This document shows positions 1 through 64,000 of a DNA stretch of 64,000 bases, piece by piece. The position numbers and the translations under genes were made by a program. Below the pieces are notes generated by a model, which did no database searches, was not told where the DNA came from, and saw only the letters and a program-made list of their open reading frames with translations. Location of the stretch: assembly GCF_000378465.1 (NCBI RefSeq), contig NZ_KB899925.1, forward strand, positions 1-64,000, read 5' to 3'. Numbering within the stretch: position 1 is the first letter of the stretch; every line of letters begins with the position of its first letter. This DNA comes from Elioraea tepidiphila DSM 17972. GTDB lineage: Bacteria > Pseudomonadota > Alphaproteobacteria > Acetobacterales > Acetobacteraceae.

Positions 1-126
1 AAGGAGATCGGCGGCATGCGCCGCACCCTGCTGCGCGGGCTGGAGCGCGTCCAATGGAGCTTCACGCTGCGGGTCGCGGCCTACAACTTGATCCGGCTAC
101 CGAAGCTGCTGGCGACGCCCCCCTAA
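1..126 (+). CDS. Transposase, C-terminal fragment (5' cut by window)
   Basis: The last 41 residues of a protein are readable and end with TAA. The segment FTLRVAAYNLIRLPKLLA is the typical C-terminal helix of DDE transposases of the IS5/IS1182 groups, usually written as AAYNLVRLPKLL. The catalytic domain lies before position 1, so activity cannot be judged. The gene would move its own element. Its presence next to the envelope genes at 478-3268 suggests a rearranged or acquired segment. Confidence 0.7.
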   Translation, partial: KEIGGMRRTLLRGLERVQWSFTLRVAAYNLIRLPKLLATPP

Positions 127-270
127 TCGCTGCCAAAATCCACCCAGGCGCGCCATCTTTCCGGCAGATCGCCGCCGGAAACCCAGCGCATCCGCTCGCC
201 AAACCCTACCCAACCGCCGCACAGCCCAGAAAAACCAAACCCATAGCGGCGAATTTCCGCAGCCTGCTAG
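1..270 (+). mobile_element. 3' end of an insertion sequence (partial)
   Basis: The window opens inside a transposase reading frame that stops at 124-126. About 125 bases later, at 250-270, lies a stretch ending in TTTCCGCAGCCTGCTAG. This resembles the terminal inverted repeats of IS5/IS1182-type elements as I remember them. The left end and the other inverted repeat lie outside the window, so family and exact boundary are inferred. No target-site duplication can be checked. Confidence 0.45.
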
Positions 271-477
271 ACCGTCGCCGACCTGTCGCGGGAGCTGCCC
301 GGGCTCTCGCGTCCGTCCCGGCCCGATCAGCACGGGCTGGGCGACCTCCCCGCACGAGGCGATCCGCCAGCCTGCGGCTTCGTGATGGTGTGCGCGCATG
401 GGCCGCCCCTGTTTCGTGGCTTCGTTTCATGCAACCATGACAAAGAAGTATCGCGCAGCAGGAGAGCTTGCTCAGGG
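127..477. other. Intergenic stretch: IS tail and leader of the next gene
   Basis: About 350 bases without a convincing gene. The first half, up to about 270, is the non-coding tail of the insertion sequence. The second half has no clear promoter match. An AGGAG lies at 460-464, upstream of the proposed GTG start at 478. Open frames crossing this part have no recognisable protein features. Confidence 0.5.
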
Positions 478-2340
478 GTGACATCCGCGTCCGGACCGTA
501 TCGGCCGACCGTCGGCCGCAGGCAGAATGGCGACGAACAGATCGGCACGCCGGCGCGCACGCGCGTGGGACCGGCGGCCGATGGGACCGGCGGTGGTGCG
601 GCAGCGGCCGGCACCACGCCGGACTTGGCTCCGGTACCGCCCGACGGCGACAGCATCAGGCGCCGCCTGCGGGTCGGCATCATGCTCGACGGGCTGAGCG
701 TGCGGGCCTGGGAACGCAAGGTCGTCGAGGACCTCGCGCGCACCGATTGGATCGACGTCGTGGTTGCCGTCGTCTGCTGGTCACCGGCCGAACGCAAGGC
801 CTCCTGGTTCGAGAACCTCTGCGCCGGCCGCCTGCACCGTACCACCGAGATCTACGATCTCTACGAATCGGTAAGCCGCCGGCTGGCCAACGGGGCCGGC
901 AGTTATGCCGAAACCGCCCCTCTCGGCGACATCCTGCATGGCATCGACATCCTGCACGTGGTGCCGGAGCGGAACCGGGGGGTCTTCGACCGGCTGCCGG
1001 AGCCGGACATCGCCGCCCTGCGCGGCTACGATCTCGATGTTCTTCTCCGCTTCGGCTTCCGCATCCTCAAAGGTGCCATCCTGGGCGTGCCCCGGCACGG
1101 CGTCTGGTCCTATCACCACGGCGATCCGGCGCGCTTCCGTGGCGGCCCCTCCTGCTTCTGGGAGATCGTCCGCGGAGAGCGGTCGGTCGGTGTGGTGCTG
1201 CAGCGGCTCACCGAAACGCTCGATGCCGGCGAGATCCTCTACCGGTCGACCTCGAGCTGCGCGCCGACACTGTGGGTGGACCGTGTGCGAGGCCCGCACT
1301 ACCTGAAGTCCGCCCGGTTCGTGCGACGCAGCCTGGAGCGGCTGTACCGAACCGGCTCGCCCATCCGCGCTCAGGACGCTGACGCGCAGCCTCTGCCGCC
1401 CGGCCCGATCACGCGCAAGCCGGGCAACCTGCACGCCGCCGCGGTGCTCGGACAGATGGCGGTCCGCACCGCGCTCGCCAATACGCGCCATCTCTGTCGC
1501 CACGACATCTGGTCCATCGTGTTGCGGCAGGCGAGGCCGCTGCTCGCGCCCTCTGCCGGGCCGCCACCGGTGCTGGCACGGATCGCCGGCAAGGGCTGGC
1601 AGACCGCCGATCCGTGCCTGTTCACGTGGGAGGAGCGGCTCTACTGCTTCTTCGAGCGTGTGCCGATCGGGCGGCATCGTGGCGAGATCGCGGTGGTCCG
1701 CGTGCTGGAAGACGGCCGGCTGACGGAGCCGCAATCGGTCCTGACGGCGGCGCACCACCTCTCCTACCCCTTCCTGTTCGTCTGGAACGGACGGCCGATG
1801 ATGCTGGTCGAGAGCGCCGACTCCGGCGCGCTCGGCCTGTTCGAGGCCGACGCCTTCCCGCTGCTGTGGCGCCGACGCGCGACCCTGCTCGACGGTCAGC
1901 GCGCCTATGACCCGACGCTGCTGCACTGGGAGGGGCTCTGGTACCTGTTCGTCGCGATCGACGAGGCGGGCGGCGGCCCGAACGACGAGCTGTTCGTCTT
2001 CGTGGCCGAGACGCCGCTCGGACCGTGGCAGCCGCACGCCCTCAATCCGGTCGTGTCCGATTGCCGCAGCGCCCGGCCCGCCGGCGCCCTCTTCGTCGAG
2101 AACGGCACACTGATCAGACCCGCCCAGGATTGCAGCGGCAGCTACGGGCGGGCGCTCAATCTCTGCGCGATCGACCGCCTCACGCCCGAGGATTTCGTCC
2201 AGCGCGTGGTCGGCCGGATCGAACCCGCCTCGGTCGGGGGCTCCATCGGCTGCCACACGCTGTCCCGCGCGGGTGGCATCGAGGCGATCGATCTGCGCCG
2301 CCGGGCCTGGCGATGGCCGCGACTGCGCAGGACGGGCTGA
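478..2340 (+). CDS. Formyltransferase-like / five-bladed beta-propeller fusion protein
   Basis: Protein of about 620 residues. The N-terminal half resembles the Rossmann-type formyl transferase fold: a VGIMLDGLSV-like first strand, then YHHGDPARFRGGPSCFWEI, which matches the HPSLLPxYRGxxPxxWAI signature of Fmt/ArnA/WbcV-type N-formyltransferases. The C-terminal half, from about residue 330, carries repeated DPCLF, YPFLF and YDPTLL strands with W/Y-rich blades. This is like GH43-type propellers and the N-terminal domain of glucosamine inositolphosphorylceramide transferases. It probably modifies a sugar of a surface glycan or glycolipid, but the substrate is unknown. GTG 478 is chosen because the frame upstream (from ATG 382) encodes a featureless low-complexity tail; the start is uncertain. 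It runs in one direction with the CDP-alcohol transferase-like gene 20 bases downstream. Confidence 0.6.
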   Translation: MTSASGPYRPTVGRRQNGDEQIGTPARTRVGPAADGTGGGAAAAGTTPDLAPVPPDGDSIRRRLRVGIMLDGLSVRAWERKVVEDLARTDWIDVVVAVVCWSPAERKASWFENLCAGRLHRTTEIYDLYESVSRRLANGAGSYAETAPLGDILHGIDILHVVPERNRGVFDRLPEPDIAALRGYDLDVLLRFGFRILKGAILGVPRHGVWSYHHGDPARFRGGPSCFWEIVRGERSVGVVLQRLTETLDAGEILYRSTSSCAPTLWVDRVRGPHYLKSARFVRRSLERLYRTGSPIRAQDADAQPLPPGPITRKPGNLHAAAVLGQMAVRTALANTRHLCRHDIWSIVLRQARPLLAPSAGPPPVLARIAGKGWQTADPCLFTWEERLYCFFERVPIGRHRGEIAVVRVLEDGRLTEPQSVLTAAHHLSYPFLFVWNGRPMMLVESADSGALGLFEADAFPLLWRRRATLLDGQRAYDPTLLHWEGLWYLFVAIDEAGGGPNDELFVFVAETPLGPWQPHALNPVVSDCRSARPAGALFVENGTLIRPAQDCSGSYGRALNLCAIDRLTPEDFVQRVVGRIEPASVGGSIGCHTLSRAGGIEAIDLRRRAWRWPRLRRTG

Positions 2341-2359
2341 AGCGACGGAGCCCCACCCC

Positions 2360-3268
2360 GTGACGCCCGGGGAGGATCCGCGCGATCTGGCGCGACTGCC
2401 GATCAGGGAGCTGCGCGAGCGCGCACAGCAGCCGGAGCGCAGTCGCAACGACCTGGGTGGCGCCCTGTTCGGCGACTGGGTATCGCCCTTTCTCACCCGC
2501 GCGTTCCTGCGCCACGACGTCAGTCCGACGGTCGGCACGTTCGGAATGCTGATCGCCGGCCTGGCCGGTGCGCTGCTGCTGCCCTTCGGCGGCGGCTGGT
2601 CGGTCGCCGCCGCGCTCTGCTTCGTGCTGTTCTACGTGCTCGATTGCGTCGATGGCGAGGTGGCGAGGCTGCGCGGCATCGATCGGTATTTCTGGTCGTT
2701 CCCGGACTTCTTCTTCGGCGCCTGGGTGATGGCGCTGTTCCATGTCTCGCTCGGCATCTACGCATTCCGGTTCACGGAAAGTCCCTGGATGCTGCTTGCG
2801 GGAACGGCGCTCGCGCTCGCGCTGCTGACCAAGAAATTCATCGATGTCTGCCACGTGTTCCTCACGGTGGAGCAGATCGTCACCGCCGACGCCACGAAGC
2901 GCGCGCGCTACGCGGCGCAACTCGGCGTCGATCCCGCCGACGCGCCCGTTCCCCCCGCCGAGCCCGCGATCCTGACCAGCCGCCGCCAGGTGATCGCGCG
3001 CTACGGCGGACCGGTTGGCGTCGTCCGCGCTGCGCTGGCCAACTTCCACCTCGCGATGCTGTGCTTCGCCGTGCTCGCGATCCTCGATCTCATGATCGGG
3101 CCATGGCGGATCGCGGAGACACCACTGGACCTGAAGACGCTGTTCCTGCTGCTCTACCTGCCCCTCTACCTGCTCCACGTGGCCGACCACTTCGTCTTCC
3201 TGTGGCGAGGCGGGTTCGCCGCCCGATCCGCGGCGCTGCTCCGACGCCTCGCGCGCTGGAATGCGTGA
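2360..3268 (+). CDS. CDP-alcohol phosphatidyltransferase-like membrane protein
   Basis: Protein of 302 residues with several hydrophobic segments. The sequence DCVDGEVARL matches the first half of the CDP-alcohol phosphotransferase signature DxxDGxxAR. The second half, normally Gx3Dx3D, reads WSFPDFFFG. The glycine is Trp and the final aspartate is Gly, so catalytic competence is doubtful. Family members join a CDP-activated lipid or polyol to an alcohol at the membrane. GTG 2360 is preferred: GGAG sits 9 bases upstream, and it follows the preceding stop by 19 bases. It is probably co-transcribed with the formyltransferase fusion, suggesting a shared glycolipid or polysaccharide modification. 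Confidence 0.65.
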   Translation: MTPGEDPRDLARLPIRELRERAQQPERSRNDLGGALFGDWVSPFLTRAFLRHDVSPTVGTFGMLIAGLAGALLLPFGGGWSVAAALCFVLFYVLDCVDGEVARLRGIDRYFWSFPDFFFGAWVMALFHVSLGIYAFRFTESPWMLLAGTALALALLTKKFIDVCHVFLTVEQIVTADATKRARYAAQLGVDPADAPVPPAEPAILTSRRQVIARYGGPVGVVRAALANFHLAMLCFAVLAILDLMIGPWRIAETPLDLKTLFLLLYLPLYLLHVADHFVFLWRGGFAARSAALLRRLARWNA

Positions 3269-3318
3269 TCCGCGCCAGACGCCCGAAGCCACGCTCGCCG
3301 CTGGAACGGACGCTCTGG

Positions 3319-4425
3319 CTACCAGTAGTTCACCCGCGGCCAGACCGCGACCACCTCGTCGGAGGCGCCGTCCACGACGTGATAATGGGGGTGTGCCGCA
3401 GCGGTATGGCAGGAATGGTTCGGCAAGACGCGCACCCGCGCCCCGACCGGCAGTGCATCGAAGGGCAGCGGACGGTCGCTCTCCACGACGCCGTGCTCCT
3501 GATAGGTGCGTGTCACGATCGCGTCGCCGAACACGGGGCGCCCCGCCAGATCGACGACCAGGCCGAAGCCGTAATCCTTCGCCATGGTCTGCGTGCCGCG
3601 GTCCTTCGACAGCGCGAGCGCGCCCGCGTCGATGAGAAGGCGGTTCTGCGCCGGCCTGCGGCCGATCACGCTCGCCAGCACGGAGACCGCGACGTCCTCC
3701 AGTGGCTGGGTGTGCAGCTGGACCTGCATCAGGTCGCCGAACATGTAGACGCCCGCCCGCACCTCGGTGACACCGGCGAGCGAAGCCGCGTTCAGCACGC
3801 TCGGCGAGGAGCCCATCGAGACGATGGCGACCTCGTTGCCGGCCGCCCGCAGCCGCTCGGCCGCGCGCACGATGCCCGCGCGTTCGTTCTCGGCCACCTG
3901 CCGGATCTCCTCGACGCTGCGCCCGGCGTAGGAGTGGCCGCCATGCGTGAGCACGCCGGCAAATCTGCTGCCCAGGGCGGAGGCGATGGCCGGCACCGTC
4001 TCGTCATCGGGCGTGAGACCACCGCGGCCCGCACCGGTATCGATCTCGATCAGCGCGCGGATGCGGCCCGGATGGGCCGCCACCGCGCGCGCGGCCTCCA
4101 GGTCGTCGGTGATGACCTTCACGTCCGCGCCCTTGGCGTTCAGCGCCGCCACCGCGTCCAGCTTCGCCGGCACGATGCCGACCGCGTAGATCTGATCGCG
4201 AAACCCGGCCTCGGCGAGGTACCGCGCCTCGGCCAAGGTGCTGACGGTGATCGGTCCGAAACCGGGCGCCGCCAGCATCGCGACGTCAATGCTCTTCGCG
4301 GTCTTCAGATGCGGGCGCAGCGTCACGCCATGGCGTGACACGGACCCGGCCATCATGCGCAGGTTGCGCAGCAGCGCGGCACGGTCGAGCACCAGGGCGG
4401 GCGTGGGAAGATCGGCGAGGCGCAT
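3319..4425 (-). CDS. D-threonine aldolase / D-serine dehydratase-like PLP enzyme
   Basis: Protein of 368 residues with the alanine racemase-type N-terminal TIM barrel. The segment RPHLKTAKS near residue 42 carries the expected PLP lysine. The C-terminal PNHSCHTAAAHPHY contains the His/Cys metal ligands typical of DSD1/D-threonine aldolase proteins. Family members cleave D-threonine to glycine plus acetaldehyde or deaminate D-serine, using PLP and a divalent metal. ATG 4425 overlaps the stop of the upstream binding-protein gene (GTGATGA), with AGGAAG in front. It is the last gene of the minus-strand operon 3319-8727, which suggests a role in catabolism of a D-amino acid or a D-residue peptide; the exact substrate is not evident. 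Confidence 0.75.
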   Translation of the reverse strand: MRLADLPTPALVLDRAALLRNLRMMAGSVSRHGVTLRPHLKTAKSIDVAMLAAPGFGPITVSTLAEARYLAEAGFRDQIYAVGIVPAKLDAVAALNAKGADVKVITDDLEAARAVAAHPGRIRALIEIDTGAGRGGLTPDDETVPAIASALGSRFAGVLTHGGHSYAGRSVEEIRQVAENERAGIVRAAERLRAAGNEVAIVSMGSSPSVLNAASLAGVTEVRAGVYMFGDLMQVQLHTQPLEDVAVSVLASVIGRRPAQNRLLIDAGALALSKDRGTQTMAKDYGFGLVVDLAGRPVFGDAIVTRTYQEHGVVESDRPLPFDALPVGARVRVLPNHSCHTAAAHPHYHVVDGASDEVVAVWPRVNYW

Positions 4426-5981
4426 CACTGCTTCCTGATCTCGTGGGCGAGGAACCGGCCATCGTTGAACGGCGCCACCATCATGCCCTGCCGGGCCGCA
4501 TACACGTAGGACGGGTAGTACACGAAGATGATGATCGTCTCCTCCTCGAGCGCGATGCGGGCGGCTTCGGCGAACAGGGCATTGCGCTTCTCGTCATCCA
4601 TCGTGGCGAGCGCCTCGCGCACGAGGGCGTCCGCGCGCGGCGAGGCATGCCGGGTGCGATTGGCGCTGCCGAGGCCTCCCGCACGATCGAAGGAGTGCAC
4701 GAGTGCGCGGTACATGGTCGAGACATCCGCCGCGCCGTACTGCGCCGCCATGATGCTGAAGGTCTGGCGGCTGGCCTGGGCGAAGAAGGTGGCGTTGGGC
4801 TGGAGCGCGACCTCGGTCTGCACGCCGATCCGGGTCCAGAACTGCGCGATCGCCTGCGCGACCTTGTCGTCGTTCGGGTAGCGGTCGTTGGTCGCGTGCA
4901 GCGTGACGCGGAACCCGTCCGCGAGCCCGGCCTCGGCGAGCAGCGCGCGCGCCCGGTTCGGATCGTAGGGCGTGGGCTTGAGGTTCGGGTTGGTGCCGGG
5001 CGTACCGTCGGGCAGCAGGTTCGCGGCCGGCGTGGCCGCGCCCTCCAACACGCGCTCCACGATCGCCCTGCGGTCGATCGCGTGGCTCAGCGCCTGGCGC
5101 ACGCGCACGTCCTTCAAGGGGTTGGGCGTGAGCGGGTTGCCCGCGCGATCGCGCACGAACGGCGATGCGTCGCGGTCCATGTCCATGGCGACATACATCA
5201 CGCGGCTGCCGGGGATCTGCGTCACCGCGACACGGCTGTCGGTGCGCATCCGCGGCAGGTCGGCGAGCGAGACCTCGTCGATCGCCTGCACGGCGCCGGA
5301 GAGCAGGGCCGCCGTGCGCGCGGCGTCGTTGGACACCGTGCGGATGATCACGCGGGTCCACGGGCTCCTCTCGCCCCACCAATGCGGGTTGGCGCGCAGC
5401 TCCAGCACCTCGCCCGGACGCCAGGTGTCGAGCACCCAGGGACCCGAGAACACGGCGGCGCGGCCAGCATTGAAATCGTCGGTGCGCACGCCCTCGCCGA
5501 GCGATTTGGCCGCGATGAAGATGCGCGCCAGGTCCACCGGGATGAACGGATAGGGCGTGCGCGTACGGATGCGCAGGGTGCGCGGATCGACCACCTCCAC
5601 AGCCTCGATCGCGCGGGTGAAGATCACGTAGCTGCCCGGGCTGCCTTCGATCCGTGGCACGCGCCAGAGGCTGAAGGCGACATCCTCGGCGGTCACGGGC
5701 GAACCGTCGGAGAACCTCGCCTCGGGGCGCAGCGTGAACTCCCAGGTGCGGTCATCCACCGCGCGCCACGACTGCGCGAGCCCCGGCGTCATCTCCTTGT
5801 TCGGCCCCTCGCGGATGAGCCGCCAGTAGAGGTGTTCGAGCGTGTTGTCGGTCTCGCCGGCGAAGCGAAAATGCGGATCGAGCGAGGAGGGGCCGAGCTT
5901 GATCCCCATGGTCAGCGTCTCGGCCGTCGCGCCGCAAGCGATCGTGGCGGCGGCAACGGCGGCCAGCAGCGTTGTTCTCAT
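4425..5981 (-). CDS. ABC transporter substrate-binding protein, family 5 (peptide-type)
   Basis: Protein of 518 residues. It starts at ATG 5981 behind a strong GGGAGGAC site and has a signal peptide ending about CGATAE, so it is periplasmic. Segments such as LGPSSLDPHF, FTLRPEARFSDGSPVTAEDV, VRQALSHAIDR and ALLAEAGL are hallmarks of the dipeptide/oligopeptide SBP_bac_5 family. No permease or ATPase gene accompanies it, so it must share a transporter encoded elsewhere, or be an orphan. It lies between the MlrC-like peptidase and the D-threonine-aldolase-like gene, pointing to uptake of a peptide or modified amino acid that these enzymes process. Confidence 0.85.
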   Translation of the reverse strand: MRTTLLAAVAAATIACGATAETLTMGIKLGPSSLDPHFRFAGETDNTLEHLYWRLIREGPNKEMTPGLAQSWRAVDDRTWEFTLRPEARFSDGSPVTAEDVAFSLWRVPRIEGSPGSYVIFTRAIEAVEVVDPRTLRIRTRTPYPFIPVDLARIFIAAKSLGEGVRTDDFNAGRAAVFSGPWVLDTWRPGEVLELRANPHWWGERSPWTRVIIRTVSNDAARTAALLSGAVQAIDEVSLADLPRMRTDSRVAVTQIPGSRVMYVAMDMDRDASPFVRDRAGNPLTPNPLKDVRVRQALSHAIDRRAIVERVLEGAATPAANLLPDGTPGTNPNLKPTPYDPNRARALLAEAGLADGFRVTLHATNDRYPNDDKVAQAIAQFWTRIGVQTEVALQPNATFFAQASRQTFSIMAAQYGAADVSTMYRALVHSFDRAGGLGSANRTRHASPRADALVREALATMDDEKRNALFAEAARIALEEETIIIFVYYPSYVYAARQGMMVAPFNDGRFLAHEIRKQ

Positions 5982-6022
5982 TGTCGTCCTCCCTCGTCGT
6001 GCCGGAGTGTCCGACGAAGTGC

Positions 6023-7591
6023 TCAGCGCCGCAACTGCTTCGGCGACCATTTGACCCCCTCGTCCAGCGGGATCACCGGCCGTGGCAGGCGCTTCCACTC
6101 GAACCGGCTGAGGATCGGGCTGGTCAGCCCGGGCGCATCGACCTCGATGATGCGGTCATTCGAGAAGAACTCGTCGAATCCGCCGCGGAAATGCCCGCGC
6201 GACTTCACGACCACCGAGCGCGCCGCACCGATGTCGAGCCCGAACATCTCGAAGAACGCGGGGTCGGCGCATTGCGTGCGGTACGACACCACGACCACGG
6301 TGATGCCGCCGAGATCGAGCGCGGCGGAGGGCCCGAGCCGCATGTCGCGGCCGGCGAAGATGCCGCGCCGCCCCGTCACGCGACCGTCGGACAGCGCACG
6401 CACCGTCGCCGGCGCCGCGAAGGGCTTGGAGAACGCATTCGTCTCGGCGGTGTTGAACCGGGCCTCGATGCGCGCACCCACGCCCGCGGCATGAGCGGCC
6501 GCCGCGAGCGGCGGGTCATAGATGATGCCGACGAGGCAACCCTGCACGCCGGCCTGGTGGAACGCCTCCAGGATCCACATCGTGTTGCCGCGCCCGCCCC
6601 CGCCGGGATTGTCGGCGACATCGGGGAAGCAGAGCGCGGGCTTCGACGGGTCATCGCCGACCGCCGTGGCCATCGCGGTGGCCTCGTCCAGCGCGGTGAG
6701 CTTCGCGCGGAACCGCTTGCGGTTCGACCAGCCGAGCGTCGCGATCTCCTCGGCAAGCGCCTCGCCCGTCGCCTCGTCACCCTTGCGCGCGGTCACCACC
6801 ACGGCGAGGCCGTTCTTCGGCGTGTCGCTGTAGGCGAATCCGCCCATCACCGAGACGTTCAGGATGCGCCCGACGCAGTCCGGGTCGGCGATGCGCCGCT
6901 GGCCGAGATCGATCATTTCCCCGTACGGGCGATCCGTCGCATCCTTGCCGGTCAGCATGGTCACGGTGGGGGGAATGATCGGCAGACGGATGAAGGTGCG
7001 CGTGGTCTTCGCACCCCTCAGCAGGGCGCGCACATGCCCGGCCGCCTCCTCGCCGCGCTGCCACATGTCGAGATGCGGGTTGGTGCGGTAGCCGACGAAC
7101 ACATCCACGCTCTGCACCATCGCCTCGGAGATGTTGGCGTGCAGATCGAAGGTCGCGACCAACGGCACGTGGGGGCCGACGACCTCGCGCACCATCGCCA
7201 GCATGTCGCCGTCGGGATCGGTGCGTTCGGTCGATAGCCCGGCACCATGCATGCACGCATACACGGCATCGAGCGGGGCGGCGCGCTCAAGGCCCTTGCG
7301 CCAGATGCGCATCATCTCGGCGAAGGTCTCCTCCTCCACCGGCCCGTTGGGTTCGGCCATCGCCAGCAGGATCGGCACCGGCTGCCACGGCCCCGTCGCG
7401 TCCATCGCGGCGACGAAGCCGGGCACCTCGCCGAGCGCGATCGGCGTCGCGCAGCGCGCATCGGCGATGATCGCGTCGCGTTCGAGCCAGACGCAGGACT
7501 CGAAATCCGCGCGTGTCGCCGGCGGGGCGAAGGCGTTGCACTCGATCGAGAAGCCGAGGATCGCGATGCGTGGCGGCGGCTTCTGGGCCAT
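6023..7591 (-). CDS. M81 family metallopeptidase (MlrC-like)
   Basis: Protein of 522 residues and full length for the MlrC/M81 family, named for the enzyme that finishes degradation of linearised microcystin. Candidate metal-binding positions are present: Glu in FSIECNAF, His in ACMHGAG, Asp and His in TFDLHANI, and His in TNPHLDMW. The C-terminal MlrC domain follows, with FPDVADNPGGGGRGNT and GRDMRLGPSAALDLGG. The start ATG 7591 shares one base with the stop of the upstream PLP enzyme gene (TGATG). Most relatives are of unknown substrate, so microcystin as such is not implied. A hydrolase acting on a small peptide or amide imported by the neighbouring binding protein is the likeliest role. 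Confidence 0.8.
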   Translation of the reverse strand: MAQKPPPRIAILGFSIECNAFAPPATRADFESCVWLERDAIIADARCATPIALGEVPGFVAAMDATGPWQPVPILLAMAEPNGPVEEETFAEMMRIWRKGLERAAPLDAVYACMHGAGLSTERTDPDGDMLAMVREVVGPHVPLVATFDLHANISEAMVQSVDVFVGYRTNPHLDMWQRGEEAAGHVRALLRGAKTTRTFIRLPIIPPTVTMLTGKDATDRPYGEMIDLGQRRIADPDCVGRILNVSVMGGFAYSDTPKNGLAVVVTARKGDEATGEALAEEIATLGWSNRKRFRAKLTALDEATAMATAVGDDPSKPALCFPDVADNPGGGGRGNTMWILEAFHQAGVQGCLVGIIYDPPLAAAAHAAGVGARIEARFNTAETNAFSKPFAAPATVRALSDGRVTGRRGIFAGRDMRLGPSAALDLGGITVVVVSYRTQCADPAFFEMFGLDIGAARSVVVKSRGHFRGGFDEFFSNDRIIEVDAPGLTSPILSRFEWKRLPRPVIPLDEGVKWSPKQLRR

Positions 7592-8727
7592 CAGAGCGTC
7601 ATTCCCATCAGTTCGGCGATGCGCGGCGTGGCCTTGAGCCCCGTTCCGGTCAGCACCAGCACGGTCGTCTGCTCGGCGCCGATCGTGCCGGACTCGCTGA
7701 GCTTGGCCAGGGCCGCCGCGGCCGAGGCGCAGGTCGGCTCGACATAGATGCCGATCCGGGCGAGCGCGAACAGCGCGGCCTCGATCTCGGCCTCGGTGAC
7801 CGTCACCGCGCCACCTTCGGACTCGCGCAACGCACCGAGCACCTCGCGCAGGCGGATCGGCTTGGCGATCGCGGTGCCCTCGGCGATCGTAGGCCCGATC
7901 TCGCACGCGACCGGCTCGTCGCTGCCCGCGAGGAACGCCGCCGCGATCGGCGCGACATTGGCGGGCTGCACCGCGAACAGCCGCGGCATCCGGTCGATCG
8001 CGCCCGCGCGCAGCAGTTCGCCAAAGCCGATCTCGCAGCCGAGCACGTTCGAACCCGCGCCGCACGGGATGATGATGTTGTCGGGGGCGCGGAAGCCTAG
8101 GTCCTCCCACAGCTCGTAGGCCAGCGTCTTGGTGCCGTGGAGGAAGAACGGGTGCCAGTTGTGCGAGGCGTAGAAGATGCGCTCGGCCTGGCGCAGCGCC
8201 GCATCGGCGCAGTCCTGCCGGCTGCCGGGCACGAGCTCGATCTCCGCGCCATGCGCCTTCATCTGCACGGTCTTGGCCGGCGAGGTTGCGGCCGGGACGA
8301 GAATCTTCGCGCGCATCCCGCCCGCGGCGGCGTAGGCGGCGATCGCCGCGCCGCCATTGCCGCTGCTGTCCTCCAGCACCGCGGTCACGCCCTGCGCGCG
8401 CAGCCCCGACAGCATCACCGACGCGCCACGATCCTTGAAGCTGCCGGTCGGCGCGAACCATTCGAGTTTCAGCAGCGCGCGCGTCCCGTCGAGCCGACGC
8501 TCGATAAGCGGCGTGCAGCCCTCGCCCATGGTGATCGGCGCGACCTCGGATCCGAAGGGAAAGGCCCGGCGGTATCGCCAGAGGCTGCGCGTCTCGCGGT
8601 CGATCGCGTCGCGCGTGATGCCGGGCAGTGGCGTGAGCAGCAACGGGTTGCCGTCATCGGAGCGCCAGCGCGGCGTGGCGAGCGGAAAGGTCCGCCCGGT
8701 GCGGGGGTCGAGATAGGCGGGGGTCAT
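7591..8727 (-). CDS. Threonine-synthase-like PLP-dependent lyase
   Basis: Protein of 378 residues of the tryptophan-synthase-beta fold. The segment TGSFKDRGA near residue 100 contains the PLP lysine. DSSGNGGAAIAAYAAAGG is the phosphate-binding region. GAGSNVLG and the C-terminal LTGTGLK complete the pattern. Length and motifs fit the threonine synthase branch, but position in a catabolic operon suggests a lyase or deaminase acting on a beta-hydroxy or diamino acid, as in diaminopropionate ammonia-lyase-like relatives. ATG 8727 is preferred over upstream codons that give a featureless Arg/Cys-rich tail. It is the first gene of the minus-strand operon and is divergent from the reductase gene at 8801. 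Confidence 0.75.
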   Translation of the reverse strand: MTPAYLDPRTGRTFPLATPRWRSDDGNPLLLTPLPGITRDAIDRETRSLWRYRRAFPFGSEVAPITMGEGCTPLIERRLDGTRALLKLEWFAPTGSFKDRGASVMLSGLRAQGVTAVLEDSSGNGGAAIAAYAAAGGMRAKILVPAATSPAKTVQMKAHGAEIELVPGSRQDCADAALRQAERIFYASHNWHPFFLHGTKTLAYELWEDLGFRAPDNIIIPCGAGSNVLGCEIGFGELLRAGAIDRMPRLFAVQPANVAPIAAAFLAGSDEPVACEIGPTIAEGTAIAKPIRLREVLGALRESEGGAVTVTEAEIEAALFALARIGIYVEPTCASAAAALAKLSESGTIGAEQTTVLVLTGTGLKATPRIAELMGMTL

Positions 8728-8800
8728 GCGCGCGGAGGGTTGCCGAAGCGCGGGCCGGCTGCAAGGCTGCCGCGCTTCCGCACGCGAACAGGACCGCATC

Positions 8801-9325
8801 GTGAGGACGATCTGGCATTGTCACATCGCCGTTTCGCTGGACGGCCTCATCGCCAAGCCCGACGGTTCGGTGGACTGGCTCGCTGCCTATCCGGCTGAGG
8901 ATTTCGGTATCGACGCCTTTCTTGCGAGCGTGGACACGATCCTCATGGGGCGTGTCACCTACGAGGCGGTTCGTCGGCTTGGCGATTGGCCCTATCCGGG
9001 CAAGCCGACCGTGGTCGTCACCTCGCGCACATTGCCCGACCCGCCGGAGGGGGTGGAAGCACGCGGTGGCGAGCTCGGGGCGATTGTTGCCGAGCTGGAG
9101 CAGCGCGGGCTGGAGCGGGTCTGGATCGAGGGCGGTGGGCAGATCGTGCGAGGCATGCTCGCCCTTGGCCGGCTCGACGTGTTGGAGATGGCCGTGATCC
9201 CGATCGTACTCGGCGACGGGATTCGCCTCTTCCCAGCGGGCACGCCGGAGACCACTCTCCGACTGGTCCGGTGCGAGGCCAAGCCGCGCAGCGCTCTGCA
9301 CCTCGTTTATGAACGCGCGGCATGA
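8801..9325 (+). CDS. Dihydrofolate reductase / RibD C-terminal family protein
   Basis: Protein of 174 residues. It begins at GTG 8801 with AGGA 7 bases upstream. The opening AVSLDGLIAKPDGSVDWL, the middle MGRVTYEAV and the end segment PIVLGDGIRLF are typical of the NADPH-binding RibD C-terminal reductase family (YwjB/YyaP type). Such proteins reduce pyrimidine or folate-like substrates, but the true substrate of most is unknown. It overlaps by a few codons a possible upstream start of the following peptidase gene, so the two are probably transcribed together. Confidence 0.8.
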   Translation: MRTIWHCHIAVSLDGLIAKPDGSVDWLAAYPAEDFGIDAFLASVDTILMGRVTYEAVRRLGDWPYPGKPTVVVTSRTLPDPPEGVEARGGELGAIVAELEQRGLERVWIEGGGQIVRGMLALGRLDVLEMAVIPIVLGDGIRLFPAGTPETTLRLVRCEAKPRSALHLVYERAA

Positions 9326-9353
9326 TGCTGCGACGGAAGGGACAACGGCCCCA

Positions 9354-10472
9354 ATGACCAACGATCTCGGCGAGCGCACGCTCCGCCTTGCCCGCGACCT
9401 GGTCGCGATCGACAGCCAGAGCTCGCTGAGCAACATCGCGATCGCCGAACGGATCGAGGCCGAGCTCGCGGGATTCGAGGTCGAGCGGCTGGACTGGACC
9501 GACCCGAACGGCGTGCCCAAACGCGCGCTGGTCGCGCATCGCGGCCCGGCGCGCGGGGGTGCCGCCTTCAGCGCGCACATGGACACGGTTCCCGACACCG
9601 GCTGGACCAGCGATCCCTGGACCCCGCTGGTCGCCGACGGAATGCTGCACGGGCTCGGCGCCTGCGACATGAAGGGGCCGCTCGCGGCCAGCCTGGTCGC
9701 CGCCCAGGCCGCGCCCGCCGACCTGCCGCTCAGCCTGCTCTACACCTTCGACGAGGAGACCACGAAGGCAGGCGCGCGCCTGATCGCCGAGAAGAGCGCG
9801 CTGATGCGGCGGTTCACGCCCAAGGGCATCGTGGTGGTCGAACCCTCCGCCATGCAGTGCGTGCGCGGCCACCGCGTGCACGTGCAGTTCACCGCGACCG
9901 CGACGGGGGTGCAGGCGCATTCCTCGACCGGCCAGGGCAGGAACGCCAATCTCGACCTGATCCCGTTCCTCAACGCCTTGCTGCCGATCCACAAGCGGCT
10001 GCGCGAGGACCCGGCCTGGCAGGACCCGGCCTACGACCCGCCCTTCAGCGATTTCAACATCGTCATCGACAACCACGGCACGGCGGCGAACGTGACGGTC
10101 GCGCGCGCGACCGCGCATATCAAGTTCCGCTACAGCCGCAACGTCGATCCGGCACCGGTGATCGCCGCGGTCCGCGAGGCGGCGGAGCGCAACGGGATCG
10201 CGCTCGAGGAGCGGCACGAGGGCGCGCCGCCCCAACTGCCGGAGGATCACCCGCTGGTCGCCGCCGCCGTGGCCGAGACCGGCAAGCCGGCCAAGACCGC
10301 GCCCTACGGCACGGACGCCTCGGAGTTGCAGGCGATCGCGCCCTGCATCGTGCTGGGCCCGGGCGGGGTGGACACGGCGCACACGCCGAACGAGCGTGTC
10401 GCGGTGGCCGATCTCGCCGCCGCGCCACCGGTGCTGCTCCGGCTCGCCGCGCGCATCGCCGCGCTGCCGTGA
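9354..10472 (+). CDS. M20 family metallopeptidase (ArgE/DapE type)
   Basis: Protein of 372 residues. Metal-binding and catalytic motifs in order are FSAHMDTVPD, GLGACDMKGPLAA, TFDEETTKAG, VVEPSAM and the C-terminal GPGGVDTAHTPNE. These fit the co-catalytic zinc amidohydrolases that release acyl groups from amino acids (acetylornithine deacetylase, succinyl-diaminopimelate desuccinylase, carboxypeptidase G2). The dimerisation domain follows VQAHSSTGQG. ATG 9354 is preferred because an upstream ATG (9309) lies inside the end of the reductase gene. Which acyl amino acid is cleaved is not determined by the sequence. Confidence 0.85.
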   Translation: MTNDLGERTLRLARDLVAIDSQSSLSNIAIAERIEAELAGFEVERLDWTDPNGVPKRALVAHRGPARGGAAFSAHMDTVPDTGWTSDPWTPLVADGMLHGLGACDMKGPLAASLVAAQAAPADLPLSLLYTFDEETTKAGARLIAEKSALMRRFTPKGIVVVEPSAMQCVRGHRVHVQFTATATGVQAHSSTGQGRNANLDLIPFLNALLPIHKRLREDPAWQDPAYDPPFSDFNIVIDNHGTAANVTVARATAHIKFRYSRNVDPAPVIAAVREAAERNGIALEERHEGAPPQLPEDHPLVAAAVAETGKPAKTAPYGTDASELQAIAPCIVLGPGGVDTAHTPNERVAVADLAAAPPVLLRLAARIAALP

Positions 10473-10538
10473 CGGCGCCGCGGCGGCCCTTCGATCGGCT
10501 GCGGCCGCGCCCTGTTGCACCGCCAAAGACCCTATGGT

Positions 10539-10563
10539 AACCCCCGCCGCGCCTGCGGGGGTT
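10539..10563 (+). terminator. GC-rich stem-loop before the ATP synthase operon
   Basis: Arms AACCCCCG (10539-10546) and CGGGGGTT (10556-10563) are perfectly complementary around a 9-base loop. A run of five T occurs further on, at about 10580. It could end transcription from the peptidase gene or be part of the atp leader. If the ATP synthase delta gene began at ATG 10534, this hairpin would be coding. Confidence 0.4.
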
Positions 10564-10632
10564 CGCCCCGCGGGACGTGTTTTTCGTGCCGGCGCCGATC
10601 GCGCGCCGCATCAGAACGGGGACCGGGTCCGC

Positions 10633-11274
10633 GTGCCGGAGACCAATCCGCAAGTCGCCGAGATCGCCGCTGCGCTGAGGATGGCGCGGGAAGCCCGCGC
10701 TGCCGTCGATGCCATTCCCGCGCGCTACGCCGGCGGGCTGATGGCACTGGCGCGCGAGACCTTCGAGAAGGGCGATACCGGCGTCTATGACCGGATCGCC
10801 GCCGGGCTCGATGCTGTCGCCGCGGCGATCGAGCAGAACCGCGGCTTCCGCCATACGCTCGAAAGCCCGCTCATCCCTGCCGATGCGCAGCTCAAGGCCG
10901 TGCTCGCGGTGCTCGACAACCCGGCGACCGGCGTCAGCGTCCCGCGCGAGGTGCGCAACTTCGTCGGCGTGGTGATCCGCAACCGGCGCGCCGCCATGCT
11001 CGCGCGCATCATCGCCGCGTTCCGCGCCCTCGATGCCGAGCGCCGCGGCGAGGAGCAGGCCGAGGTCGTCTCGGCCGTGCCGCTCGACGACACCCAGCGG
11101 GCGCAGCTCCTTGCCTCGCTCAACCGCGCGGGCCACGCCCGCGTGCGCCTGACCGAGCGGGTCGATCCCGCCATCCTCGGGGGGCTCGTGCTGAAGCTCG
11201 GCTCGCGCCTCTATGATTCCTCAATCAGGAGCCGCCTCCAGCGGCTCGCCCATGCCATGAAGGGGGCTGCCTGA
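10633..11274 (+). CDS. atpH: F0F1 ATP synthase subunit delta
   Basis: Protein of 213 residues in the chosen frame. The segment [13 protein letters not shown] near residue 31 and the C-terminal [21 protein letters not shown], split as [13 protein letters not shown] and SIRSRL, are hallmark ends of the delta subunit. This subunit forms the peripheral stalk linking F1 to the b subunits in the membrane. GTG 10633 gives a tail before RYA of about 30 residues, slightly long. ATG 10534 would add 33 more residues of non-conserved sequence. First gene of atpHAGDC; atpA follows directly. Confidence 0.9.
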
Positions 11275-11275
11275 C

Positions 11276-12808
<1,533 letters not shown>

Positions 12809-12831
12809 GGCACGCGGTCCGGGGATAGACG

Positions 12832-13716
12832 ATGCCGAGCCTCAAGGCGCTCCGCACGCGGATCAACAGCGTCAAGTCGACGCGCAAGATCACGCAGGCG
12901 ATGAAGATGGTCGCCGCGTCGAAGCTGAAGCGCGCGCAGAGCCAGGCCGAGCAGGCCCGCCCCTATGCGGAGCGCATGGAGCGGATGCTGGGCGCGCTCG
13001 CCGCCTCGGTCGCGGGCAGCCCGATCGCGCCGCCCATGCTGGTCGGCACCGGCAAGGAGGACGTCCATCTCCTGGTCGTGGTGTCGGCCGATCGCGGACT
13101 CTGCGGCGGCTTCAACACCGCCGTCTCGCGCTTCGCGCGCAACCGGACGCGCGCGCTGATCGAGCAGGGCAAGACGGTGAAGATCCTGACCGTCGGCCGC
13201 AAGGGGCGCGATTTCCTGCGCCGCGAGTACCGCAAGAACATCGTCGGCAGCATCGACTTCGTGGGCAGGAAGCAGATCGGCTTCGAGGACGCGGTGGAGA
13301 TCGCCAACCAGGTGACGGAGATGCTGGAGGGCCAGCAGTTCGACGTCTGCACGCTGATCTACAACCGCTTCAAGAACGTCATCACCCAGGTGCCGTCCGA
13401 GCAGCGGCTGATCCCGGCGAGCATCGAGGGCGCGCCCACCGAGACCGCGGGCGGGCCGCGCGCCGCCTACGAGTACGAGCCGGGCGAGGAGGAGATTCTC
13501 GCCGAGCTGCTGCCGCGCAACCTCGCGATCCAGATCTACCGGGCGCTGCTCGAGAGCGCGGCCGGCGAGCAGGGCGCTCGCATGACCGCGATGGACAATG
13601 CCACCCGCAATGCGGGCGACATGATCGCCAGGCTGACGCTGAACTACAACCGCCAGCGCCAGGCGAACATCACCAAGGAGCTGATCGAGATCATCTCGGG
13701 CGCGGAAGCGATCTGA
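12832..13716 (+). CDS. atpG: F0F1 ATP synthase subunit gamma
   Basis: Protein of 294 residues. The N-terminal [22 protein letters not shown] and the C-terminal [15 protein letters not shown] with [15 protein letters not shown] (shown in parts) form the two coiled-coil helices of the central rotor. [11 protein letters not shown] is the conserved middle signature. The subunit turns inside the alpha3beta3 head and couples it to the c-ring. It lies 23 bases after atpA and 71 bases before atpD. Confidence 0.97.
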
Positions 13717-13754
13717 CCGCGCGCGAGGCTCGGACGGCGAGGACAACGGGTTAG

Positions 13755-15212
<1,458 letters not shown>

Positions 15213-15237
15213 GCGCCAGGTCCGGGAGCGCGCCAGC

Positions 15238-15651
15238 ATGGCGGAACAGACCACGCTCGAGATCGTCGGACCGACGCGGCTTCTGCTGTCGGAGCCGGTC
15301 GATCTCGCCGAGATCCCGGCGTATGATGGGTATATCGGCGTGCTGGCCGGCCACGCGCCGATGATCGCCACACTGCGTGGCGGGCTGATCCGCGTGCATC
15401 AGGGTGGCGCGGTCACCAAGCAGCTCTATGTCGGGCGGGGCTTCGTCGAGATCGCGCCCGATCGCTGCACCGTGCTCGCCGACGAGGTGATTCCGGCGGA
15501 GGAGCTCTCGGCCGAGACCGCGCGGACCCGTGTCGCCGAGGCGGAGAGCGCCTATCAGGCGGCCGCGGAGACGCGCGACGCCGACGAGATCGAGCGGGCG
15601 ATCATGCGCCTGGCCGCGGCCAGGGCGATGGAGGAGGCGGCCCGGCGCTGA
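15238..15651 (+). CDS. atpC: F0F1 ATP synthase subunit epsilon
   Basis: Protein of 137 residues. It has the N-terminal beta-sandwich with AEIPAYDGYIGVLAGHAPMI and the short C-terminal helical hairpin. Epsilon is part of the central stalk and can inhibit ATP hydrolysis. Last gene of the F1 operon; a stem-loop follows 12 bases after its stop. F0 genes are absent from the window, as usual in alphaproteobacteria, where they form a separate operon. Confidence 0.95.
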   Translation: MAEQTTLEIVGPTRLLLSEPVDLAEIPAYDGYIGVLAGHAPMIATLRGGLIRVHQGGAVTKQLYVGRGFVEIAPDRCTVLADEVIPAEELSAETARTRVAEAESAYQAAAETRDADEIERAIMRLAAARAMEEAARR

Positions 15652-15662
15652 GGCCGCCTGCC

Positions 15663-15681
15663 GTCCGCATGATCTGCGGAC
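15663..15681 (+). terminator. Stem-loop after the ATP synthase operon
   Basis: GTCCGCA (15663-15669) and TGCGGAC (15675-15681) form a perfect 7-base stem with a 5-base loop, 12 bases after the atpC stop. No T-run follows, so this may stabilise the mRNA end or act with Rho rather than be a classical terminator. Confidence 0.45.
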
Positions 15682-15837
15682 AGGGTTGCAACACGCTGAT
15701 TCGGTTCGGTTTCGTCCTGTCCGCGCCCCCTTGCCTCGCTGGCGCGCAATCCCCATTCCTGTGCTAGCGTTCGTGCAAGGCCGAGTCCCCCCTCGGGAAG
15801 GCAGGGCTGTTCGACAACCGGGAAGGACGGCAACGCC

Positions 15838-16701
15838 ATGAAACACTGGCACATCGACCAGGTCGGCTGGGACCGGTTCGATCCCGCCAAGGTCGATCCG
15901 GGCATCGTGCCGCTGGTGAAGGCGGCGGCGATGGTGGAGCGCAACGGCGACGACTACGCCACCTATCTCTGCAACGTGTTCCACGACGACCCCGACTTCC
16001 GCCAGGCCGCGCTGAACTGGGCGGTGGAGGAGGTCCAGCACGGCGAGGCGCTCGGCCGCTGGGCGATGCTGGCGGATCCCTCATGGGACTACCGCGCCGC
16101 CTTCGCCCGCTTCCGCGAGGGCTACAAGATCCCGCTGGAAGCGGATCATTCCGTGCGCGGCAGCCGCACCGGCGAACTGATCGCGCGCTGCATGGTCGAG
16201 ACCGGCACCTCGTCCTACTACACCGCACTCGGGGAGGGCACCGAGGAGCCGGTGCTGAAGCAGGTCTGCCAGCTGATCGCAGCCGACGAGTACCGCCACT
16301 TCAAGCTGTTCTACGACCACATGCGGCGCTATCTCGCGCGCGAGAAGATCTCGCTGATCGAGCGGCTGCGCATCGCGGCCGGGCGGATCGGCGAGAGCGA
16401 GGACGACGAGCTCGCCTTCGCATTCCACTGCGGCAACATGCCGGACGGCGTCCCGTATGACCGCAAGACCTCGATCGCCACCTACATGGCCAAGGCGATG
16501 ACGTACTACAAAGTGCGCCATATCGACCGCGGCATGGGCATGATCTTCAAGGCTGTCGGGCTGCCGCCGCGCGGCCGGCTGTCGGAGTTCGCCGCGCGGG
16601 CCGCGCACCGCTTCATCCGCTTCAAGCAGCGGCGCAACGAGGCGATCGCGCAACGCGCTGCCGCCAACAGCAACATTCCCCGCACCGCGCAGGCGGCCTG
16701 A
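15838..16701 (+). CDS. Ferritin-like diiron protein
   Basis: Protein of 287 residues, largely helical. Carboxylate-bridged diiron motifs are visible: a first Glu in AAMVERNGDDY, EEVQHGE near residue 63, a Glu in MVETGTSSYY, and DEYRHFKLFYDH near residue 149. The pattern of two ExxH pairs places it in the ferritin/rubrerythrin superfamily, close to acyl-ACP desaturase-like or hydroxylase-like proteins. An oxidase or desaturase role is possible, but the substrate is unknown. It is separated from the ATP synthase operon by a stem-loop and 150 bases. Confidence 0.7.
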   Translation: MKHWHIDQVGWDRFDPAKVDPGIVPLVKAAAMVERNGDDYATYLCNVFHDDPDFRQAALNWAVEEVQHGEALGRWAMLADPSWDYRAAFARFREGYKIPLEADHSVRGSRTGELIARCMVETGTSSYYTALGEGTEEPVLKQVCQLIAADEYRHFKLFYDHMRRYLAREKISLIERLRIAAGRIGESEDDELAFAFHCGNMPDGVPYDRKTSIATYMAKAMTYYKVRHIDRGMGMIFKAVGLPPRGRLSEFAARAAHRFIRFKQRRNEAIAQRAAANSNIPRTAQAA

Positions 16702-16759
16702 ACCTCCCCGCGCCACGGGACCTTGACGCCGCCGTCCGCGCATCGGAGAGGCGCGGGCG

Positions 16760-17707
16760 ATGACGGCGATCCTGGTGATCAAGCACGGCGCGCTCGGCGA
16801 TCTGGTGCAGGCCTTCGGGCCGTTCGCGGCGATCCGTGCGCATCACCCCGCAGCGCGGATCGACCTGCTGACCACCCCGCTTTTCGCCACTCTGATGCGG
16901 GGCGCGCCGTGGTTCGATCGCGTGCTCACGGACGACCGCCCACCCTGGTGGCATCTGCCGGCGCAGGCGGCGCTCGCACGAAGGCTCGCCGCCGCAGGGT
17001 ACGGGCGTGTCTACGACCTCCAGACCTCGGCGCGCTCCTCGCGGCTGCTCGCCTGGATGCGGCTGTTCGGCGCCCGGCCGGAATGGAGCGGCATCGCGCG
17101 CGGCGCGTCGCACCCGCATGCGAATCCCGGCCGCGACGCCATGCACACCCAGGACCGCCAGCGCGAGCAACTCGCCATGGCGGGGATCACGGCGTTCCCC
17201 CCGCCCGACCTGAACTGGCTTCAGGGCGATGCCGCACGGTTCGACCTGCCGGCACGATTCGCGCTGCTGATCCCGGGCGCGGCACCGCATCGCCCGGCCA
17301 AGCGATGGCCCGCCGCGCACTACGGCGCGCTCGCCGCGCACCTCGCCGCCGCCGGACTGACGCCCGTCGTCCTCGGCACCCCCGCCGAGGCGCCTCTCGC
17401 CGCGACGATCCGCGAGCAGTGCCCCGCCGCCCGCGACCTGATCGGGCAGACCGCGATCGCGGACATCGCCGCCCTCGCCCGGCGCGCGGTCCTCGCGGTC
17501 GGCAACGACACCGGGCCCATGCACCTGATCGCTGCGGTCGGCACACCGTCGCTGGTGCTGTTCTCCGCCGACAGCGACCCCGCGCTCTGCGCCCCGCGCG
17601 GGCGCGAGGTACGCATCCTGCGCGTGCCCGACCTGCGCGATCTGCCGCCCGCGCAGGTAATCGCGGCGGTGGCCGCGCTTGACGCCCCCGCCGCCCCGCC
17701 CGCATAG
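16760..17707 (+). CDS. Glycosyltransferase family 9 (heptosyltransferase-like)
   Basis: Protein of 315 residues with the two Rossmann-like domains of GT9. The opening [18 protein letters not shown] is the conserved first strand with the GDL acceptor loop. [19 protein letters not shown] contains the GxSxxxKxWP-like nucleotide-sugar motif, and [22 protein letters not shown] is the nucleotide-binding C-terminal signature (quoted in parts). GT9 enzymes add heptose to the lipopolysaccharide core at the cytoplasmic face of the inner membrane. Just upstream of thrS, 34 bases apart. Confidence 0.85.
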
Positions 17708-17741
17708 ACGCCCCTCGCCCGAGAACGGCCGAGGAACAGCC

Positions 17742-19700
17742 ATGCCCGCCATCACCCTGCCCGACGGATCCGTGCGCCGCTTCGACGCCGCCGTCACGGG
17801 CACGGAGATCGCGGCGGCGATCGGCCCAGGCCTCGCCAAGGCGGCGATCGCGATCGAGGTGGACGGCGCGCTCTGGGATCTCGCCCGCCCGATCGAACAT
17901 GACGCGCGCGTGCGCCTGATCACCCGCAAGGACCCGGAGGCGCTCGAGCTCATCCGCCACGATTGCGCGCATGTGCTGGCCGAGGCCGTGCAGGAGCTCT
18001 TCCCCGGCACCCAGGTCACCATCGGACCGCCGATCGAGAACGGCTTCTACTACGACTTCGCGCGCGACACGCCCTTCACCCCGGAGGACTTCCCCGCGAT
18101 CGAGGCGAAGATGCGCGAGATCATCGCGCGCGGCGCGGCCTTCGAGCGCATCGTCACCACCCGCCACGAGGCGATCGACCTGTTCCGCTCGAAGGGTGAG
18201 AAGTACAAGGTCCAGCTGATCGAGGATCTGCCGCAGGGCGAGACGATCACGCTCTACCGCCAGGGCCAGTGGACCGATCTCTGCCGCGGCCCGCACATGC
18301 CGACCGTCGGGCATGTCGGCGACGCCTTCAGGTTGATGAAGGTCGCGGGGGCCTATTGGCGCGGCGATCACCGCAACGCGATGCTGTCGCGCATCTACGG
18401 CACCGCCTGGCGGGACCGCAAGGAGCTCGATGCGTATCTGCATCAGCTCGAGGAGGCCGAGCGCCGCGACCACCGGCGCATCGGCAAGGAGATGGGCCTG
18501 TTCCACCTCCAGGAGGAGGCGGTCGGCTCGGTGTTCTGGCACCCCAAGGGCTGGCGGCTGTATCGCACCGCCGAGAGCTACATGCGCCGGCGCCTCGACG
18601 CCGCCGGCTATGTCGAGGTGAAGACGCCCCAGCTCGTCGATCGCGCGCTGTGGGAGGCCTCCGGCCACTGGGAGAAGTTCCGCGAGAACATGTTCGTCGC
18701 GAACGTGGAGGACGAGGGCGAGAAGTCGCGCGTGCTCGCGCTCAAGCCGATGAACTGCCCCTGCCACGTGCAGATCTTCAACACCACGATCCGCTCCTAT
18801 CGCGACCTGCCGCTGCGCATGGCCGAGTTCGGCTCATGCCACCGCTACGAGCCCTCGGGGGCCCTGCACGGCATCATGCGCGTGCGCGCCTTCACCCAGG
18901 ATGACGCGCATATCTTCTGCACCGAGGCGCAGATCGCCGACGAGACCGTGCGTTTCGTCGATCTGCTCTCCTCGATCTATCGCGATTTCGGCTTCGCCGA
19001 GTTCCGCGTGAAGTTCTCCGACCGCCCGGCCAAGCGCGCAGGCACGGATGCCGTGTGGGACCAGGCCGAGGCCGCGCTGAAGGAGGCCTGCGCGACCGCG
19101 GGCGTCGCCTACACGCTGAACCCCGGCGAGGGCGCGTTCTACGGCCCGAAGCTCGAGTTCGTGCTGCGCGACGCGATCGGGCGCGACTGGCAGTGCGGCA
19201 CGCTGCAGGTCGATTTCGTGCTGCCCGAGCGGCTCGACGCGCTCTATGTGGCGCAGGACGGCTCGCGCCGACGCCCGGTGATGCTGCACCGCGCGATCCT
19301 CGGCAGTTTCGAGCGCTTCCTCGGCATCCTGATCGAGCAGTACGCCGGCCGCTTCCCGCTGTGGCTGGCGCCGGTGCAGGCCGTGGTCGCGACCATCACC
19401 TCGGACGCCGACGCCTACGCGCGCGAGGTCGCCGGGGCGCTCGCGCGCGCCGGGCTCGCGGTCGAGGCGGACCTCTCGAACGCCAAGATCCAGGCCAAGA
19501 TCCGCGAGCATTCGGTCGCGCACGTGCCGGTGATCGTCGTCGTCGGGCGCAAGGAGGCGGAGGCGCGCACGGTGGCGCTCCGGCGGCTCGGCGGCGAGGC
19601 CCAGCAGATCATGGCGCTGGATCAGGCCGTCGCCACCCTCGCGGCCGAGGCGACCCCGCCCGACCTGCGCGGCCCCGCCACGGTTGAAGCCGCGGCCTGA
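17742..19700 (+). CDS. thrS: Threonyl-tRNA synthetase
   Basis: Protein of 652 residues, full length. Domains in order are the TGS domain (1-60), the editing domain with [10 protein letters not shown], the class II catalytic core with [10 protein letters not shown] (zinc cysteine) and [17 protein letters not shown], and the C-terminal anticodon-binding domain with [12 protein letters not shown]. It charges tRNA-Thr in the cytoplasm. ATG 17742 gives the conserved start [14 protein letters not shown]; the upstream ATG at 17679 lies within the preceding gene. Neighbouring infC is the common thrS-infC arrangement. Confidence 0.97.
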
Positions 19701-19731
19701 TTTCCCCATTCTCTACCGGTTCAACAACGGC

Positions 19732-19749
19732 AAGGAGGCTTGAGCCATC
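19732..19749 (+). promoter_or_regulatory. Strong ribosome binding site in front of an ATC start (infC)
   Basis: AAGGAGG at 19732-19738 is followed 8 bases later by ATC at 19747-19749, the first codon that gives the conserved IF-3 start. Neither ATG, GTG nor TTG occurs in frame at a suitable place. In E. coli, infC uses AUU and is controlled by IF-3 itself through start-codon discrimination. ATC here suggests the same autoregulation. Confidence 0.75.
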
Positions 19750-20286
19750 CCACCGCGTCCCACCACCCTGGCGCCGCCGACCCGCGAGGGCCCGCGCGTC
19801 AACGAAGACATCCGCATCCCCCAGGTCCGCCTGATCGGCGCCGACGGGGAGATGATCGGCGTCCTGCCGACCCGCGAGGCGCTCTGGCGCGCCCGGGAGG
19901 CGGGGCTGGATCTCGTGGAGATCTCCCCCAACGCCGATCCCCCGGTCTGCAAGATCCTTGATTTCGGCAAGTACAAATACGAGCAGCAGAAGAAGAAGAA
20001 CGAAGCCAAGAAGAAGCAGAAGGTCGTCGAGATCAAGGAGATCAAGATCCGGCCGAACATCGACGACCACGACTATGACGTGAAGATGCGTCAGGCCAAG
20101 AGCTTCATCGGCGAAGGCGACAAGGTGAAGGTCACGCTGCGGTTCCGCGGCCGCGAGCTCGCGCATGTCGATCTCGGCATGAAGGTGCTCGAGCGCGTGA
20201 AGGGCGAACTCGACGAGATCGCCAAGGTCGAGCAGATGCCGCGCATGGAGAACCGGCAGATGATCATGGTTCTCACGCCGCGCTGA
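19747..20286 (+). CDS. infC: Translation initiation factor IF-3 (ATC start)
   Basis: Protein of 179 residues. The N-terminal domain has [20 protein letters not shown]. The lysine-rich linker around [13 protein letters not shown] and the C-terminal domain [13 protein letters not shown] and MIMVLTPR complete it. IF-3 keeps 30S subunits apart from 50S and checks the start codon and initiator tRNA. The first in-frame ATG (19852) would cut off the conserved N-terminal 35 residues, so the ATC at 19747 behind AAGGAGG is the start. It lies 46 bases after thrS and is followed by a clear terminator. Confidence 0.95.
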
Positions 20287-20312
20287 CCGGCACGATCGAG
20301 TGATCCCACGAT

Positions 20313-20344
20313 GCGGCGGCCCCCCGGGCCGCCGCGCGCTTTTC
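20313..20344 (+). terminator. Rho-independent terminator after infC
   Basis: GCGGCGGCCC (20313-20322) and GGGCCGCCGC (20326-20335) form a perfect 10-base stem with a 3-base loop, followed by GCGCTTTT. It ends the thrS-infC unit and lies before the end of the convergent M48 gene. Confidence 0.85.
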
Positions 20345-20349
20345 CGGCC

Positions 20350-21213
20350 CTACCCCGTCCGGCGCGCGCGGATCGCCTGGACGATGGCCGGGTCCTCGCG
20401 CACCAGCGCGGCCAGGCGCTGGCGCCGGTCGCCATAGGAGGGATGCGTCGAGAGGAAGCTCGGTGCCCCGCCTCCGCCGTGCTGCGCCTCCATCCGGTCC
20501 CAGAAGCGCTGGCCGGCATTCGGGTCGTAGCCGGCGCGTGCCGCATAGAGCAGGCCCAGCCTGTCCGCCTCGTACTCGTGGCTGCGCGAGAACGCCGAGC
20601 CGCCGAGCGCCACCCCGAGCCCCAGGGCGGCGCCGATCGCCGGCGAGTACTGCCGGCCTGCCGCGGCCCCGGCCGCGGTGCCGATCACGGCCGCGCCGAT
20701 CGACAGCGCGAGCTGCTGGCTCACCCGCTCCTGCGCATGTCGTCCGGTGAGGTGGCCCATCTCGTGGCCCATCACCAGCGCCAGTTCGCCGTCATCGCCG
20801 TTGGTGAAGCGCCAGAGCCCGTCATGGTAGCCGGAGTAGCCGTTCGGCAGCACGAAGGCGTTGACGCTGCGGTCGGCGAGCAGTTCCGGCCGGAAGCCGC
20901 GGGTCGGCTTCGGCGCGCCCTCGACCGCGGAGAGCCGGCCGGCCATCTGTTCGAGTCGCCGCTGTCGGGCGGGGTCGCGCAGCACGCCGGTGCGGCGGCG
21001 GATGTCCTGCTCGGCCATGTTTGACATCTGCTCGAGCTCGGCGTCGGAGACCAGGATGAGCTGCGAGCGGCCGAGCTGCGGGTTCTGTTGGCAGCCCGCC
21101 AGCGGCAGCCCGAGCGCCATCGCGGTCAGCACGCTCGCCCCGGCGGCGATCAGCTCGCGGCGACGGTGGCAATAGGCAGGCGCGGCCAACGCGTCGTCGT
21201 CCTTGGATGTCAC
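20350..21213 (-). CDS. M48 family metalloprotease lipoprotein
   Basis: Protein of 287 residues. The zinc motif HEMGH (about residue 150) and the third ligand in HEYEADRLG are present. This is the BepA/LoiP/YcaL type that works on outer-membrane protein quality. A lipobox LAGC with Cys near residue 41 follows RRRELIAAGAS, so it is a secreted lipoprotein. GTG 21213 is chosen because GGGGGGA precedes it and it yields a complete signal peptide. It is divergent from the AmpG-like transporter gene. Confidence 0.85.
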   Translation of the reverse strand: MTSKDDDALAAPAYCHRRRELIAAGASVLTAMALGLPLAGCQQNPQLGRSQLILVSDAELEQMSNMAEQDIRRRTGVLRDPARQRRLEQMAGRLSAVEGAPKPTRGFRPELLADRSVNAFVLPNGYSGYHDGLWRFTNGDDGELALVMGHEMGHLTGRHAQERVSQQLALSIGAAVIGTAAGAAAGRQYSPAIGAALGLGVALGGSAFSRSHEYEADRLGLLYAARAGYDPNAGQRFWDRMEAQHGGGGAPSFLSTHPSYGDRRQRLAALVREDPAIVQAIRARRTG

Positions 21214-21394
21214 GATCGAGTCCCCCCGGCTGTGGACGTGGCGGGGAGAGAGTATCATCCCCGTGTATCCCGATAACCCTCCGACCATGCGAGTCGCAGA
21301 ACGATGATCGGTGCGACCAAATCCGGAGACCGCGCCCGAATGCCCGCGGTCCGCGATCGCCTGCCTGCCGCGTGACCCTTCGCACCGCACCGAC

Positions 21395-22651
21395 ATGATG
21401 ACCTGGTTGCGCCCGGACCGGACGCTCGCCGTGCTGTTCCTGCTCGGCTTCTCGGCCGGGCTGCCGCTCCCGCTGACCGGCTTCACGCTGCGCCAGTGGT
21501 TCAGCGAGGGCGGCGTGCCGCTGGGCGAGATCGGGCTCACGGCGCTGATCGGCCTGGCCTACACCTTCAAGTTCGTCTGGGCCCCCATACTCGACCACGC
21601 TCGCCCGCCGCTCGCGGCGCTCGGGCGACGGCGCGGCTGGCTTGCCCCTGTTCAGATGGCGCTGGCACTCGCCATCGCCGGGCTCGGACTCACCGACCCG
21701 GCCGTGAACGCGCGGGCGACCGTCACCGTCGCCGTCGCGGTGGCGTTCCTCTCCGCGACTCAGGACATCGTGATCGATGCGTTCCGCATCGAATCGCTGC
21801 CCCCGAACCGGCAGGGGCTCGGGCTTGCGGCCTATGTCTGGGGCTACCGGGTCGCGATGCTGGCCGGCAATGCGGGGGCGCTGACCATGGCGGAATTCCT
21901 CGGCTGGCGCGCCGCGTTCCTGCTGCTGGCGTCGCTGATCGGGGTCGGGCTCGCGACCACGCTGTTCCTCGCGCGCGAACCGCTCCCCCCCGGCACGCCG
22001 GCGCCGGCCGCCTGGGGTGCCCGGCTCAGGCTCGCCGTGATCGATCCATTCCGCGACATGCTGACGCGACCGGGCTGGCCGCTGATCCTCGGCTTCGTCG
22101 CGCTCTACAAGCTCGGCGAGGCGCTCGCGGGGATCATGACGGCGCCGTTCTACCGCGCGCTCGGCTTCTCCCGGCTCGACGTCGCCGCGGTCTCGGGCGT
22201 GTTCGGGCTGGTCGCGACGCTTGCGGGGGTCGCTCTCGGCGGCGTGCTGGTGGCCGCGATCGGCGTCGGCCGGGCGCTGCTGGTCACCGGGCTCGGGCAG
22301 ATGCTGTCGAACCTGATGTATGTCGCGCTCTCCGAGGCGGGGCATTCGGTGACGATGCTCTGGCTCCAGGTCGGGGTGGAGAACACCACCGACGGGCTCG
22401 CGGATGCCGCCTTCGTCGCCTATCTCTCTGGGCTGACGAGCGTCGCCTTCACGGCAACCCAGTACGCGCTGCTGTCCAGCCTCGCCGCCGTGCCGCTGCG
22501 CACCCTCGGCGCCACCAGCGGCTACCTTGCCGAAGCGATGGGCTGGACGCCGTTCTTCCTGCTCACCACCGCCGCCGCCCTGCCCGGCATGGCGCTGATG
22601 CTGGCGCTCCTGCGCCGCTTTCCGCCCCGCGAGAACGGAGACCCGCAATGA
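21395..22651 (+). CDS. MFS transporter, AmpG-like
   Basis: Protein of 418 residues with about 12 membrane helices. FSAGLPLPLTGFTLRQW and EIGLTALIGLAYTFKFVWAP are the conserved N-terminal region of AmpG permeases, which import 1,6-anhydro-muropeptides for recycling. Further typical parts are FLSATQDIVIDAFRIE and the C-terminal SSLAAVPLRTLGATSGYLAE. ATG 21395 or 21398 is taken as the start; no good ribosome site is seen. The stop overlaps the start of the next gene (ATGA). Muropeptide transport is inferred from the family, since other AmpG-like proteins move siderophores or acetyl-CoA. Confidence 0.8.
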   Translation: MMTWLRPDRTLAVLFLLGFSAGLPLPLTGFTLRQWFSEGGVPLGEIGLTALIGLAYTFKFVWAPILDHARPPLAALGRRRGWLAPVQMALALAIAGLGLTDPAVNARATVTVAVAVAFLSATQDIVIDAFRIESLPPNRQGLGLAAYVWGYRVAMLAGNAGALTMAEFLGWRAAFLLLASLIGVGLATTLFLAREPLPPGTPAPAAWGARLRLAVIDPFRDMLTRPGWPLILGFVALYKLGEALAGIMTAPFYRALGFSRLDVAAVSGVFGLVATLAGVALGGVLVAAIGVGRALLVTGLGQMLSNLMYVALSEAGHSVTMLWLQVGVENTTDGLADAAFVAYLSGLTSVAFTATQYALLSSLAAVPLRTLGATSGYLAEAMGWTPFFLLTTAAALPGMALMLALLRRFPPRENGDPQ

Positions 22652-23016
22652 TTCCGATGCCCGCGCCCTGGCTCGCCTGGGTGCTGCCGCCGGTGCTGCT
22701 GCTCTTGTCGAACGTGCTGATGATCTTCGCCTGGTACGGCCATCTGAAGCAGCCGCACTGGGGCATCGGGCTCGCGATCGTCGTGTCCTGGGGGATCGCC
22801 TTCTTCGAGTACTGCCTCGCGGTGCCCGCGAACCGGATCGGCTTCGGCACCTACACCGCGCAGCAGCTCAAGGTGATGCAGGAGGTGATCACCATGACGG
22901 TGTTCGCCGCCTTCGCGGTCTGGTTCCTGAAGGAACAGCTCACCTGGAACTATGTGGCCGCCTCGGTCTGCCTGGTCGCCGCCGTGATATTCATCTTCCT
23001 GCCGGCGCAGAACTGA
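22648..23016 (+). CDS. DUF486 / DMT family small membrane protein
   Basis: Protein of 122 residues with four predicted membrane helices. The segments MIFAWYGHLK, SWGIAFFEYCLAVPANRIG and AQQLKVMQEVITM are diagnostic of DUF486, a group distantly related to drug/metabolite transporters. Function is unknown. It starts within the stop of the AmpG-like gene and is followed 16 bases later by alanine dehydrogenase, so the three genes are likely co-transcribed. Confidence 0.85.
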   Translation: MIPMPAPWLAWVLPPVLLLLSNVLMIFAWYGHLKQPHWGIGLAIVVSWGIAFFEYCLAVPANRIGFGTYTAQQLKVMQEVITMTVFAAFAVWFLKEQLTWNYVAASVCLVAAVIFIFLPAQN

Positions 23017-23032
23017 CGAACGGAGGATAGGC

Positions 23033-24151
23033 GTGAAGATCGGCGTCCCGAAGGAAGTGAAGGTCCACGAGTACCGCGTCGGCCTCGTGCCGGCGAGCGT
23101 GCGCGAGCTCGTCCATCATGGCCATACGGTGCTGGTGCAATCGGGCGCGGGGGTGGGCATCGGCTTCACCGACGACTCCTACGCCGCGGTCGGCGCAACC
23201 ATCGTGCCTGACGCCGCGTCCGTCTTCGCCGCGGCCGAGCTGATCGTGAAGGTGAAGGAGCCGCAGCCGGCCGAGTGCGAGATGCTGCGCGCGGAGCAGG
23301 TGCTGTTCACCTATCTGCATCTCGCGCCGGACCCGGATCAGGCCAAGGCGCTGATGGCGTCGGGAGCCACCGCGATCGCGTACGAGACCGTGACGGACGC
23401 CGCCGGCGGCCTGCCGCTGCTCGCGCCGATGAGCGAGGTCGCGGGGCGGATGGCGGTGCAGGTCGGCGCGCGCTGCCTGGAGAAGGAGGCGGGCGGCGCG
23501 GGGATCCTGCTCTCCGGCGTGCCGGGCGTGCGGCCGGGGCGCGTCTGCATCATCGGCGGCGGCGTGGTGGGCTCGAACGCGGCGCGGATCGCGGTCGGCA
23601 TGCGCGCGCGGGTGACGGTGCTGGACAAGAACGTCCGGCGGCTCGATGCGCTGGATCAGGAGTTCAACGGCAGCGTCGCGACCGTCTATGCCACCATGGA
23701 CGCGATCGAGCGCGAGGTGCTGCGCACCGACCTCGTCATCGGCGCGGTGCTGGTGCCGGGGGCCGCGGCGCCCAAGCTGGTCAGCCGCGCGACGGTCGCG
23801 AGGATGAAGCCCGGCAGCGTGATGGTCGATGTCGCGATCGACCAGGGCGGGTGCTTCGAGACCTCGCGCCCCACCACACACGCCGAGCCGACCTACGTCG
23901 TCGACGGGATCGTGCACTACTGCGTCACCAACATGCCTGGTGCGGTGGCGCGCACCTCGGCGGCAGCGCTGAACAACGCGACCCTGCCGTTCGTGCTGGC
24001 GCTGGCCGGCAAGGGCTGGCGACGCGCCATGGCCGAGGACCGGCATCTGCTGGCGGGGCTGAACGTGCATGGCGGGCGGATCACGCACCCCGCCGTCGCG
24101 GCCGCGCTCGGCGAGAAGCTGTGGCGCGCCGAGGAGGCGATCGTTCCCTGA
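23033..24151 (+). CDS. ald: Alanine dehydrogenase
   Basis: Protein of 372 residues, full length. It starts MKIGVPKEVKVHEYRVGLVP. The NAD-binding loop IIGGGVVGSNAARIA is near residue 175, and KVKEPQPAE and HLAPD carry substrate-binding residues. The C-terminal TNMPGAVARTSAAALNNATLP (split) is the family signature. It oxidatively deaminates L-alanine to pyruvate and ammonia with NAD, or runs in reverse. The gene abuts the end of the convergent histidine kinase gene with no spacer. Confidence 0.95.
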   Translation: MKIGVPKEVKVHEYRVGLVPASVRELVHHGHTVLVQSGAGVGIGFTDDSYAAVGATIVPDAASVFAAAELIVKVKEPQPAECEMLRAEQVLFTYLHLAPDPDQAKALMASGATAIAYETVTDAAGGLPLLAPMSEVAGRMAVQVGARCLEKEAGGAGILLSGVPGVRPGRVCIIGGGVVGSNAARIAVGMRARVTVLDKNVRRLDALDQEFNGSVATVYATMDAIEREVLRTDLVIGAVLVPGAAAPKLVSRATVARMKPGSVMVDVAIDQGGCFETSRPTTHAEPTYVVDGIVHYCVTNMPGAVARTSAAALNNATLPFVLALAGKGWRRAMAEDRHLLAGLNVHGGRITHPAVAAALGEKLWRAEEAIVP

Positions 24152-25549
24152 TCAGCCGCGCTCCGGCTCGGTCGCCGGCAGCCAGACGGTGAAGGTCGAG
24201 CCCTTCCCCTCCTCACTCGCGATCTCGAGGCTGCCGCGGTGCCGGTTCAGGATGTGCTTGACGATCGCGAGCCCGAGCCCGGTGCCGCCGATCGCGCGCG
24301 AGCGCGCGGCATCGACGCGATAGAACCGCTCGGTCAGGCGCGGGATGTGCTGGCGCGGGATGCCCGGCCCGTCATCGCTGACCGCAAGCGTGATGCCCGC
24401 CGGGCGCGCGCCGGAGGCCGGCGTCGAAGCCAGGCGCACGCCGATCCGCCCACCCTCGCGGCCGTACTTCACGGCGTTGTCGAGCAGGTTGGCGACCACC
24501 TGGGCGAGCTGATCCGGATCGGCCAGGATCGGCCGCACGCCATCGGCCACGGCCAGCTCGATGCGCATCCGCCGCGCCGCCACGCGCGGCTCCAGCGCCT
24601 CGGCAGTGCGCCGCACCAGCGCCGCGAGATCCGCGCTTCCCCTCGGCGGCGTGTGCTCGCTCATCTCGATGCGCGAGAGCGACAGCATGTCCTCGATCAG
24701 CCGGCTCATCCGCTGCGCCTGCTCGGCCATGATGCCAAGGAACCGCGCCTGCGCCTCGGGGTCGTCCGCGGCCGGGCCGCGCAGCGTCTCGATGAAGCCC
24801 ATCAGGCTCGCGAGCGGCGTGCGCAGCTCGTGATTGGCGTTGGCGATGAAGTCGGCGCGCATCTGCTCGATGCGCCGCTCACGGGTGCGATCCGACAGCA
24901 CGAGCAGGATCCGCCCGCCATCGGGCAGCGGCGGATCGAGCCCGATCACCTGCACCACGAGCTCGCGCTCGACCGGCACGGGCAGCGTCACCGCCACGCT
25001 CTCGCTGGGCCCGCCGGCGGCGGCGCGATCGACCGCGGCCCTGAGCGCCGGATGACGCAGCAGCGCACCGAGATCCGGCACGGAGGCTCCGGGCGGCGTG
25101 AACGCCTCCCGCGCGGCGGCGTTCAGCGTCACCGGCCGACCCTCGCGATCCAGCACGATCAGCGGATCGGGCAGCCCTTCGACGATGCGCACCGCCGCGC
25201 GGGAGAGACGATCCACCTCCTGCCCCTGCGCGCGGATCGAGCTCGCCAGCCGGTCCGCCGCCTCGGCGACGCGGCGGAGCGGTGGCAGGCGCGGCAGATC
25301 GTCGGGCGGGCGTCCCGCCTCGGCCCGATCGAGCGCGCGCGAGAGCCGCACCAGGTCGCGGTACCAGATCAGCCCGGCCAGCACCCCCGCGGCCGCGACG
25401 CCGAGCGCGAGCCACGCCGCGGCCGTGTGGGGGATCCGGTCGAACGCGGCGAGTGCCGCGAGAATGGCCGCCGGCGCGGCCGCGATCGCGGCCGCCGTGC
25501 CGGCGACGAGCAGCGCCGGTCGGCGGGGACCCTCGGACGGCGGCGCCAC
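24152..25549 (-). CDS. PhoR-like sensor histidine kinase
   Basis: Protein of 465 residues. It has two N-terminal membrane helices (about 12-65), then a linker and PAS-like domain with LPDPLIVLDREGRPVTLN. The HisKA box ANHELRTPLASLMG is near residue 240. The HATPase N-box is LLDNAVKYG, with DDGPGIP and GGTGLGLAIVKH after it. The layout matches PhoR, the phosphate-responsive kinase that phosphorylates PhoB. No response regulator or pst/phoU gene is in the window, so the signal is uncertain. The start is a GTG without a clear ribosome site; a perfect hairpin at 25567-25588 lies in its leader. Confidence 0.85.
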   Translation of the reverse strand: MAPPSEGPRRPALLVAGTAAAIAAAPAAILAALAAFDRIPHTAAAWLALGVAAAGVLAGLIWYRDLVRLSRALDRAEAGRPPDDLPRLPPLRRVAEAADRLASSIRAQGQEVDRLSRAAVRIVEGLPDPLIVLDREGRPVTLNAAAREAFTPPGASVPDLGALLRHPALRAAVDRAAAGGPSESVAVTLPVPVERELVVQVIGLDPPLPDGGRILLVLSDRTRERRIEQMRADFIANANHELRTPLASLMGFIETLRGPAADDPEAQARFLGIMAEQAQRMSRLIEDMLSLSRIEMSEHTPPRGSADLAALVRRTAEALEPRVAARRMRIELAVADGVRPILADPDQLAQVVANLLDNAVKYGREGGRIGVRLASTPASGARPAGITLAVSDDGPGIPRQHIPRLTERFYRVDAARSRAIGGTGLGLAIVKHILNRHRGSLEIASEEGKGSTFTVWLPATEPERG

Positions 25550-25566
25550 GGATCAGAGCAGATCGT

Positions 25567-25588
25567 CCACGGCTGGACACAGCCGTGG
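25567..25588 (-). other. Hairpin in the histidine kinase leader
   Basis: CCACGGCTG and CAGCCGTGG are perfectly complementary around GACA. The stem begins 18 bases upstream of the GTG start of the PhoR-like kinase. It could be a second transcription terminator for the lipoprotein gene upstream or a structure that limits kinase translation. No T-run is present on either strand. Confidence 0.4.
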
Positions 25589-25616
25589 GCGTGAAGATGC
25601 TCGCAAGGAATCCCCG

Positions 25617-25646
25617 GAACGGTTTCCGGTCATCTGGAAACCGTTC
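25617..25646 (-). terminator. Stem-loop directly after the LpoA-like gene
   Basis: GAACGGTTTCC (25617-25627) and GGAAACCGTTC (25636-25646) form an 11-base perfect stem with an 8-base loop. The stem touches the stop codon of the minus-strand lipoprotein gene. No T-run follows on the minus strand, so it may rather protect the mRNA end. Confidence 0.5.
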
Positions 25647-26941
25647 TAGAAGATGCGGTCGTCGAACCGTTCCGGCGCAGGTTCGATCACCTGGACTCCC
25701 TCCCGCCGCACCTCGATCAGCGAGAGCCCGCGCTGGTTGGTGCCGTCGGGCATCAGCCGGACGATGCCGAGCGCGCCCACGAACCCCTCGGGCTGGGTGA
25801 GCGTGACGCCGGATGGGGTCTGCCCTGAACCGGCGAGCGCCGCGGCGATCGCCGCGGCATCGAACGCCACACCGGCAACGATCGGCGGCGCGGTGCCGTA
25901 GGCCTCGCGGAAGCGCGCCTCGAAGGCCTCGCGCCGCGCCTCGTCCGGGGCGGCGTACCAGGCGCCGACCAGGGCGGGCTCGCGCCCGGCATCCGGCATG
26001 GCGGCGAGCAGCGGCGTGCCGAGGATGCGCACCGGCGGATTGTCGATGTCATAGAACGGCAGCAGGGCCGCGACCGCGCGCAGCTGCTCGCCGCCGTCGG
26101 CGAGCAGCAGCGCATCGAAATCCGGCGGCGGGATGCGCGCCTCGCGCTGGATCTGCGCCGCACGGCGGCGTCCCTCGGCGGTGCCGAGCGCACGCGCGGC
26201 GCGGATCTGCGCATCGATCGGCGCGCGCCGTCCGGCGTAGTTGGCGAGCCGGCGCACGGCAGGGTCGGGATTCGCGCCGGAATACACCTCCTCGCGCACC
26301 ATCACCCCGCCGACATCGGCGACCGCGCGGCGATACGCGTTGAGCACCAACCGGCCGTAGGCGTTCTCCGGCACGAGGGCCGCGAAGCGCGTGGCGCCCG
26401 CCGCCCGCGCGGCGGCGACCACGCGGCGCACGGGCGGCTCCGGCAGCAGGTTCACGACCCAGACCCCGGGCCGCGCCTGGGCCGGGTCGGTGGTGAAGGC
26501 GAGCACCGGCACGCGCGCGGCGCCCGCGACCTGCGCGACGGAGGCCGTCTCGCTGGCGAACAACGGTCCGAGCACGATCGCCGCGCCCTCGTCGATCGCC
26601 TGGCGGGCCGCCGCCGCCGCGCGCCCCGGATCACCGCCGGTATCCTTCGGCATGAGCTCCACCCGGTCCGCGCCCTGGTCGAACAGCGCGAGGGTCGCGC
26701 CGTTCAGCATCGCCTCGCCGACCGCGGCATGCGGACCCGAGAGCGGCAACAGCAGGGCAGCACGAATCTTGCCGTCCGGTCCGACCATGGGCCGCGGCAT
26801 GGCGCCGACGGTGACGCCGACCGGCGCGGCGATCCCGGGGCTCGGCCGGGTGGTCGGCGGCTGCGCCGCGCACGCCGTGAGCACCAGGGCGCCCAGCGCA
26901 ATGCTAAGCAGTCTCCATGGCCGAGTCCGAGCGTTCTCCAA
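25646..26941 (-). CDS. Penicillin-binding protein activator, LpoA-like lipoprotein
   Basis: Protein of 431 residues in the chosen frame. TTG 26941 is preceded by AAGGAGGG and gives a signal peptide with lipobox LTAC, Cys24. No ATG or GTG in frame would preserve it. The rest is a periplasmic-binding-like fold: IRAALLLPLSGPHAAVGEAM, GPLFASETASVAQVA and the repeated Rossmann-type strands seen in LpoA. LpoA stimulates PBP1A for peptidoglycan synthesis in gammaproteobacteria; in alphaproteobacteria the role is inferred. It is head to head with rsmI, the same relation as yraM and yraL in E. coli, and the two 5' ends overlap by up to 25 bases. Confidence 0.75.
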   Translation of the reverse strand: MENARTRPWRLLSIALGALVLTACAAQPPTTRPSPGIAAPVGVTVGAMPRPMVGPDGKIRAALLLPLSGPHAAVGEAMLNGATLALFDQGADRVELMPKDTGGDPGRAAAAARQAIDEGAAIVLGPLFASETASVAQVAGAARVPVLAFTTDPAQARPGVWVVNLLPEPPVRRVVAAARAAGATRFAALVPENAYGRLVLNAYRRAVADVGGVMVREEVYSGANPDPAVRRLANYAGRRAPIDAQIRAARALGTAEGRRRAAQIQREARIPPPDFDALLLADGGEQLRAVAALLPFYDIDNPPVRILGTPLLAAMPDAGREPALVGAWYAAPDEARREAFEARFREAYGTAPPIVAGVAFDAAAIAAALAGSGQTPSGVTLTQPEGFVGALGIVRLMPDGTNQRGLSLIEVRREGVQVIEPAPERFDDRIF

Positions 26942-27831
26942 TGCACCCTCCTTCCGACGAGGCGAAGGGCGCTGCCGGCCCCCCGGGGACGCTGACGCTG
27001 GTGGCGACGCCGATCGGCAATCTCGGCGACATGCCCGCGCGGGGAGTCGCCGTGCTGGCCGCGGCGGACGCCGTGCTGTGCGAGGATACACGCGTGACAG
27101 CGAAACTGGCAGCCCGCCACGGGCTCGCCCCGACCTTGATCGCGCTGCACGAACACAACGAAGACGCGATGACGCCGCGGTTGCTGGCCCGTCTTGCCGC
27201 CGGCGAGCGGCTGGCGCTCGTCGCGGATGCCGGCACGCCGCTCCTGTCCGATCCCGGATATCGGCTGGTGCGCGCGGCGATCGCGGCCGGACACCGTGTC
27301 ACCGCCGTGCCCGGGCCTTCGGCCGCGCTGGCGGCGCTCGCGCTCTCCGGGCTGCCGCCGGCGCCGTTCCTGTTCCTGGGCTTCCTGCCGCCCAAGACGG
27401 GGCCGCGGCGCGCGCGCATCGGCGAGATCGCACGCTGGGAGAGAGCGGGGCTTGCGGCAACGCTGGTGCTGTTCGAGGCGCCGCAGCGCCTCGGCGCGCT
27501 GCTCGCCGACCTTGCCACGGGACTCGGTGAGGGGCGCCCTGCCGCGGTTGCGCGCGAGCTGACCAAGCTGTTCGAGGACGTCGTCCGGGGCACGCTGGGC
27601 GAACTCGCGCAGCGCTACGCGGACGAAGCGCCACGCGGCGAGATCGTCGTCGTGGTGGGCCCGGGGGCAGGCGCCGCCGCGGCCGAGGATGCGGAGGTCG
27701 AGCGGTTGCTGCACGCGGCCATGGCGCGCGGTCTCGGCGTCCGTGACGCCGCCGCCGAGGTGGCGGCGGCCACCGGCCGGGCGCGACGCGAGGTCTACGC
27801 GCTCGCGCTCAGAGCATCCGGCCGAGAATGA
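26917..27831 (+). CDS. rsmI: 16S rRNA 2'-O-ribose C1402 methyltransferase
   Basis: Protein of 304 residues if ATG 26917 is used, 296 from ATG 26941. The SAM-binding core begins TLTLVATPIGNLGDMPARG. CEDTRVTAKLAARHG, LVADAGTPLLSDPGYRLV and PGPSAALAALALSGLP are the conserved tetrapyrrole-methylase-fold motifs of RsmI. It methylates C1402 in the decoding centre of 16S rRNA. Its first codons overlap the 5' end of the divergent lipoprotein gene. Its 3' end overlaps the convergent acyl-CoA dehydrogenase gene by 23 bases. Confidence 0.93.
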   Translation: MAESERSPMHPPSDEAKGAAGPPGTLTLVATPIGNLGDMPARGVAVLAAADAVLCEDTRVTAKLAARHGLAPTLIALHEHNEDAMTPRLLARLAAGERLALVADAGTPLLSDPGYRLVRAAIAAGHRVTAVPGPSAALAALALSGLPPAPFLFLGFLPPKTGPRRARIGEIARWERAGLAATLVLFEAPQRLGALLADLATGLGEGRPAAVARELTKLFEDVVRGTLGELAQRYADEAPRGEIVVVVGPGAGAAAAEDAEVERLLHAAMARGLGVRDAAAEVAAATGRARREVYALALRASGRE

Positions 27832-28954
27832 TCTTCTGCACGTCCGAGGTGCCCTCGTAGATCTGGCAGACGCGCACGTCGCGATAGATCCGCTCGACCG
27901 GATACTCGGCGAGATAGCCGTAGCCGCCGAGCGTCTGGATCGCGATCGAGCACACCTCCTCGGCGATCTCGGAGGCGTAGAGCTTCGCCATGCAGGCGGC
28001 TTCGAGCGAGGGCTCGCCGGCGTCCTTGCGGCGGCAGGCGAGATGGGTGAGCTGGCGCGCGGCTTCGAGCTTCGTGCGCGCCTCGACCAGGCGGAACTGC
28101 ACCGCCTGGTGTTCGATCAGCGGCCGGTCGAAGGCGATGCGCTCCTTGGCGTAGGCGATCGCGTAGTCGAGCGCCGCACGCGCCATGCCGACACTCTGCG
28201 CGGCGATGCCGATGCGTCCCGATTCCAGCGTCGAGAGGGCGATCCGATACCCCTCGCCCTCCGTGCCGACCAGCGCATCCGCCGGCACGCGCATCCCCTG
28301 GAAGGCGAGCGCGCAGGTGTCCGAGGCGTGCTGACCGAGCTTCTCCTCGACGCGCGCGACCGTGTAGCCCGGCGTGTCGGTCGGCACGACGAAGCAGGAG
28401 ATGCCCTTCTTGCCGGCCTTCGGGTCGGTGACCGCGAACAGCACGCAGACCTTGGCGATGCGGCCATTGCTGATGAACTGCTTCGCCCCGTCGATCACCC
28501 AGTGATCGCCGTCGCGCACCGCGCGGGTGCGGAGCGCCGAGGCGTCCGAGCCCGCCTGCGGCTCGGTCAGCGCGAAGCAGGAGACGGCCTTGCCGGTCGC
28601 CATCGGGCGGAGGAAGCGCTCCTTCTGCGCCTCCGTGCCGAAGCGTTCCAGGATCAAGCAGGTCGGCGAGTTGTGCACCGAGACGAGCGTCGAGACCGCC
28701 CCGTCGCCGGCGGCGATCTCCTCGAGCGCCATCGCGTAGGTGAGATAGTCGAGGCCCGCGCCGCCCCACTCGGGATCGACGGTCGCGCCGAGGAAGCCCA
28801 GCTCGCCGAGCGCGGCGATGATCCCGGGCTCGATCGCCTTGGCGCGCTCGCGCGCGGCCGCACCGGGGGCGAGCTGCTCGCGCGCGAACGCGCGCGCGGT
28901 CTCGACCACGAGGCTGCGGGTCTCGGCCAGTTCCGCCGGGGTGCGGTCCAGCAT
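27809..28954 (-). CDS. Acyl-CoA dehydrogenase
   Basis: Protein of 381 residues, full length. CFALTEPQAGSDASALRTRA and WVIDGAKQFISNG are the FAD- and substrate-binding signatures. QTLGGYGYLAEYPVERIYRDVR (quoted here in part as GGYGYLAEYPVERIYRD) with YEGTSDVQ completes the C-terminal signature. Family members oxidise acyl-CoA to 2-enoyl-CoA and pass electrons to ETF. Similarity to butyryl/isobutyryl or glutaryl branches cannot be settled here. Just downstream of the indolepyruvate oxidoreductase, 29 bases away, suggesting joint use in amino-acid or aryl-acid degradation. Confidence 0.92.
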   Translation of the reverse strand: MLDRTPAELAETRSLVVETARAFAREQLAPGAAARERAKAIEPGIIAALGELGFLGATVDPEWGGAGLDYLTYAMALEEIAAGDGAVSTLVSVHNSPTCLILERFGTEAQKERFLRPMATGKAVSCFALTEPQAGSDASALRTRAVRDGDHWVIDGAKQFISNGRIAKVCVLFAVTDPKAGKKGISCFVVPTDTPGYTVARVEEKLGQHASDTCALAFQGMRVPADALVGTEGEGYRIALSTLESGRIGIAAQSVGMARAALDYAIAYAKERIAFDRPLIEHQAVQFRLVEARTKLEAARQLTHLACRRKDAGEPSLEAACMAKLYASEIAEEVCSIAIQTLGGYGYLAEYPVERIYRDVRVCQIYEGTSDVQKIILGRML

Positions 28955-28983
28955 CCGTTTCGTCCTCCGTTCCCGCCGAAGGC

Positions 28984-31900
28984 TTACTGCGCCGCGACGG
29001 GCTCCGCCACACGCGCGGGTTGCACGGAGGACAGCCTCGCGCGCAACGACTCGCGCCGCGTCGCGGCCCGGGCGTGACTGTCGCGCTTCAGCGGGCCGAA
29101 GCCGCGCACCGCGAAGGGCAGGCGCGCGAGTTCGATCGCGGCCGGCAGGGTCGCGGGCGAGAGCGTCGCGAGTGCCGCCTCCATGTCCCGCTCGAAATCG
29201 GCGATCATGGCCCGTTCGATCCGCCGATCCTCCTGCCAGCGGAACGGATCGAGCAGCGTGCCGCGCAGGCGCCGGCCGCGCCGCAGCAGACGGAACAGCG
29301 GCAGCATCCAGCGCCCCGGCAGCGCGAGCTTGCGCCGCCGGCCCGTGGCGGGATCGCGGCCGAGGAACGGCAGCGGCGGGGAAAGGTGGAAGGTCAACGG
29401 CGCGTCCGGCCCGAAGCCGTCACGCAGCCCGGCGAGGAACGTCTCGTCGGTGAGCAGCCGTGCGACCTCGTACTCGTCCTTGTAGGCGAGCACGTGGAAA
29501 TATCCCTCGGCGACCGCGCGGGCGAAGGCGCCCGGCGCACCGGCGATCTCGGTCTCACGCGCCGCCGCCCGCTCGACCAGCGCGCGGTAGCGTGCCGCGA
29601 GCCGATCGTCCTGATAGCGGACCAGTTCGGCCGCGCGTTCCGCGATAAGGGCGTCAAGCGAGTCAGGGACGCGCGGCGATGCCAGCAGCGCCTCGGCGAG
29701 TTTGGGGTCGTGGCCGAGCGCGCGGCCCCAGAGGAACGCGCGCCGGTTCACCTCGACCGCCGCGCCGTTCAGCTCGATCGCGCGCAGCAGGCTCGCCTCG
29801 CGCAGCGGGACGCGGCCGCGCTGGAACGCGGCACCCAGCAGGATCGTGTTCATCGCCTGCGCCTCGCCGAACAGAACCTCGGCAATGCGCGCGGCATCGA
29901 GCCAGAGCGCGGTGCCCTCCGGGATCGCGGCCTCGATCGCGCCACGATGTCCGGCGGAGTCGAGCGTGACATCCGGGTCGCGCACCAGCGCGGCGACGGC
30001 CGCGAGCCTGCCGTTGCCGACCACCGCGGCATCGTGCTTCACGCGCGGCAGCACGTCGCGCCCGGAGGCGACGGCCATGTCGGCCGCCAGCATCAGGTCG
30101 GCCCCGCGCAGCGGCACACGGGCGACATCGAGCGAGGTCTCGTCGCGCGCCACCTGCACATGCCCGATCACCGCGCCGTTCTTCTGCGCGAGCCCGGTGA
30201 AGTCGAGGGTGCGCACCGCGCGGCCCTCGAGATGCGCCGCCATCGCGACAATCGCGCCGGTCGTGACGATGCCGCCGCCGCCGACGCCGGCGAACAGCGC
30301 GCGCCACGGGCGGTCGCCGAGCGTGCCGGGCGGCGGCGCGGGCAGGCTGCGCGCGAACTCCGCCTCCATCTCCAGGATGCGCGCGCTGGGCTTGGGCGGC
30401 TTGCGCGCCGCCCCCACCGTGACGAAGGACGGGCAGAACCCCTTCAGGCAGGAGAGGTCGGTGTTGCAGGTCGAGGGCGAGATGCGCCGCTTGCGCCCGT
30501 ACGGCGTCTCGATCGGCTCCACGGCGACGCAGTTCGACTGCACGGTGCAATCGCCGCAGTTCTCGCAGACGCGCTCGTTGATCACGACCGACACGTCCGG
30601 CACCGCCATCGCGCCGCGCTTGCGCTTGCGCCGCTTCTCGGTGGCGCAGATCTGGTCGTAGATGATCACCGTCACGCCGGGGATGGTGCGGAAGCGCCGC
30701 TGCACCTCGATCAGCGCGCCGCGCGCATGGCGTTCGGTGCCGGGCGGCAGGTCGCGCGCGGCCGGCAGGCGGGCCGGATCGTCCGCGATCACGGCGATGC
30801 GGGCGACACCCTCCGCGGCGAGCTGGGTCGCGATCTGCGCGACGCTGGGGCCGCCGTCCACAGGCTGCCCGCCGGTCATCGCCACGGCGGAGTTGTAGAG
30901 CAGCTTGTAGGTGATGGTCGCGCCGGCGAGCACGGCCTGGCGGATCGCCAGCACGCCGGAGTGCTGATACGTCCCGTCGCCCATGTTGACGAACATGTGC
31001 GGGATCTCGGTGAACGGCGCGAGCCCGACCCAGGTCACGCCCTCGGCACCCATATGCGTCACGGTCTTGGCCCGGCCGACCTCGCCGAGCGCGAGGGTGT
31101 GGCAGCCGATGCCGCCCAGCGCCTGCGACCCCTCTGGCACGACGGTCGAGGTGTTGTGCGGGCAGCCGGCGCAGAAGAACGGCGCACGCTTCAGCGCCTC
31201 CGCCGGCGGCGGCAGGTCGAGCACCGGCGGGGCAGCGGTGACGCCGAGCGTGCCAAGGAAGCGCGCGAGCGCGCCGGCGACGATCGCCGGCGAGAACTCG
31301 CCCGCCTCAGGCAGCAGCTTCGCGCCGTTCAGCCCGACCTTGCCGGCGATTGCGGGCCGCCGGTCGGCCGGCAGGTTGTAGAGCACGTCGCGCGCCTGGC
31401 GCTCGACCAGGCTGCGCTTCTCCTCGACCACCAGGATCGCGCGCTTGCCGGTGGCGAAGCGGAGCAGGCCCTCCGGCTCGATCGGCCAGGTCATCGCCAC
31501 CTTGTAGAGCGCGATGCCGGCCTCGGCGGCGCGCGCGGGCGGCAGGCCGAGATCGTCGAGCGCGCGCAGCACGTCGAGATGCGCCTTGCCCGTGGTGATG
31601 ATGCCGATCGGCGCGTCGGGCCGGCCCCACAGCACGCGATCGAACGCATTCGCGCGCGCGAAGGCGACCGCGGCCGGCAGCCGCTCCTCGACCACGCGGC
31701 GTTCCAGCTCGGCGCGCTGCGCCGGCCAACGCAGCGTGGGGTCGAGGTTCAGCCCATGCGGCGGGATCGCGACATCCGTCGGCATCTCGAAACGGCGTGT
31801 TACCGGAACGACAAACGTGGCCGCGCCCTCGACCGTCTCGGCGATGGTCTTCAACCCGGCCCAGAGCCCGGAGAAGCGGCTCATCGCGAGACCGGCGAGG

Positions 31901-32460
31901 CCGAGCGAGAGCACCTCCTCGACCCCGGCCGGGTTCAGCACCGGGATCATCACCGCCTCGAAGATCTGGTCGGTCTGGTGCGGCAGCACCGAGGACTGCG
32001 CGGCGTGGTCATCGCCCGCCACGGCGATCGCGCCGCCGTGCTTCGCCGTGCCGAAGTAGTTCACATGGCGCAGCGCGTCGCCGGAGCGATCGACCCCCGG
32101 CCCCTTGCCGTACCAGAGGGTGAACACGCCATCGAACCGCTTGCCCGGGAACACATCGACCATCTGCGCGCCCCACAGCATGGTGGCGCCCAGATCCTCG
32201 TTCAGCCCGGGCTGGAAGCGGATGTCGTGCGCGTCCAGCAGCTTGTGCTGGTGCCAGAGTTCCTTGTCGAGCCCGCCGAGCGGCGAGCCCCGATAGCCGG
32301 AGACGAGCCCCGCTGTGCGCAGCCCCGCCATCCGGTCGAGCCGCGACTGTTCCAGCAGCAGGCGCACCAGCGCCTGGATGCCGGTCAGCAGCACCGGCGC
32401 ATCGAGATCGACGAACCGGCTCTCAAGCGTGATGGGTGCGTGACCGCTGAGCGAATCCAT
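28984..32460 (-). CDS. Indolepyruvate ferredoxin oxidoreductase, fused alpha-beta
   Basis: Protein of 1158 residues. The thiamine-diphosphate core has GLVSGYRGSPLGGLDKELW, then a middle domain with FFCAGCPHNTST and MGDGTYQHSGVLAIRQA. The cysteine cluster CENCGDCTVQSNC near residue 630 can hold a 4Fe-4S centre. The gamma-type domain VGGGGIVTTGAIVAMAA follows. It oxidatively decarboxylates aryl or branched 2-oxoacids to acyl-CoA with ferredoxin. The fused single-chain form is common in aerobic proteobacteria. ATG 32460 is chosen because GGGAGG lies 9-10 bases upstream. It probably shares an operon with the acyl-CoA dehydrogenase gene. Confidence 0.92.
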   Translation of the reverse strand: MDSLSGHAPITLESRFVDLDAPVLLTGIQALVRLLLEQSRLDRMAGLRTAGLVSGYRGSPLGGLDKELWHQHKLLDAHDIRFQPGLNEDLGATMLWGAQMVDVFPGKRFDGVFTLWYGKGPGVDRSGDALRHVNYFGTAKHGGAIAVAGDDHAAQSSVLPHQTDQIFEAVMIPVLNPAGVEEVLSLGLAGLAMSRFSGLWAGLKTIAETVEGAATFVVPVTRRFEMPTDVAIPPHGLNLDPTLRWPAQRAELERRVVEERLPAAVAFARANAFDRVLWGRPDAPIGIITTGKAHLDVLRALDDLGLPPARAAEAGIALYKVAMTWPIEPEGLLRFATGKRAILVVEEKRSLVERQARDVLYNLPADRRPAIAGKVGLNGAKLLPEAGEFSPAIVAGALARFLGTLGVTAAPPVLDLPPPAEALKRAPFFCAGCPHNTSTVVPEGSQALGGIGCHTLALGEVGRAKTVTHMGAEGVTWVGLAPFTEIPHMFVNMGDGTYQHSGVLAIRQAVLAGATITYKLLYNSAVAMTGGQPVDGGPSVAQIATQLAAEGVARIAVIADDPARLPAARDLPPGTERHARGALIEVQRRFRTIPGVTVIIYDQICATEKRRKRKRGAMAVPDVSVVINERVCENCGDCTVQSNCVAVEPIETPYGRKRRISPSTCNTDLSCLKGFCPSFVTVGAARKPPKPSARILEMEAEFARSLPAPPPGTLGDRPWRALFAGVGGGGIVTTGAIVAMAAHLEGRAVRTLDFTGLAQKNGAVIGHVQVARDETSLDVARVPLRGADLMLAADMAVASGRDVLPRVKHDAAVVGNGRLAAVAALVRDPDVTLDSAGHRGAIEAAIPEGTALWLDAARIAEVLFGEAQAMNTILLGAAFQRGRVPLREASLLRAIELNGAAVEVNRRAFLWGRALGHDPKLAEALLASPRVPDSLDALIAERAAELVRYQDDRLAARYRALVERAAARETEIAGAPGAFARAVAEGYFHVLAYKDEYEVARLLTDETFLAGLRDGFGPDAPLTFHLSPPLPFLGRDPATGRRRKLALPGRWMLPLFRLLRRGRRLRGTLLDPFRWQEDRRIERAMIADFERDMEAALATLSPATLPAAIELARLPFAVRGFGPLKRDSHARAATRRESLRARLSSVQPARVAEPVAAQ

Positions 32461-32495
32461 GCAGCACCGCCTCCCGTCAGACCGCACGACGCGTC

Positions 32496-32510
32496 TGTCC
32501 ACTTAGGACA
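32496..32510. promoter_or_regulatory. Short palindrome in the oxidoreductase leader
   Basis: TGTCC-ACTTA-GGACA is a perfect 5+5 palindrome 36 bases upstream of the start codon of the indolepyruvate oxidoreductase gene. The local sequence is less GC-rich than its surroundings. It is compatible with an operator for a dimeric regulator, but it is short and no regulator gene is adjacent. Confidence 0.3.
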
Positions 32511-32558
32511 ACAAGGTTAACCGAAAACCCCTCGTCATGTCCTTTTCCAGTTGCCAGC

Positions 32559-32593
32559 AGCGCCGCAACGGGGGGCCGTTTTGCTGCGGCGCT
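32559..32593 (-). terminator. Stem-loop between the SDR and oxidoreductase genes
   Basis: AGCGCCGCA (32559-32567) pairs with TGCGGCGCT (32585-32593). A second, inner pairing AACGG/CCGTT is possible around GGGG. It lies 28 bases after the stop of the minus-strand SDR gene and could separate that gene from the oxidoreductase gene. No U-run follows on the minus strand. Confidence 0.4.
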
Positions 32594-32620
32594 CGGGAAA
32601 TGCCGTGTCGCGGCGGTGGA

Positions 32621-33406
32621 TCAGCGGGGGGGCATCCGCAGGGCCCCGTCGAGCCGGAGCGCCGCCCCGTTCAGCATCGGATTCTCGACGATCTCGGCGA
32701 CCAGCCGGGCGAACTCCTCCGGCCGGCCGAGCCGGCGCGGGAACGGCACCTGCGCCCCGAGTGCGGCCTGCACCTCCTCCGGCAGGCCGGCGACCATGGG
32801 CGTGCGGAACACCCCGGGCATGATGCTGACAACACGGATACCCCATTCGGCGAGATCGCGCGCGGCCGGCAGGGTGAAGCCGAGCACACCGCCCTTGCTG
32901 GCTGCGTAAGCGGTCTGGCCGATCTGTCCGTCCTCGGCCGCGATCGAGGCGGCGAGCACGATCACGCCGCGCTCCTGATCCTCGCCGAGCGGGTCGAGGG
33001 CGGCCATCGCCGCGGCGGCATGGGTCGCGAGCCGCATCGCGCCGAGCAGGTTCACCGCGATGACGCGCTCGAACAAGGCGAAGTCGTGCGGCTTCGGCGC
33101 GCCGGTTGCCCGGTCGCGCCGGACCAGGCGCTGGGCCGGGGCGATGCCTGCGCAGGCGACGGCGACACGGGCCGGCCCGTGCGCCGCTTCCGCTTCGGCG
33201 AGCGCGCCGGCGACCGAGTCGGTATCCGTCACGTCGCAGCGGATGAACCGCCCGCCGGTCGCGGCCGCGACCACCTCGCCGCGCGCCGCATCGAGATCGA
33301 GCACCGCGACACGCGCGCCGGCAGCCGCGAGCCGGCGCGCGGTCGCCTCGCCGAGCCCGGACGCGCCCCCCGTCACCACTGCCGCGACCGTGCTGTCCAG
33401 CCTCAT
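32621..33406 (-). CDS. Short-chain dehydrogenase, HSD10 / 3-hydroxyacyl-CoA type
   Basis: Protein of 261 residues. The NAD loop TGGASGLGEATARRLA is near residue 10, followed by the Asp of VAVLDLD that favours NAD. The active site has AASIAAEDGQIGQTAYAASKG (Ser, YxxxK). The C-terminal VPFPRRLGRPEEFA is typical of type II 3-hydroxyacyl-CoA dehydrogenases (HSD17B10-like), which act in fatty-acid and isoleucine degradation. ATG 33406 has GGAGGA 6-7 bases before it. Neighbouring acyl-CoA dehydrogenase and 2-oxoacid oxidoreductase genes support a degradative role. Confidence 0.88.
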   Translation of the reverse strand: MRLDSTVAAVVTGGASGLGEATARRLAAAGARVAVLDLDAARGEVVAAATGGRFIRCDVTDTDSVAGALAEAEAAHGPARVAVACAGIAPAQRLVRRDRATGAPKPHDFALFERVIAVNLLGAMRLATHAAAAMAALDPLGEDQERGVIVLAASIAAEDGQIGQTAYAASKGGVLGFTLPAARDLAEWGIRVVSIMPGVFRTPMVAGLPEEVQAALGAQVPFPRRLGRPEEFARLVAEIVENPMLNGAALRLDGALRMPPR

Positions 33407-33474
33407 CGCCGTCCTCCGGGTTGCGCTGCCGCCCTGCCGTGCCATCCTGCCGGCAGCAGACGGGAGACTGGCCG

Positions 33475-34806
33475 ATGACCACGCTTGCCGCCAACTGGTC
33501 GCTCGCGGACGCGCTCGCCGAGGAGGAGGCGCGCTTCATCGCCGCCAATCCACGCTCGCGCGAGCGCGCACTCGCCGCCGCCGCCGTGATGCCCGGCGGC
33601 AATACCCGCACCGTGCTGCACTACACCCCCTTCCCGCTCGCCTTCGCCAAAGGCGAGGGCGCGACCGTGACCGATCTCGACGGCCACACCTATCGCGACT
33701 TCCTCGGCGAGTACTCGGCCGGCATCTACGGCCACTCGCACCCGGTGATCGTGGCGGCGGCGAAACGCGCGATCGACAGCGGGATCGTGCTCGGCGGGCC
33801 GAACATGTACGAGGCGAAGCTCGCTGCCGCGATTGCCGCGCGCTTCCCCTCGGTCGAACGGATCCGCTTCACCAACAGCGGCACCGAGGCGAACCTGATG
33901 GCGCTCGTCACCGCGATCGCGGCAAGCGGCAGGAAGCGCGTGCTCGGCTTCCGCGGCGGCTATCACGGCGGCGTGCTGACGCTGAAGCCCGGCGTGCTGA
34001 CCAACGCGCCGTTCGACTTCGCGCTCGCGCGCTACAACGATCTCGGCACGGTCGAGGCGGTGCTGCGCGAGGGGGCGGACCAGTTCGCCTGCGCGATCGT
34101 CGAGCCGGTGATGGGCGGGGCGGGCGCGATCCCGGCCACGCCGGCATTCCTGCGCGGCCTGCGCGAGCTCACCGCGCGCCACGGCATCCTGCTGATCCTC
34201 GACGAGGTGATGACCTCGCGGCACGGGCCGGGCGGCGTGCAGGGATTGCTCGGCATCACCCCCGATCTGACGACCTTCGGCAAGTATCTCGGCGGCGGGT
34301 TCAGCTTCGGGGCGTTCGGGGGGCGCGCCGACCTCATGGAGCGCTATGACCCGTATCGCCCCGATGCCTTCGCGCATGCGGGCACGTTCAACAACAACGT
34401 GACCTCGATGGCGGCCGGCTATGCGGGGCTGAGCGAAGTGTTCACGCCCGCCGCCGCCGAGGCGCTGTTCGCGCGCGGCGAAGCCCTGCGGCGCCGGCTG
34501 AACGAGGCGGCGGTCGCGGCCGACGTGCCCGTGCGCGCCACGGGTCTCGGCAGCATGATCGGCATCCACCCGACCGACCGGGAGATCACCACGGCCGAGG
34601 ACGCGCCTGAGGCGAAGGAGGCGCGCGCGCTCATTCATCTCGCGCTGATCGCGCGCGGCATCTACATGGCACGGCGGGGCTACATGACCTTGAGCCTGCC
34701 GCAGACCGCCGCGGACGACGACGCCCTCGTCGCGGCGTTCAGCGACACGCTGCGCACGCACGCGCGGGTGCTGCGTGATCACGCCGCAGCGCTCGCCATC
34801 ACGTAA
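33475..34806 (+). CDS. Class III aminotransferase / glutamate-1-semialdehyde mutase-like
   Basis: Protein of 443 residues. PGGNTRTVLHYTPFPL at the start, RFTNSGTEANLMAL for PLP-phosphate binding, LILDEVMTSRHGPGG, and TTFGKYLGGGFSFGAFGG with the PLP lysine define the family. Sequence and length are nearest to HemL-like aspartate aminotransferase family proteins that are not the housekeeping HemL. The amino acceptor is unknown. ATG 33475 follows a GGGAG site. The start faces the divergent SDR gene. Confidence 0.85.
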   Translation: MTTLAANWSLADALAEEEARFIAANPRSRERALAAAAVMPGGNTRTVLHYTPFPLAFAKGEGATVTDLDGHTYRDFLGEYSAGIYGHSHPVIVAAAKRAIDSGIVLGGPNMYEAKLAAAIAARFPSVERIRFTNSGTEANLMALVTAIAASGRKRVLGFRGGYHGGVLTLKPGVLTNAPFDFALARYNDLGTVEAVLREGADQFACAIVEPVMGGAGAIPATPAFLRGLRELTARHGILLILDEVMTSRHGPGGVQGLLGITPDLTTFGKYLGGGFSFGAFGGRADLMERYDPYRPDAFAHAGTFNNNVTSMAAGYAGLSEVFTPAAAEALFARGEALRRRLNEAAVAADVPVRATGLGSMIGIHPTDREITTAEDAPEAKEARALIHLALIARGIYMARRGYMTLSLPQTAADDDALVAAFSDTLRTHARVLRDHAAALAIT

Positions 34807-34812
34807 CGGGTG

Positions 34813-34836
34813 CGGCCCGCGCCGAGGCGCGGGCCG
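34813..34836. terminator. Bidirectional terminator-like stem-loop
   Basis: CGGCCCGCGCC and GGCGCGGGCCG are perfectly complementary and nearly touch (10-base stem with a 4-base loop). It lies between the convergent aminotransferase and rhodanese genes, so it can serve both directions. No T-run is present. Confidence 0.6.
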
Positions 34837-34842
34837 TCGCCG

Positions 34843-35262
34843 TCAGGGGCCGGCGACCGGCAGGCCGAGCGCCCGCCACTCCTCCATGCCGAGCGCGTAG
34901 TAGTGCACCTGGGTGTAACCCCAGCGCACCGCCATCTCGGTGGCCTTGGCGGCGCGGCCGCACTTGACGCCGTTGCAGTAGAACAGCACGGGCGTGGCCT
35001 TGGTCTTGACGTGGCTCGCGAGCACCGCCTCGGTCAGGTCGGTGTCGAGAACGCGCACGGCCCCCTCGATGAAGCCGTTCGCGTAGTCCTCGGCGCGGCG
35101 ATTGTCGATGATCACCAGGTCGGGCTTGCTCTCCATCAGCGCGATGATGGCCTTGGCATCGACCGTGGTCGCGCCGGCGATCGACATCGGCGCATCGGCG
35201 CGCGCGCCCGACACGCCGAGCGTGAGCCCGACCAGGGCGGCGGCGAATACTCTGCGGTTCAT
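34843..35262 (-). CDS. Secreted rhodanese-like protein
   Basis: Protein of 139 residues with an N-terminal signal peptide (MNRRVFAAALVGLTLGVSGA then RADAP). It has one rhodanese domain: IIDNRRAEDYANGFIEGAV, then the active-site loop FYCNGVKCGRAAKA with the catalytic Cys at the start of the loop and a second Cys four residues on. Such domains carry sulfur as a persulfide. Here it would act in the periplasm. ATG 35262 is preceded by AGGAG. Next upstream is the chemoreceptor gene, also on minus. Confidence 0.82.
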   Translation of the reverse strand: MNRRVFAAALVGLTLGVSGARADAPMSIAGATTVDAKAIIALMESKPDLVIIDNRRAEDYANGFIEGAVRVLDTDLTEAVLASHVKTKATPVLFYCNGVKCGRAAKATEMAVRWGYTQVHYYALGMEEWRALGLPVAGP

Positions 35263-35318
35263 CTCTCGTCTCCTGTGACTGTCGTGTTGGCTGTGCGAGG
35301 CGTTCTGCCCCCGACCCG

Positions 35319-37157
35319 TCATGCCGCGTTGAGCTCGGCGATCACCTCCGTGACGTCGCGATCCAACGCGGCAACCTCCTCGCTCAGCGCCGCGATGCCC
35401 TGAGCCACCTCGACCACCGCGGCATCGGCGGCGACGACGGAGCGATCGAGCGTCTGCATGCCCTGGCGGGCGCCCGCGGAGCCGCCCGCGACCTTCGCCG
35501 CGCCAGCGGCAATGCCGCGAACGGCCTCTGCCTGCGTGTCGACGGTGGCGACCAGTTCGGCCAGCACGGCATCGATCGCGCGGATCTCGCCGCCGATCGT
35601 GGCGAGCGCCGACGCCGTGTCGCCGGTGCCGTCGCGGATCGCCGCGACACGCGACCCGATTTCGGCGGTCGCACGCGCGGTCTGGGCAGCGAGCTGCTTC
35701 ACCTCGGAGGCGACCACGGCGAAGCCCTTGCCGGCTTCGCCCGCGCGCGCCGCCTCGATCGTCGCGTTGAGCGCGAGCAGCGTGGTGCGCCCGGCGATCT
35801 CGCCGATCAGGTCGAGCACGCGGCCGATCTCGCCCGACGCGGCGGTGAGCCGCTCGACCGAGGCGGCGACCTCGGTCGCGCGCCGCACCGCGCCGGCCGC
35901 GCGTTCCGCCGCCTGGGCGCAGCCGCGCGCGACCGCGGCGACACTCTCGGCGACCCGGCTGCACTCCTGCGCCACCTGATCCGCCTGTCCTTGGGCATCG
36001 TCGCAGACCTGCGCGACCGAGCCCGCGGTCTCACGCGTCGTGCGCGACTGCACCGTCAGCGACTCCGCCGCGGCCCGCAGCGAGGAGGCTTCCGCCTCGA
36101 TCTCGCGAACCGCCCCTTGCACGCGCGCGCGGATCGTCTCGGCCATCCGGCGCATCTCCGCCTCGCGCGCCTCGGCCGCCTGCCGGTCGGCGCGACGCTG
36201 CGCCTCGGCCCGTTCGGCTTCGATCCGATGCGCCTCGGCCTCGCGCTCGGCGAGTGCGGCCGCGGCCTTGGCGGAGGCCTGACGCGCGCGGCGCACCGCA
36301 AGCCACACCACCACGGTCGCCAGGAACGCCACCGTGCCGGACACCAGCAGGAAAGTCGCGAGCGCGCCGTCGCGGATGGCACCGAGCGTGCCGCGCAACG
36401 CCGCGAGGTCGGCGACCGCCTCGACGGTCGCGAGCGGCGCGCCGTCCAGGCCGTGCAAGGTGAGGTGGGAGACCCCGGCCTGCGCTCGCTCGGGCGGCGC
36501 GACGTTGCTCGGCGAGAGCAGGGCCGCGCCATTGGCGAGGCTGCGCACCGTCAGCGCCATGGACAGCGCAGAGTCGAGCCCGGCGAGCGCCGGGAGCGGA
36601 TCGACCGTGACCGCGAGATAGCCGACCAGGCGCAGCCCGCCCACGGGCACGAGCATCGTCAGCCGCGGCCGGCCGTCGGACAGCCAGCTGCGCGGCAGGG
36701 TGCGCAGCCGCTCCGCGCCCTCGCGCGCCGAGGCGGCGGCGATGATCGACGGGTCGAGCTGTTCCGCGCCGGCACGCCAGGCGGCGGCGATCGGCGTGAA
36801 GTCCGGCGCATAGAGGCCGAGCCCGAGCAGCGTGATCGTGCCCGAGCTGACGACCCCGCGGCGCCATTCCTCGACGAGCATAGGCTCGAGCACGGCGCGG
36901 TCGCGCCCGGTAACGGCCTGGCGCAGCGCCTGCCCGCCGGCGATCTGCTGGGCCAGGGCGCCGACCTCGGCGCCGTGCCGGTCCCACAGTTCGGCGGCGA
37001 CGCGCGCGTCAAGCATCTCCTGGGCCGTGGACTGGCGGTACGCGTCGAACGCGGCCTCGTAGGAGTCCGTCATGCGCCAGCCGACGAACGCGGCCGATGC
37101 GAGAATCGTCACGTTGGCGGCGACAAGAAGGGGCAGCAGCCCGGCACGAATACGCAT
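35319..37157 (-). CDS. Methyl-accepting chemotaxis protein
   Basis: Protein of 612 residues. Helix 1 lies about 5-27, a periplasmic sensor domain about 30-258, and helix 2 about 262-285. Then come a charged coiled coil and the cytoplasmic signalling hairpin with [20 protein letters not shown] near residue 455, followed by [15 protein letters not shown]. The sensor part is not recognisable as a named ligand-binding domain. The receptor controls CheA, but no che or flagellar genes are in the window, so the stimulus is unknown. Confidence 0.93.
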
Positions 37158-37290
37158 CTCAAGATCCTGGCAATGGCAACAGTGACGCTACCGTCAAAAG
37201 ATTAAGCGACCGTAATCCCGGACCACACGCAGCCTCCCCCTCCGGCGGGCCGCAGGGCATGATCGGTGCAGTGATGGGGAGGACCGATCG

Positions 37291-37815
37291 ATGGATGGAG
37301 CGACGGATGCGCGCGTGATCCAGCCGGACGAGGCGCGCAGCTTCTGGCAGCCGGTGCCGGCGAACGGGTTCGTGCGTTGCATCCTCGACGAGTCGGTGGT
37401 GCGCGCCGATACGCCCTTCGCGATGGGCATGCAGACGGTCGATCCGGGCTGCCACGTGCGCGAGCACGATCATCCCGCGCAGGAGGAGATCATCCATTTC
37501 GTCGCCGGGACCGGCACGATCCGCCTGGACGGCGCGGAGCACCCGGCACGGCCGGGCACCACCGTGTTCATCGGCAAGGGGCGAAGGCACGCCTTCATCA
37601 ACACGGGCGAAGGGCCGATGACCTTCGTCTGGGTGCTCATGCCGGGCGGGCTCGAACGTTTCTTCGCCGCGATCGGCCGGCCGCGTCAGGAGGGCGAGCC
37701 CGCGCCGGCCCCCTTCGCGCGGCCCGCGAACGTCGCCGAGATCGAGCGCAACACCGTGTTCGGCTGGGCGGATCAGTCGCTCGGCCGGCCGGGCGGAGGG
37801 TCGGGATCGACCTAG
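37291..37815 (+). CDS. Cupin domain protein
   Basis: Protein of 174 residues with a single cupin barrel. HVREHDHPAQEEIIHFVAGTG (quoted in parts) holds the first metal motif, and RPGTTVFIGKGRRHAFINTG the second. The function ranges from dioxygenase to sugar isomerase to plain binding and cannot be fixed here. The start has GGGAGGA upstream. The 3' end overlaps the convergent NfeD gene by 4 bases. Confidence 0.8.
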   Translation: MDGATDARVIQPDEARSFWQPVPANGFVRCILDESVVRADTPFAMGMQTVDPGCHVREHDHPAQEEIIHFVAGTGTIRLDGAEHPARPGTTVFIGKGRRHAFINTGEGPMTFVWVLMPGGLERFFAAIGRPRQEGEPAPAPFARPANVAEIERNTVFGWADQSLGRPGGGSGST

Positions 37816-38234
37816 CGCCTGACGCGGCTCACCACGAGGGTGGTGCCATCGACACCATCGACGCGCACGGTGTCCCCGACCTCGGCCTCGCCGGACACTC
37901 GCGCCGACCAGTCGGAGTCACCGAGATGGACTCGCGCGCCGGCGGGCGACCGCTCCGTGACCGTGCCCATGCGGCCGACCAGACCCGCATCCGGCGTGTT
38001 GACCCGCACCGGCGGCTTCTGGCGGCGGCGCAGCGTCAGGGCCGCGCCGATGCCGACCGCCAGCAGCACCAGGAACACGACGACCTTGGTCGCGAAGCCC
38101 GGGGCGAAAAGGACCGTCACCAGGCCGGTGCCGAGCGCGGCAAGGCCGATCCAGAGCAGGAACACACCCGGAACGACGATCTCGGCCATCAGCAGCACGA
38201 GACCGACGAGGATCCAGATCAGCCCGTCGTCCAT
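37812..38234 (-). CDS. NfeD-family membrane protein
   Basis: Protein of 140 residues. It has two or three N-terminal membrane helices, then a small OB-fold domain with GLVGRMGTVTERSPAGARVHLG (given here in short) and WSARVSGEAEVGDTVRV. It is the usual partner of SPFH/stomatin proteins in one operon; the pair is thought to organise membrane microdomains. ATG 38234 lies 16 bases inside the end of the upstream SPFH gene, so the two are translationally coupled. Confidence 0.88.
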   Translation of the reverse strand: MDDGLIWILVGLVLLMAEIVVPGVFLLWIGLAALGTGLVTVLFAPGFATKVVVFLVLLAVGIGAALTLRRRQKPPVRVNTPDAGLVGRMGTVTERSPAGARVHLGDSDWSARVSGEAEVGDTVRVDGVDGTTLVVSRVRR

Positions 38235-39235
38235 GGGTTCCCCGGAGGCGCGGGCGGCGCCGGCGGGCGCGGGCGCGCAGCAGCACCGCCGGGCGGCGCG
38301 CCGTCGGGCGGGCCGCGCAGGATCTCGAGCGCCGAGACGATGCCGCCGGCAAGCCCGGCACTCTCCATCGGCACCAGCACGAGCTTCTGGTTCGGCGCCT
38401 CGGCCAGCCGCTCGAAGGCGCGCACATACTTGTCGCTGATGAAGTAGCGCAGCGCATCCATCCCCGCGCCGGAAGCCGCCTCGGCGACCACGCGCGTCGC
38501 GTTCGCCTCGGCGAGTGCGAGCCGCTCGCGCGCCTCGGCGTCGCGCTTCGCCGCCTCGAGACGCCCTTCCGCTTCCAGGATCTGCGCCTGTTTCGCCCCC
38601 TCGGCGCGCTTCACCTCGGCCTCTCGCTCGCCTTCCGCCTTGGCGACCGTGGCACGCCGCTCGCGCTCGGCCGTCATCTGCAGGTTCATCGCGCGGATCA
38701 GGTTCTCGGGCGGCTCGATCTTGCGGATCTCGACGCGGCTGACCTTCACGCCCCACGGGTCGGTCGCGCCATCGAGGATCGACAGGAGCTGCGAATTGAT
38801 CCGCTCGCGTCCTGACAGCGTGCCGTCGAGGTCCATCTCGCCGATCACCGCGCGGATATTGGTCATCGCGAGCGCGGCCAGGGCCTGGGTGAGATCCTGC
38901 ACCGCATAGGCCGCCTTGGCCGGGTCCATCACGCGGTAATAGACGATCCCGTCCACGCTGACGGTGGCATTGTCGCGCGTGATCACCGCCTGTTCGGGAA
39001 TGTCGAGCACGATCTCCTGGACGTTCACGCGCCGGCCGATCGTGTCGATGTAGGGGATGATGAAGTTGATCCCGGGGCTCAGCAGCCGGGTGAAGGCGCG
39101 GAACCGCTCGACCGTCCAGACCTCGCCCTGCGGCACCTGGCGGATGCCCTTCATCGCCGTGACGATGCCGAGCAGGATCAGCGCGATCAGGACGATCGTG
39201 CCGAGTTCGGGCAGGGTGAGGGTGCCAGGGTCCAT
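38219..39235 (-). CDS. SPFH/Band 7 (stomatin-like, QmcA-type) protein
   Basis: Protein of 338 residues. One N-terminal membrane helix is followed by the SPFH domain with VPQGEVWTVERFRAFTRLLSPG (in parts), then the QEIVLDIPEQAVITRDN and VYYRVMDPAKAAY regions. The long helical part ERERRATVAKAEGEREAEVK follows, and a proline-rich tail of about 30 residues ends the protein. It scaffolds membrane domains and often modulates FtsH-type proteases. It forms a pair with the NfeD gene. Confidence 0.93.
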   Translation of the reverse strand: MDPGTLTLPELGTIVLIALILLGIVTAMKGIRQVPQGEVWTVERFRAFTRLLSPGINFIIPYIDTIGRRVNVQEIVLDIPEQAVITRDNATVSVDGIVYYRVMDPAKAAYAVQDLTQALAALAMTNIRAVIGEMDLDGTLSGRERINSQLLSILDGATDPWGVKVSRVEIRKIEPPENLIRAMNLQMTAERERRATVAKAEGEREAEVKRAEGAKQAQILEAEGRLEAAKRDAEARERLALAEANATRVVAEAASGAGMDALRYFISDKYVRAFERLAEAPNQKLVLVPMESAGLAGGIVSALEILRGPPDGAPPGGAAARPRPPAPPAPPGNPWTTG

Positions 39236-39325
39236 GCTCGGGCGGTCCGTTGCGCGTGCGGACTGCCATAGCGCGGAACCGGTTAACGGGGAAGCAAAGC
39301 CCGGGTGAGCCGAGATACGGCGCGC

Positions 39326-39976
39326 TCAATGCGCGAACAGGTCGGGGTCCTCGTAGCCGAGCAGGTCGAGCGCGGCGCGCGCGGGCAGGAAGCGGAAGCA
39401 GGCCTCGGCGAGCTCCCGCCGGCCTTCGCGCGCGAGCAGCCCTTCGAGCCGCGCCTTGAGCGCGTGCAGGTGCAGCACGTCCGAGGCGGCATAGGCGAGC
39501 TGGTCGGAGGAAAGCTCCACCGCACCCCAGTCAGACGATTGTTGCTGCTTGGAGAGCTCGACCCCCAGCAGGTCGCGGCAGAGGTCCTTGAGCCCGTGGC
39601 GGTCGGTGAAGGTGCGCGTCAGCTTGGCAGCGATCTTGGTGCACCAGCAGGGCGTGGCGTGAACGCCTAGGAAGTGCTGGATCACGGCGACATCGAAGCG
39701 GGCGAAGTGGAACAGCTTCAGTCGCGCGGGGTCGGCGAGCAGCGCCTTGAGGTTCGGCGCGTCGTAGCCGCGCCCGCCGAGCGCCTCGGGGATGAACTGC
39801 ACCAGATGCGCGGTGCCGTCGCCGGCCGAGAGCTGCACCAGGCAGAGCCGGTCGCGATGCGGGTTGAGCCCCATGGTCTCGGTGTCCACCGCGACCACCG
39901 GGCCGAGATCGAGCCCCTCGGGCAGGTCGTGCTGGTGCAGGTGGATGGTGGCTGCGCTCAAGAACAGCGTGTCCAT
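39326..39976 (-). CDS. RNase D-like 3'-5' exonuclease (single-domain form)
   Basis: Protein of 216 residues. The DEDDy exonuclease residues are visible in VVAVDTETMGLNP, LFHFARFDVAVI and YAASDVLHLHAL. It lacks the HRDC domains that make E. coli RNase D about 375 residues long; this short form is common in alphaproteobacteria. It should trim 3' ends of structured RNA. It lies next to the tRNA-Leu gene, 24 bases downstream on the same strand, which may be a co-transcript. Confidence 0.85.
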   Translation of the reverse strand: MDTLFLSAATIHLHQHDLPEGLDLGPVVAVDTETMGLNPHRDRLCLVQLSAGDGTAHLVQFIPEALGGRGYDAPNLKALLADPARLKLFHFARFDVAVIQHFLGVHATPCWCTKIAAKLTRTFTDRHGLKDLCRDLLGVELSKQQQSSDWGAVELSSDQLAYAASDVLHLHALKARLEGLLAREGRRELAEACFRFLPARAALDLLGYEDPDLFAH

Positions 39977-40000
39977 GCGGGGCGCGCAGCCGAGGGGAGT

Positions 40001-40087
40001 GGTGCCCAGGAGAAGACTCGAACTTCCACGGCCTCGCGGCCACAGGTACCTGAAACCTGCGCGTCTACCAATTCCGCCACCTGGGCT
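40001..40087 (-). tRNA. tRNA-Leu (anticodon CAG)
   Basis: On the minus strand the acceptor stem GCCCAGG pairs with CCTGGGC and CCA is encoded at the 3' end. The D-arm holds GGTAGACGC. The anticodon stem CAGGT/ACCTG encloses TTCAGGT, with CAG in the middle. There is a long variable arm, GGCCGCGAGGCC-like, and the T-arm contains GTTCGAGTC. All fit a class II leucine tRNA of 87 bases reading CUG codons. A strong promoter precedes it. Confidence 0.93.
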
Positions 40088-40109
40088 CCGGGTGCGGCGA
40101 GGCGCGGAG

Positions 40110-40138
40110 CATTAGCGCCGGCCACCCCGCGCGTCAAC
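40110..40138 (-). promoter_or_regulatory. Promoter of tRNA-Leu
   Basis: On the minus strand TTGACG (40133-40138) and TAATGC (40110-40115) are separated by exactly 17 bases. The end of the -10 box lies 22 bases before the tRNA 5' end. This is the best sigma-70-type promoter match I see in the window. Confidence 0.7.
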
Positions 40139-40207
40139 GCCGCCGCGCCTTGTGGCGCGGCCCGCCAGCGCCTAATGCAAGGGCGCCATCAGCTTCGGGA
40201 GCGGGTC

Positions 40208-41164
40208 ATGCAGGCGGGCGGGCGCAAGGTCGCGACGGTGTTCGGCGGCTCAGGCTTCATCGGGCGCTACGTGGTCAAGCGACTGGCGGAGCGCGGCCAT
40301 ATCGTGCGCGTGGCCGTGCGCGACCCCGAGGCGGCGCTGTTCCTCAAGCCTATGGGAGCGCCGGGCCAGATCGTGCCGGTCGGCGTGTCCGTGACCGACG
40401 ACGCCGGCGTCGCGGCGGTGGTCTCGGGCGCCGAGATCGTCGTCAACCTGGTCGGCATCCTGCACGAGACCCGCAAGGCGACGTTCAAGGCGATCCAGGG
40501 CGAGGCGCCGGGGCGGATCGGCCGGGCGGCGGCGGCCGCGGGGGCGCGGGCGGTGGTGCAGCTCTCGGCGATCGGTGCCGATGCGGCGAGTCCGTCGGCC
40601 TATGCGCGCACCAAGGCCGAGGGCGAGCACGCCGTGCGCGAGGCGTTCCCGAAGGCGACGGTGCTGCGGCCCTCGATCGTGTTCGGGCCGGAGGACGGGT
40701 TCTTCAACCGGTTCGCGGCCCTCGCCCAGTTCGTCCCCGCCCTGCCGCTCTATGGTGGGGGCGAGACGAAGTTCCAGCCGGTGTATGTCGGCGATGTCGC
40801 CGACGCCGTGATCGCGGCACTCGACCGCGCCGATGCCGCGGGCCGCACCTATGAGCTGGGTGGGCCGCGGGTCTACAGCTTCCGCGACCTGCTGCAATAC
40901 ATCCTGACCGTGACCGGACGCCGACGGCTGCTGCTGCCGCTGCCCTGGTCGGTCGGGCGCATGCAGGCGCGGGTGTTCGAGCTGTTGCCCAACCCGCCGC
41001 TCACGCGCGACCAGTTGCTGCTGCTGCAAAGGGACAACGTGGTTGCCCCGGGCGCGCTGACGCTCGCGGATCTCGGGATCATGCCGAAAGCGGTGGAGGC
41101 GATCGTGCCGGGCTATCTGGGTCGGTTCCGTCGTCGCGCGGCCGCTCGCATCGCGGCCGCCTGA
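40208..41164 (+). CDS. NDUFA9-like NAD(P)-binding protein (complex I-associated type)
   Basis: Protein of 318 residues. It is an extended SDR with VFGGSGFIGRYVVKRLAERG at the start, NLVGILHET, YARTKAEGE (YxxxK-like) and LRPSIVFGPEDGFFNRFA. This is the pattern of the mitochondrial complex I subunit NDUFA9 and its alphaproteobacterial counterparts. A catalytic tyrosine-lysine pair is present, but the mitochondrial relatives mainly bind nucleotide structurally. ATG 40208 has GGGAGCGG upstream. A role in respiratory complex assembly is inferred. Confidence 0.85.
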   Translation: MQAGGRKVATVFGGSGFIGRYVVKRLAERGHIVRVAVRDPEAALFLKPMGAPGQIVPVGVSVTDDAGVAAVVSGAEIVVNLVGILHETRKATFKAIQGEAPGRIGRAAAAAGARAVVQLSAIGADAASPSAYARTKAEGEHAVREAFPKATVLRPSIVFGPEDGFFNRFAALAQFVPALPLYGGGETKFQPVYVGDVADAVIAALDRADAAGRTYELGGPRVYSFRDLLQYILTVTGRRRLLLPLPWSVGRMQARVFELLPNPPLTRDQLLLLQRDNVVAPGALTLADLGIMPKAVEAIVPGYLGRFRRRAAARIAAA

Positions 41165-41239
41165 TTAGTTCCGATCCGGCCCTACTATCGATGGAGCTTG
41201 GTGGACGCTCCACGATGCGGATCACTGTCGGTGGGCAGC

Positions 41240-41265
41240 GACCAATTAATTGGTCCGAATCGGAC
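41240..41265. promoter_or_regulatory. Two adjoining palindromes upstream of glutamate synthase
   Basis: GACCAATTAATTGGTC (41240-41255) is a perfect 16-base palindrome with an AT-rich centre. GTCCGAATCGGAC (41253-41265) is a second, perfect palindrome sharing three bases. They sit 108-133 bases before the gltD start in otherwise GC-rich DNA. A TATAAG lies at 41308-41313 and could be a -10 box, although no good -35 fits. This looks like an operator region, probably for nitrogen-dependent control. Confidence 0.5.
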
Positions 41266-41372
41266 TGAATTGATCGATTCCACCTCGCCAAGTCACGGAA
41301 CGCGCCGTATAAGCGCCCCCGCAGCTCGGGCCGTGTGCCGGAAACGCCCAGCGCATGTCACACGGGGAGTCC

Positions 41373-42815
41373 ATGGCCGAGCGGATGCTGAAATTCGTCT
41401 CCACGCCGCAGCGCATGCCCGACAAGCGCGCTGCCGCCGCCCGCCGCGGGGATTGGGACGAGATCTATCGTGAGTTCTCCGCCGAGCGCGCCGCCGAGCA
41501 GGCGAGCCGATGCAGCCAGTGCGGCGTGCCGTTCTGCCAGGTGCACTGCCCGCTCGGGAACAACATCCCCGACTGGCTGAAGCTGACCGCCGAAGGCCGG
41601 CTCGAGGAGGCCTACGAGGTCGCCGCCTCGACCAACACCTTCCCCGAGATCTGTGGCCGCATCTGCCCGCAGGATCGGCTCTGCGAGGGCAACTGCGTCA
41701 TCGAGAAGGGCTTCGAGAGCGTCACCATCGGCGCGGTCGAGAAGTACATCACCGACACCGCCTGGGAGCGCGGCTGGATCACGCCGCCGACGCCGCTGCG
41801 CGAGCTGCCCCACAGCGTCGGCATCATCGGTGCCGGACCCGCCGGCATGGCCGCGGCGGAGCAGCTCCGCCGCAAGGGGTACGCCGTGCACATCTACGAC
41901 CGCTACGACCGCGCCGGCGGGCTGATGATCTACGGCATTCCCAACTTCAAGCTCGAGAAGCCGGTGGTGCTGCGGCGCTGGGAGCAGTATCGGGCCGCCG
42001 GGATCACGTTCCACCTCAACTGCGCCGTCGGCGAGGATGTCAGCCTCCAGGAACTCCGCGCGCGCCACGACGCGGTGCTGATCGCGACCGGCGTCTACAA
42101 GGCGCGCGACATCGGCGGACCCGGTGCCGGGCTCGCGGGCATCGTGCCGGCGCTCGACTACCTCACCGCGTCCAACCGCAAGGGCCTCGGCGACGCGGTG
42201 CCCGCCTTCGATGACGGCAGGCTGAACGCCGCGGGCAAGCGCGTGATCGTCATCGGCGGTGGCGACACGGCGATGGACTGCGTGCGCACCGCCGTGCGCC
42301 AGGGTGCGGTGTCGGTGCAGTGCCTCTACCGCCGCGACCGGGCGAACATGCCCGGCTCGATGCGCGAGGTGAAGCACGCCGAGGAGGAGGGCGTGGAGTT
42401 CGTCTGGCTCTCCGCCCCCGAGGCCTTTGTCGGCGATCGCCACGTCGCCGGCGTGCGCGCGGTCAGGATGCATCTCGGCCTGCCCGACGCCACCGGCCGG
42501 CAGCAGGTCGAACCGATCACGGGCTCGTCGTTCACGCTCGAGGCCGATCTCGTCATCAAGGCGCTCGGCTTCGATCCGGAGGATCTGCCGCGGATGTTCA
42601 ACGCGCCCGAACTCGCGCTCACGCGCTGGGGCACGCTGAAGATCGACCATCGCACCATGATGACCTCGCTGCCCGGCGTGTTCGCCGCCGGCGACATCGT
42701 GCGCGGCGCCTCGCTGGTGGTCTGGGCGATCCGCGACGGCCGCGATGCCGCCACCGAGATTCATCGTTACGTTCAGGCGACGGCATCACGCCCCCTCGCC
42801 GTCGCCGCGGAGTGA
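41373..42815 (+). CDS. gltD: Glutamate synthase (NADPH) small subunit
   Basis: Protein of 480 residues. The N-terminal cysteine clusters are ASRCSQCGVPFCQVHCP and CGRICPQDRLCEGNC for two 4Fe-4S centres. The FAD loop IIGAGPAGMAAAEQLRRKG is near residue 147, and the NADPH loop VIVIGGGDTAMDCVRTA near residue 292. It passes electrons from NADPH to GltB, which makes glutamate from glutamine and 2-oxoglutarate. ATG 41373 gives the usual start AERMLKFV; ATG 41355 would add six residues. A palindromic region precedes it. Confidence 0.95.
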   Translation: MAERMLKFVSTPQRMPDKRAAAARRGDWDEIYREFSAERAAEQASRCSQCGVPFCQVHCPLGNNIPDWLKLTAEGRLEEAYEVAASTNTFPEICGRICPQDRLCEGNCVIEKGFESVTIGAVEKYITDTAWERGWITPPTPLRELPHSVGIIGAGPAGMAAAEQLRRKGYAVHIYDRYDRAGGLMIYGIPNFKLEKPVVLRRWEQYRAAGITFHLNCAVGEDVSLQELRARHDAVLIATGVYKARDIGGPGAGLAGIVPALDYLTASNRKGLGDAVPAFDDGRLNAAGKRVIVIGGGDTAMDCVRTAVRQGAVSVQCLYRRDRANMPGSMREVKHAEEEGVEFVWLSAPEAFVGDRHVAGVRAVRMHLGLPDATGRQQVEPITGSSFTLEADLVIKALGFDPEDLPRMFNAPELALTRWGTLKIDHRTMMTSLPGVFAAGDIVRGASLVVWAIRDGRDAATEIHRYVQATASRPLAVAAE

Positions 42816-42820
42816 ACGCC

Positions 42821-43324
42821 ATGCGTCGTGGTCTGCTGATCCTCGCCCTTGCCCTGGCACTGTCCCAGGGCGCGCACGCGCAGACCGTGCAGCCGGGTCA
42901 GCCGGCGCCGACCGCGGAGGCCGAGGCGAAGGCGCTGGTGCTCGCGGCCGGCCTGCGCAACCAGCTGCTGGAGAGCATGCCGGCCATGGCCGAGGGGCTG
43001 CGCCAGCATCTCAGCCAGCAGAATCCCGGACGCGAGGAGGACGTGCGCCGCGCCGTCGAGACGGCGATCGTGCCGGCCGTGGCCGCGCGGCTCGACGAGC
43101 TGATCGAGAAGGCCGTGCAGCCGCTGGTGCGCGGCTTCACCGCCGAGGAGCTCTACATCATGCGCCGCTTCCTTGAGCTCGATCTCGATCAGCGCATGGA
43201 GGGCGCGTTGCAGATCGTCGCCTTCGAGCTCGATCGCGAGAGCGGCGACTGGCTGCGCAAGATCGGCGAGGAGGCGCTCGCCGCGCGCGCCACCGATCAG
43301 AGGCTGCGCGGACTCAGGTTCTGA
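42821..43324 (+). CDS. DUF2059 secreted protein
   Basis: Protein of 167 residues with a clear signal peptide (MRRGLLILALALALSQG then AHAQ). The mature part is helical. It contains FTAEELYIMRRFLELDL, like the DUF2059 signature in which a C-terminal helix pair carries F(T/S)xxEL..l..FY. Function is unknown and the protein should be periplasmic. It lies 5 bases after gltD and 11 bases before gltB, so it is within the glutamate synthase operon. Confidence 0.7.
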   Translation: MRRGLLILALALALSQGAHAQTVQPGQPAPTAEAEAKALVLAAGLRNQLLESMPAMAEGLRQHLSQQNPGREEDVRRAVETAIVPAVAARLDELIEKAVQPLVRGFTAEELYIMRRFLELDLDQRMEGALQIVAFELDRESGDWLRKIGEEALAARATDQRLRGLRF

Positions 43325-43335
43325 AGGACACGACG

Positions 43336-47883
<4,548 letters not shown>

Positions 47884-47941
47884 CCGGGCGCGGGCGATCG
47901 TCCACGGGGCGGGGCGTGTTACCGCCGCGAAGGAGCGCCCG

Positions 47942-48904
47942 ATGATCGAGATCGCCGTGCTGGACGACTACCAGCGCGTCGCGCTGTCCATGGCCGACTG
48001 GTCGCGGCTTGGGTCCGAGTGCCGCGTGACGGTGTTCGACCGCCATCTCGCGACCGTGGACGAGGCGGCCAAGGCGCTCGCGGGTTTCGATGTGATCTGC
48101 CTGCTGCGCGAGCGCATGCCGGTGCCGGCCGGGCTGATCGCGCGCCTGCCGAACCTGAAGCTCATCGTGGTGACGGGCGCGCACAACCGCACGCTCGACC
48201 TCGCAGCGGCCGAGGCGCGCGGCATCACGGTGACGCATACGCGTGGCGGCGACTCCTATTACGCGACCACAGAACTGGCCCTCGGCCTGATGATCGCCTG
48301 CGCGCGCCACCTCGCCTTCGAGGACCGCGGCATGCGGGCGGGCCTGTGGCAGCGCACGGTCGGGATGACGCTGCACGGCCGCACGCTCGGCCTGCTCGGG
48401 CTCGGGCGGATGGGCAAGCGCATGGCCGAACTCGGCCGCGCGCTGGGCATGCGCGTGCTCGCCTGGAGCGCCAACCTGACGGCCGAGGCGGCCGAGGCCG
48501 CCGGCGCGACCTACGTATCCAAGGAGACGCTGTTCTGCGAATCCGATGTCGTCTCGATCCATCTCGTGCTCGGCGAGCGGACGCGCGGGCTGGTCGGCGC
48601 GGCGGAGCTCGCGCTGATGAAGCCGACCGCGTTCCTCGTGAACACCTCGCGCGGACCGATCGTGGACGAGGCCGCGCTCATCGCGGCATTGCGCGAGAAG
48701 CGCATCGCCGGCGCCGGGCTCGACGTGTACGACACCGAGCCCCTGCCGCCGGAGCACCCGCTGCGCACGCTCGACAACGTCGTCCTCGCGCCGCATCTCG
48801 GCTTCGTCACGGAAGGCACCTACCGCACCTTCTACCAGGACATGGTGGAGTGCATCGCCGCCTGGCGCGCGGGCACGCCGGTGCGGCTGCTGCGCGCGGC
48901 GTGA
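47942..48904 (+). CDS. D-2-hydroxyacid dehydrogenase family protein
   Basis: Protein of 320 residues. The NAD loop GLLGLGRMGKRMAE is near residue 149. Catalytic Arg, Glu and His lie in NTSRGPIVDE, DTEPLPPEHP and VLAPHLGFVTEG. The family includes phosphoglycerate dehydrogenase and glyoxylate reductase; the substrate here is open. It begins 58 bases after gltB and runs into arfB with one base between stop and start. Confidence 0.9.
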   Translation: MIEIAVLDDYQRVALSMADWSRLGSECRVTVFDRHLATVDEAAKALAGFDVICLLRERMPVPAGLIARLPNLKLIVVTGAHNRTLDLAAAEARGITVTHTRGGDSYYATTELALGLMIACARHLAFEDRGMRAGLWQRTVGMTLHGRTLGLLGLGRMGKRMAELGRALGMRVLAWSANLTAEAAEAAGATYVSKETLFCESDVVSIHLVLGERTRGLVGAAELALMKPTAFLVNTSRGPIVDEAALIAALREKRIAGAGLDVYDTEPLPPEHPLRTLDNVVLAPHLGFVTEGTYRTFYQDMVECIAAWRAGTPVRLLRAA

Positions 48905-48905
48905 C

Positions 48906-49343
48906 ATGGCCGAGGACGACGGCAGGATTGCCATCGCGCCGGGCCTTGCGATCCATCGGGACGAGATCACGGAGAGCTTCGTGCGCGCCGGAGGCCCCGG
49001 CGGGCAGAACGTCAACAAGGTCTCGTCCGCCGTCGAGCTGCGCTTCGATCTGGCCGCGAGCCCCTCGCTCCCCGAGGCGGTGAAGGCGCGCGCGGCGCGC
49101 ATCGCCGGGCGAAGGCTCACGCGCGAGGGCGTGATCGTGATTGCCGCGCAGCGCTTCCGCGATCAGCCGCGCAACCGCGAGGACGCGCTGGCGCGGCTCG
49201 TTGCGATCCTGCGCGAGGCGGCCGAGCCTCCCGTGCCGCGCCGCCCGACCCGGCCGACGCGCGCCTCGAAGCAGCGTCGCGTCGAAGGCAAAGTCTTGCG
49301 CGGCCGCACGAAGGCGCTGTGCGCGCGGCCGATGGAGGATTAG
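48906..49343 (+). CDS. arfB: Alternative ribosome-rescue factor ArfB (peptidyl-tRNA hydrolase)
   Basis: Protein of 145 residues. The class I release-factor motif GGPGGQNVNKVSS is near residues 29-41. The basic tail RPTRASKQRRVEGKVLRGRTK enters the empty mRNA channel of stalled ribosomes. It hydrolyses peptidyl-tRNA on non-stop complexes. The gene ends within the end of the convergent cinA-like gene (4-base overlap). Confidence 0.93.
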   Translation: MAEDDGRIAIAPGLAIHRDEITESFVRAGGPGGQNVNKVSSAVELRFDLAASPSLPEAVKARAARIAGRRLTREGVIVIAAQRFRDQPRNREDALARLVAILREAAEPPVPRRPTRPTRASKQRRVEGKVLRGRTKALCARPMED

Positions 49344-50113
49344 TCCGGCTCGCCCTCGCGCGGCTCGAAGCCGAGGGATCGGAACAGGGCGCGGACCTTC
49401 TCGGCCGCCGCATCCACCGCCGCCGCATCGACGCCGCGCGCGACGATCGCCACCCCGCCCCCGGCGGAGCGGTAATACGGGTAGCTGCCGAGCGCCACGT
49501 CAGGGCTCTCGGCCTGGATCGCGCCCAGCCCGGCGGCGATCTGCCCCTCCATCGCCCGCGCCGCATGCACCGTACGGCTCACCGTCGGCCGGCCGCCGGT
49601 GAGCGTCGGCGCGATCGCCTCCACCATCGCCTGCATCACCTTGGGCACGCCGGCGAGCACGTAGACGTTCTCGACCCGGAACCCGGGCGCGACCGAGACG
49701 GCGTTGCGGATCAGCGCCGCCCCGCGCGGCATGGTCGCCATGCGCTGGCGCGCGGCGTTGAACTCCACTGGCGGCGTGCGGCTGGCGTAGTCGCGCGCGA
49801 GCAGCTCCCACGCCTCCGGATGCGGCTCCCACGGCAGGCCGAACGCCTCGGCGACGCACTCGCTGGTGATGTCGTCGTGCGTCGGGCCGATTCCGCCGGT
49901 GGTGAAGACATAGCGGTAACGGTGGCGCAGCTCGTTCACCGTCGCGACGATCATCGCGCGGTCATCCGGGATCACGCGCGCCTCGCGCAGCGGAATGCCG
50001 AGCTCCCCGAGCCGCGTCGCGAGATACTTCAGGTTCACGTCCTGTGTACGCCCCGACAGCACCTCGTCGCCGATGATGATCAGCGCGGCGGTGGGGCGGT
50101 CGTCTGCGGTCAT
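49340..50113 (-). CDS. CinA-like molybdopterin-binding domain protein
   Basis: Protein of 257 residues. The MoCF_biosynth fold shows ALIIIGDEVLSGRTQDVN at the start, FTTGGIGPTHDDITSE and LAGVPKVMQAMVE. It corresponds to the N-terminal half of CinA (competence/damage-inducible protein, ADP-ribose or NMN pyrophosphatase/amidase); the C-terminal amidase part is absent. Function is open. ATG 50113 overlaps the stop of the upstream vapC-like gene by 4 bases, so it is probably made from the toxin-antitoxin transcript. Confidence 0.82.
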   Translation of the reverse strand: MTADDRPTAALIIIGDEVLSGRTQDVNLKYLATRLGELGIPLREARVIPDDRAMIVATVNELRHRYRYVFTTGGIGPTHDDITSECVAEAFGLPWEPHPEAWELLARDYASRTPPVEFNAARQRMATMPRGAALIRNAVSVAPGFRVENVYVLAGVPKVMQAMVEAIAPTLTGGRPTVSRTVHAARAMEGQIAAGLGAIQAESPDVALGSYPYYRSAGGGVAIVARGVDAAAVDAAAEKVRALFRSLGFEPREGEPD

Positions 50114-50514
50114 GCGTGGCTCCAGAGCGGAATCGACAGGTGTTCGGCGAGCGCGGCAAGAGTTGCGTCGCAGGTCGCCAAGGCGGCCTCGCGCCGCCGC
50201 GCCAGCACGAGATAGACGCAGTCCTGCAACGGATGGCAGCGATCCAGCGACAGCCGCAGCGCCTCGCCCAGCAGCGGACCATGAGGAACTGCGACCAAGC
50301 CGAGGCGGTCGAGCAGCGCCCCGCCCGCGACGACATCGGCCGGCGCGATCTCGCCGCGGCGGCAGCGCCGCGCCAGCGCCGCCATCACTTCGAGCCGGAA
50401 GATGTCCGGAACGACCAGGCGTTCCGGGTCGGCGAACAGCCGCCCCGCCGGTCCGCTCGCGGGCTCCTCCACGAACAGCGGCACCGCCATCGAGGCGTCG
50501 ACCACGATGGTCAA
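50110..50514 (-). CDS. vapC: PIN-domain toxin (VapC/FitB type)
   Basis: Protein of 134 residues. Acidic PIN-domain positions are visible: Asp6 in IVVDASMAVPLF, Glu in FRLEVMAAL, Asp in HPLQDCVYL and a final Asp in ATCDATL. VapC toxins are Mg-dependent RNases, often cutting tRNA or rRNA. It follows the antitoxin gene with a 4-base ATGA overlap. It is itself overlapped by the cinA-like gene. Confidence 0.88.
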   Translation of the reverse strand: MTIVVDASMAVPLFVEEPASGPAGRLFADPERLVVPDIFRLEVMAALARRCRRGEIAPADVVAGGALLDRLGLVAVPHGPLLGEALRLSLDRCHPLQDCVYLVLARRREAALATCDATLAALAEHLSIPLWSHA

Positions 50515-50750
50515 GCGTCCGGCTCGCCCTCGCGGACCGCGCGGATGTCCGCATCCGCCGGCATCGCGGCAGGGCGCGACCGCGCGCGGATCGCCGCTGC
50601 CAGCGCGACGAACTCCTCGCGGCTCACGACGGAGGTCTCGGTGAGACGTTCGCGCACGAAGCCTTCCAGCGACATCCCGCGCTGCTCGGCCTTCAGCTTC
50701 AGTCGGGCGATCACGTCGTCATCCAGATTACGGACCAGGATGCTTCCCAT
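50511..50750 (-). CDS. vapB: Antitoxin, ribbon-helix-helix (VapB/FitA type)
   Basis: Protein of 79 residues. The start GSILVRNLDDDVIARLKLKA and the following EQRGMSLEGFVRERL form the Arc-type ribbon-helix-helix DNA-binding fold of FitA-like antitoxins. The acidic C-terminal tail would wrap the toxin. It should bind the perfect 10+10 inverted repeat just upstream, which also starts 5 bases before the ATG. No ribosome site is visible, so the mRNA may be leaderless or nearly so. Confidence 0.85.
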   Translation of the reverse strand: MGSILVRNLDDDVIARLKLKAEQRGMSLEGFVRERLTETSVVSREEFVALAAAIRARSRPAAMPADADIRAVREGEPDA

Positions 50751-50755
50751 GGCTG

Positions 50756-50780
50756 GATGCTATCACATCATGATAGCATC
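50756..50780 (-). promoter_or_regulatory. Operator of the toxin-antitoxin operon
   Basis: GATGCTATCA (50756-50765) and TGATAGCATC (50771-50780) are perfect inverted repeats with a 5-base spacer. They are AT-richer than the surrounding DNA and lie directly before the antitoxin start. This is the expected binding site of the ribbon-helix-helix antitoxin and gives autoregulation. Confidence 0.75.
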
Positions 50781-50782
50781 GA

Positions 50783-51775
50783 CTACAGGAAGTCGCGCAG
50801 CTGCGCCACCAGGGGAATATCCGCCGGCGGCATCGGGTACTCGGCGAGCCGCATCGGCCGTACCCAGGCGAGCTCCTGGCCCTCGCGCGGGGTCGGCTCG
50901 CCCTGCCAGCGCCGGCAGAGATAGAGCGGCATCAGCAGGTGAAAGGTCTCGTAAGCGTGGCTCGCGAAGGCGAACGGAGCGAGGCAGGCAGCCGAGACAT
51001 CGATGCCGAGCTCCTCCTTCAGTTCGCGGATCAGCGCCGCCTCGGGCGTCTCCCCCTCGGCGAGCTTGCCGCCCGGGAACTCCCAGAGCCCGGCGAGTGT
51101 CTTGCCCTCGGGCCGGCGCGCCAGCAGCACGCGGCCGTCGGCATCGATCAGCGCCACCGCAGCGACCAGCACGATCGGCCGCGGCGCGCCGGGGGTGGCC
51201 GCGCCGTGGCCCGACGCCTTCATCACGTCGGCGCGCGTCAGGCGGAACCAGCGCACCGGGAACGCGCCGCCGCGGGAGCGGAACTCCTGCTCGGCCTCGT
51301 GGGTGAAGCGGAACCCGTGCTTCGCCAGCACGCGCGCCGAGGCATCGTTGTCGTCGGCGACATAGGCGGTGAGGGTATCGAGGCCGAGCCGGCCGAACGC
51401 GAACTGCACCATCCGCCCGGCCGCCTCGGAGGCTACGCCGTGGCCCCAGTAGCGGCGGCCGATCCAGTAGCCGAGCCGCGCGGTGCGCGCGTCCTCGCGC
51501 GTCAGCCCGATCACGCCGACCGGATGCTCCTCCTCGCGGCCGGTGATCACCAGGTGCCAGGCACGGCCGGCGGCGAGATCGGCGGACGCACGGGCGATCC
51601 AGCCGGCGAGTTCCTCGCGCGGATAGGGGAACGGCACGCCTCCCAGCATGCGCGCCACATCCCAGTCGTTGATCAGCCGATGCAGGGCCGCGACATCATC
51701 GGGCGTGATCGCGCGCAGCCTGAGCCGCTCGCTCAGGAGCGGCGCGAAGGCAGCGTCGGACTCGGCGGCCGGCAT
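50783..51775 (-). CDS. GNAT acetyltransferase fused to a NUDIX hydrolase
   Basis: Protein of 330 residues with two domains. About 15-180 is a RimJ/RimL-type N-acetyltransferase: LLSERLRLRAITPDDVAALH, and GYWIGRRYWGHGVASEA for acetyl-CoA. About 195-330 is a MutT-like NUDIX domain, with the NUDIX box GGKLAEGETPEAALIRELKEELGI (G5xE..REUxEE pattern) in place. NUDIX MutT enzymes cleave oxidised nucleoside triphosphates such as 8-oxo-dGTP. The start ATG 51775 is uncertain; ATG/GTG codons 10 residues upstream are possible. The fusion links two normally separate enzymes in one chain. Confidence 0.85.
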   Translation of the reverse strand: MPAAESDAAFAPLLSERLRLRAITPDDVAALHRLINDWDVARMLGGVPFPYPREELAGWIARASADLAAGRAWHLVITGREEEHPVGVIGLTREDARTARLGYWIGRRYWGHGVASEAAGRMVQFAFGRLGLDTLTAYVADDNDASARVLAKHGFRFTHEAEQEFRSRGGAFPVRWFRLTRADVMKASGHGAATPGAPRPIVLVAAVALIDADGRVLLARRPEGKTLAGLWEFPGGKLAEGETPEAALIRELKEELGIDVSAACLAPFAFASHAYETFHLLMPLYLCRRWQGEPTPREGQELAWVRPMRLAEYPMPPADIPLVAQLRDFL

Positions 51776-51830
51776 GGACGGGGATGTAGCTTCCCGCCGC
51801 TGCACGGTCCACAGCAGCAGGCCCAGGCGC

Positions 51831-52613
51831 TCAGTACGCCATCCAGCCGCCGTCCACCATCAGCACCTCGCCGGTGATGTAGGTGGCCTCGTCGGAGGCG
51901 AGGAACAGGGCGGCATTTGCGACGTCCTCGCTGCGGCCGAGCCGCGGCCAGGGCGTGCGCGCGTGGCTGTAGTCGAGCCAGCGCGGCTCGACCGCGCGGC
52001 CGGTCTTGCCGGTCAGGATCTTGCCCGGCGCGACGGCGTTGCAGACGATCCCGTCCTTCGCGTAGTCCACCGCGATCTGGCGCGTGATGTAGTTCGTGCC
52101 GGCCTTGGCCACGCCATAGGCGACATCCTCCGGCGCGGCGACCATGCCGTGCTGGCTGCCAATGTTGACGATCCGCCCGCGCACGCCCTCTTCGCCGGCG
52201 GCCTGGGTCAGCATCTGGCGCACCGCCGCGCGGCTCATCAGGAACACCCCGGTGATGCCCACGGCGAGGGTTGTGTTCCACGCATCCAGGGTGGTGTCGG
52301 TCAGTCTGCCGCCGCGCGCGCCGCCGATCGCGTTGTTGACCAGGATATCGAGCCGCCCGAACCGATCGACCGCCGCCGCCACCGCCGCCTCGGCCTCGGC
52401 CTCGACCGAGACGTCGGTCTTGCGGAACAGCACCGGACGGCCCTCGCGCTCCAGGATCGCACGCGTCGGATCGCCGCCCTCGCGCACCGTCTCGGTGATG
52501 TCGGCGATCACCACGATCGCGCCCTCGCGCGCGAACCTCAGCGCGATCGCCCGGCCGATCCCGGACGACGCGCCCGTCACCAGCGCCACCTTGCCGAGAA
52601 GCCGATCCGCCAT
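51831..52613 (-). CDS. SDR family oxidoreductase
   Basis: Protein of 260 residues. VTGASSGIGRAIALRFA is the nucleotide loop; NNAIGG, Ser in IGSQHG and YGVAK are the active site. The end GEVLMVDGGWMAY is normal for the family. Cofactor and substrate are not evident. ATG 52613 lies after a GGGGGAGACGGG site. It is divergent from fdhD, with only 53 bases between the starts. Confidence 0.88.
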   Translation of the reverse strand: MADRLLGKVALVTGASSGIGRAIALRFAREGAIVVIADITETVREGGDPTRAILEREGRPVLFRKTDVSVEAEAEAAVAAAVDRFGRLDILVNNAIGGARGGRLTDTTLDAWNTTLAVGITGVFLMSRAAVRQMLTQAAGEEGVRGRIVNIGSQHGMVAAPEDVAYGVAKAGTNYITRQIAVDYAKDGIVCNAVAPGKILTGKTGRAVEPRWLDYSHARTPWPRLGRSEDVANAALFLASDEATYITGEVLMVDGGWMAY

Positions 52614-52666
52614 CCCGTCTCCCCCGAATGCTTGAACCTGATGCACTTGGGCCGCATGTTCGGAGC

Positions 52667-53554
52667 ATGGAGACCACCGCGGACGCTCCGCTGATCGTCC
52701 CCGACCCGACGGACCCGCGCCTGACCCGGCGCGTCGGCGGCATAGACCACACCGGCGCGGCCGTCGAGACCAGCGTCACGGTCGAACGGCCGCTGACGCT
52801 GTTCCTGAACGGGCAGGAGATCGTCACCATGATGACGATCGGCGATTACCCGGAGTATCTCGCGCTCGGCTATCTGCTGAACCAGAACATGTTGCGGGCC
52901 GACGACGAGGTGACGGGCGTCGAGCACGACGAGGAGCTCGACGTGGTGGTCGTGCGCACCGCGCGCGCGACCGACTACCAGGAGAAGCTCCGGAAGAAGA
53001 CGCTCACCTCCGGCTGCGCCCAGGGCACCGCCTTCGGCGACCTCATGGAGCGGTTCGAGCGCGTCCGCCTGCCCGCGGCGGAACTGCGCACGAGCTGGCT
53101 CTATCGCCTCACCCACGCGATCAACACCATGCCGAGCCTCTATCTCGAGGCCGGCGCGATCCATGGCTGCGTGCTGTGCCGCGAGGACCGCCCGCTCGTC
53201 TACATGGAGGATGTCGGCCGGCACAACGCGGTGGACAAGATCGCCGGCTACATGTTCCGCCACCGTGTCGAGCCGGCCGACAAGATCTTCTACACCACCG
53301 GGCGGCTCACCTCCGAGATGGTGATCAAGACCGTGCAGATGGGCATCCCGATCCTGGTCAGCCGCTCGGGCTTCACGGCGTGGGGCGTGGAGCTCGCGCG
53401 CCAGGCGGGGCTCACGCTGATCGGGCGCGCACGCGGCAGGCGCTTCCTCGCCCTCGCCGGCGAGCAGCGCATCGTCTTCGACCTCGATCCGGGCTTCGTC
53501 GAGGAGGAGAGTGCCAGGCACCGCCGCAAGGGCGCCCAAGACAGTGAACCGTGA
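52667..53554 (+). CDS. fdhD: Formate dehydrogenase accessory sulfurtransferase FdhD
   Basis: Protein of 295 residues. [32 protein letters not shown] and [20 protein letters not shown] (in parts) are FdhD signatures. FdhD moves sulfur from IscS to the Mo-bis-MGD cofactor of formate dehydrogenase. In E. coli a CxxC loop does this; here the loop reads [13 protein letters not shown], with only the first Cys, near residue 117. GCVLC at about residue 168 is a separate pair. This single-Cys form resembles what I recall of FdsC-type homologues. Directly followed by mobA with a GTGA overlap. Confidence 0.9.
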
Positions 53555-54189
53555 CGACCACTGACCATCCACCCACCCTGGGCGTGCTGCTCGCGGGCGG
53601 CCTCGCCCGCCGCATGGGCGGCGGCGACAAGGGGCTGAAGCGCGTCGGCGGCGAGACCATCATCGCGCGCGTGATGGAACGGCTCCGTCCGCAATGCGCG
53701 GGACTGATCCTCAATGCGAACGGCGATCCCGCCCGCCTGGCCTTTCTCGGCCTGCCGATCGTCCCGGACAACGTCCCGGGGTTCGCCGGCCCGCTCGCCG
53801 GCGTGCTCGCGGCACTCGACTGGTCCGCGCGCGAGCGACCGGACATCGGCTGGGTGGTGTCCGCGCCGACCGACGGCCCGTTCCTGCCGCGCGACCTGGT
53901 CGCGCGCCTGCACGAAGCGCGTGCCGCGGCGGGCGTGCCGCTCGCCTGCGCGCGTTCGGCCGGGCAGGCCCATCCGCCGATCGGGCTCTGGCCGGTCGCG
54001 CTGCGCGGCGACCTGCGCCATGCGCTGGTCGTCGAGACCGAGCGCAAGATCGACCGCTGGACCGCGCGTCACGGCATCGCGCACGCGGATTGGGCGGTCG
54101 ATCCGGTCGATCCGTTCTTCAACGCCAACTCGCCGGAGGATCTGGCCGAGGCCGAGGCGATGATCCGCCGGCTGGACCGGTCGGCCTGA
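53551..54189 (+). CDS. mobA: Molybdenum cofactor guanylyltransferase
   Basis: Protein of 212 residues. [17 protein letters not shown] is the GTP-binding start, and NANGDP and [13 protein letters not shown] carry the Mg- and nucleotide-binding Asp. [18 protein letters not shown] is the usual end. MobA joins GMP to molybdopterin, giving the MGD that FdhD then sulfurates. It uses GTG 53551 inside the fdhD stop. No formate dehydrogenase subunit gene is in the window. Confidence 0.93.
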
Positions 54190-54288
54190 CGGAGGCAACG
54201 CGGGGTCCGCCGCCCGCCTGTCCGCCTTGAAAATCGGCGGAAATCGACGCATGTGAACGAAAAAGGGCAAGGGAGTGGGCAGTCAGCC

Positions 54289-54414
54289 ATGAAGGCCTTC
54301 ATCATCGCCGTGATCGTCGCCGCCGTGCTTGCCGTCGGCGGATGGTACGTGCTCGACCAGAATTTCCAGCAGAGCGCCGAGGCGGCGTTCACCACCACCG
54401 GCGTACGGCTCTGA
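54289..54414 (+). CDS. 41-residue single-helix membrane protein
   Basis: A short reading frame ATG 54289 to TGA 54412. The protein begins MKAFIIAVIVAAVLAVGGWY, one hydrophobic helix with the N-terminus on the cytoplasmic side. It ends with a polar tail AEAAFTTTGVRL. Similar short proteins with a T-x-GVRL end occur in other alphaproteobacteria as far as I recall. The function is unknown. A GGGAG lies 13 bases upstream, rather far. A strong stem-loop follows 19 bases after the stop, supporting a transcribed gene. Confidence 0.65.
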   Translation: MKAFIIAVIVAAVLAVGGWYVLDQNFQQSAEAAFTTTGVRL

Positions 54415-54433
54415 ACCGGGCGCGGCGCCGACG

Positions 54434-54463
54434 CTCCGCGGCGATCGGGTGATCGCCGCGGAG
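54434..54463. terminator. Strong stem-loop between convergent genes
   Basis: CTCCGCGGCGATC (54434-54446) and GATCGCCGCGGAG (54451-54463) form a 13-base perfect stem with a 4-base loop. It lies between the plus-strand small membrane protein gene and the minus-strand DUF1244 gene and can end both. Confidence 0.7.
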
Positions 54464-54485
54464 ACGCACGGGTCGCTGCCCAGCC

Positions 54486-54797
54486 TCAGTGCCCGGGATG
54501 CGCCTTGGCGAAGGCGGCCTTCTGCGCAGCGCTCGCCTCGGTCTGGTACTTCGCCTGCCACTCCTTGTACGGCATGCCGTAGATGATCTCGCGCGCGTCC
54601 GGATCGGCGAGCGCGATTCCCTTCGCCTCGGCCGCCTCGCGGTACCAGCGCGACAGGCAGTTCCGGCAGAACCCCGCGAGATTCATCATGTCGATGTTCT
54701 GCACGTCGGTGCGCTCGCGCAGATGCTGAACCAGACGGCGGAATGCCGCGGCCTCCAGCTCCGTGCGCGTCGCGGGATCGATCTCGGGTGCAGCCAT
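54486..54797 (-). CDS. DUF1244 family protein
   Basis: Protein of 103 residues. The conserved part AFRRLVQHLRERTDVQNIDMM, split, with NLAGFCRNCLSRWYREAAE and IYGMPYKEWQAKYQ, is the DUF1244 domain. The function is unknown and the protein is cytosolic. ATG 54797 follows GGAGGAGCGC, better than the ATG at 54809. It is divergent from the glycerate kinase gene. Confidence 0.9.
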   Translation of the reverse strand: MAAPEIDPATRTELEAAAFRRLVQHLRERTDVQNIDMMNLAGFCRNCLSRWYREAAEAKGIALADPDAREIIYGMPYKEWQAKYQTEASAAQKAAFAKAHPGH

Positions 54798-54894
54798 GCG
54801 CTCCTCCATGGGCTCGGTCACGGGGGATAGATGGCGCGCCCCTCCCCGCTTCGCCATACTCCGCACGGACGCCAGCGAGGGAGGGGCGAGCAGC

Positions 54895-56172
54895 GTGGCT
54901 TCGTGGGATGACGCGCAGGCGCGTGCGGCACTGCGTGCGGTGTTCGACGCGGCCGTGGCGGCCGCCGATCCGCGGCGGGTGCTGCCGGCGCATCTGCCGG
55001 CGCGCCCGCGCGGCCGGACCGTGGTGGTCGGCGCCGGCAAGTCGGCCGCCGTCATGGCCGCCGCCGTCGAGGATGCCTGGGACGGATCGATCGACGGTGT
55101 CGTGGTGACGCGCGACGGCCATGCGGTGCCCACGCGCTCGATCGCGGTGCTGGAGGCCTCGCATCCGGTGCCCGATGCGCGCAGCGAGGCGGCGGCGCGG
55201 CGCATCCTGGCCGCGGTGCAGGGGCTCGGGCCGGACGACCTCGTCCTCGCGCTGATCTCGGGCGGCGGGTCGGCGCTTCTGGCCCTGCCCGCGCCGGGCC
55301 TGACGCTCGCGCACAAGCAGGAGGTCAATCGCGCGCTCTTGCATTCGGGAGCGACCATCCACGAAATGAACTGCGTGCGGAAACACCTCTCGGCGATCAA
55401 GGGAGGGCGCCTCGCCGCCGCCGCGCACCCGGCGCGCGTGGTGACGCTCGCGATCAGCGACGTGCCGGGCGACGATCCGGCGGTGATCGCCTCGGGTCCG
55501 ACCGTGCCCGACCCGACCAGCTTCGCCGATGCGCGCGCGCTGATCGACCGCTACGGCATCGCCCTGCCGCCGGAGGTCGCGGCCCATCTCGATCGCGCCG
55601 AGGACGAGACGCCGAAGCCCGGCGATCCCCGGCTCGCCGGCGCCGCGTTCCGCATGATCGCGACCCCGCAGATGGCGCTCGAGGCCGCGGCGGCGAAGGC
55701 GCGCGAGCTCGGCCTCGCGCCACTGATCCTCGGCGATGCGCTGGAGGGCGAGAGCGCGGTGCTCGGCACGGTGATGGCCGGGATCGCGCGCGGCTGCCGC
55801 GCGCACGGCACGCCCGTCACCCCGCCGTGCCTCTTGCTCTCGGGCGGCGAGACGACCGTGACCATCAAAGGGCCGGCGGGGCGCGGCGGACGCAACACGA
55901 CCTTCCTGCTCGGCCTCGCGCTCGCGCTGAAGGGCGAGCCAGGGATCTGGGCGATCGCCGGCGACACGGACGGGATCGACGGCACCGAGGACGCGGCCGG
56001 CGCGATCGTGACACCCGACACCCTCGCCCGCGCACGCGGCTCCGGGCTCGATCCTGCCGCCGTGCTCGCGCGGTTCGACAGCTACGGGCTGTTCGCAGCC
56101 CTCGGGGACCTCGTGGTCACCGGCCCGACGCTCACCAACGTGAACGACATCCGCGCCGTCCTGGTCGCCTGA
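54895..56172 (+). CDS. Glycerate 2-kinase, MOFRL family
   Basis: Protein of 425 residues. VVVGAGKSAAVMAAAVE, ALISGGGSALLALP, NCVRKHLSAIKGGRLAA and the C-terminal MOFRL domain with GDTDGIDGTEDAAGAIV give a clear match to TtuD/GckA-type glycerate kinases. It makes 2-phosphoglycerate from D-glycerate and ATP. GTG 54895 after GGGAGGGG is chosen. It is followed 12 bases later by pyk, giving a path from glycerate through 2-phosphoglycerate to pyruvate once enolase acts. Confidence 0.92.
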   Translation: MASWDDAQARAALRAVFDAAVAAADPRRVLPAHLPARPRGRTVVVGAGKSAAVMAAAVEDAWDGSIDGVVVTRDGHAVPTRSIAVLEASHPVPDARSEAAARRILAAVQGLGPDDLVLALISGGGSALLALPAPGLTLAHKQEVNRALLHSGATIHEMNCVRKHLSAIKGGRLAAAAHPARVVTLAISDVPGDDPAVIASGPTVPDPTSFADARALIDRYGIALPPEVAAHLDRAEDETPKPGDPRLAGAAFRMIATPQMALEAAAAKARELGLAPLILGDALEGESAVLGTVMAGIARGCRAHGTPVTPPCLLLSGGETTVTIKGPAGRGGRNTTFLLGLALALKGEPGIWAIAGDTDGIDGTEDAAGAIVTPDTLARARGSGLDPAAVLARFDSYGLFAALGDLVVTGPTLTNVNDIRAVLVA

Positions 56173-56184
56173 CGGAGCCCCTCG

Positions 56185-57618
56185 ATGCGCCAGAAACCCG
56201 CGCTGCGCCGCCACCGCCGCACCAAGATCATCGCGACCCTCGGTCCGGCCTCGTCCACGCCCGAGATGATCGGGCACCTGTTCCACGCCGGGGCGGATGT
56301 GTTCCGGCTCAACTTCAGCCACGGAACGCACGAGGATCATGCCGCGCGCATCGAGGCGATCCGCGCCCTTGAGAAGCGGAGCGGCCGGCAGATCGCCATC
56401 CTTGCCGACGTGCAGGGGCCGAAGCTGCGCGTCGGCACGTTCCGCGGCGGGCTGGTCCAGCTCGCGACCGGCGCGCGCTTCCGGCTCGATCTCTCGCCGG
56501 TGCCGGGCGATGCCGCGCGCGTGCAGCTGCCGCACCCCGAGATCATCAAGGCGGCCGGGATCGGCTCCACACTCCTGATCGACGACGGCAAGGTGAAGCT
56601 GCGGGTCGACAAGAAGCGCGCCGATCATCTCGAGTGTGAAGTGGTGGTCGGCGGGGCGGTGAGCGACCGCAAGGGCGTGAACGTGCCGGACATCACGCTG
56701 CCGATCCCGGCGCTGACCGAGAAGGATCGGCGCGATCTCGACTTCGCGCTCCAGCACGGCATCGAGTATGTCGGCCTCTCGTTCGTGCAGCGCCCCGAGG
56801 ACGTCGCCGAGGCGAGGGCGATCATCAACGGCCGCGCCTGGATCATGACCAAGCTCGAGAAGCCGTCGGCGCTGGAGGCGCTCGATCAGATCGTCGCGCT
56901 GTCCGACTGCGTGATGGTCGCGCGCGGCGATCTCGGCGTCGAGCTGCCGCCCGAGAACGTGCCGCTGGCGCAGAAGCGCATCGTCAAGGCGTGCCGGGCG
57001 GCCGGCAAGCCGGTGGTCGTCGCCACCCAGATGCTGGAGAGCATGGTCTCGACGCCGACGCCGACGCGCGCCGAGGCCTCGGATGTCGCGACCGCCGTGT
57101 TCGATGGTGCGGATGCCGTGATGCTGTCGGCCGAGAGTGCGTCCGGCAGCTTCCCGCGCGAGGCGGTGGCGATGATGGACCGGATCGTCTCGCGCGTGGA
57201 AGGCGATCCCACCTATCGCGAGATCGTCGAGGCGACACGGCTCCTGCCCGAGCGGAGCTCGGCGGATGCGATCGTCGCCGCGGCGCGCCAGGTCGCGCAT
57301 ACGATCGGCGCCGAGGCGATCGCGACCTTCACCATGTCGGGCTCGACCGCGCTCCGCATCAGCCGCGAGCGGCCGATCGCGCCGATCCTCGGGCTCACGC
57401 CGCGCGAGGAGACGGCGCGACGGCTCTGCGTGGTGTGGGGGGTCTATCCGATCGTGACGGCGGATGCGCACAGCATGAGCGAGGCCGTGGCCAAGTCGCT
57501 CCGCATCGCCGCGCAGGAGAGCTTCGCTGGCACCGGCGAGGAGATCGTCGTGGTCGCGGGGATGCCGTTTGGCACCTCGGGCACCACCAACGCGCTCCGG
57601 ATCGCGACGATGCCGTGA
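56185..57618 (+). CDS. pyk: Pyruvate kinase
   Basis: Protein of 477 residues, full length. FRLNFSHGTHEDH, LADVQGPKLRVG, IMTKLEKPSALEALDQI (catalytic Lys and Glu region), MVARGDLGVELP and the helix PTPTRAEASDVATAVFDGAD (short form) with VMLSAESA are all present. It converts phosphoenolpyruvate and ADP to pyruvate and ATP. It lies in one operon with glycerate kinase. Confidence 0.97.
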   Translation: MRQKPALRRHRRTKIIATLGPASSTPEMIGHLFHAGADVFRLNFSHGTHEDHAARIEAIRALEKRSGRQIAILADVQGPKLRVGTFRGGLVQLATGARFRLDLSPVPGDAARVQLPHPEIIKAAGIGSTLLIDDGKVKLRVDKKRADHLECEVVVGGAVSDRKGVNVPDITLPIPALTEKDRRDLDFALQHGIEYVGLSFVQRPEDVAEARAIINGRAWIMTKLEKPSALEALDQIVALSDCVMVARGDLGVELPPENVPLAQKRIVKACRAAGKPVVVATQMLESMVSTPTPTRAEASDVATAVFDGADAVMLSAESASGSFPREAVAMMDRIVSRVEGDPTYREIVEATRLLPERSSADAIVAAARQVAHTIGAEAIATFTMSGSTALRISRERPIAPILGLTPREETARRLCVVWGVYPIVTADAHSMSEAVAKSLRIAAQESFAGTGEEIVVVAGMPFGTSGTTNALRIATMP

Positions 57619-57664
57619 ACGGCGCGCGGAGCCGGGACGCCCCACGAACGTCCAGGAGGGAGGC

Positions 57665-58057
57665 ATGGAGTTCAGGACACGCGTCGCCATGATTCTGCTC
57701 GCCACCGCGCTCGCGCAGCCGGCCGGTGCAGTCGAGGCGCCGTCGAGCCTGCAAGGCATCTGGTCGCCGGATCTGTCCTGCGACACGGCCGCGCTGCGCC
57801 ACATCGTCGGCCGGACGACGCTGGAATGGCGCGACGGCGGGGAGCGTATCGCCGAGGCCGATGTCCACTACCGCGTCCGCGGCAACGACATCGCCGCGAC
57901 GGTGCAGCAGGTACGGAATGGCGATGCCTCGCTCCGACCGGGCGATGTCGTGACCTACCAGAGGGTCGCTGGCGGGCTGAGGCCGCTCACGATCGAACGC
58001 AACGGGGCGGCGATCGACATCAGCCGACCGCGAACCTTCTTCCAGTGCCGCCGCTGA
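57665..58057 (+). CDS. Small secreted protein, tandem copy A
   Basis: Protein of 130 residues with a signal peptide (cleavage about AGAVEA). The mature part has GIWSPDLSC, LEWRDGGERI, DASLRPGDVVTYQRV and the end FFQCRR. Two cysteines, one near the start and one near the end of the mature chain, may form a disulfide. A compact beta-rich fold is likely. I do not recognise a named family. The next gene is a paralogue with about half of the residues identical by eye. An AGGAGGGAGGC site precedes the ATG, and pyk lies 46 bases upstream. Confidence 0.7.
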   Translation: MEFRTRVAMILLATALAQPAGAVEAPSSLQGIWSPDLSCDTAALRHIVGRTTLEWRDGGERIAEADVHYRVRGNDIAATVQQVRNGDASLRPGDVVTYQRVAGGLRPLTIERNGAAIDISRPRTFFQCRR

Positions 58058-58153
58058 GCGGTTCGCGACGCCGCCATACCATGCAAGCCGATCTGCGCTA
58101 GACTGCATGCCGCGTCGGCACGCGCCGGCATCCACGGTCGGGAGAGCTGGGCC

Positions 58154-58540
58154 ATGCGTCGACGACTCCGTGTGGCCGCGCTCCTGGCGTTGGCCGCGAG
58201 TGGGCAGGCCGCTGCCGAATCGCCCTCCGATCTGCGCGGCATCTGGTCACCCGACATCTCGTGTGCCGAGACGAGCCTCCGCCACATCATCGGTGCGAAC
58301 ACGCTGGAGTGGCGCGATGGCGGCAGGCGTCTCGTGCTGGCGGAGGTGCGCTTCATCATCCAGGCCGACCGCATCGCCATGCAGGTGCGCAGGGCCGAGA
58401 ACGGAGAGTCGCCGCTGCGTCCTGGCGACGTGGTGCAGTACCGCCGCGTCCCCGGCGGGATCAGGCCGTTGGTGATCGAGCGGGACGGCACCTCGACGGA
58501 CATTGCCCAGGTCAGGGTGATGTACCGCTGCCGGCGCTGA
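58154..58540 (+). CDS. Small secreted protein, tandem copy B
   Basis: Protein of 128 residues, a paralogue of the preceding gene. Shared blocks are GIWSPDISC, LEWRDGGRR, SPLRPGDVVQYRRVPGG and the end MYRCRR. It has its own signal peptide (MRRRLRVAALLALAASGQAAA) and keeps both cysteines. No catalytic motif is visible; a binding or structural role is possible. GGGAG precedes the ATG. The stop codon lies inside the first arm of the palindrome cluster. Confidence 0.7.
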   Translation: MRRRLRVAALLALAASGQAAAESPSDLRGIWSPDISCAETSLRHIIGANTLEWRDGGRRLVLAEVRFIIQADRIAMQVRRAENGESPLRPGDVVQYRRVPGGIRPLVIERDGTSTDIAQVRVMYRCRR

Positions 58541-58669
58541 TACCAGGCTGCCAAAGGTTATACCATTGGCAGCCCGGTATCGCGCGCAGGGCTGGTGTGG
58601 CGGCTGCGCGCCAAAGGAGACCTCATACCCGGCGCACGAAGGTGAAACCTTCGTGCGCCGGGTATGAGG
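58539..58669. repeat. Cluster of three palindromes
   Basis: Three stem-loops follow one another. The first has 16-base arms (58539-58554 and 58566-58581) with one mismatch and an 11-base loop. The second has 8-base perfect arms GCGCGCAG/CTGCGCGC (58582-58589 and 58604-58611). The third has 23-base perfect arms (58621-58643 and 58647-58669) with a 3-base loop. They lie between convergent genes. They may be a bidirectional terminator, a palindromic mobile repeat, or both. Confidence 0.8.
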
Positions 58670-58671
58670 CG

Positions 58672-60423
58672 TCAGCGCCGCCGGAGAAACACCAGCCAAG
58701 CAGCCAGGAGCAGGGCGCCCGCGAGATCCGCCCAGGCGATCGGCGCGACCAGCGCCGCCCCCGCGAGTCCCAGCAGCGCGCGATCGGGCGCCGCCAGCCG
58801 CCGCGCCAGCCACCCCTCCAGAGCCGCGGCGAGCGCCACCACACCGGCGAGCGTCGCGGCGAGCGCCAGCACGATCGACAGCGGATCGCCGATCAGCAGC
58901 AGCGCCGGCCGCCAGACGAAGCAGAACGGCAGCACGAAGCCGACGACCGCGAGTCGGCAGGCGATCACGGCGATGCGCAGCGGATCCGCACCCGCGATCG
59001 ACGCCGCGGCGAACGCCGCCACCGCCACGGGCGGCGTGATCGCCGACATCGAGGCGAAATAGACCACGAACAGGTGGGCCGCGAGCATCGGTACGCCGAG
59101 ATTGACCATCGCCGGCGCGGCCAGCACCGAGGCCAGCACGTAGACCGCCGGCGTCGGCATCCCCATGCCCAGCAGCAGCGTCACGCCCGCGGTGATCAGC
59201 ATGACCACGGGCAGCAGATCAGGCGCGAAGGAGAACAGCAGCGACGAGAACTTGCCGGCAAGATCGGTGATGGTGAGCGAGCCGACCACCAGTCCGGCGA
59301 CCGCGCAGGCGATGCCCACGGGCGCGGCGCGACGGGCCGCCTCGATCGCGGCGGTCAGGACGGTCGCTGCCGTGTGCAGCGGCGCGCGCGTGCGCAGCAG
59401 CAGGATGGCTGCCGCGATCACCACCGCAAGTCCCGCGCCGTAGACCGGCCGATCGGCGGACAGCACGAGCCACACCAGGGCGGCGATCGGCACCAGATGC
59501 CACCAGCCCGCGCGCAGCACGGCCCCGACCCGCGCGGTGGCGCCGTCGAACGCGCCGAGCCGATCCAGCTCCGCGCGCGCATGCACGGCGAAGAACACCG
59601 CGACGTAGTAGAGCACCCCCGTGAGCGCCGCCGAGGCGACGATCTCGGCATAGGGGATGTTGGTGAAGTCGCTCATCAGGAAGGCGGCACTGCCCATCAC
59701 CGGCGGCAGCAGCGCCCCGCCCGTGGAGGCCGAGGACTCCACCGCCCCGGCATAGGCCGGGCGGTAGCCGAGCCGCTTCATCATCGGAATGGTGAGCGCA
59801 CCGGTGGTGACCACGTCCGCGGTCGGGCTGCCCGAGATCGTGCCGTAGAGCGCGGACGAGACGACGGCCACCTTGGCCGGTCCGCCCGCCTGCCGGCCCA
59901 CCAGCGCGGCCGAGAGGTCGAAGAAGAAATCCCCGCCACCGGAACGGTCCAGCACCGCGCCGAACAGCACGAACACGTAGACCAGGAATGCAGCGACCGC
60001 GAGCGCGGGGCCGATCAGGCCGTTGGTCGTGAACACCAGATGGTCGAGGATCTCGGTGATGCTGAGCGGGCGATGGCCGAAAGCGCCCTCCAGCCGGTCG
60101 CCGAACACGGCATAGGCGAGGAACAGCAGCACCAGGACCGCGAGCGCCAAGCCGATCGTGCGCCGCGTCGCCTCCAGCACCAGCAGGATCAGCGCCGACG
60201 CCGCGATCAGATCGCCCACCGAGAGCGGGCTCACCATCGGCCAGCGCAGCGCGTGCGCCTCGGCATGGACCAGGAACCAGCCGACCGAGACCCAGGTCGC
60301 GGCGACGAGTCCCCAGGACGGCACGGACCGGCCGGTCGGGCGTTGCGGATTCCCCGTGACGGTCAGGAAGCCGATGGTCAGCACCGCGCCGAGGAAGACG
60401 AACAGGCTGACGGTGCGATCCAC
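58672..60423 (-). CDS. TRAP transporter fused permease (4TM/12TM type)
   Basis: Protein of 583 residues from GTG 60423. Many hydrophobic helices occur. SALYGTISGSPTADVVTTGAL and GGALLPPVMGSAAFLMSDFT (in parts) and LGMGMPTPAVYVLASVL are DctM-type motifs of TAXI-associated fused permeases. It imports substrate with sodium or proton gradients. The open frame continues upstream with a further hydrophobic helix (ALVGAVGAALSAFLLALALG) but has no ATG/GTG/TTG before the TAXI gene stop. The real start is uncertain; a CTG at 60543 is one candidate. Confidence 0.85.
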   Translation of the reverse strand: MDRTVSLFVFLGAVLTIGFLTVTGNPQRPTGRSVPSWGLVAATWVSVGWFLVHAEAHALRWPMVSPLSVGDLIAASALILLVLEATRRTIGLALAVLVLLFLAYAVFGDRLEGAFGHRPLSITEILDHLVFTTNGLIGPALAVAAFLVYVFVLFGAVLDRSGGGDFFFDLSAALVGRQAGGPAKVAVVSSALYGTISGSPTADVVTTGALTIPMMKRLGYRPAYAGAVESSASTGGALLPPVMGSAAFLMSDFTNIPYAEIVASAALTGVLYYVAVFFAVHARAELDRLGAFDGATARVGAVLRAGWWHLVPIAALVWLVLSADRPVYGAGLAVVIAAAILLLRTRAPLHTAATVLTAAIEAARRAAPVGIACAVAGLVVGSLTITDLAGKFSSLLFSFAPDLLPVVMLITAGVTLLLGMGMPTPAVYVLASVLAAPAMVNLGVPMLAAHLFVVYFASMSAITPPVAVAAFAAASIAGADPLRIAVIACRLAVVGFVLPFCFVWRPALLLIGDPLSIVLALAATLAGVVALAAALEGWLARRLAAPDRALLGLAGAALVAPIAWADLAGALLLAAWLVFLRRR

Positions 60424-60545
60424 CTCCCAGCCGAGGGCGAGCGCCAGCAGGAAGGCCGACAGCGCGGCACCGACCGCGCCGACCAGCGCCGCCTCCGCCG
60501 GGGGAAGCGTGCGCGGCCTTCCCGGCAGAAACGACGTGAGCAGGG

Positions 60546-61523
60546 TCAGCTCATCAGCCCGGCGGCGCGATAGGCGCGCTGGGCGCCCTCATGCAGCGCG
60601 ACCCCGCCCGTGTCCGGCAGCGCCCGCACCTCCAGCCGCGCCATCGTCGCATGCGAGCGCTTGACCGCCTCGAAATGCTTGATGATGGCGTTCACGACCG
60701 CCTCGACCGTGTCGGCCGGCACGGCGGCCGAGGTCAGCAGCACCACGTGGGCGCGGAACGTGTGCAGCGCCTCGGGCTGGAACGGGTAGGCATTGGCCGG
60801 GATGGTGATCGGCGTGGACCCGAGCCGCGCATTCACCTTCTCGACCAGGTCCGGTCCGAAGCCCAGGAACTTCACATCGAGCCCGCGCACCGCGTTCAGC
60901 ACCTGGCGCGAGGGGAAGTCCACCACATTGGTGATGATGTCGACCTGGTTGTTCTTCAGCATCTCGAGCGCGTCGTTCCAGGCGACGTAGTGCACGCGCC
61001 CGCCCCAGCGCTCGATCTGCGGGAACGGTGCGCCGGCGGCGGCGAAGGCCTCCTCGGTGGCGAGCGCCATCATCGTGCCGCGCAGATTGGCGGTGACGCG
61101 CACGGGGGCGCGCTTCTGCGCGATCTCCTCGAGCGTGGACACCGGCGCGCCGGCGCGCACGATCGGCTGCCAGGCCGCCTCGCTGTCGATCAGGCTGACG
61201 CCGCGGATATCGGGCATCGCCCGGTCGAACGGCGCCTCGCCCTTGATGGCGCGCAGTGCGATCTGCGCGTGCGCGATGCCGAGCTGCACGCGCCCCTGCG
61301 AGACCAGCGTCACGTTCGCCGCGTCGCGGCCCGGCTCATACGAAAACGCGGTGCCCGGATGCTCACGCCGGATCGCCTCGCCGATCGCGTTGCCGATCGC
61401 GCTCCAGGCGCCGCCGACCGAGCCGCCGGCGAGGGTGAGGCGGAGTGCCTCCTGCGCGTGCGCCAGCCCGAAGGCGGGCAGCGCCGCGGCGGTGCCCAGA
61501 AGCGTGCGTCGTCCCAGTGTCAT
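60546..61523 (-). CDS. TAXI family TRAP transporter substrate-binding protein
   Basis: Protein of 325 residues. The signal peptide has a twin-arginine-like start (GRRTLLGTAAALPAFGLAHA). GGSVGGAWSAIGNAIGEAI and the C-terminal VEAVVNAIIKHFEAVKRSH belong to the TAXI family, which binds carboxylates such as glutamate or 2-oxoglutarate. It hands substrate to the permease encoded downstream. The start overlaps the stop of the LOG-family gene by ATGA. Confidence 0.9.
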   Translation of the reverse strand: MTLGRRTLLGTAAALPAFGLAHAQEALRLTLAGGSVGGAWSAIGNAIGEAIRREHPGTAFSYEPGRDAANVTLVSQGRVQLGIAHAQIALRAIKGEAPFDRAMPDIRGVSLIDSEAAWQPIVRAGAPVSTLEEIAQKRAPVRVTANLRGTMMALATEEAFAAAGAPFPQIERWGGRVHYVAWNDALEMLKNNQVDIITNVVDFPSRQVLNAVRGLDVKFLGFGPDLVEKVNARLGSTPITIPANAYPFQPEALHTFRAHVVLLTSAAVPADTVEAVVNAIIKHFEAVKRSHATMARLEVRALPDTGGVALHEGAQRAYRAAGLMS

Positions 61524-62095
61524 GCCAGTCTCCCCTCGATGGGCGCCTCAGGCGCCAGTGCCTGCTCCACGGCGCGCAAGGACGCCGGAACATCCGGCAG
61601 GATCGACCAGGCGCCGGCGAGATGCGGGCGCAGCACCCCGGCCGCCCCGAACGCCGCCATCATCGTGGCGAAAGGCCGCCAGAACCCCTCGACATCGACG
61701 AACAGCGTCGGCTTGCGCGCAATCCCGACATCGAACCAGCTGATCATCTCAAGGGCCTCGTCGAGCGTGCCCACGCCGCCCGGCAGGGCGACGAACAGGT
61801 CGGAGAGATCGGCCATGCGCTGCTTGCGCTCGGCGAGGGAGTCGACCAGGTGGAGCTCGTCGATATCCGCGGCGGCGCGTTCGCGGCTGATCAGGTGGCG
61901 CGGCATCACCCCGACCACGCGCCCGCCGGCCGCGCGCGCGGCGCGCGCCGCCTCGCCCATCAGGCCGCGCGAGGAGCCGCCATAGACCAGCGTCAGCCCC
62001 CGCGCGGCAAGGCCCGCACCGAAGGCCGAGGCCGCGGCCCGGAACGGCTCGGGCAGCGTGTCGTTCGCGCTGCAGAACAGGCCGACCGCGCTCAC
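61520..62095 (-). CDS. LOG family protein (nucleoside 5'-phosphate phosphoribohydrolase)
   Basis: Protein of 191 residues. VYGGSSRGLMGEAARA binds phosphate, and ALPGGVGTLDEALEMISW is the PGGxGTxxE signature. Family members release the base from AMP or cytokinin ribotides. GTG 62095 overlaps the nadC stop (GTGA). The link to nadC suggests a role in nucleotide or pyridine salvage, which is an inference. Confidence 0.9.
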   Translation of the reverse strand: MSAVGLFCSANDTLPEPFRAAASAFGAGLAARGLTLVYGGSSRGLMGEAARAARAAGGRVVGVMPRHLISRERAAADIDELHLVDSLAERKQRMADLSDLFVALPGGVGTLDEALEMISWFDVGIARKPTLFVDVEGFWRPFATMMAAFGAAGVLRPHLAGAWSILPDVPASLRAVEQALAPEAPIEGRLA

Positions 62096-62940
62096 CCGCC
62101 GTGTTCCAGCGTCGCGTCGAGGCCGATATCCACCGCCGGAGCGCCCTGGGTGATCCGCCCGACGCTGATGAAATCGACCCCCGTCTCGGCGATGCCGCGG
62201 ATGGTGTCCAGGTTCACCCCGCCCGAGGCCTCGACCGGGATGCGTCCGGCGACGATCGCCACCGCCTCGCGCAGCATGTCGATCGTCATGTTGTCGAGCA
62301 GCAGCATGTCCGCGCCGGCCTCGACCGCCTCGCGCACCTGATCGAGCCGGTCGCACTCCACCTCGACCTTGGTCAGCACCGGGGCGGCCGCCTTGGCGCG
62401 CGCCACCGCGGCGGCGATCGAGCCACAAACCGAGATGTGGTTGTCCTTGATCATGATCCCGCCGGCGAGGTCGAGGCGATGGTTGCGCGCCCCGCCCAGC
62501 GTGGTCGCGTGCTTCTCGATCGCGCGCAGCCCGGGCGTGGTCTTGCGCGTGTCGATCAGCTGCGCCCGGGTGCCGGCGATCCGCTCGACGTAGCGGCGCG
62601 TCAGCGTGGCGATGCCGGACATGTGCGAGAGCAGGTTGAGCGCGGTGCGCTCGGCGGTCAGCAGGGCGCGGGCGGGACCGGTGACGGTGGCGAGCACGGT
62701 GCCGCGGGCGACGCGGTCACCATCGGCGGCGCCAGGCGCGAAGCCGCAATCGGGGGCACGGCGGCGGAACACGGCCTCGGCGACCGGCAGCCCGGCCAGC
62801 ACGATCTCCTCGCGCGTGCGCAGCACGAAGGTCGCGCGGGTGCCGTCGGGGATGACGATCTGGCTGGTCAGGTCAACCGCGCCGATATCCTCGGCCAAGG
62901 CGGCGTCGATGATCCGGTCGACCGCAGTCCACTCGAGCAC
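62092..62940 (-). CDS. nadC: Nicotinate-nucleotide pyrophosphorylase (carboxylating)
   Basis: Protein of 282 residues. ALNLLSHMSGIATLTRRYV, DTRKTTPGLRAIEKHAT (with the arginines and lysine that bind quinolinate), MIKDNHI and VEASGGVNLDTI are the complete signature. It makes nicotinate mononucleotide from quinolinate and PRPP for NAD synthesis. The start is GTG 62940. No nadA or nadB lies nearby. First gene of the minus-strand operon to 58672. Confidence 0.95.
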   Translation of the reverse strand: MLEWTAVDRIIDAALAEDIGAVDLTSQIVIPDGTRATFVLRTREEIVLAGLPVAEAVFRRRAPDCGFAPGAADGDRVARGTVLATVTGPARALLTAERTALNLLSHMSGIATLTRRYVERIAGTRAQLIDTRKTTPGLRAIEKHATTLGGARNHRLDLAGGIMIKDNHISVCGSIAAAVARAKAAAPVLTKVEVECDRLDQVREAVEAGADMLLLDNMTIDMLREAVAIVAGRIPVEASGGVNLDTIRGIAETGVDFISVGRITQGAPAVDIGLDATLEHGG

Positions 62941-63061
62941 GGGACGTCCCCTGATCGTTTGTATACCTATGATCGAGTGTGTGCCGTCGCGGCAAACCCG
63001 TCAACGCCCCCGACCGGGCGCGGGCGAGCACCCCAGGGAGGCAGCCCCGCGCGCGGCCGCC

Positions 63062-63090
63062 TTGCCTGCCCGGCGCGGTTCGGCTATCCC
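63062..63090 (+). promoter_or_regulatory. Possible promoter of rpmE
   Basis: TTGCCT (63062-63067) and TATCCC (63085-63090) are 17 bases apart on the plus strand, 60 bases before the rpmE start. Both boxes deviate from the consensus, so this is tentative. Confidence 0.4.
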
Positions 63091-63149
63091 GCCCGCTCTC
63101 GCGCGGCGGTCGGCATCGCCGCGCCATTGCCGGTGAAAGGTCGCGGGCC

Positions 63150-63470
63150 ATGAAGAAGGGCATCCACCCGAACTACCACGAGATCACCGTCGTCATGACC
63201 GACGGGTCCTCGTTCACGACCCGGTCCTGCTACGGCAAGCCCGGCGACACGCTGCGGCTCGACATCGACCCGAAGTCGCACCCGGCCTGGACCGGCCAGC
63301 AGCGCGTGGTGCTCGACAGCGCGGGTCAGGTCTCGAAGTTCAACAAGCGCTTCGCGGTCGATCTGTCGAAGATGAACATCAAGGCCGCGGCGAGCATCAA
63401 CAAGGGCGCGAAGGCGGCCCCCGCGCCGGCCGCCGGCGCTGGCAAGCCGGCCCCCGCGAAGAAGAAGTAG
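63150..63470 (+). CDS. rpmE: 50S ribosomal protein L31 (extended form)
   Basis: Protein of 106 residues. [20 protein letters not shown] starts it, and [22 protein letters not shown] (in parts) with FNKRF follows. The usual L31 is about 70-75 residues. Here about 30 additional residues rich in Ala, Pro and Lys form a tail (GKPAPAKKK end). It lacks the CxxC zinc pair, as in the C-minus alphaproteobacterial type; a single Cys remains. Confidence 0.92.
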
Positions 63471-63479
63471 CGCCCGGCA

Positions 63480-63494
63480 CCCCCTTGAAGGGGG
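63480..63494 (+). terminator. GC palindrome after rpmE
   Basis: CCCCCTTGAAGGGGG is a perfect odd palindrome (7-base arms, one central base). It is followed directly by six C, so G6C6 at 63490-63501 can pair as well. There is no T-run. It lies 10 bases after the rpmE stop and could serve to end that transcript. Confidence 0.4.
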
Positions 63495-63520
63495 GCCCCC
63501 CGCCTCCTACGTCGTCGATG

Positions 63521-63617
63521 CCGGGATGCCTCCGGGGTCCCGGCACGATCGGTCAGGCTTCGGCTGACCATGAGGGTGCCGTGCCCGACCGACCGGACCT
63601 TGCTTCCATGAAGGAGG
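63521..63617 (+). promoter_or_regulatory. ROSE-like RNA thermometer in the hsp20 leader
   Basis: Three stem-loops precede the gene. CCGGGA/TCCCGG occupies 63521-63543 and GGTCAG/CTGACC 63551-63569. The last hairpin, 63598-63617, holds TTGCT opposite the ribosome site AGGAGG. In the last one CTTC (63603-63606) pairs with GAAG (63610-63613), and G63602 is unpaired next to CCTT:GAGG. The UUGCU-against-Shine-Dalgarno layout is the hallmark of ROSE elements, which melt on heat shock. Not proven here. Confidence 0.65.
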
Positions 63618-63624
63618 ACCGACG

Positions 63625-64000
63625 ATGAACGCCTTCGACTTCTCTCCGCTGTTCCGCTCGACCATCGGCTTCGACCGGCTGTCGCGCCTGATGGACACGG
63701 CCCTGAACGCGGCCGATGCGAGCTATCCGCCGTACAACATCGAGAAGCTCGGCGAGGACCAGTACCGTCTGACCATGGCGGTGGCCGGGTTCGGCGAGTC
63801 CGATCTGGAGATCAGCCAGAAGGACAACGCCCTGGTCGTGACCGGCAAGGCGGCCAAGGAGGCCGAGCCGCGCCAGTTCCTGCATCGCGGCATCGCCCGG
63901 CGCGCGTTCGAGCGCCGCTTCGAGCTGGCCGACCACATGGTGGTGGACGGCGCGAGCCTGGAGAACGGGCTGCTCCACATCGCGCTGCGCCGCGTGGTGC
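63625..64000 (+). CDS. Hsp20 family small heat-shock protein (3' cut by window)
   Basis: The first 125 residues are present. MNAFDFSPLFRSTIGFDRLS and YPPYNIEKLGEDQYRLTMAVAGF form the start of the alpha-crystallin domain, followed by LVVTGKAAKE and FLHRGIARRAFERRFELADHM. It resembles IbpA-class holdases that bind unfolding proteins at high temperature. ATG 63625 follows AAGGAGG. The C-terminal IxI/V motif lies beyond the window. Confidence 0.93.
   Translation, partial: MNAFDFSPLFRSTIGFDRLSRLMDTALNAADASYPPYNIEKLGEDQYRLTMAVAGFGESDLEISQKDNALVVTGKAAKEAEPRQFLHRGIARRAFERRFELADHMVVDGASLENGLLHIALRRVV

Follow-up and report, generated by a model that had tools for sequence, protein, structure and literature searches.

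The window (the whole stretch of 64,000 nucleotides analysed here, from Elioraea tepidiphila DSM 17972) contains a run of three hairpins between two convergent genes. The upstream gene, on the plus strand, encodes a 128-aa protein that matches no Pfam model; the downstream gene, on the minus strand, encodes a permease of the TRAP transporter DctM type. The features of the locus are given below in the order of their first position, each with the evidence for it in parentheses.

58154..58540, plus strand: upstream gene, 128 aa, without Pfam match, its TGA being the insertion target (gene call, Pfam, empty site)
58538..58540, plus strand: left copy of the target-site duplication, TGA, which is the stop codon of the upstream gene (sequence, gene call, empty-site alignment)
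58539..58581, plus strand: palindrome 1 (left end), 20-nt arms with 18/20 paired, 3-nt loop (arm complementarity, covariation)
58541..58664, plus strand: mobile element proper, 124 bp, TACC...GGTA (empty site in Elioraea sp. Yellowstone, target-site alignment of copies)
58582..58611, plus strand: conserved core hairpin with an 8-bp GC stem (fold, core alignments)
58590-58603, plus strand: core loop, GG-CT-GG-TGT-GG-C-GG (core alignments)
58612..58620, plus strand: purine-rich linker, CAAAGGAGA (sequence, alignment of copies)
58621..58669, plus strand: palindrome 3 (right end), 23-nt perfect arms that include target-site duplication and flank bases, loop GAA (palindrome scan)
58665..58667, plus strand: right copy of the target-site duplication, TGA (sequence, target-site alignment, empty-site alignment)
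58672..60423, minus strand: convergent downstream gene, TRAP transporter DctM-type permease (PF06808, E = 1.9e-82)

The upstream gene is the second of two adjacent paralogous small genes (57665-58057 and 58154-58540, about 130 aa each, neither with a Pfam match), and it is in this second gene that the insertion lies.

Palindromes and predicted fold

Palindrome 3 pairs arms at 58621-58643 and 58647-58669, each 23 nt and 100% complementary, just as a sequence-only reading of this DNA had described the last of three palindromes; the loop is 3 nt. A scan of the full window finds no longer perfect arms in the 64 kb, the runner-up reaching only 13 nt. (This second-longest perfect palindrome of the window lies at 54434-54463.) Palindrome 1 pairs 58539-58558 with 58562-58581; the same reading had recognized it and given it 16-base arms, which are in fact 20 nt long and 90% complementary. 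Between the two sits a middle hairpin, with a stem of 8 bp (58582-58589 with 58604-58611). Folded as RNA, positions 58530-58680 reach -112.9 kcal/mol, against -63.9 +/- 4.3 for shuffled sequences (z = -11.3), and the minus strand gives z = -15.0; none of 200 shuffles folds as well. Chance palindromes are ruled out by the arm-length scan of the 64 kb together with the fold z-scores against shuffles.

The edges of the run fall where they had first been noticed, in one stop codon and close before another. Palindrome 1 starts with 58539-58540, the GA of the TGA stop codon at 58538-58540, and palindrome 3 stops at 58669, a short distance from the permease stop codon (58672-58674, minus strand).

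Copies and distribution

A whole-genome search for further copies, as suggested in the sequence-only reading, finds 40 distinct places that match 58539-58672 (BLAST, own genome of 4.30 Mb in 56 contigs, with the second-strand matches of palindromes merged), so that the feature is not single-copy. The best full copies besides the window's own are 92-97% identical to it. A structure model (A1, R1) was built from 30 distinct copies out of three genomes, and R1 matches at least six further places of the own genome. By structure model the unit is present in 4 of 7 genomes of the genus (own genome included), and in 88 of 299 genomes, or 44 of 102 genera, sampled from Acetobacteraceae. The genome of Elioraea sp. 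Yellowstone (G006) carries many copies with an identical right end.

Searching named genomes with the core pattern returns at least 113 stretches. The matches listed are mostly from Acetobacteraceae (Roseomonas, Neoroseomonas, Rubritepida, Acidocella, Elioraea, Paracraurococcus and others), and some of those listed are from Hyphomicrobiaceae, Hyphomicrobium and Devosia assemblies. A class-wide core search matches 9 of 385 genomes, one of which is the own genome, leaving 8 outside Acetobacteraceae. At ten loci outside the family, inspected by eye, no TACC palindromes are seen, and the core hairpin or a weak look-alike is all that appears. A distant-mode search of 72,556 plasmid records gives no match to the element.

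Partial and rearranged forms also occur. The left palindrome and core are kept and the right palindrome lost in L024, L025, L026, L029, L034 and L035, possibly through deletion inside the long hairpin. The core hairpin stands in tandem copies, with no palindromes between them, in L094, L100 and L139; it follows a TAA, with the left palindrome missing, in L133 and L146. In L300, L303, L304 and L308 it likewise has no left palindrome, and in other families it stands alone. At L300 it adjoins a tRNA gene (identified by eye), while at L308 the stem is altered on both sides and the loop is kept as GG-TT-GG-TG-GG-C-GG.

Empty sites and target-site duplication

The site of the window copy is empty in Elioraea sp. 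Yellowstone. There, contig C300 of G006 reads CGCTGCCGGCGC-TGA-GGCTTCAGCG, with no element and a single TGA; both flanks of the query match neighbouring stretches of G006, and the alignment, CGCTGCCGGCGCTGAGGCTTCAGCG, contains one TGA. In the window the same TGA stands on either side of TACC...GGTA (58538-58540 and 58665-58667). Judged from these alignments, the window copy has evidently landed in the stop codon (TGA) of the 128-aa gene upstream of it, duplicating the codon and leaving the gene intact. What had been read as three independent palindromes is instead one repeated element, and the TGA copies at its two ends are target duplication that lies outside the element sequence.

Empty sites were also sought for eleven insertions of G006, by joining the flanks of each and searching with the joined sequence. 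Clear empty sites with one TGA at a stop codon are found for L126 (in genome G000), L066 (G002), L061 (G000) and L096 (G000 and G002). The partner of L056 keeps one TGA with small indels, that of L116 in G002 is partly deleted, those of L061 in G001 and G003 show no TGA in register, and that of L106 in G004 reads AGA. (L106 is a coding-region insertion, an element with TGA duplication inside what by eye is an IS3-type orfA.)

The duplication was counted in 114 distinct elements: 75 come from a script run over retrieved loci that have both palindromes, and 40 were picked by hand from places matched by R1, with one duplicate removed. Since R1 was trained on TGA-ended copies, the hand-taken part may favour TGA-ended matches. 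An identical trinucleotide is present at both ends in 89 of the 114, from many species, and all 89 are TNA (TGA 64, TAA 11, TCA 9, TTA 5); the remaining 25 have no identical ends. With TNA at both ends in 96 elements, agreement in 89 compares to 48.6 in shuffles, and none of 10000 shuffles reaches 89. For example, in Acidocella STC_51 the seven elements flanked by TNA on both sides all agree, and three different trinucleotides are represented among them. No such correspondence extends to the trinucleotide on the inner side of the right palindrome. The agreement marks a 3-bp target-site duplication. The orientation bias, 64 TGA against 9 TCA, is not explained by neutral insertion; it may come from selection, from asymmetric target recognition or from the training of R1 on TGA-ended copies, possibly combined.

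One site is occupied in two species (L006:1500-1629 and L060:1463-1592), with flanks about 93% alike. Core and right palindrome are nearly identical between the two, and palindrome 1 is swapped for a species-specific version, a pattern that concerted evolution would produce, as would two insertions made independently into the same stop codon.

Conserved pairing and a G-rich core

The end palindromes have kept their pairing while their sequence was rewritten between species, and the central hairpin has been conserved; the comparison of copies establishes both at the level of sequence. Over 52 pairs, 95.5% of cells are paired and 20 pairs are changed on both sides. Double-change cells number 118, against 32 when shuffled, and covariation is 0.253, against 0.081 when shuffled (0/500) and at most 0.079 when slid. 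Inside any one genome the arms are nearly uniform, the rewriting being seen between species.

The core hairpin, unlike the arms, is nearly fixed in sequence. Among 47 loci from other genera, 45 have a loop with the pattern GG-YT-GG-N(2 or 3)-GG-Y-GG or a close approach to it (one of the 45 has TC for YT, and two are read on the opposite strand). The two exceptions are L269, where one GG tract is lost, and L276, where the pattern is interrupted. One pair close to the loop varies: it is C-G, G-C or A-U, plus one G-U and one mismatch, in an alignment of n = 46 that excludes L269 and L276 by construction.

Four GG tracts separated by loops of variable length, carried on a GC stem, suggest that the core could form a two-tetrad G-quadruplex stacked on a duplex, a hypothetical arrangement reminiscent of the thrombin aptamer. 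ViennaRNA, run with its quadruplex option, predicts a quadruplex in 16 of 24 distinct cores, the window core not among them, and in 222 of 1200 shuffled loops.

Stop codons and convergent genes

Two stop codons, TGA and TAA, fit the TNA pattern, and an element that enters one of them copies the stop without altering the protein. Of 39 copies counted in the own genome, 29 overlap the stop codon of the left (upstream) gene and 32 have convergent genes on either side. L021, which repeats the L004 copy, is left out of this count, and the window copy is in it, entered manually as overlapping a stop since the 128-aa gene had escaped the gene caller. The window has 136 non-disruptive TNA sites, 49 at stops and 87 intergenic, with at most 24 between convergent genes. 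Expectations drawn from such sites are 14.1 stop-overlapping and 6.9 convergent copies (binomial tails of 1e-6 and 3e-18), rough figures that depend on a single 64-kb window and on a gene caller of a simple kind, based on codon usage. Elements that end a called gene make up 45 of 64 of the TGA type and 5 of 9 of the TCA type in the wider set. The marked surplus of copies between convergent genes fits a transcription-blocking element, and insertions between co-directional genes seem to have been lost, which suggests that the element disturbs transcription.

These positions might mean that the element is now kept for a purpose, exapted as a bidirectional transcription terminator or insulator at whose hairpins polymerase coming from either gene would halt, or the 3' end of the mRNA would be shielded. 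We give this a substantial chance, somewhat below even. Such a role would suit the 32 of 39 own-genome copies between convergent genes and the very stable folds of both strands, and hairpin 3 on the minus strand has a partial T tail, GTCTCCTTTG, with 5 T in 8; the plus strand, however, has no T run after either hairpin. Terminator-like matches number 4, against 0.2 expected. The recent, near-identical copies of G006 show that position is set by insertion. Pairing kept while sequence changes also speaks for such a role, but recognition by a transposase could equally keep it. Termination or 3'-end protection is plausible, going by sequence features, as a side effect of the element.

Nature of the element and a proposed mechanism

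We are confident that the three hairpins make up a single copy of a MITE-like element of Acetobacteraceae that is dispersed and encodes no protein, and for which we propose the mechanism given below. The alignments establish that it is repeated, that it has fixed ends, TACC...GGTA, and that its TNA target is evidently duplicated on insertion. The sequence-only reading had offered a palindromic mobile repeat, REP- or MITE-like; dispersed copies, empty sites and target-site duplication bear out the mobility and the likeness to MITEs, and the REP half of the suggestion falls away. Dispersed near-identical copies, a target-site duplication of fixed length and empty orthologous sites are all as in a MITE. 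Terminal inverted repeats in common with an autonomous element are not found, the ends sharing TACC/GGTA only. No autonomous partner with TACC ends appears among PF01609 matches in G000, G006 and G002 on inspection of their ends, and a right-end pattern search of G006 returns element copies only (its two unexpected matches are degenerate copies). With no partner found in these searches, we call the element MITE-like and assign it to no IS family.

A DDE-type transposase acting in trans would recognise the palindromic ends and make a 3-bp staggered cut at TNA. Where the target is a stop codon, the insertion would recreate the stop, leave the protein unchanged, and so survive. Survival would be best between convergent genes because on both strands the triple hairpin probably disturbs transcription or the mRNA 3' end. 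A place between convergent genes would then simply be where the survivors are found, and a function as terminator or 3'-end stabiliser would come second.

A more ambitious version, which we consider unlikely, has the element family directed to stop codons. The transposase, which might act in step with transcription or termination, would prefer TGA in one orientation and so keep the gene intact, and the core, as a two-tetrad G-quadruplex (GG-YT-GG-N2/3-GG-Y-GG) on the 8-bp duplex, would serve transposition or block polymerase, giving the visited genes new 3' ends.

The MITE-like element, as proposed, illustrates a simple and harmless lifestyle for a transposable element in a gene-dense, GC-rich genome: a TNA duplicator enters a TGA or TAA stop and rebuilds the stop. 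Many genes at once acquire a structured 3' end from it. Its species-specific arm sequences can be used for studying the coevolution of element ends and transposases, and its conserved G-rich core is directly testable by spectroscopy. The limited part of the literature that was searched holds no description of this element family that we could find.

Other assignments

Membership in the CIR elements of alphaproteobacteria, built of two arms and a linker with GANTC sites, is improbable. The portion of PMC2229807 drawn on here describes the Caulobacter CcrM-associated intergenic repeats as about 110 bp, with two long arms, a linker, and GANTC near the loop. The present element, likewise alphaproteobacterial and with two arms joined by a linker, resembles that description in design and size class, and 25 of 75 elements contain a GANTC at some position. 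The window copy has none, however, and the class-wide core search matched just 8 genomes outside Acetobacteraceae.

A stand-alone small RNA gene or processed RNA is very improbable. It would account for the strong covariation, but the covariation lies in mobile ends and is equally expected of DNA hairpins; moreover, the element has no promoter-like site, and the site is empty in a relative. The processed RNA put forward in the sequence-only reading finds no specific support, Rfam yielding no match to the element at the gathering threshold and only weak ones far below the cut-offs.

We give almost no credence to a REP/BIME-type repeat spread by a RAYT (Y1) transposase: the element is palindromic and extragenic, in tens of copies soon after stop codons, as REPs are, but membership is rejected because PF01797 (Y1_Tnp) has no match in the own genome (the same search is positive in 6 of 14 control genomes) and because a 3-bp target duplication is present, which does not fit the RAYT mechanism. 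REPs, in the part of PMC3733652 used here, are 20-40 bp long, far shorter than the element, and carry a GTAG or CGTC tag at one palindrome end, with CGTC repeats missing in Acetobacteraceae.

Comparison with known systems

By analogy, the element works like a MITE; it is best seen as a variant with features of its own, closest in design to CIR, as far as a description of CIR can tell. RIME1 of Rhizobium is about 100 bp and has two large palindromes, and the element is like it in both respects, a likeness to the description of RIME1 rather than to its sequence. A point of difference is that the element has no match in the 72,556 plasmid records.

The IS1031 subgroup of the IS5 family, according to the part of PMC12016507 consulted, prefers 5'-TNA-3' and makes a 3-bp direct repeat, and the 3-bp TNA duplication of the element agrees with this. 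An insertion sequence of G006 (L223:1190-2490) encodes DDE_Tnp_1 and DUF772, has ends TGAGACCTGTGCGCGGGAG, and shows a TGA duplication. Its insertion point is precisely the terminal TGA of an element copy, which is itself at the stop codon of a gene that by eye is response-regulator-like. Its ends are TGAGACC..., not TACC..., and within the search, which covered PF01609, it has no terminal repeat in common with the element.

Bacterial MITEs, of which the part of PMC2229807 used here reviews Correia/NEMIS, RUP, ERIC and YPAL/RU-2, provide the nearest general model. Like them, the element is shorter than 200 bp, encodes no protein, and has structured ends, a target-site duplication, many copies and empty sites in relatives. 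Unlike the MITEs so described, it is GC-rich and has two separate end palindromes with a conserved GC hairpin; its duplication is a 3-bp TNA where theirs is commonly TA, and its insertion into stop codons is very frequent.

Follow-up and report, generated by a model that had tools for sequence, protein, structure and literature searches.

The leader of the hsp20 mRNA in Elioraea is in all likelihood an RNA thermometer of the ROSE type, with a response to heat that we infer from the family to which it would belong. The gene lies at the end of a 64,000-nucleotide stretch of DNA (the window) inside the 4,304,237-base genome of Elioraea tepidiphila, a species with a growth optimum of 45–50°C (PMC8781829). 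We base the assignment on the anatomy of the leader, its position and its conservation; ROSE elements are already expected in this group of bacteria, and the assignment is very probably correct. It adds a well-supported candidate ROSE thermometer from a moderate thermophile, a hot-spring bacterium.

The mechanism that we propose is as follows. On heat shock a promoter of the sigma-32 type would give rise to an mRNA beginning at the first of three hairpins. Hairpins I and II would act as rigid elements that aid the folding and stability of the leader. At low temperature the SD sequence would be masked within hairpin III by an imperfect UUGCU/AGGA helix containing a bulged G. Heating would open hairpin III, whereupon the ribosome could bind and Hsp20 be made.

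The hsp20 Leader Is Predicted to Fold into Three Hairpins

The reading frame of hsp20 is cut by the end of the window and is complete in the genome contig; the gene is 98% identical to hsp20 of Elioraea sp. Yellowstone. It starts with the ATG at 63625, 7 nt after the SD sequence AGGAGG (63612–63617). Upstream of this ATG the frame stays open as far as 63574, and no alternative ATG, GTG or TTG is present in that extension.

The MFE fold calculated for positions 63519–63634 has an energy of −56.4 kcal/mol (z = −2.95), with 1 of 200 shuffled sequences folding equally well. It contains exactly three hairpins, which span 63519–63621 (Table 1). Hairpin III has the layout CGG-A-CCUU-(G)-CUUC-CAU-GAAG-GAGG-A-CCG, in which a CGG/CCG clamp lies below an A-A mismatch. 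UUGCU (63600–63604) faces AGGA (63612–63615) in both the MFE fold and the Elioraea consensus, by way of the pairs U63600-A63615, U63601-G63614, C63603-G63613 and U63604-A63612, leaving G63602 bulged. An earlier note on this DNA had described a last hairpin that sets UUGCU against AGGAGG with an unpaired G, and two further stem-loops in front of it; all of this is recovered in the MFE fold, where the two additional stem-loops are hairpins I and II. Within hairpin II there is a competing local hairpin, GGUCAG/CUGACC.

Table 1. Location of the hsp20 gene, its putative promoter and the predicted hairpins of the leader
Feature	Position in window	Strand	Evidence
RpoH (sigma-32)-like promoter, TTGAAG-N15-CCTACG	63485–63511	+	Motif conservation; predicted start ~63516–63519
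Hairpin I, GC-rich, UGCCGGGAUGCCUCCGGGGUCCCGGCA	63519–63545	+	−20.4 kcal/mol, z = −3.7; covariation
Hairpin II, closing stem UCGGUC/GACCGA	63549–63592	+	z = −3.35; covariation
Hairpin III, thermosensor candidate, anti-SD UUGCU vs SD AGGAGG	63594–63621	+	Fold, conservation
hsp20 (alpha-crystallin small heat-shock protein), putative regulated gene	63625–64000, continues past window end	+	PF00011, E = 1.4e-15

ROSE elements are defined by the pairing of U(U/C)GCU with the SD sequence in the last hairpin (PMC3669281), and more than 40 ROSE candidates from alpha- and gammaproteobacteria have been published according to work that the same source cites. The element in the window has the location expected of a ROSE, in the 5′ UTR before a small heat-shock gene and ending at the start codon. 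With three stem-loops, of which I and II are stable, it also falls within the range of two to four stem-loops with stable 5′ members that is typical of the family.

A Putative Heat-Shock Promoter Lies Immediately Upstream of Hairpin I

Sigma-32 sites resemble TTGAAA...CCCCATNT. Read from its motif, TTGAAG-N15-CCTACG is heat-shock-sigma-like, and would constitute a promoter of the RpoH type. We collected 110 alphaproteobacterial relatives of hsp20 together with their leaders, 106 of which are distinct. TTGAA followed after 15–17 nt by a block resembling CYTA or CCAT is present in 68 of these 106 leaders, compared with a mean of 0.5 (and a maximum of 3 in 200 rounds) after shuffling, and the spacing is identical in all seven Elioraea. 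From the motif we infer that the hsp20 mRNA starts at ~63517, just ahead of hairpin I; all three hairpins would therefore be inside the mRNA. The Pseudomonas ibpA thermometer genes are likewise sigma-32-dependent (PMC3669281).

The gene upstream of hsp20 is that of ribosomal protein L31 (rpmE), which ends at 63470. At 63480–63495, right behind the rpmE stop, the −35 box TTGAA forms the loop of a CCCCC-UUGAA-GGGGG palindrome, and this palindrome may also serve to end the rpmE transcript.

With the L31 gene ending so close by, the stem-loops might be regarded as part of some other RNA (an L31 leader, an rpmE terminator or a trans-acting sRNA) that resembles ROSE by chance. There is an overlapping weak match to the L31-Corynebacteriaceae leader (17.3 bits, against a cut-off of 36), and CCCCCUUGAAGGGGGG behind the L31 gene could serve as a terminator. 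However, an L31 leader is expected 5′ of rpmE and not 3′ of it, none of the three hairpins is followed by a U-run, and in genomes throughout the class the conserved elements keep their place relative to the hsp20 start codon. We therefore consider this origin to be extremely unlikely.

The Anti-SD Sequence Is Conserved before hsp20 Genes

Comparison with relatives gives strong evidence for the ROSE reading. UYGCU occurs near the start codon in 105 of the 106 hsp20 leaders, the single exception (L029) having UUGCC. In 85 of the 106 an AGGA stands behind it at the proper spacing, an arrangement found in none of 491 control ORFs, which comprise the remaining ORFs of 150 codons or more in the same loci. 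It is also absent from all 49 of the control ORFs that have AGGA before the start. Most of the 21 hsp20 leaders in which the combination is missing retain UYGCU together with a variant of the SD sequence. Hairpin III differs among the seven Elioraea leaders only at its tip and in one outer pair; its bulged G and U-G pair are unchanged in all seven, and a bulged G opposite the SD is maintained in Elioraea and in other Acetobacteraceae.

The bare string TTGCT-N3..12-AGGAGG occurs 5 times in the genome, compared with 11 times for the reversed pattern. We have rejected this motif as evidence in its own right, as it is not enriched in a GC-rich genome. What exceeds chance is the position of the motif before hsp20 and its conservation there, rather than the string as such.

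These comparisons bear on another explanation, that this is an ordinary GC-rich 5′ UTR which stabilizes the mRNA or sets a fixed low level of translation, heat control being purely transcriptional by means of the sigma-32-like promoter. GC-rich sequence folds easily, a promoter-like motif is indeed present, and hairpin III is predicted to be stable to ~70°C. Nevertheless, such a leader offers no account of why UYGCU should stand before the SD in all but one of the relatives and be absent from control ORFs, nor of why Elioraea and other Acetobacteraceae should maintain the bulged G across from the SD, and we judge it to be very unlikely.

Hairpins I and II Carry Compensatory Changes

In an alignment of the seven Elioraea leaders 92.6% of cells pair, and eight pairs have changed on both sides, three of them in hairpin I and five in hairpin II. 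Neither the number of double changes nor the covariation score was reached in any of 500 shuffles, and pairing falls to 33–54% when the partners are slid relative to one another. The same holds outside the genus. In 21 compact leaders from Acetobacteraceae other than Elioraea, and from relatives, 95% of the alignment cells pair. Double changes are found at 12 pairs (0 of 500 shuffles), and in hairpin I they affect 7 of the 11 pairs of these 21 leaders. Hairpins I and II thus exhibit the compensatory change among relatives that is looked for in a ROSE element. Hairpin III, within which the SD sequence and the fixed UYGCU lie, can covary little; it is nearly invariant, yields no covariation and is uninformative in this respect. 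The compensatory changes found in the first two hairpins and the presence of UYGCU in 105 of 106 relatives lend independent support to the earlier note, which had read the leader as a ROSE thermometer.

The local hairpin GGUCAG/CUGACC was considered as a conserved alternative within hairpin II, and was discarded when its covariation proved to be no better than that of shuffled alignments. Part of the hairpin II stem, as aligned, is disrupted in E. rosea, although CGGUCGG/CCGACCG in its own sequence could provide a shifted equivalent.

A covariance model (R1) was constructed from the 21 compact Acetobacteraceae leaders, with no Elioraea sequence included. Its sole match in the 64 kb of the window is at 63513–63610, with a score of 21.2 bits and E = 0.0035 (E = 0.23 genome-wide). 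It is hairpin I and the local form of hairpin II that carry this match. At the 3′ end the model was aligned to CAUG at 63607–63610, off the true start, and hairpin III was not registered on the true SD, because hairpin II is longer in the window leader. The match therefore counts for hairpin I and its context, and not for hairpin III.

The Leader Aligns with the Rfam ROSE Family below Its Gathering Score

The comparison with Rfam, by which the earlier note had proposed that its reading be checked, gave a divided result. A search of the window at the gathering score returned no ROSE match. In a search of 701 bases RF00435 ROSE aligned over its full length (1–94) at 63522–63629, but with a score of 20.5 bits where the gathering score is 45. 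This match has E = 1.3 across 4227 families, equivalent by division to ~3e-4 for a single family and 701 bases. When RF00435 was searched against the whole genome the leader was not reported at E ≤ 10, probably having been lost among the filtered candidates.

The gathering score is a threshold chosen by the curators and not a biological feature. To gauge a score of this size, we ran RF00435 against 289 alphaproteobacterial genomes, of which 95 gave a match at E ≤ 10 and only one exceeded the cut-off. Among the best 20 matches (30–46 bits; L151–L170), nearly all of which are below the cut-off, 18 lie directly 5′ of hsp20. Lower matches also adjoin hsp20 genes that had been found independently, with scores of 29.5 (G036), 28.4 (G038), 27.2 (G047), 23.3 (G049), 21.5 (G046) and 17.6 bits (G051). 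Since matches down to 17.6 bits adjoin hsp20 genes, a score of ~20 bits is within the class-wide range for hsp20 leaders. With one genome in 289 reaching the cut-off, and sub-threshold matches falling on hsp20 leaders, the shortfall of the 20.5-bit match is thus no refutation of ROSE. Nearly all hsp20 leaders of the Alphaproteobacteria fall short of the ROSE cut-off in Rfam, and either the model or its cut-off seems too narrow for the class.

RF00435, comprising ROSE1 of Bradyrhizobium japonicum hspA and its alphaproteobacterial relatives, resembles the window element in being a 5′ leader with several hairpins that precedes an alpha-crystallin hsp gene, and in the 3′-most hairpin of both UUGCU, with a bulged G, faces the SD. 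Hairpin I of the window aligns pair for pair with the model. However, hairpin II is longer, with 23 positions where the model skips 5, and five positions of the model are missing from the 5′ side of hairpin III; with its CGG/CCG clamp and 4-bp upper stem hairpin III is also stabler than most. In many leaders of the Roseomonas type (e.g., L036, L058 and L109) the stretch from hairpin I to III is longer than in the compact type, and an enlarged hairpin II is therefore not specific to Elioraea. Within the Acetobacteraceae, the hsp20 gene GOX_RS07835 of Gluconobacter oxydans 621H is annotated with RF00435 (PMC5756330). This ROSE shares bacterial family, regulated gene and Rfam family with the window element; its annotation comes from Rfam, and the study found no start site (PMC5756330).

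Hairpin III Is Unusually Stable in Elioraea

The stability of hairpin III was compared with the ROSE register forced in 85 homologues, seven from Elioraea and 78 others. The Elioraea hairpins have ΔG37 between −9.2 and −13.6 kcal/mol (−10.8 for the window), compared with a median of −6.55 kcal/mol for the other 78, and take ranks 1, 2, 3, 5, 6, 8 and 12 of the 85. Growth optima in the genus are 28, 45–50 and 55°C, the lowest being that of E. rosea (PMC8781829). The hairpin III of this mesophile is the weakest in the genus, its upper stem comprising 3 bp (CUG/CAG) where the thermophiles have 4 bp (CUUC/GAAG).

The pattern is consistent with tuning to temperature and with a predicted higher set point, with the proviso that the comparison involves seven related sequences and that GC content is a confounder. 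We tentatively suggest that the Elioraea element could be a ROSE that has been re-tuned for a thermophile, its upper stem strengthened, its hairpin II enlarged and a G-C clamp added, such that it would open near 50–55°C instead of ~40°C. Elioraea with optima of 28, 45–50 and 55°C have the same core, making the evolution of switching temperature testable within one genus.

The stability ranking would also suit an element that is a ROSE by descent, and in which the switch has been lost in a moderate thermophile with a hairpin III that is too stable. Yet the bulged G and the U-G pair, which are expected to destabilize the helix, are the very features that do not vary in the seven Elioraea, and a set point above 45–50°C would itself need higher stability. 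Loss of the switch is in our opinion very improbable.

Nearest-neighbor calculation predicts that the naked hairpin III RNA melts only above ~70°C, with Tm values of ~74°C and a median of 66°C for the homologues; these values are not the working temperature. Given that the homologues have similarly high calculated melting temperatures, such melting is no demonstration of thermosensing. The accessibility of the SD calculated from the partition function rose smoothly with temperature, with no sharp transition and little difference among the Elioraea species, and these curves were therefore set aside as evidence of a switch.

A Second hsp20 Gene Has a Shorter ROSE-like Leader

There are two further hsp20 paralogues. 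The region upstream of the third (C2:243809) has no ROSE-like leader of the kind described here for the second, which is located at 96792–97136 of contig C12 in the same genome (G000, minus strand; L117, reverse strand). The leader of this second gene, GCCGGGGUGCCUUCGGGGUCCCGGC-CGGACGCUCGCUCGAAACGAGGAGACCACC-AUG, appears to be a short, ROSE-like one of two hairpins, with hairpin I followed by a hairpin that sets UCGCU opposite AGGA. UYGCU is present in 16 of the 18 family leaders of this type of paralogue (L119–L136). Two related paralogue leaders match RF02523 ROSE_3 with 35.0 and 29.7 bits (E = 2.8e-4 and 0.006), where the cut-off is 43. The fold of the second leader is no more stable than those of shuffled sequences (z = −0.1), and the case for its being ROSE-like therefore rests on conservation.

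The short ROSE-like element of Pseudomonas ibpA (PMC3669281; compare RF02523 ROSE_3) has in common with the window element the pairing of U(U/C)GCU with the SD and, as is predicted for the window, a sigma-32-dependent promoter upstream, but it possesses two hairpins only, and is closer to the leader of the second hsp20 paralogue. If the window element is indeed a re-tuned ROSE, a single genome would contain ROSE elements of two designs that differ in set point, that of the window and the short version before the paralogue.
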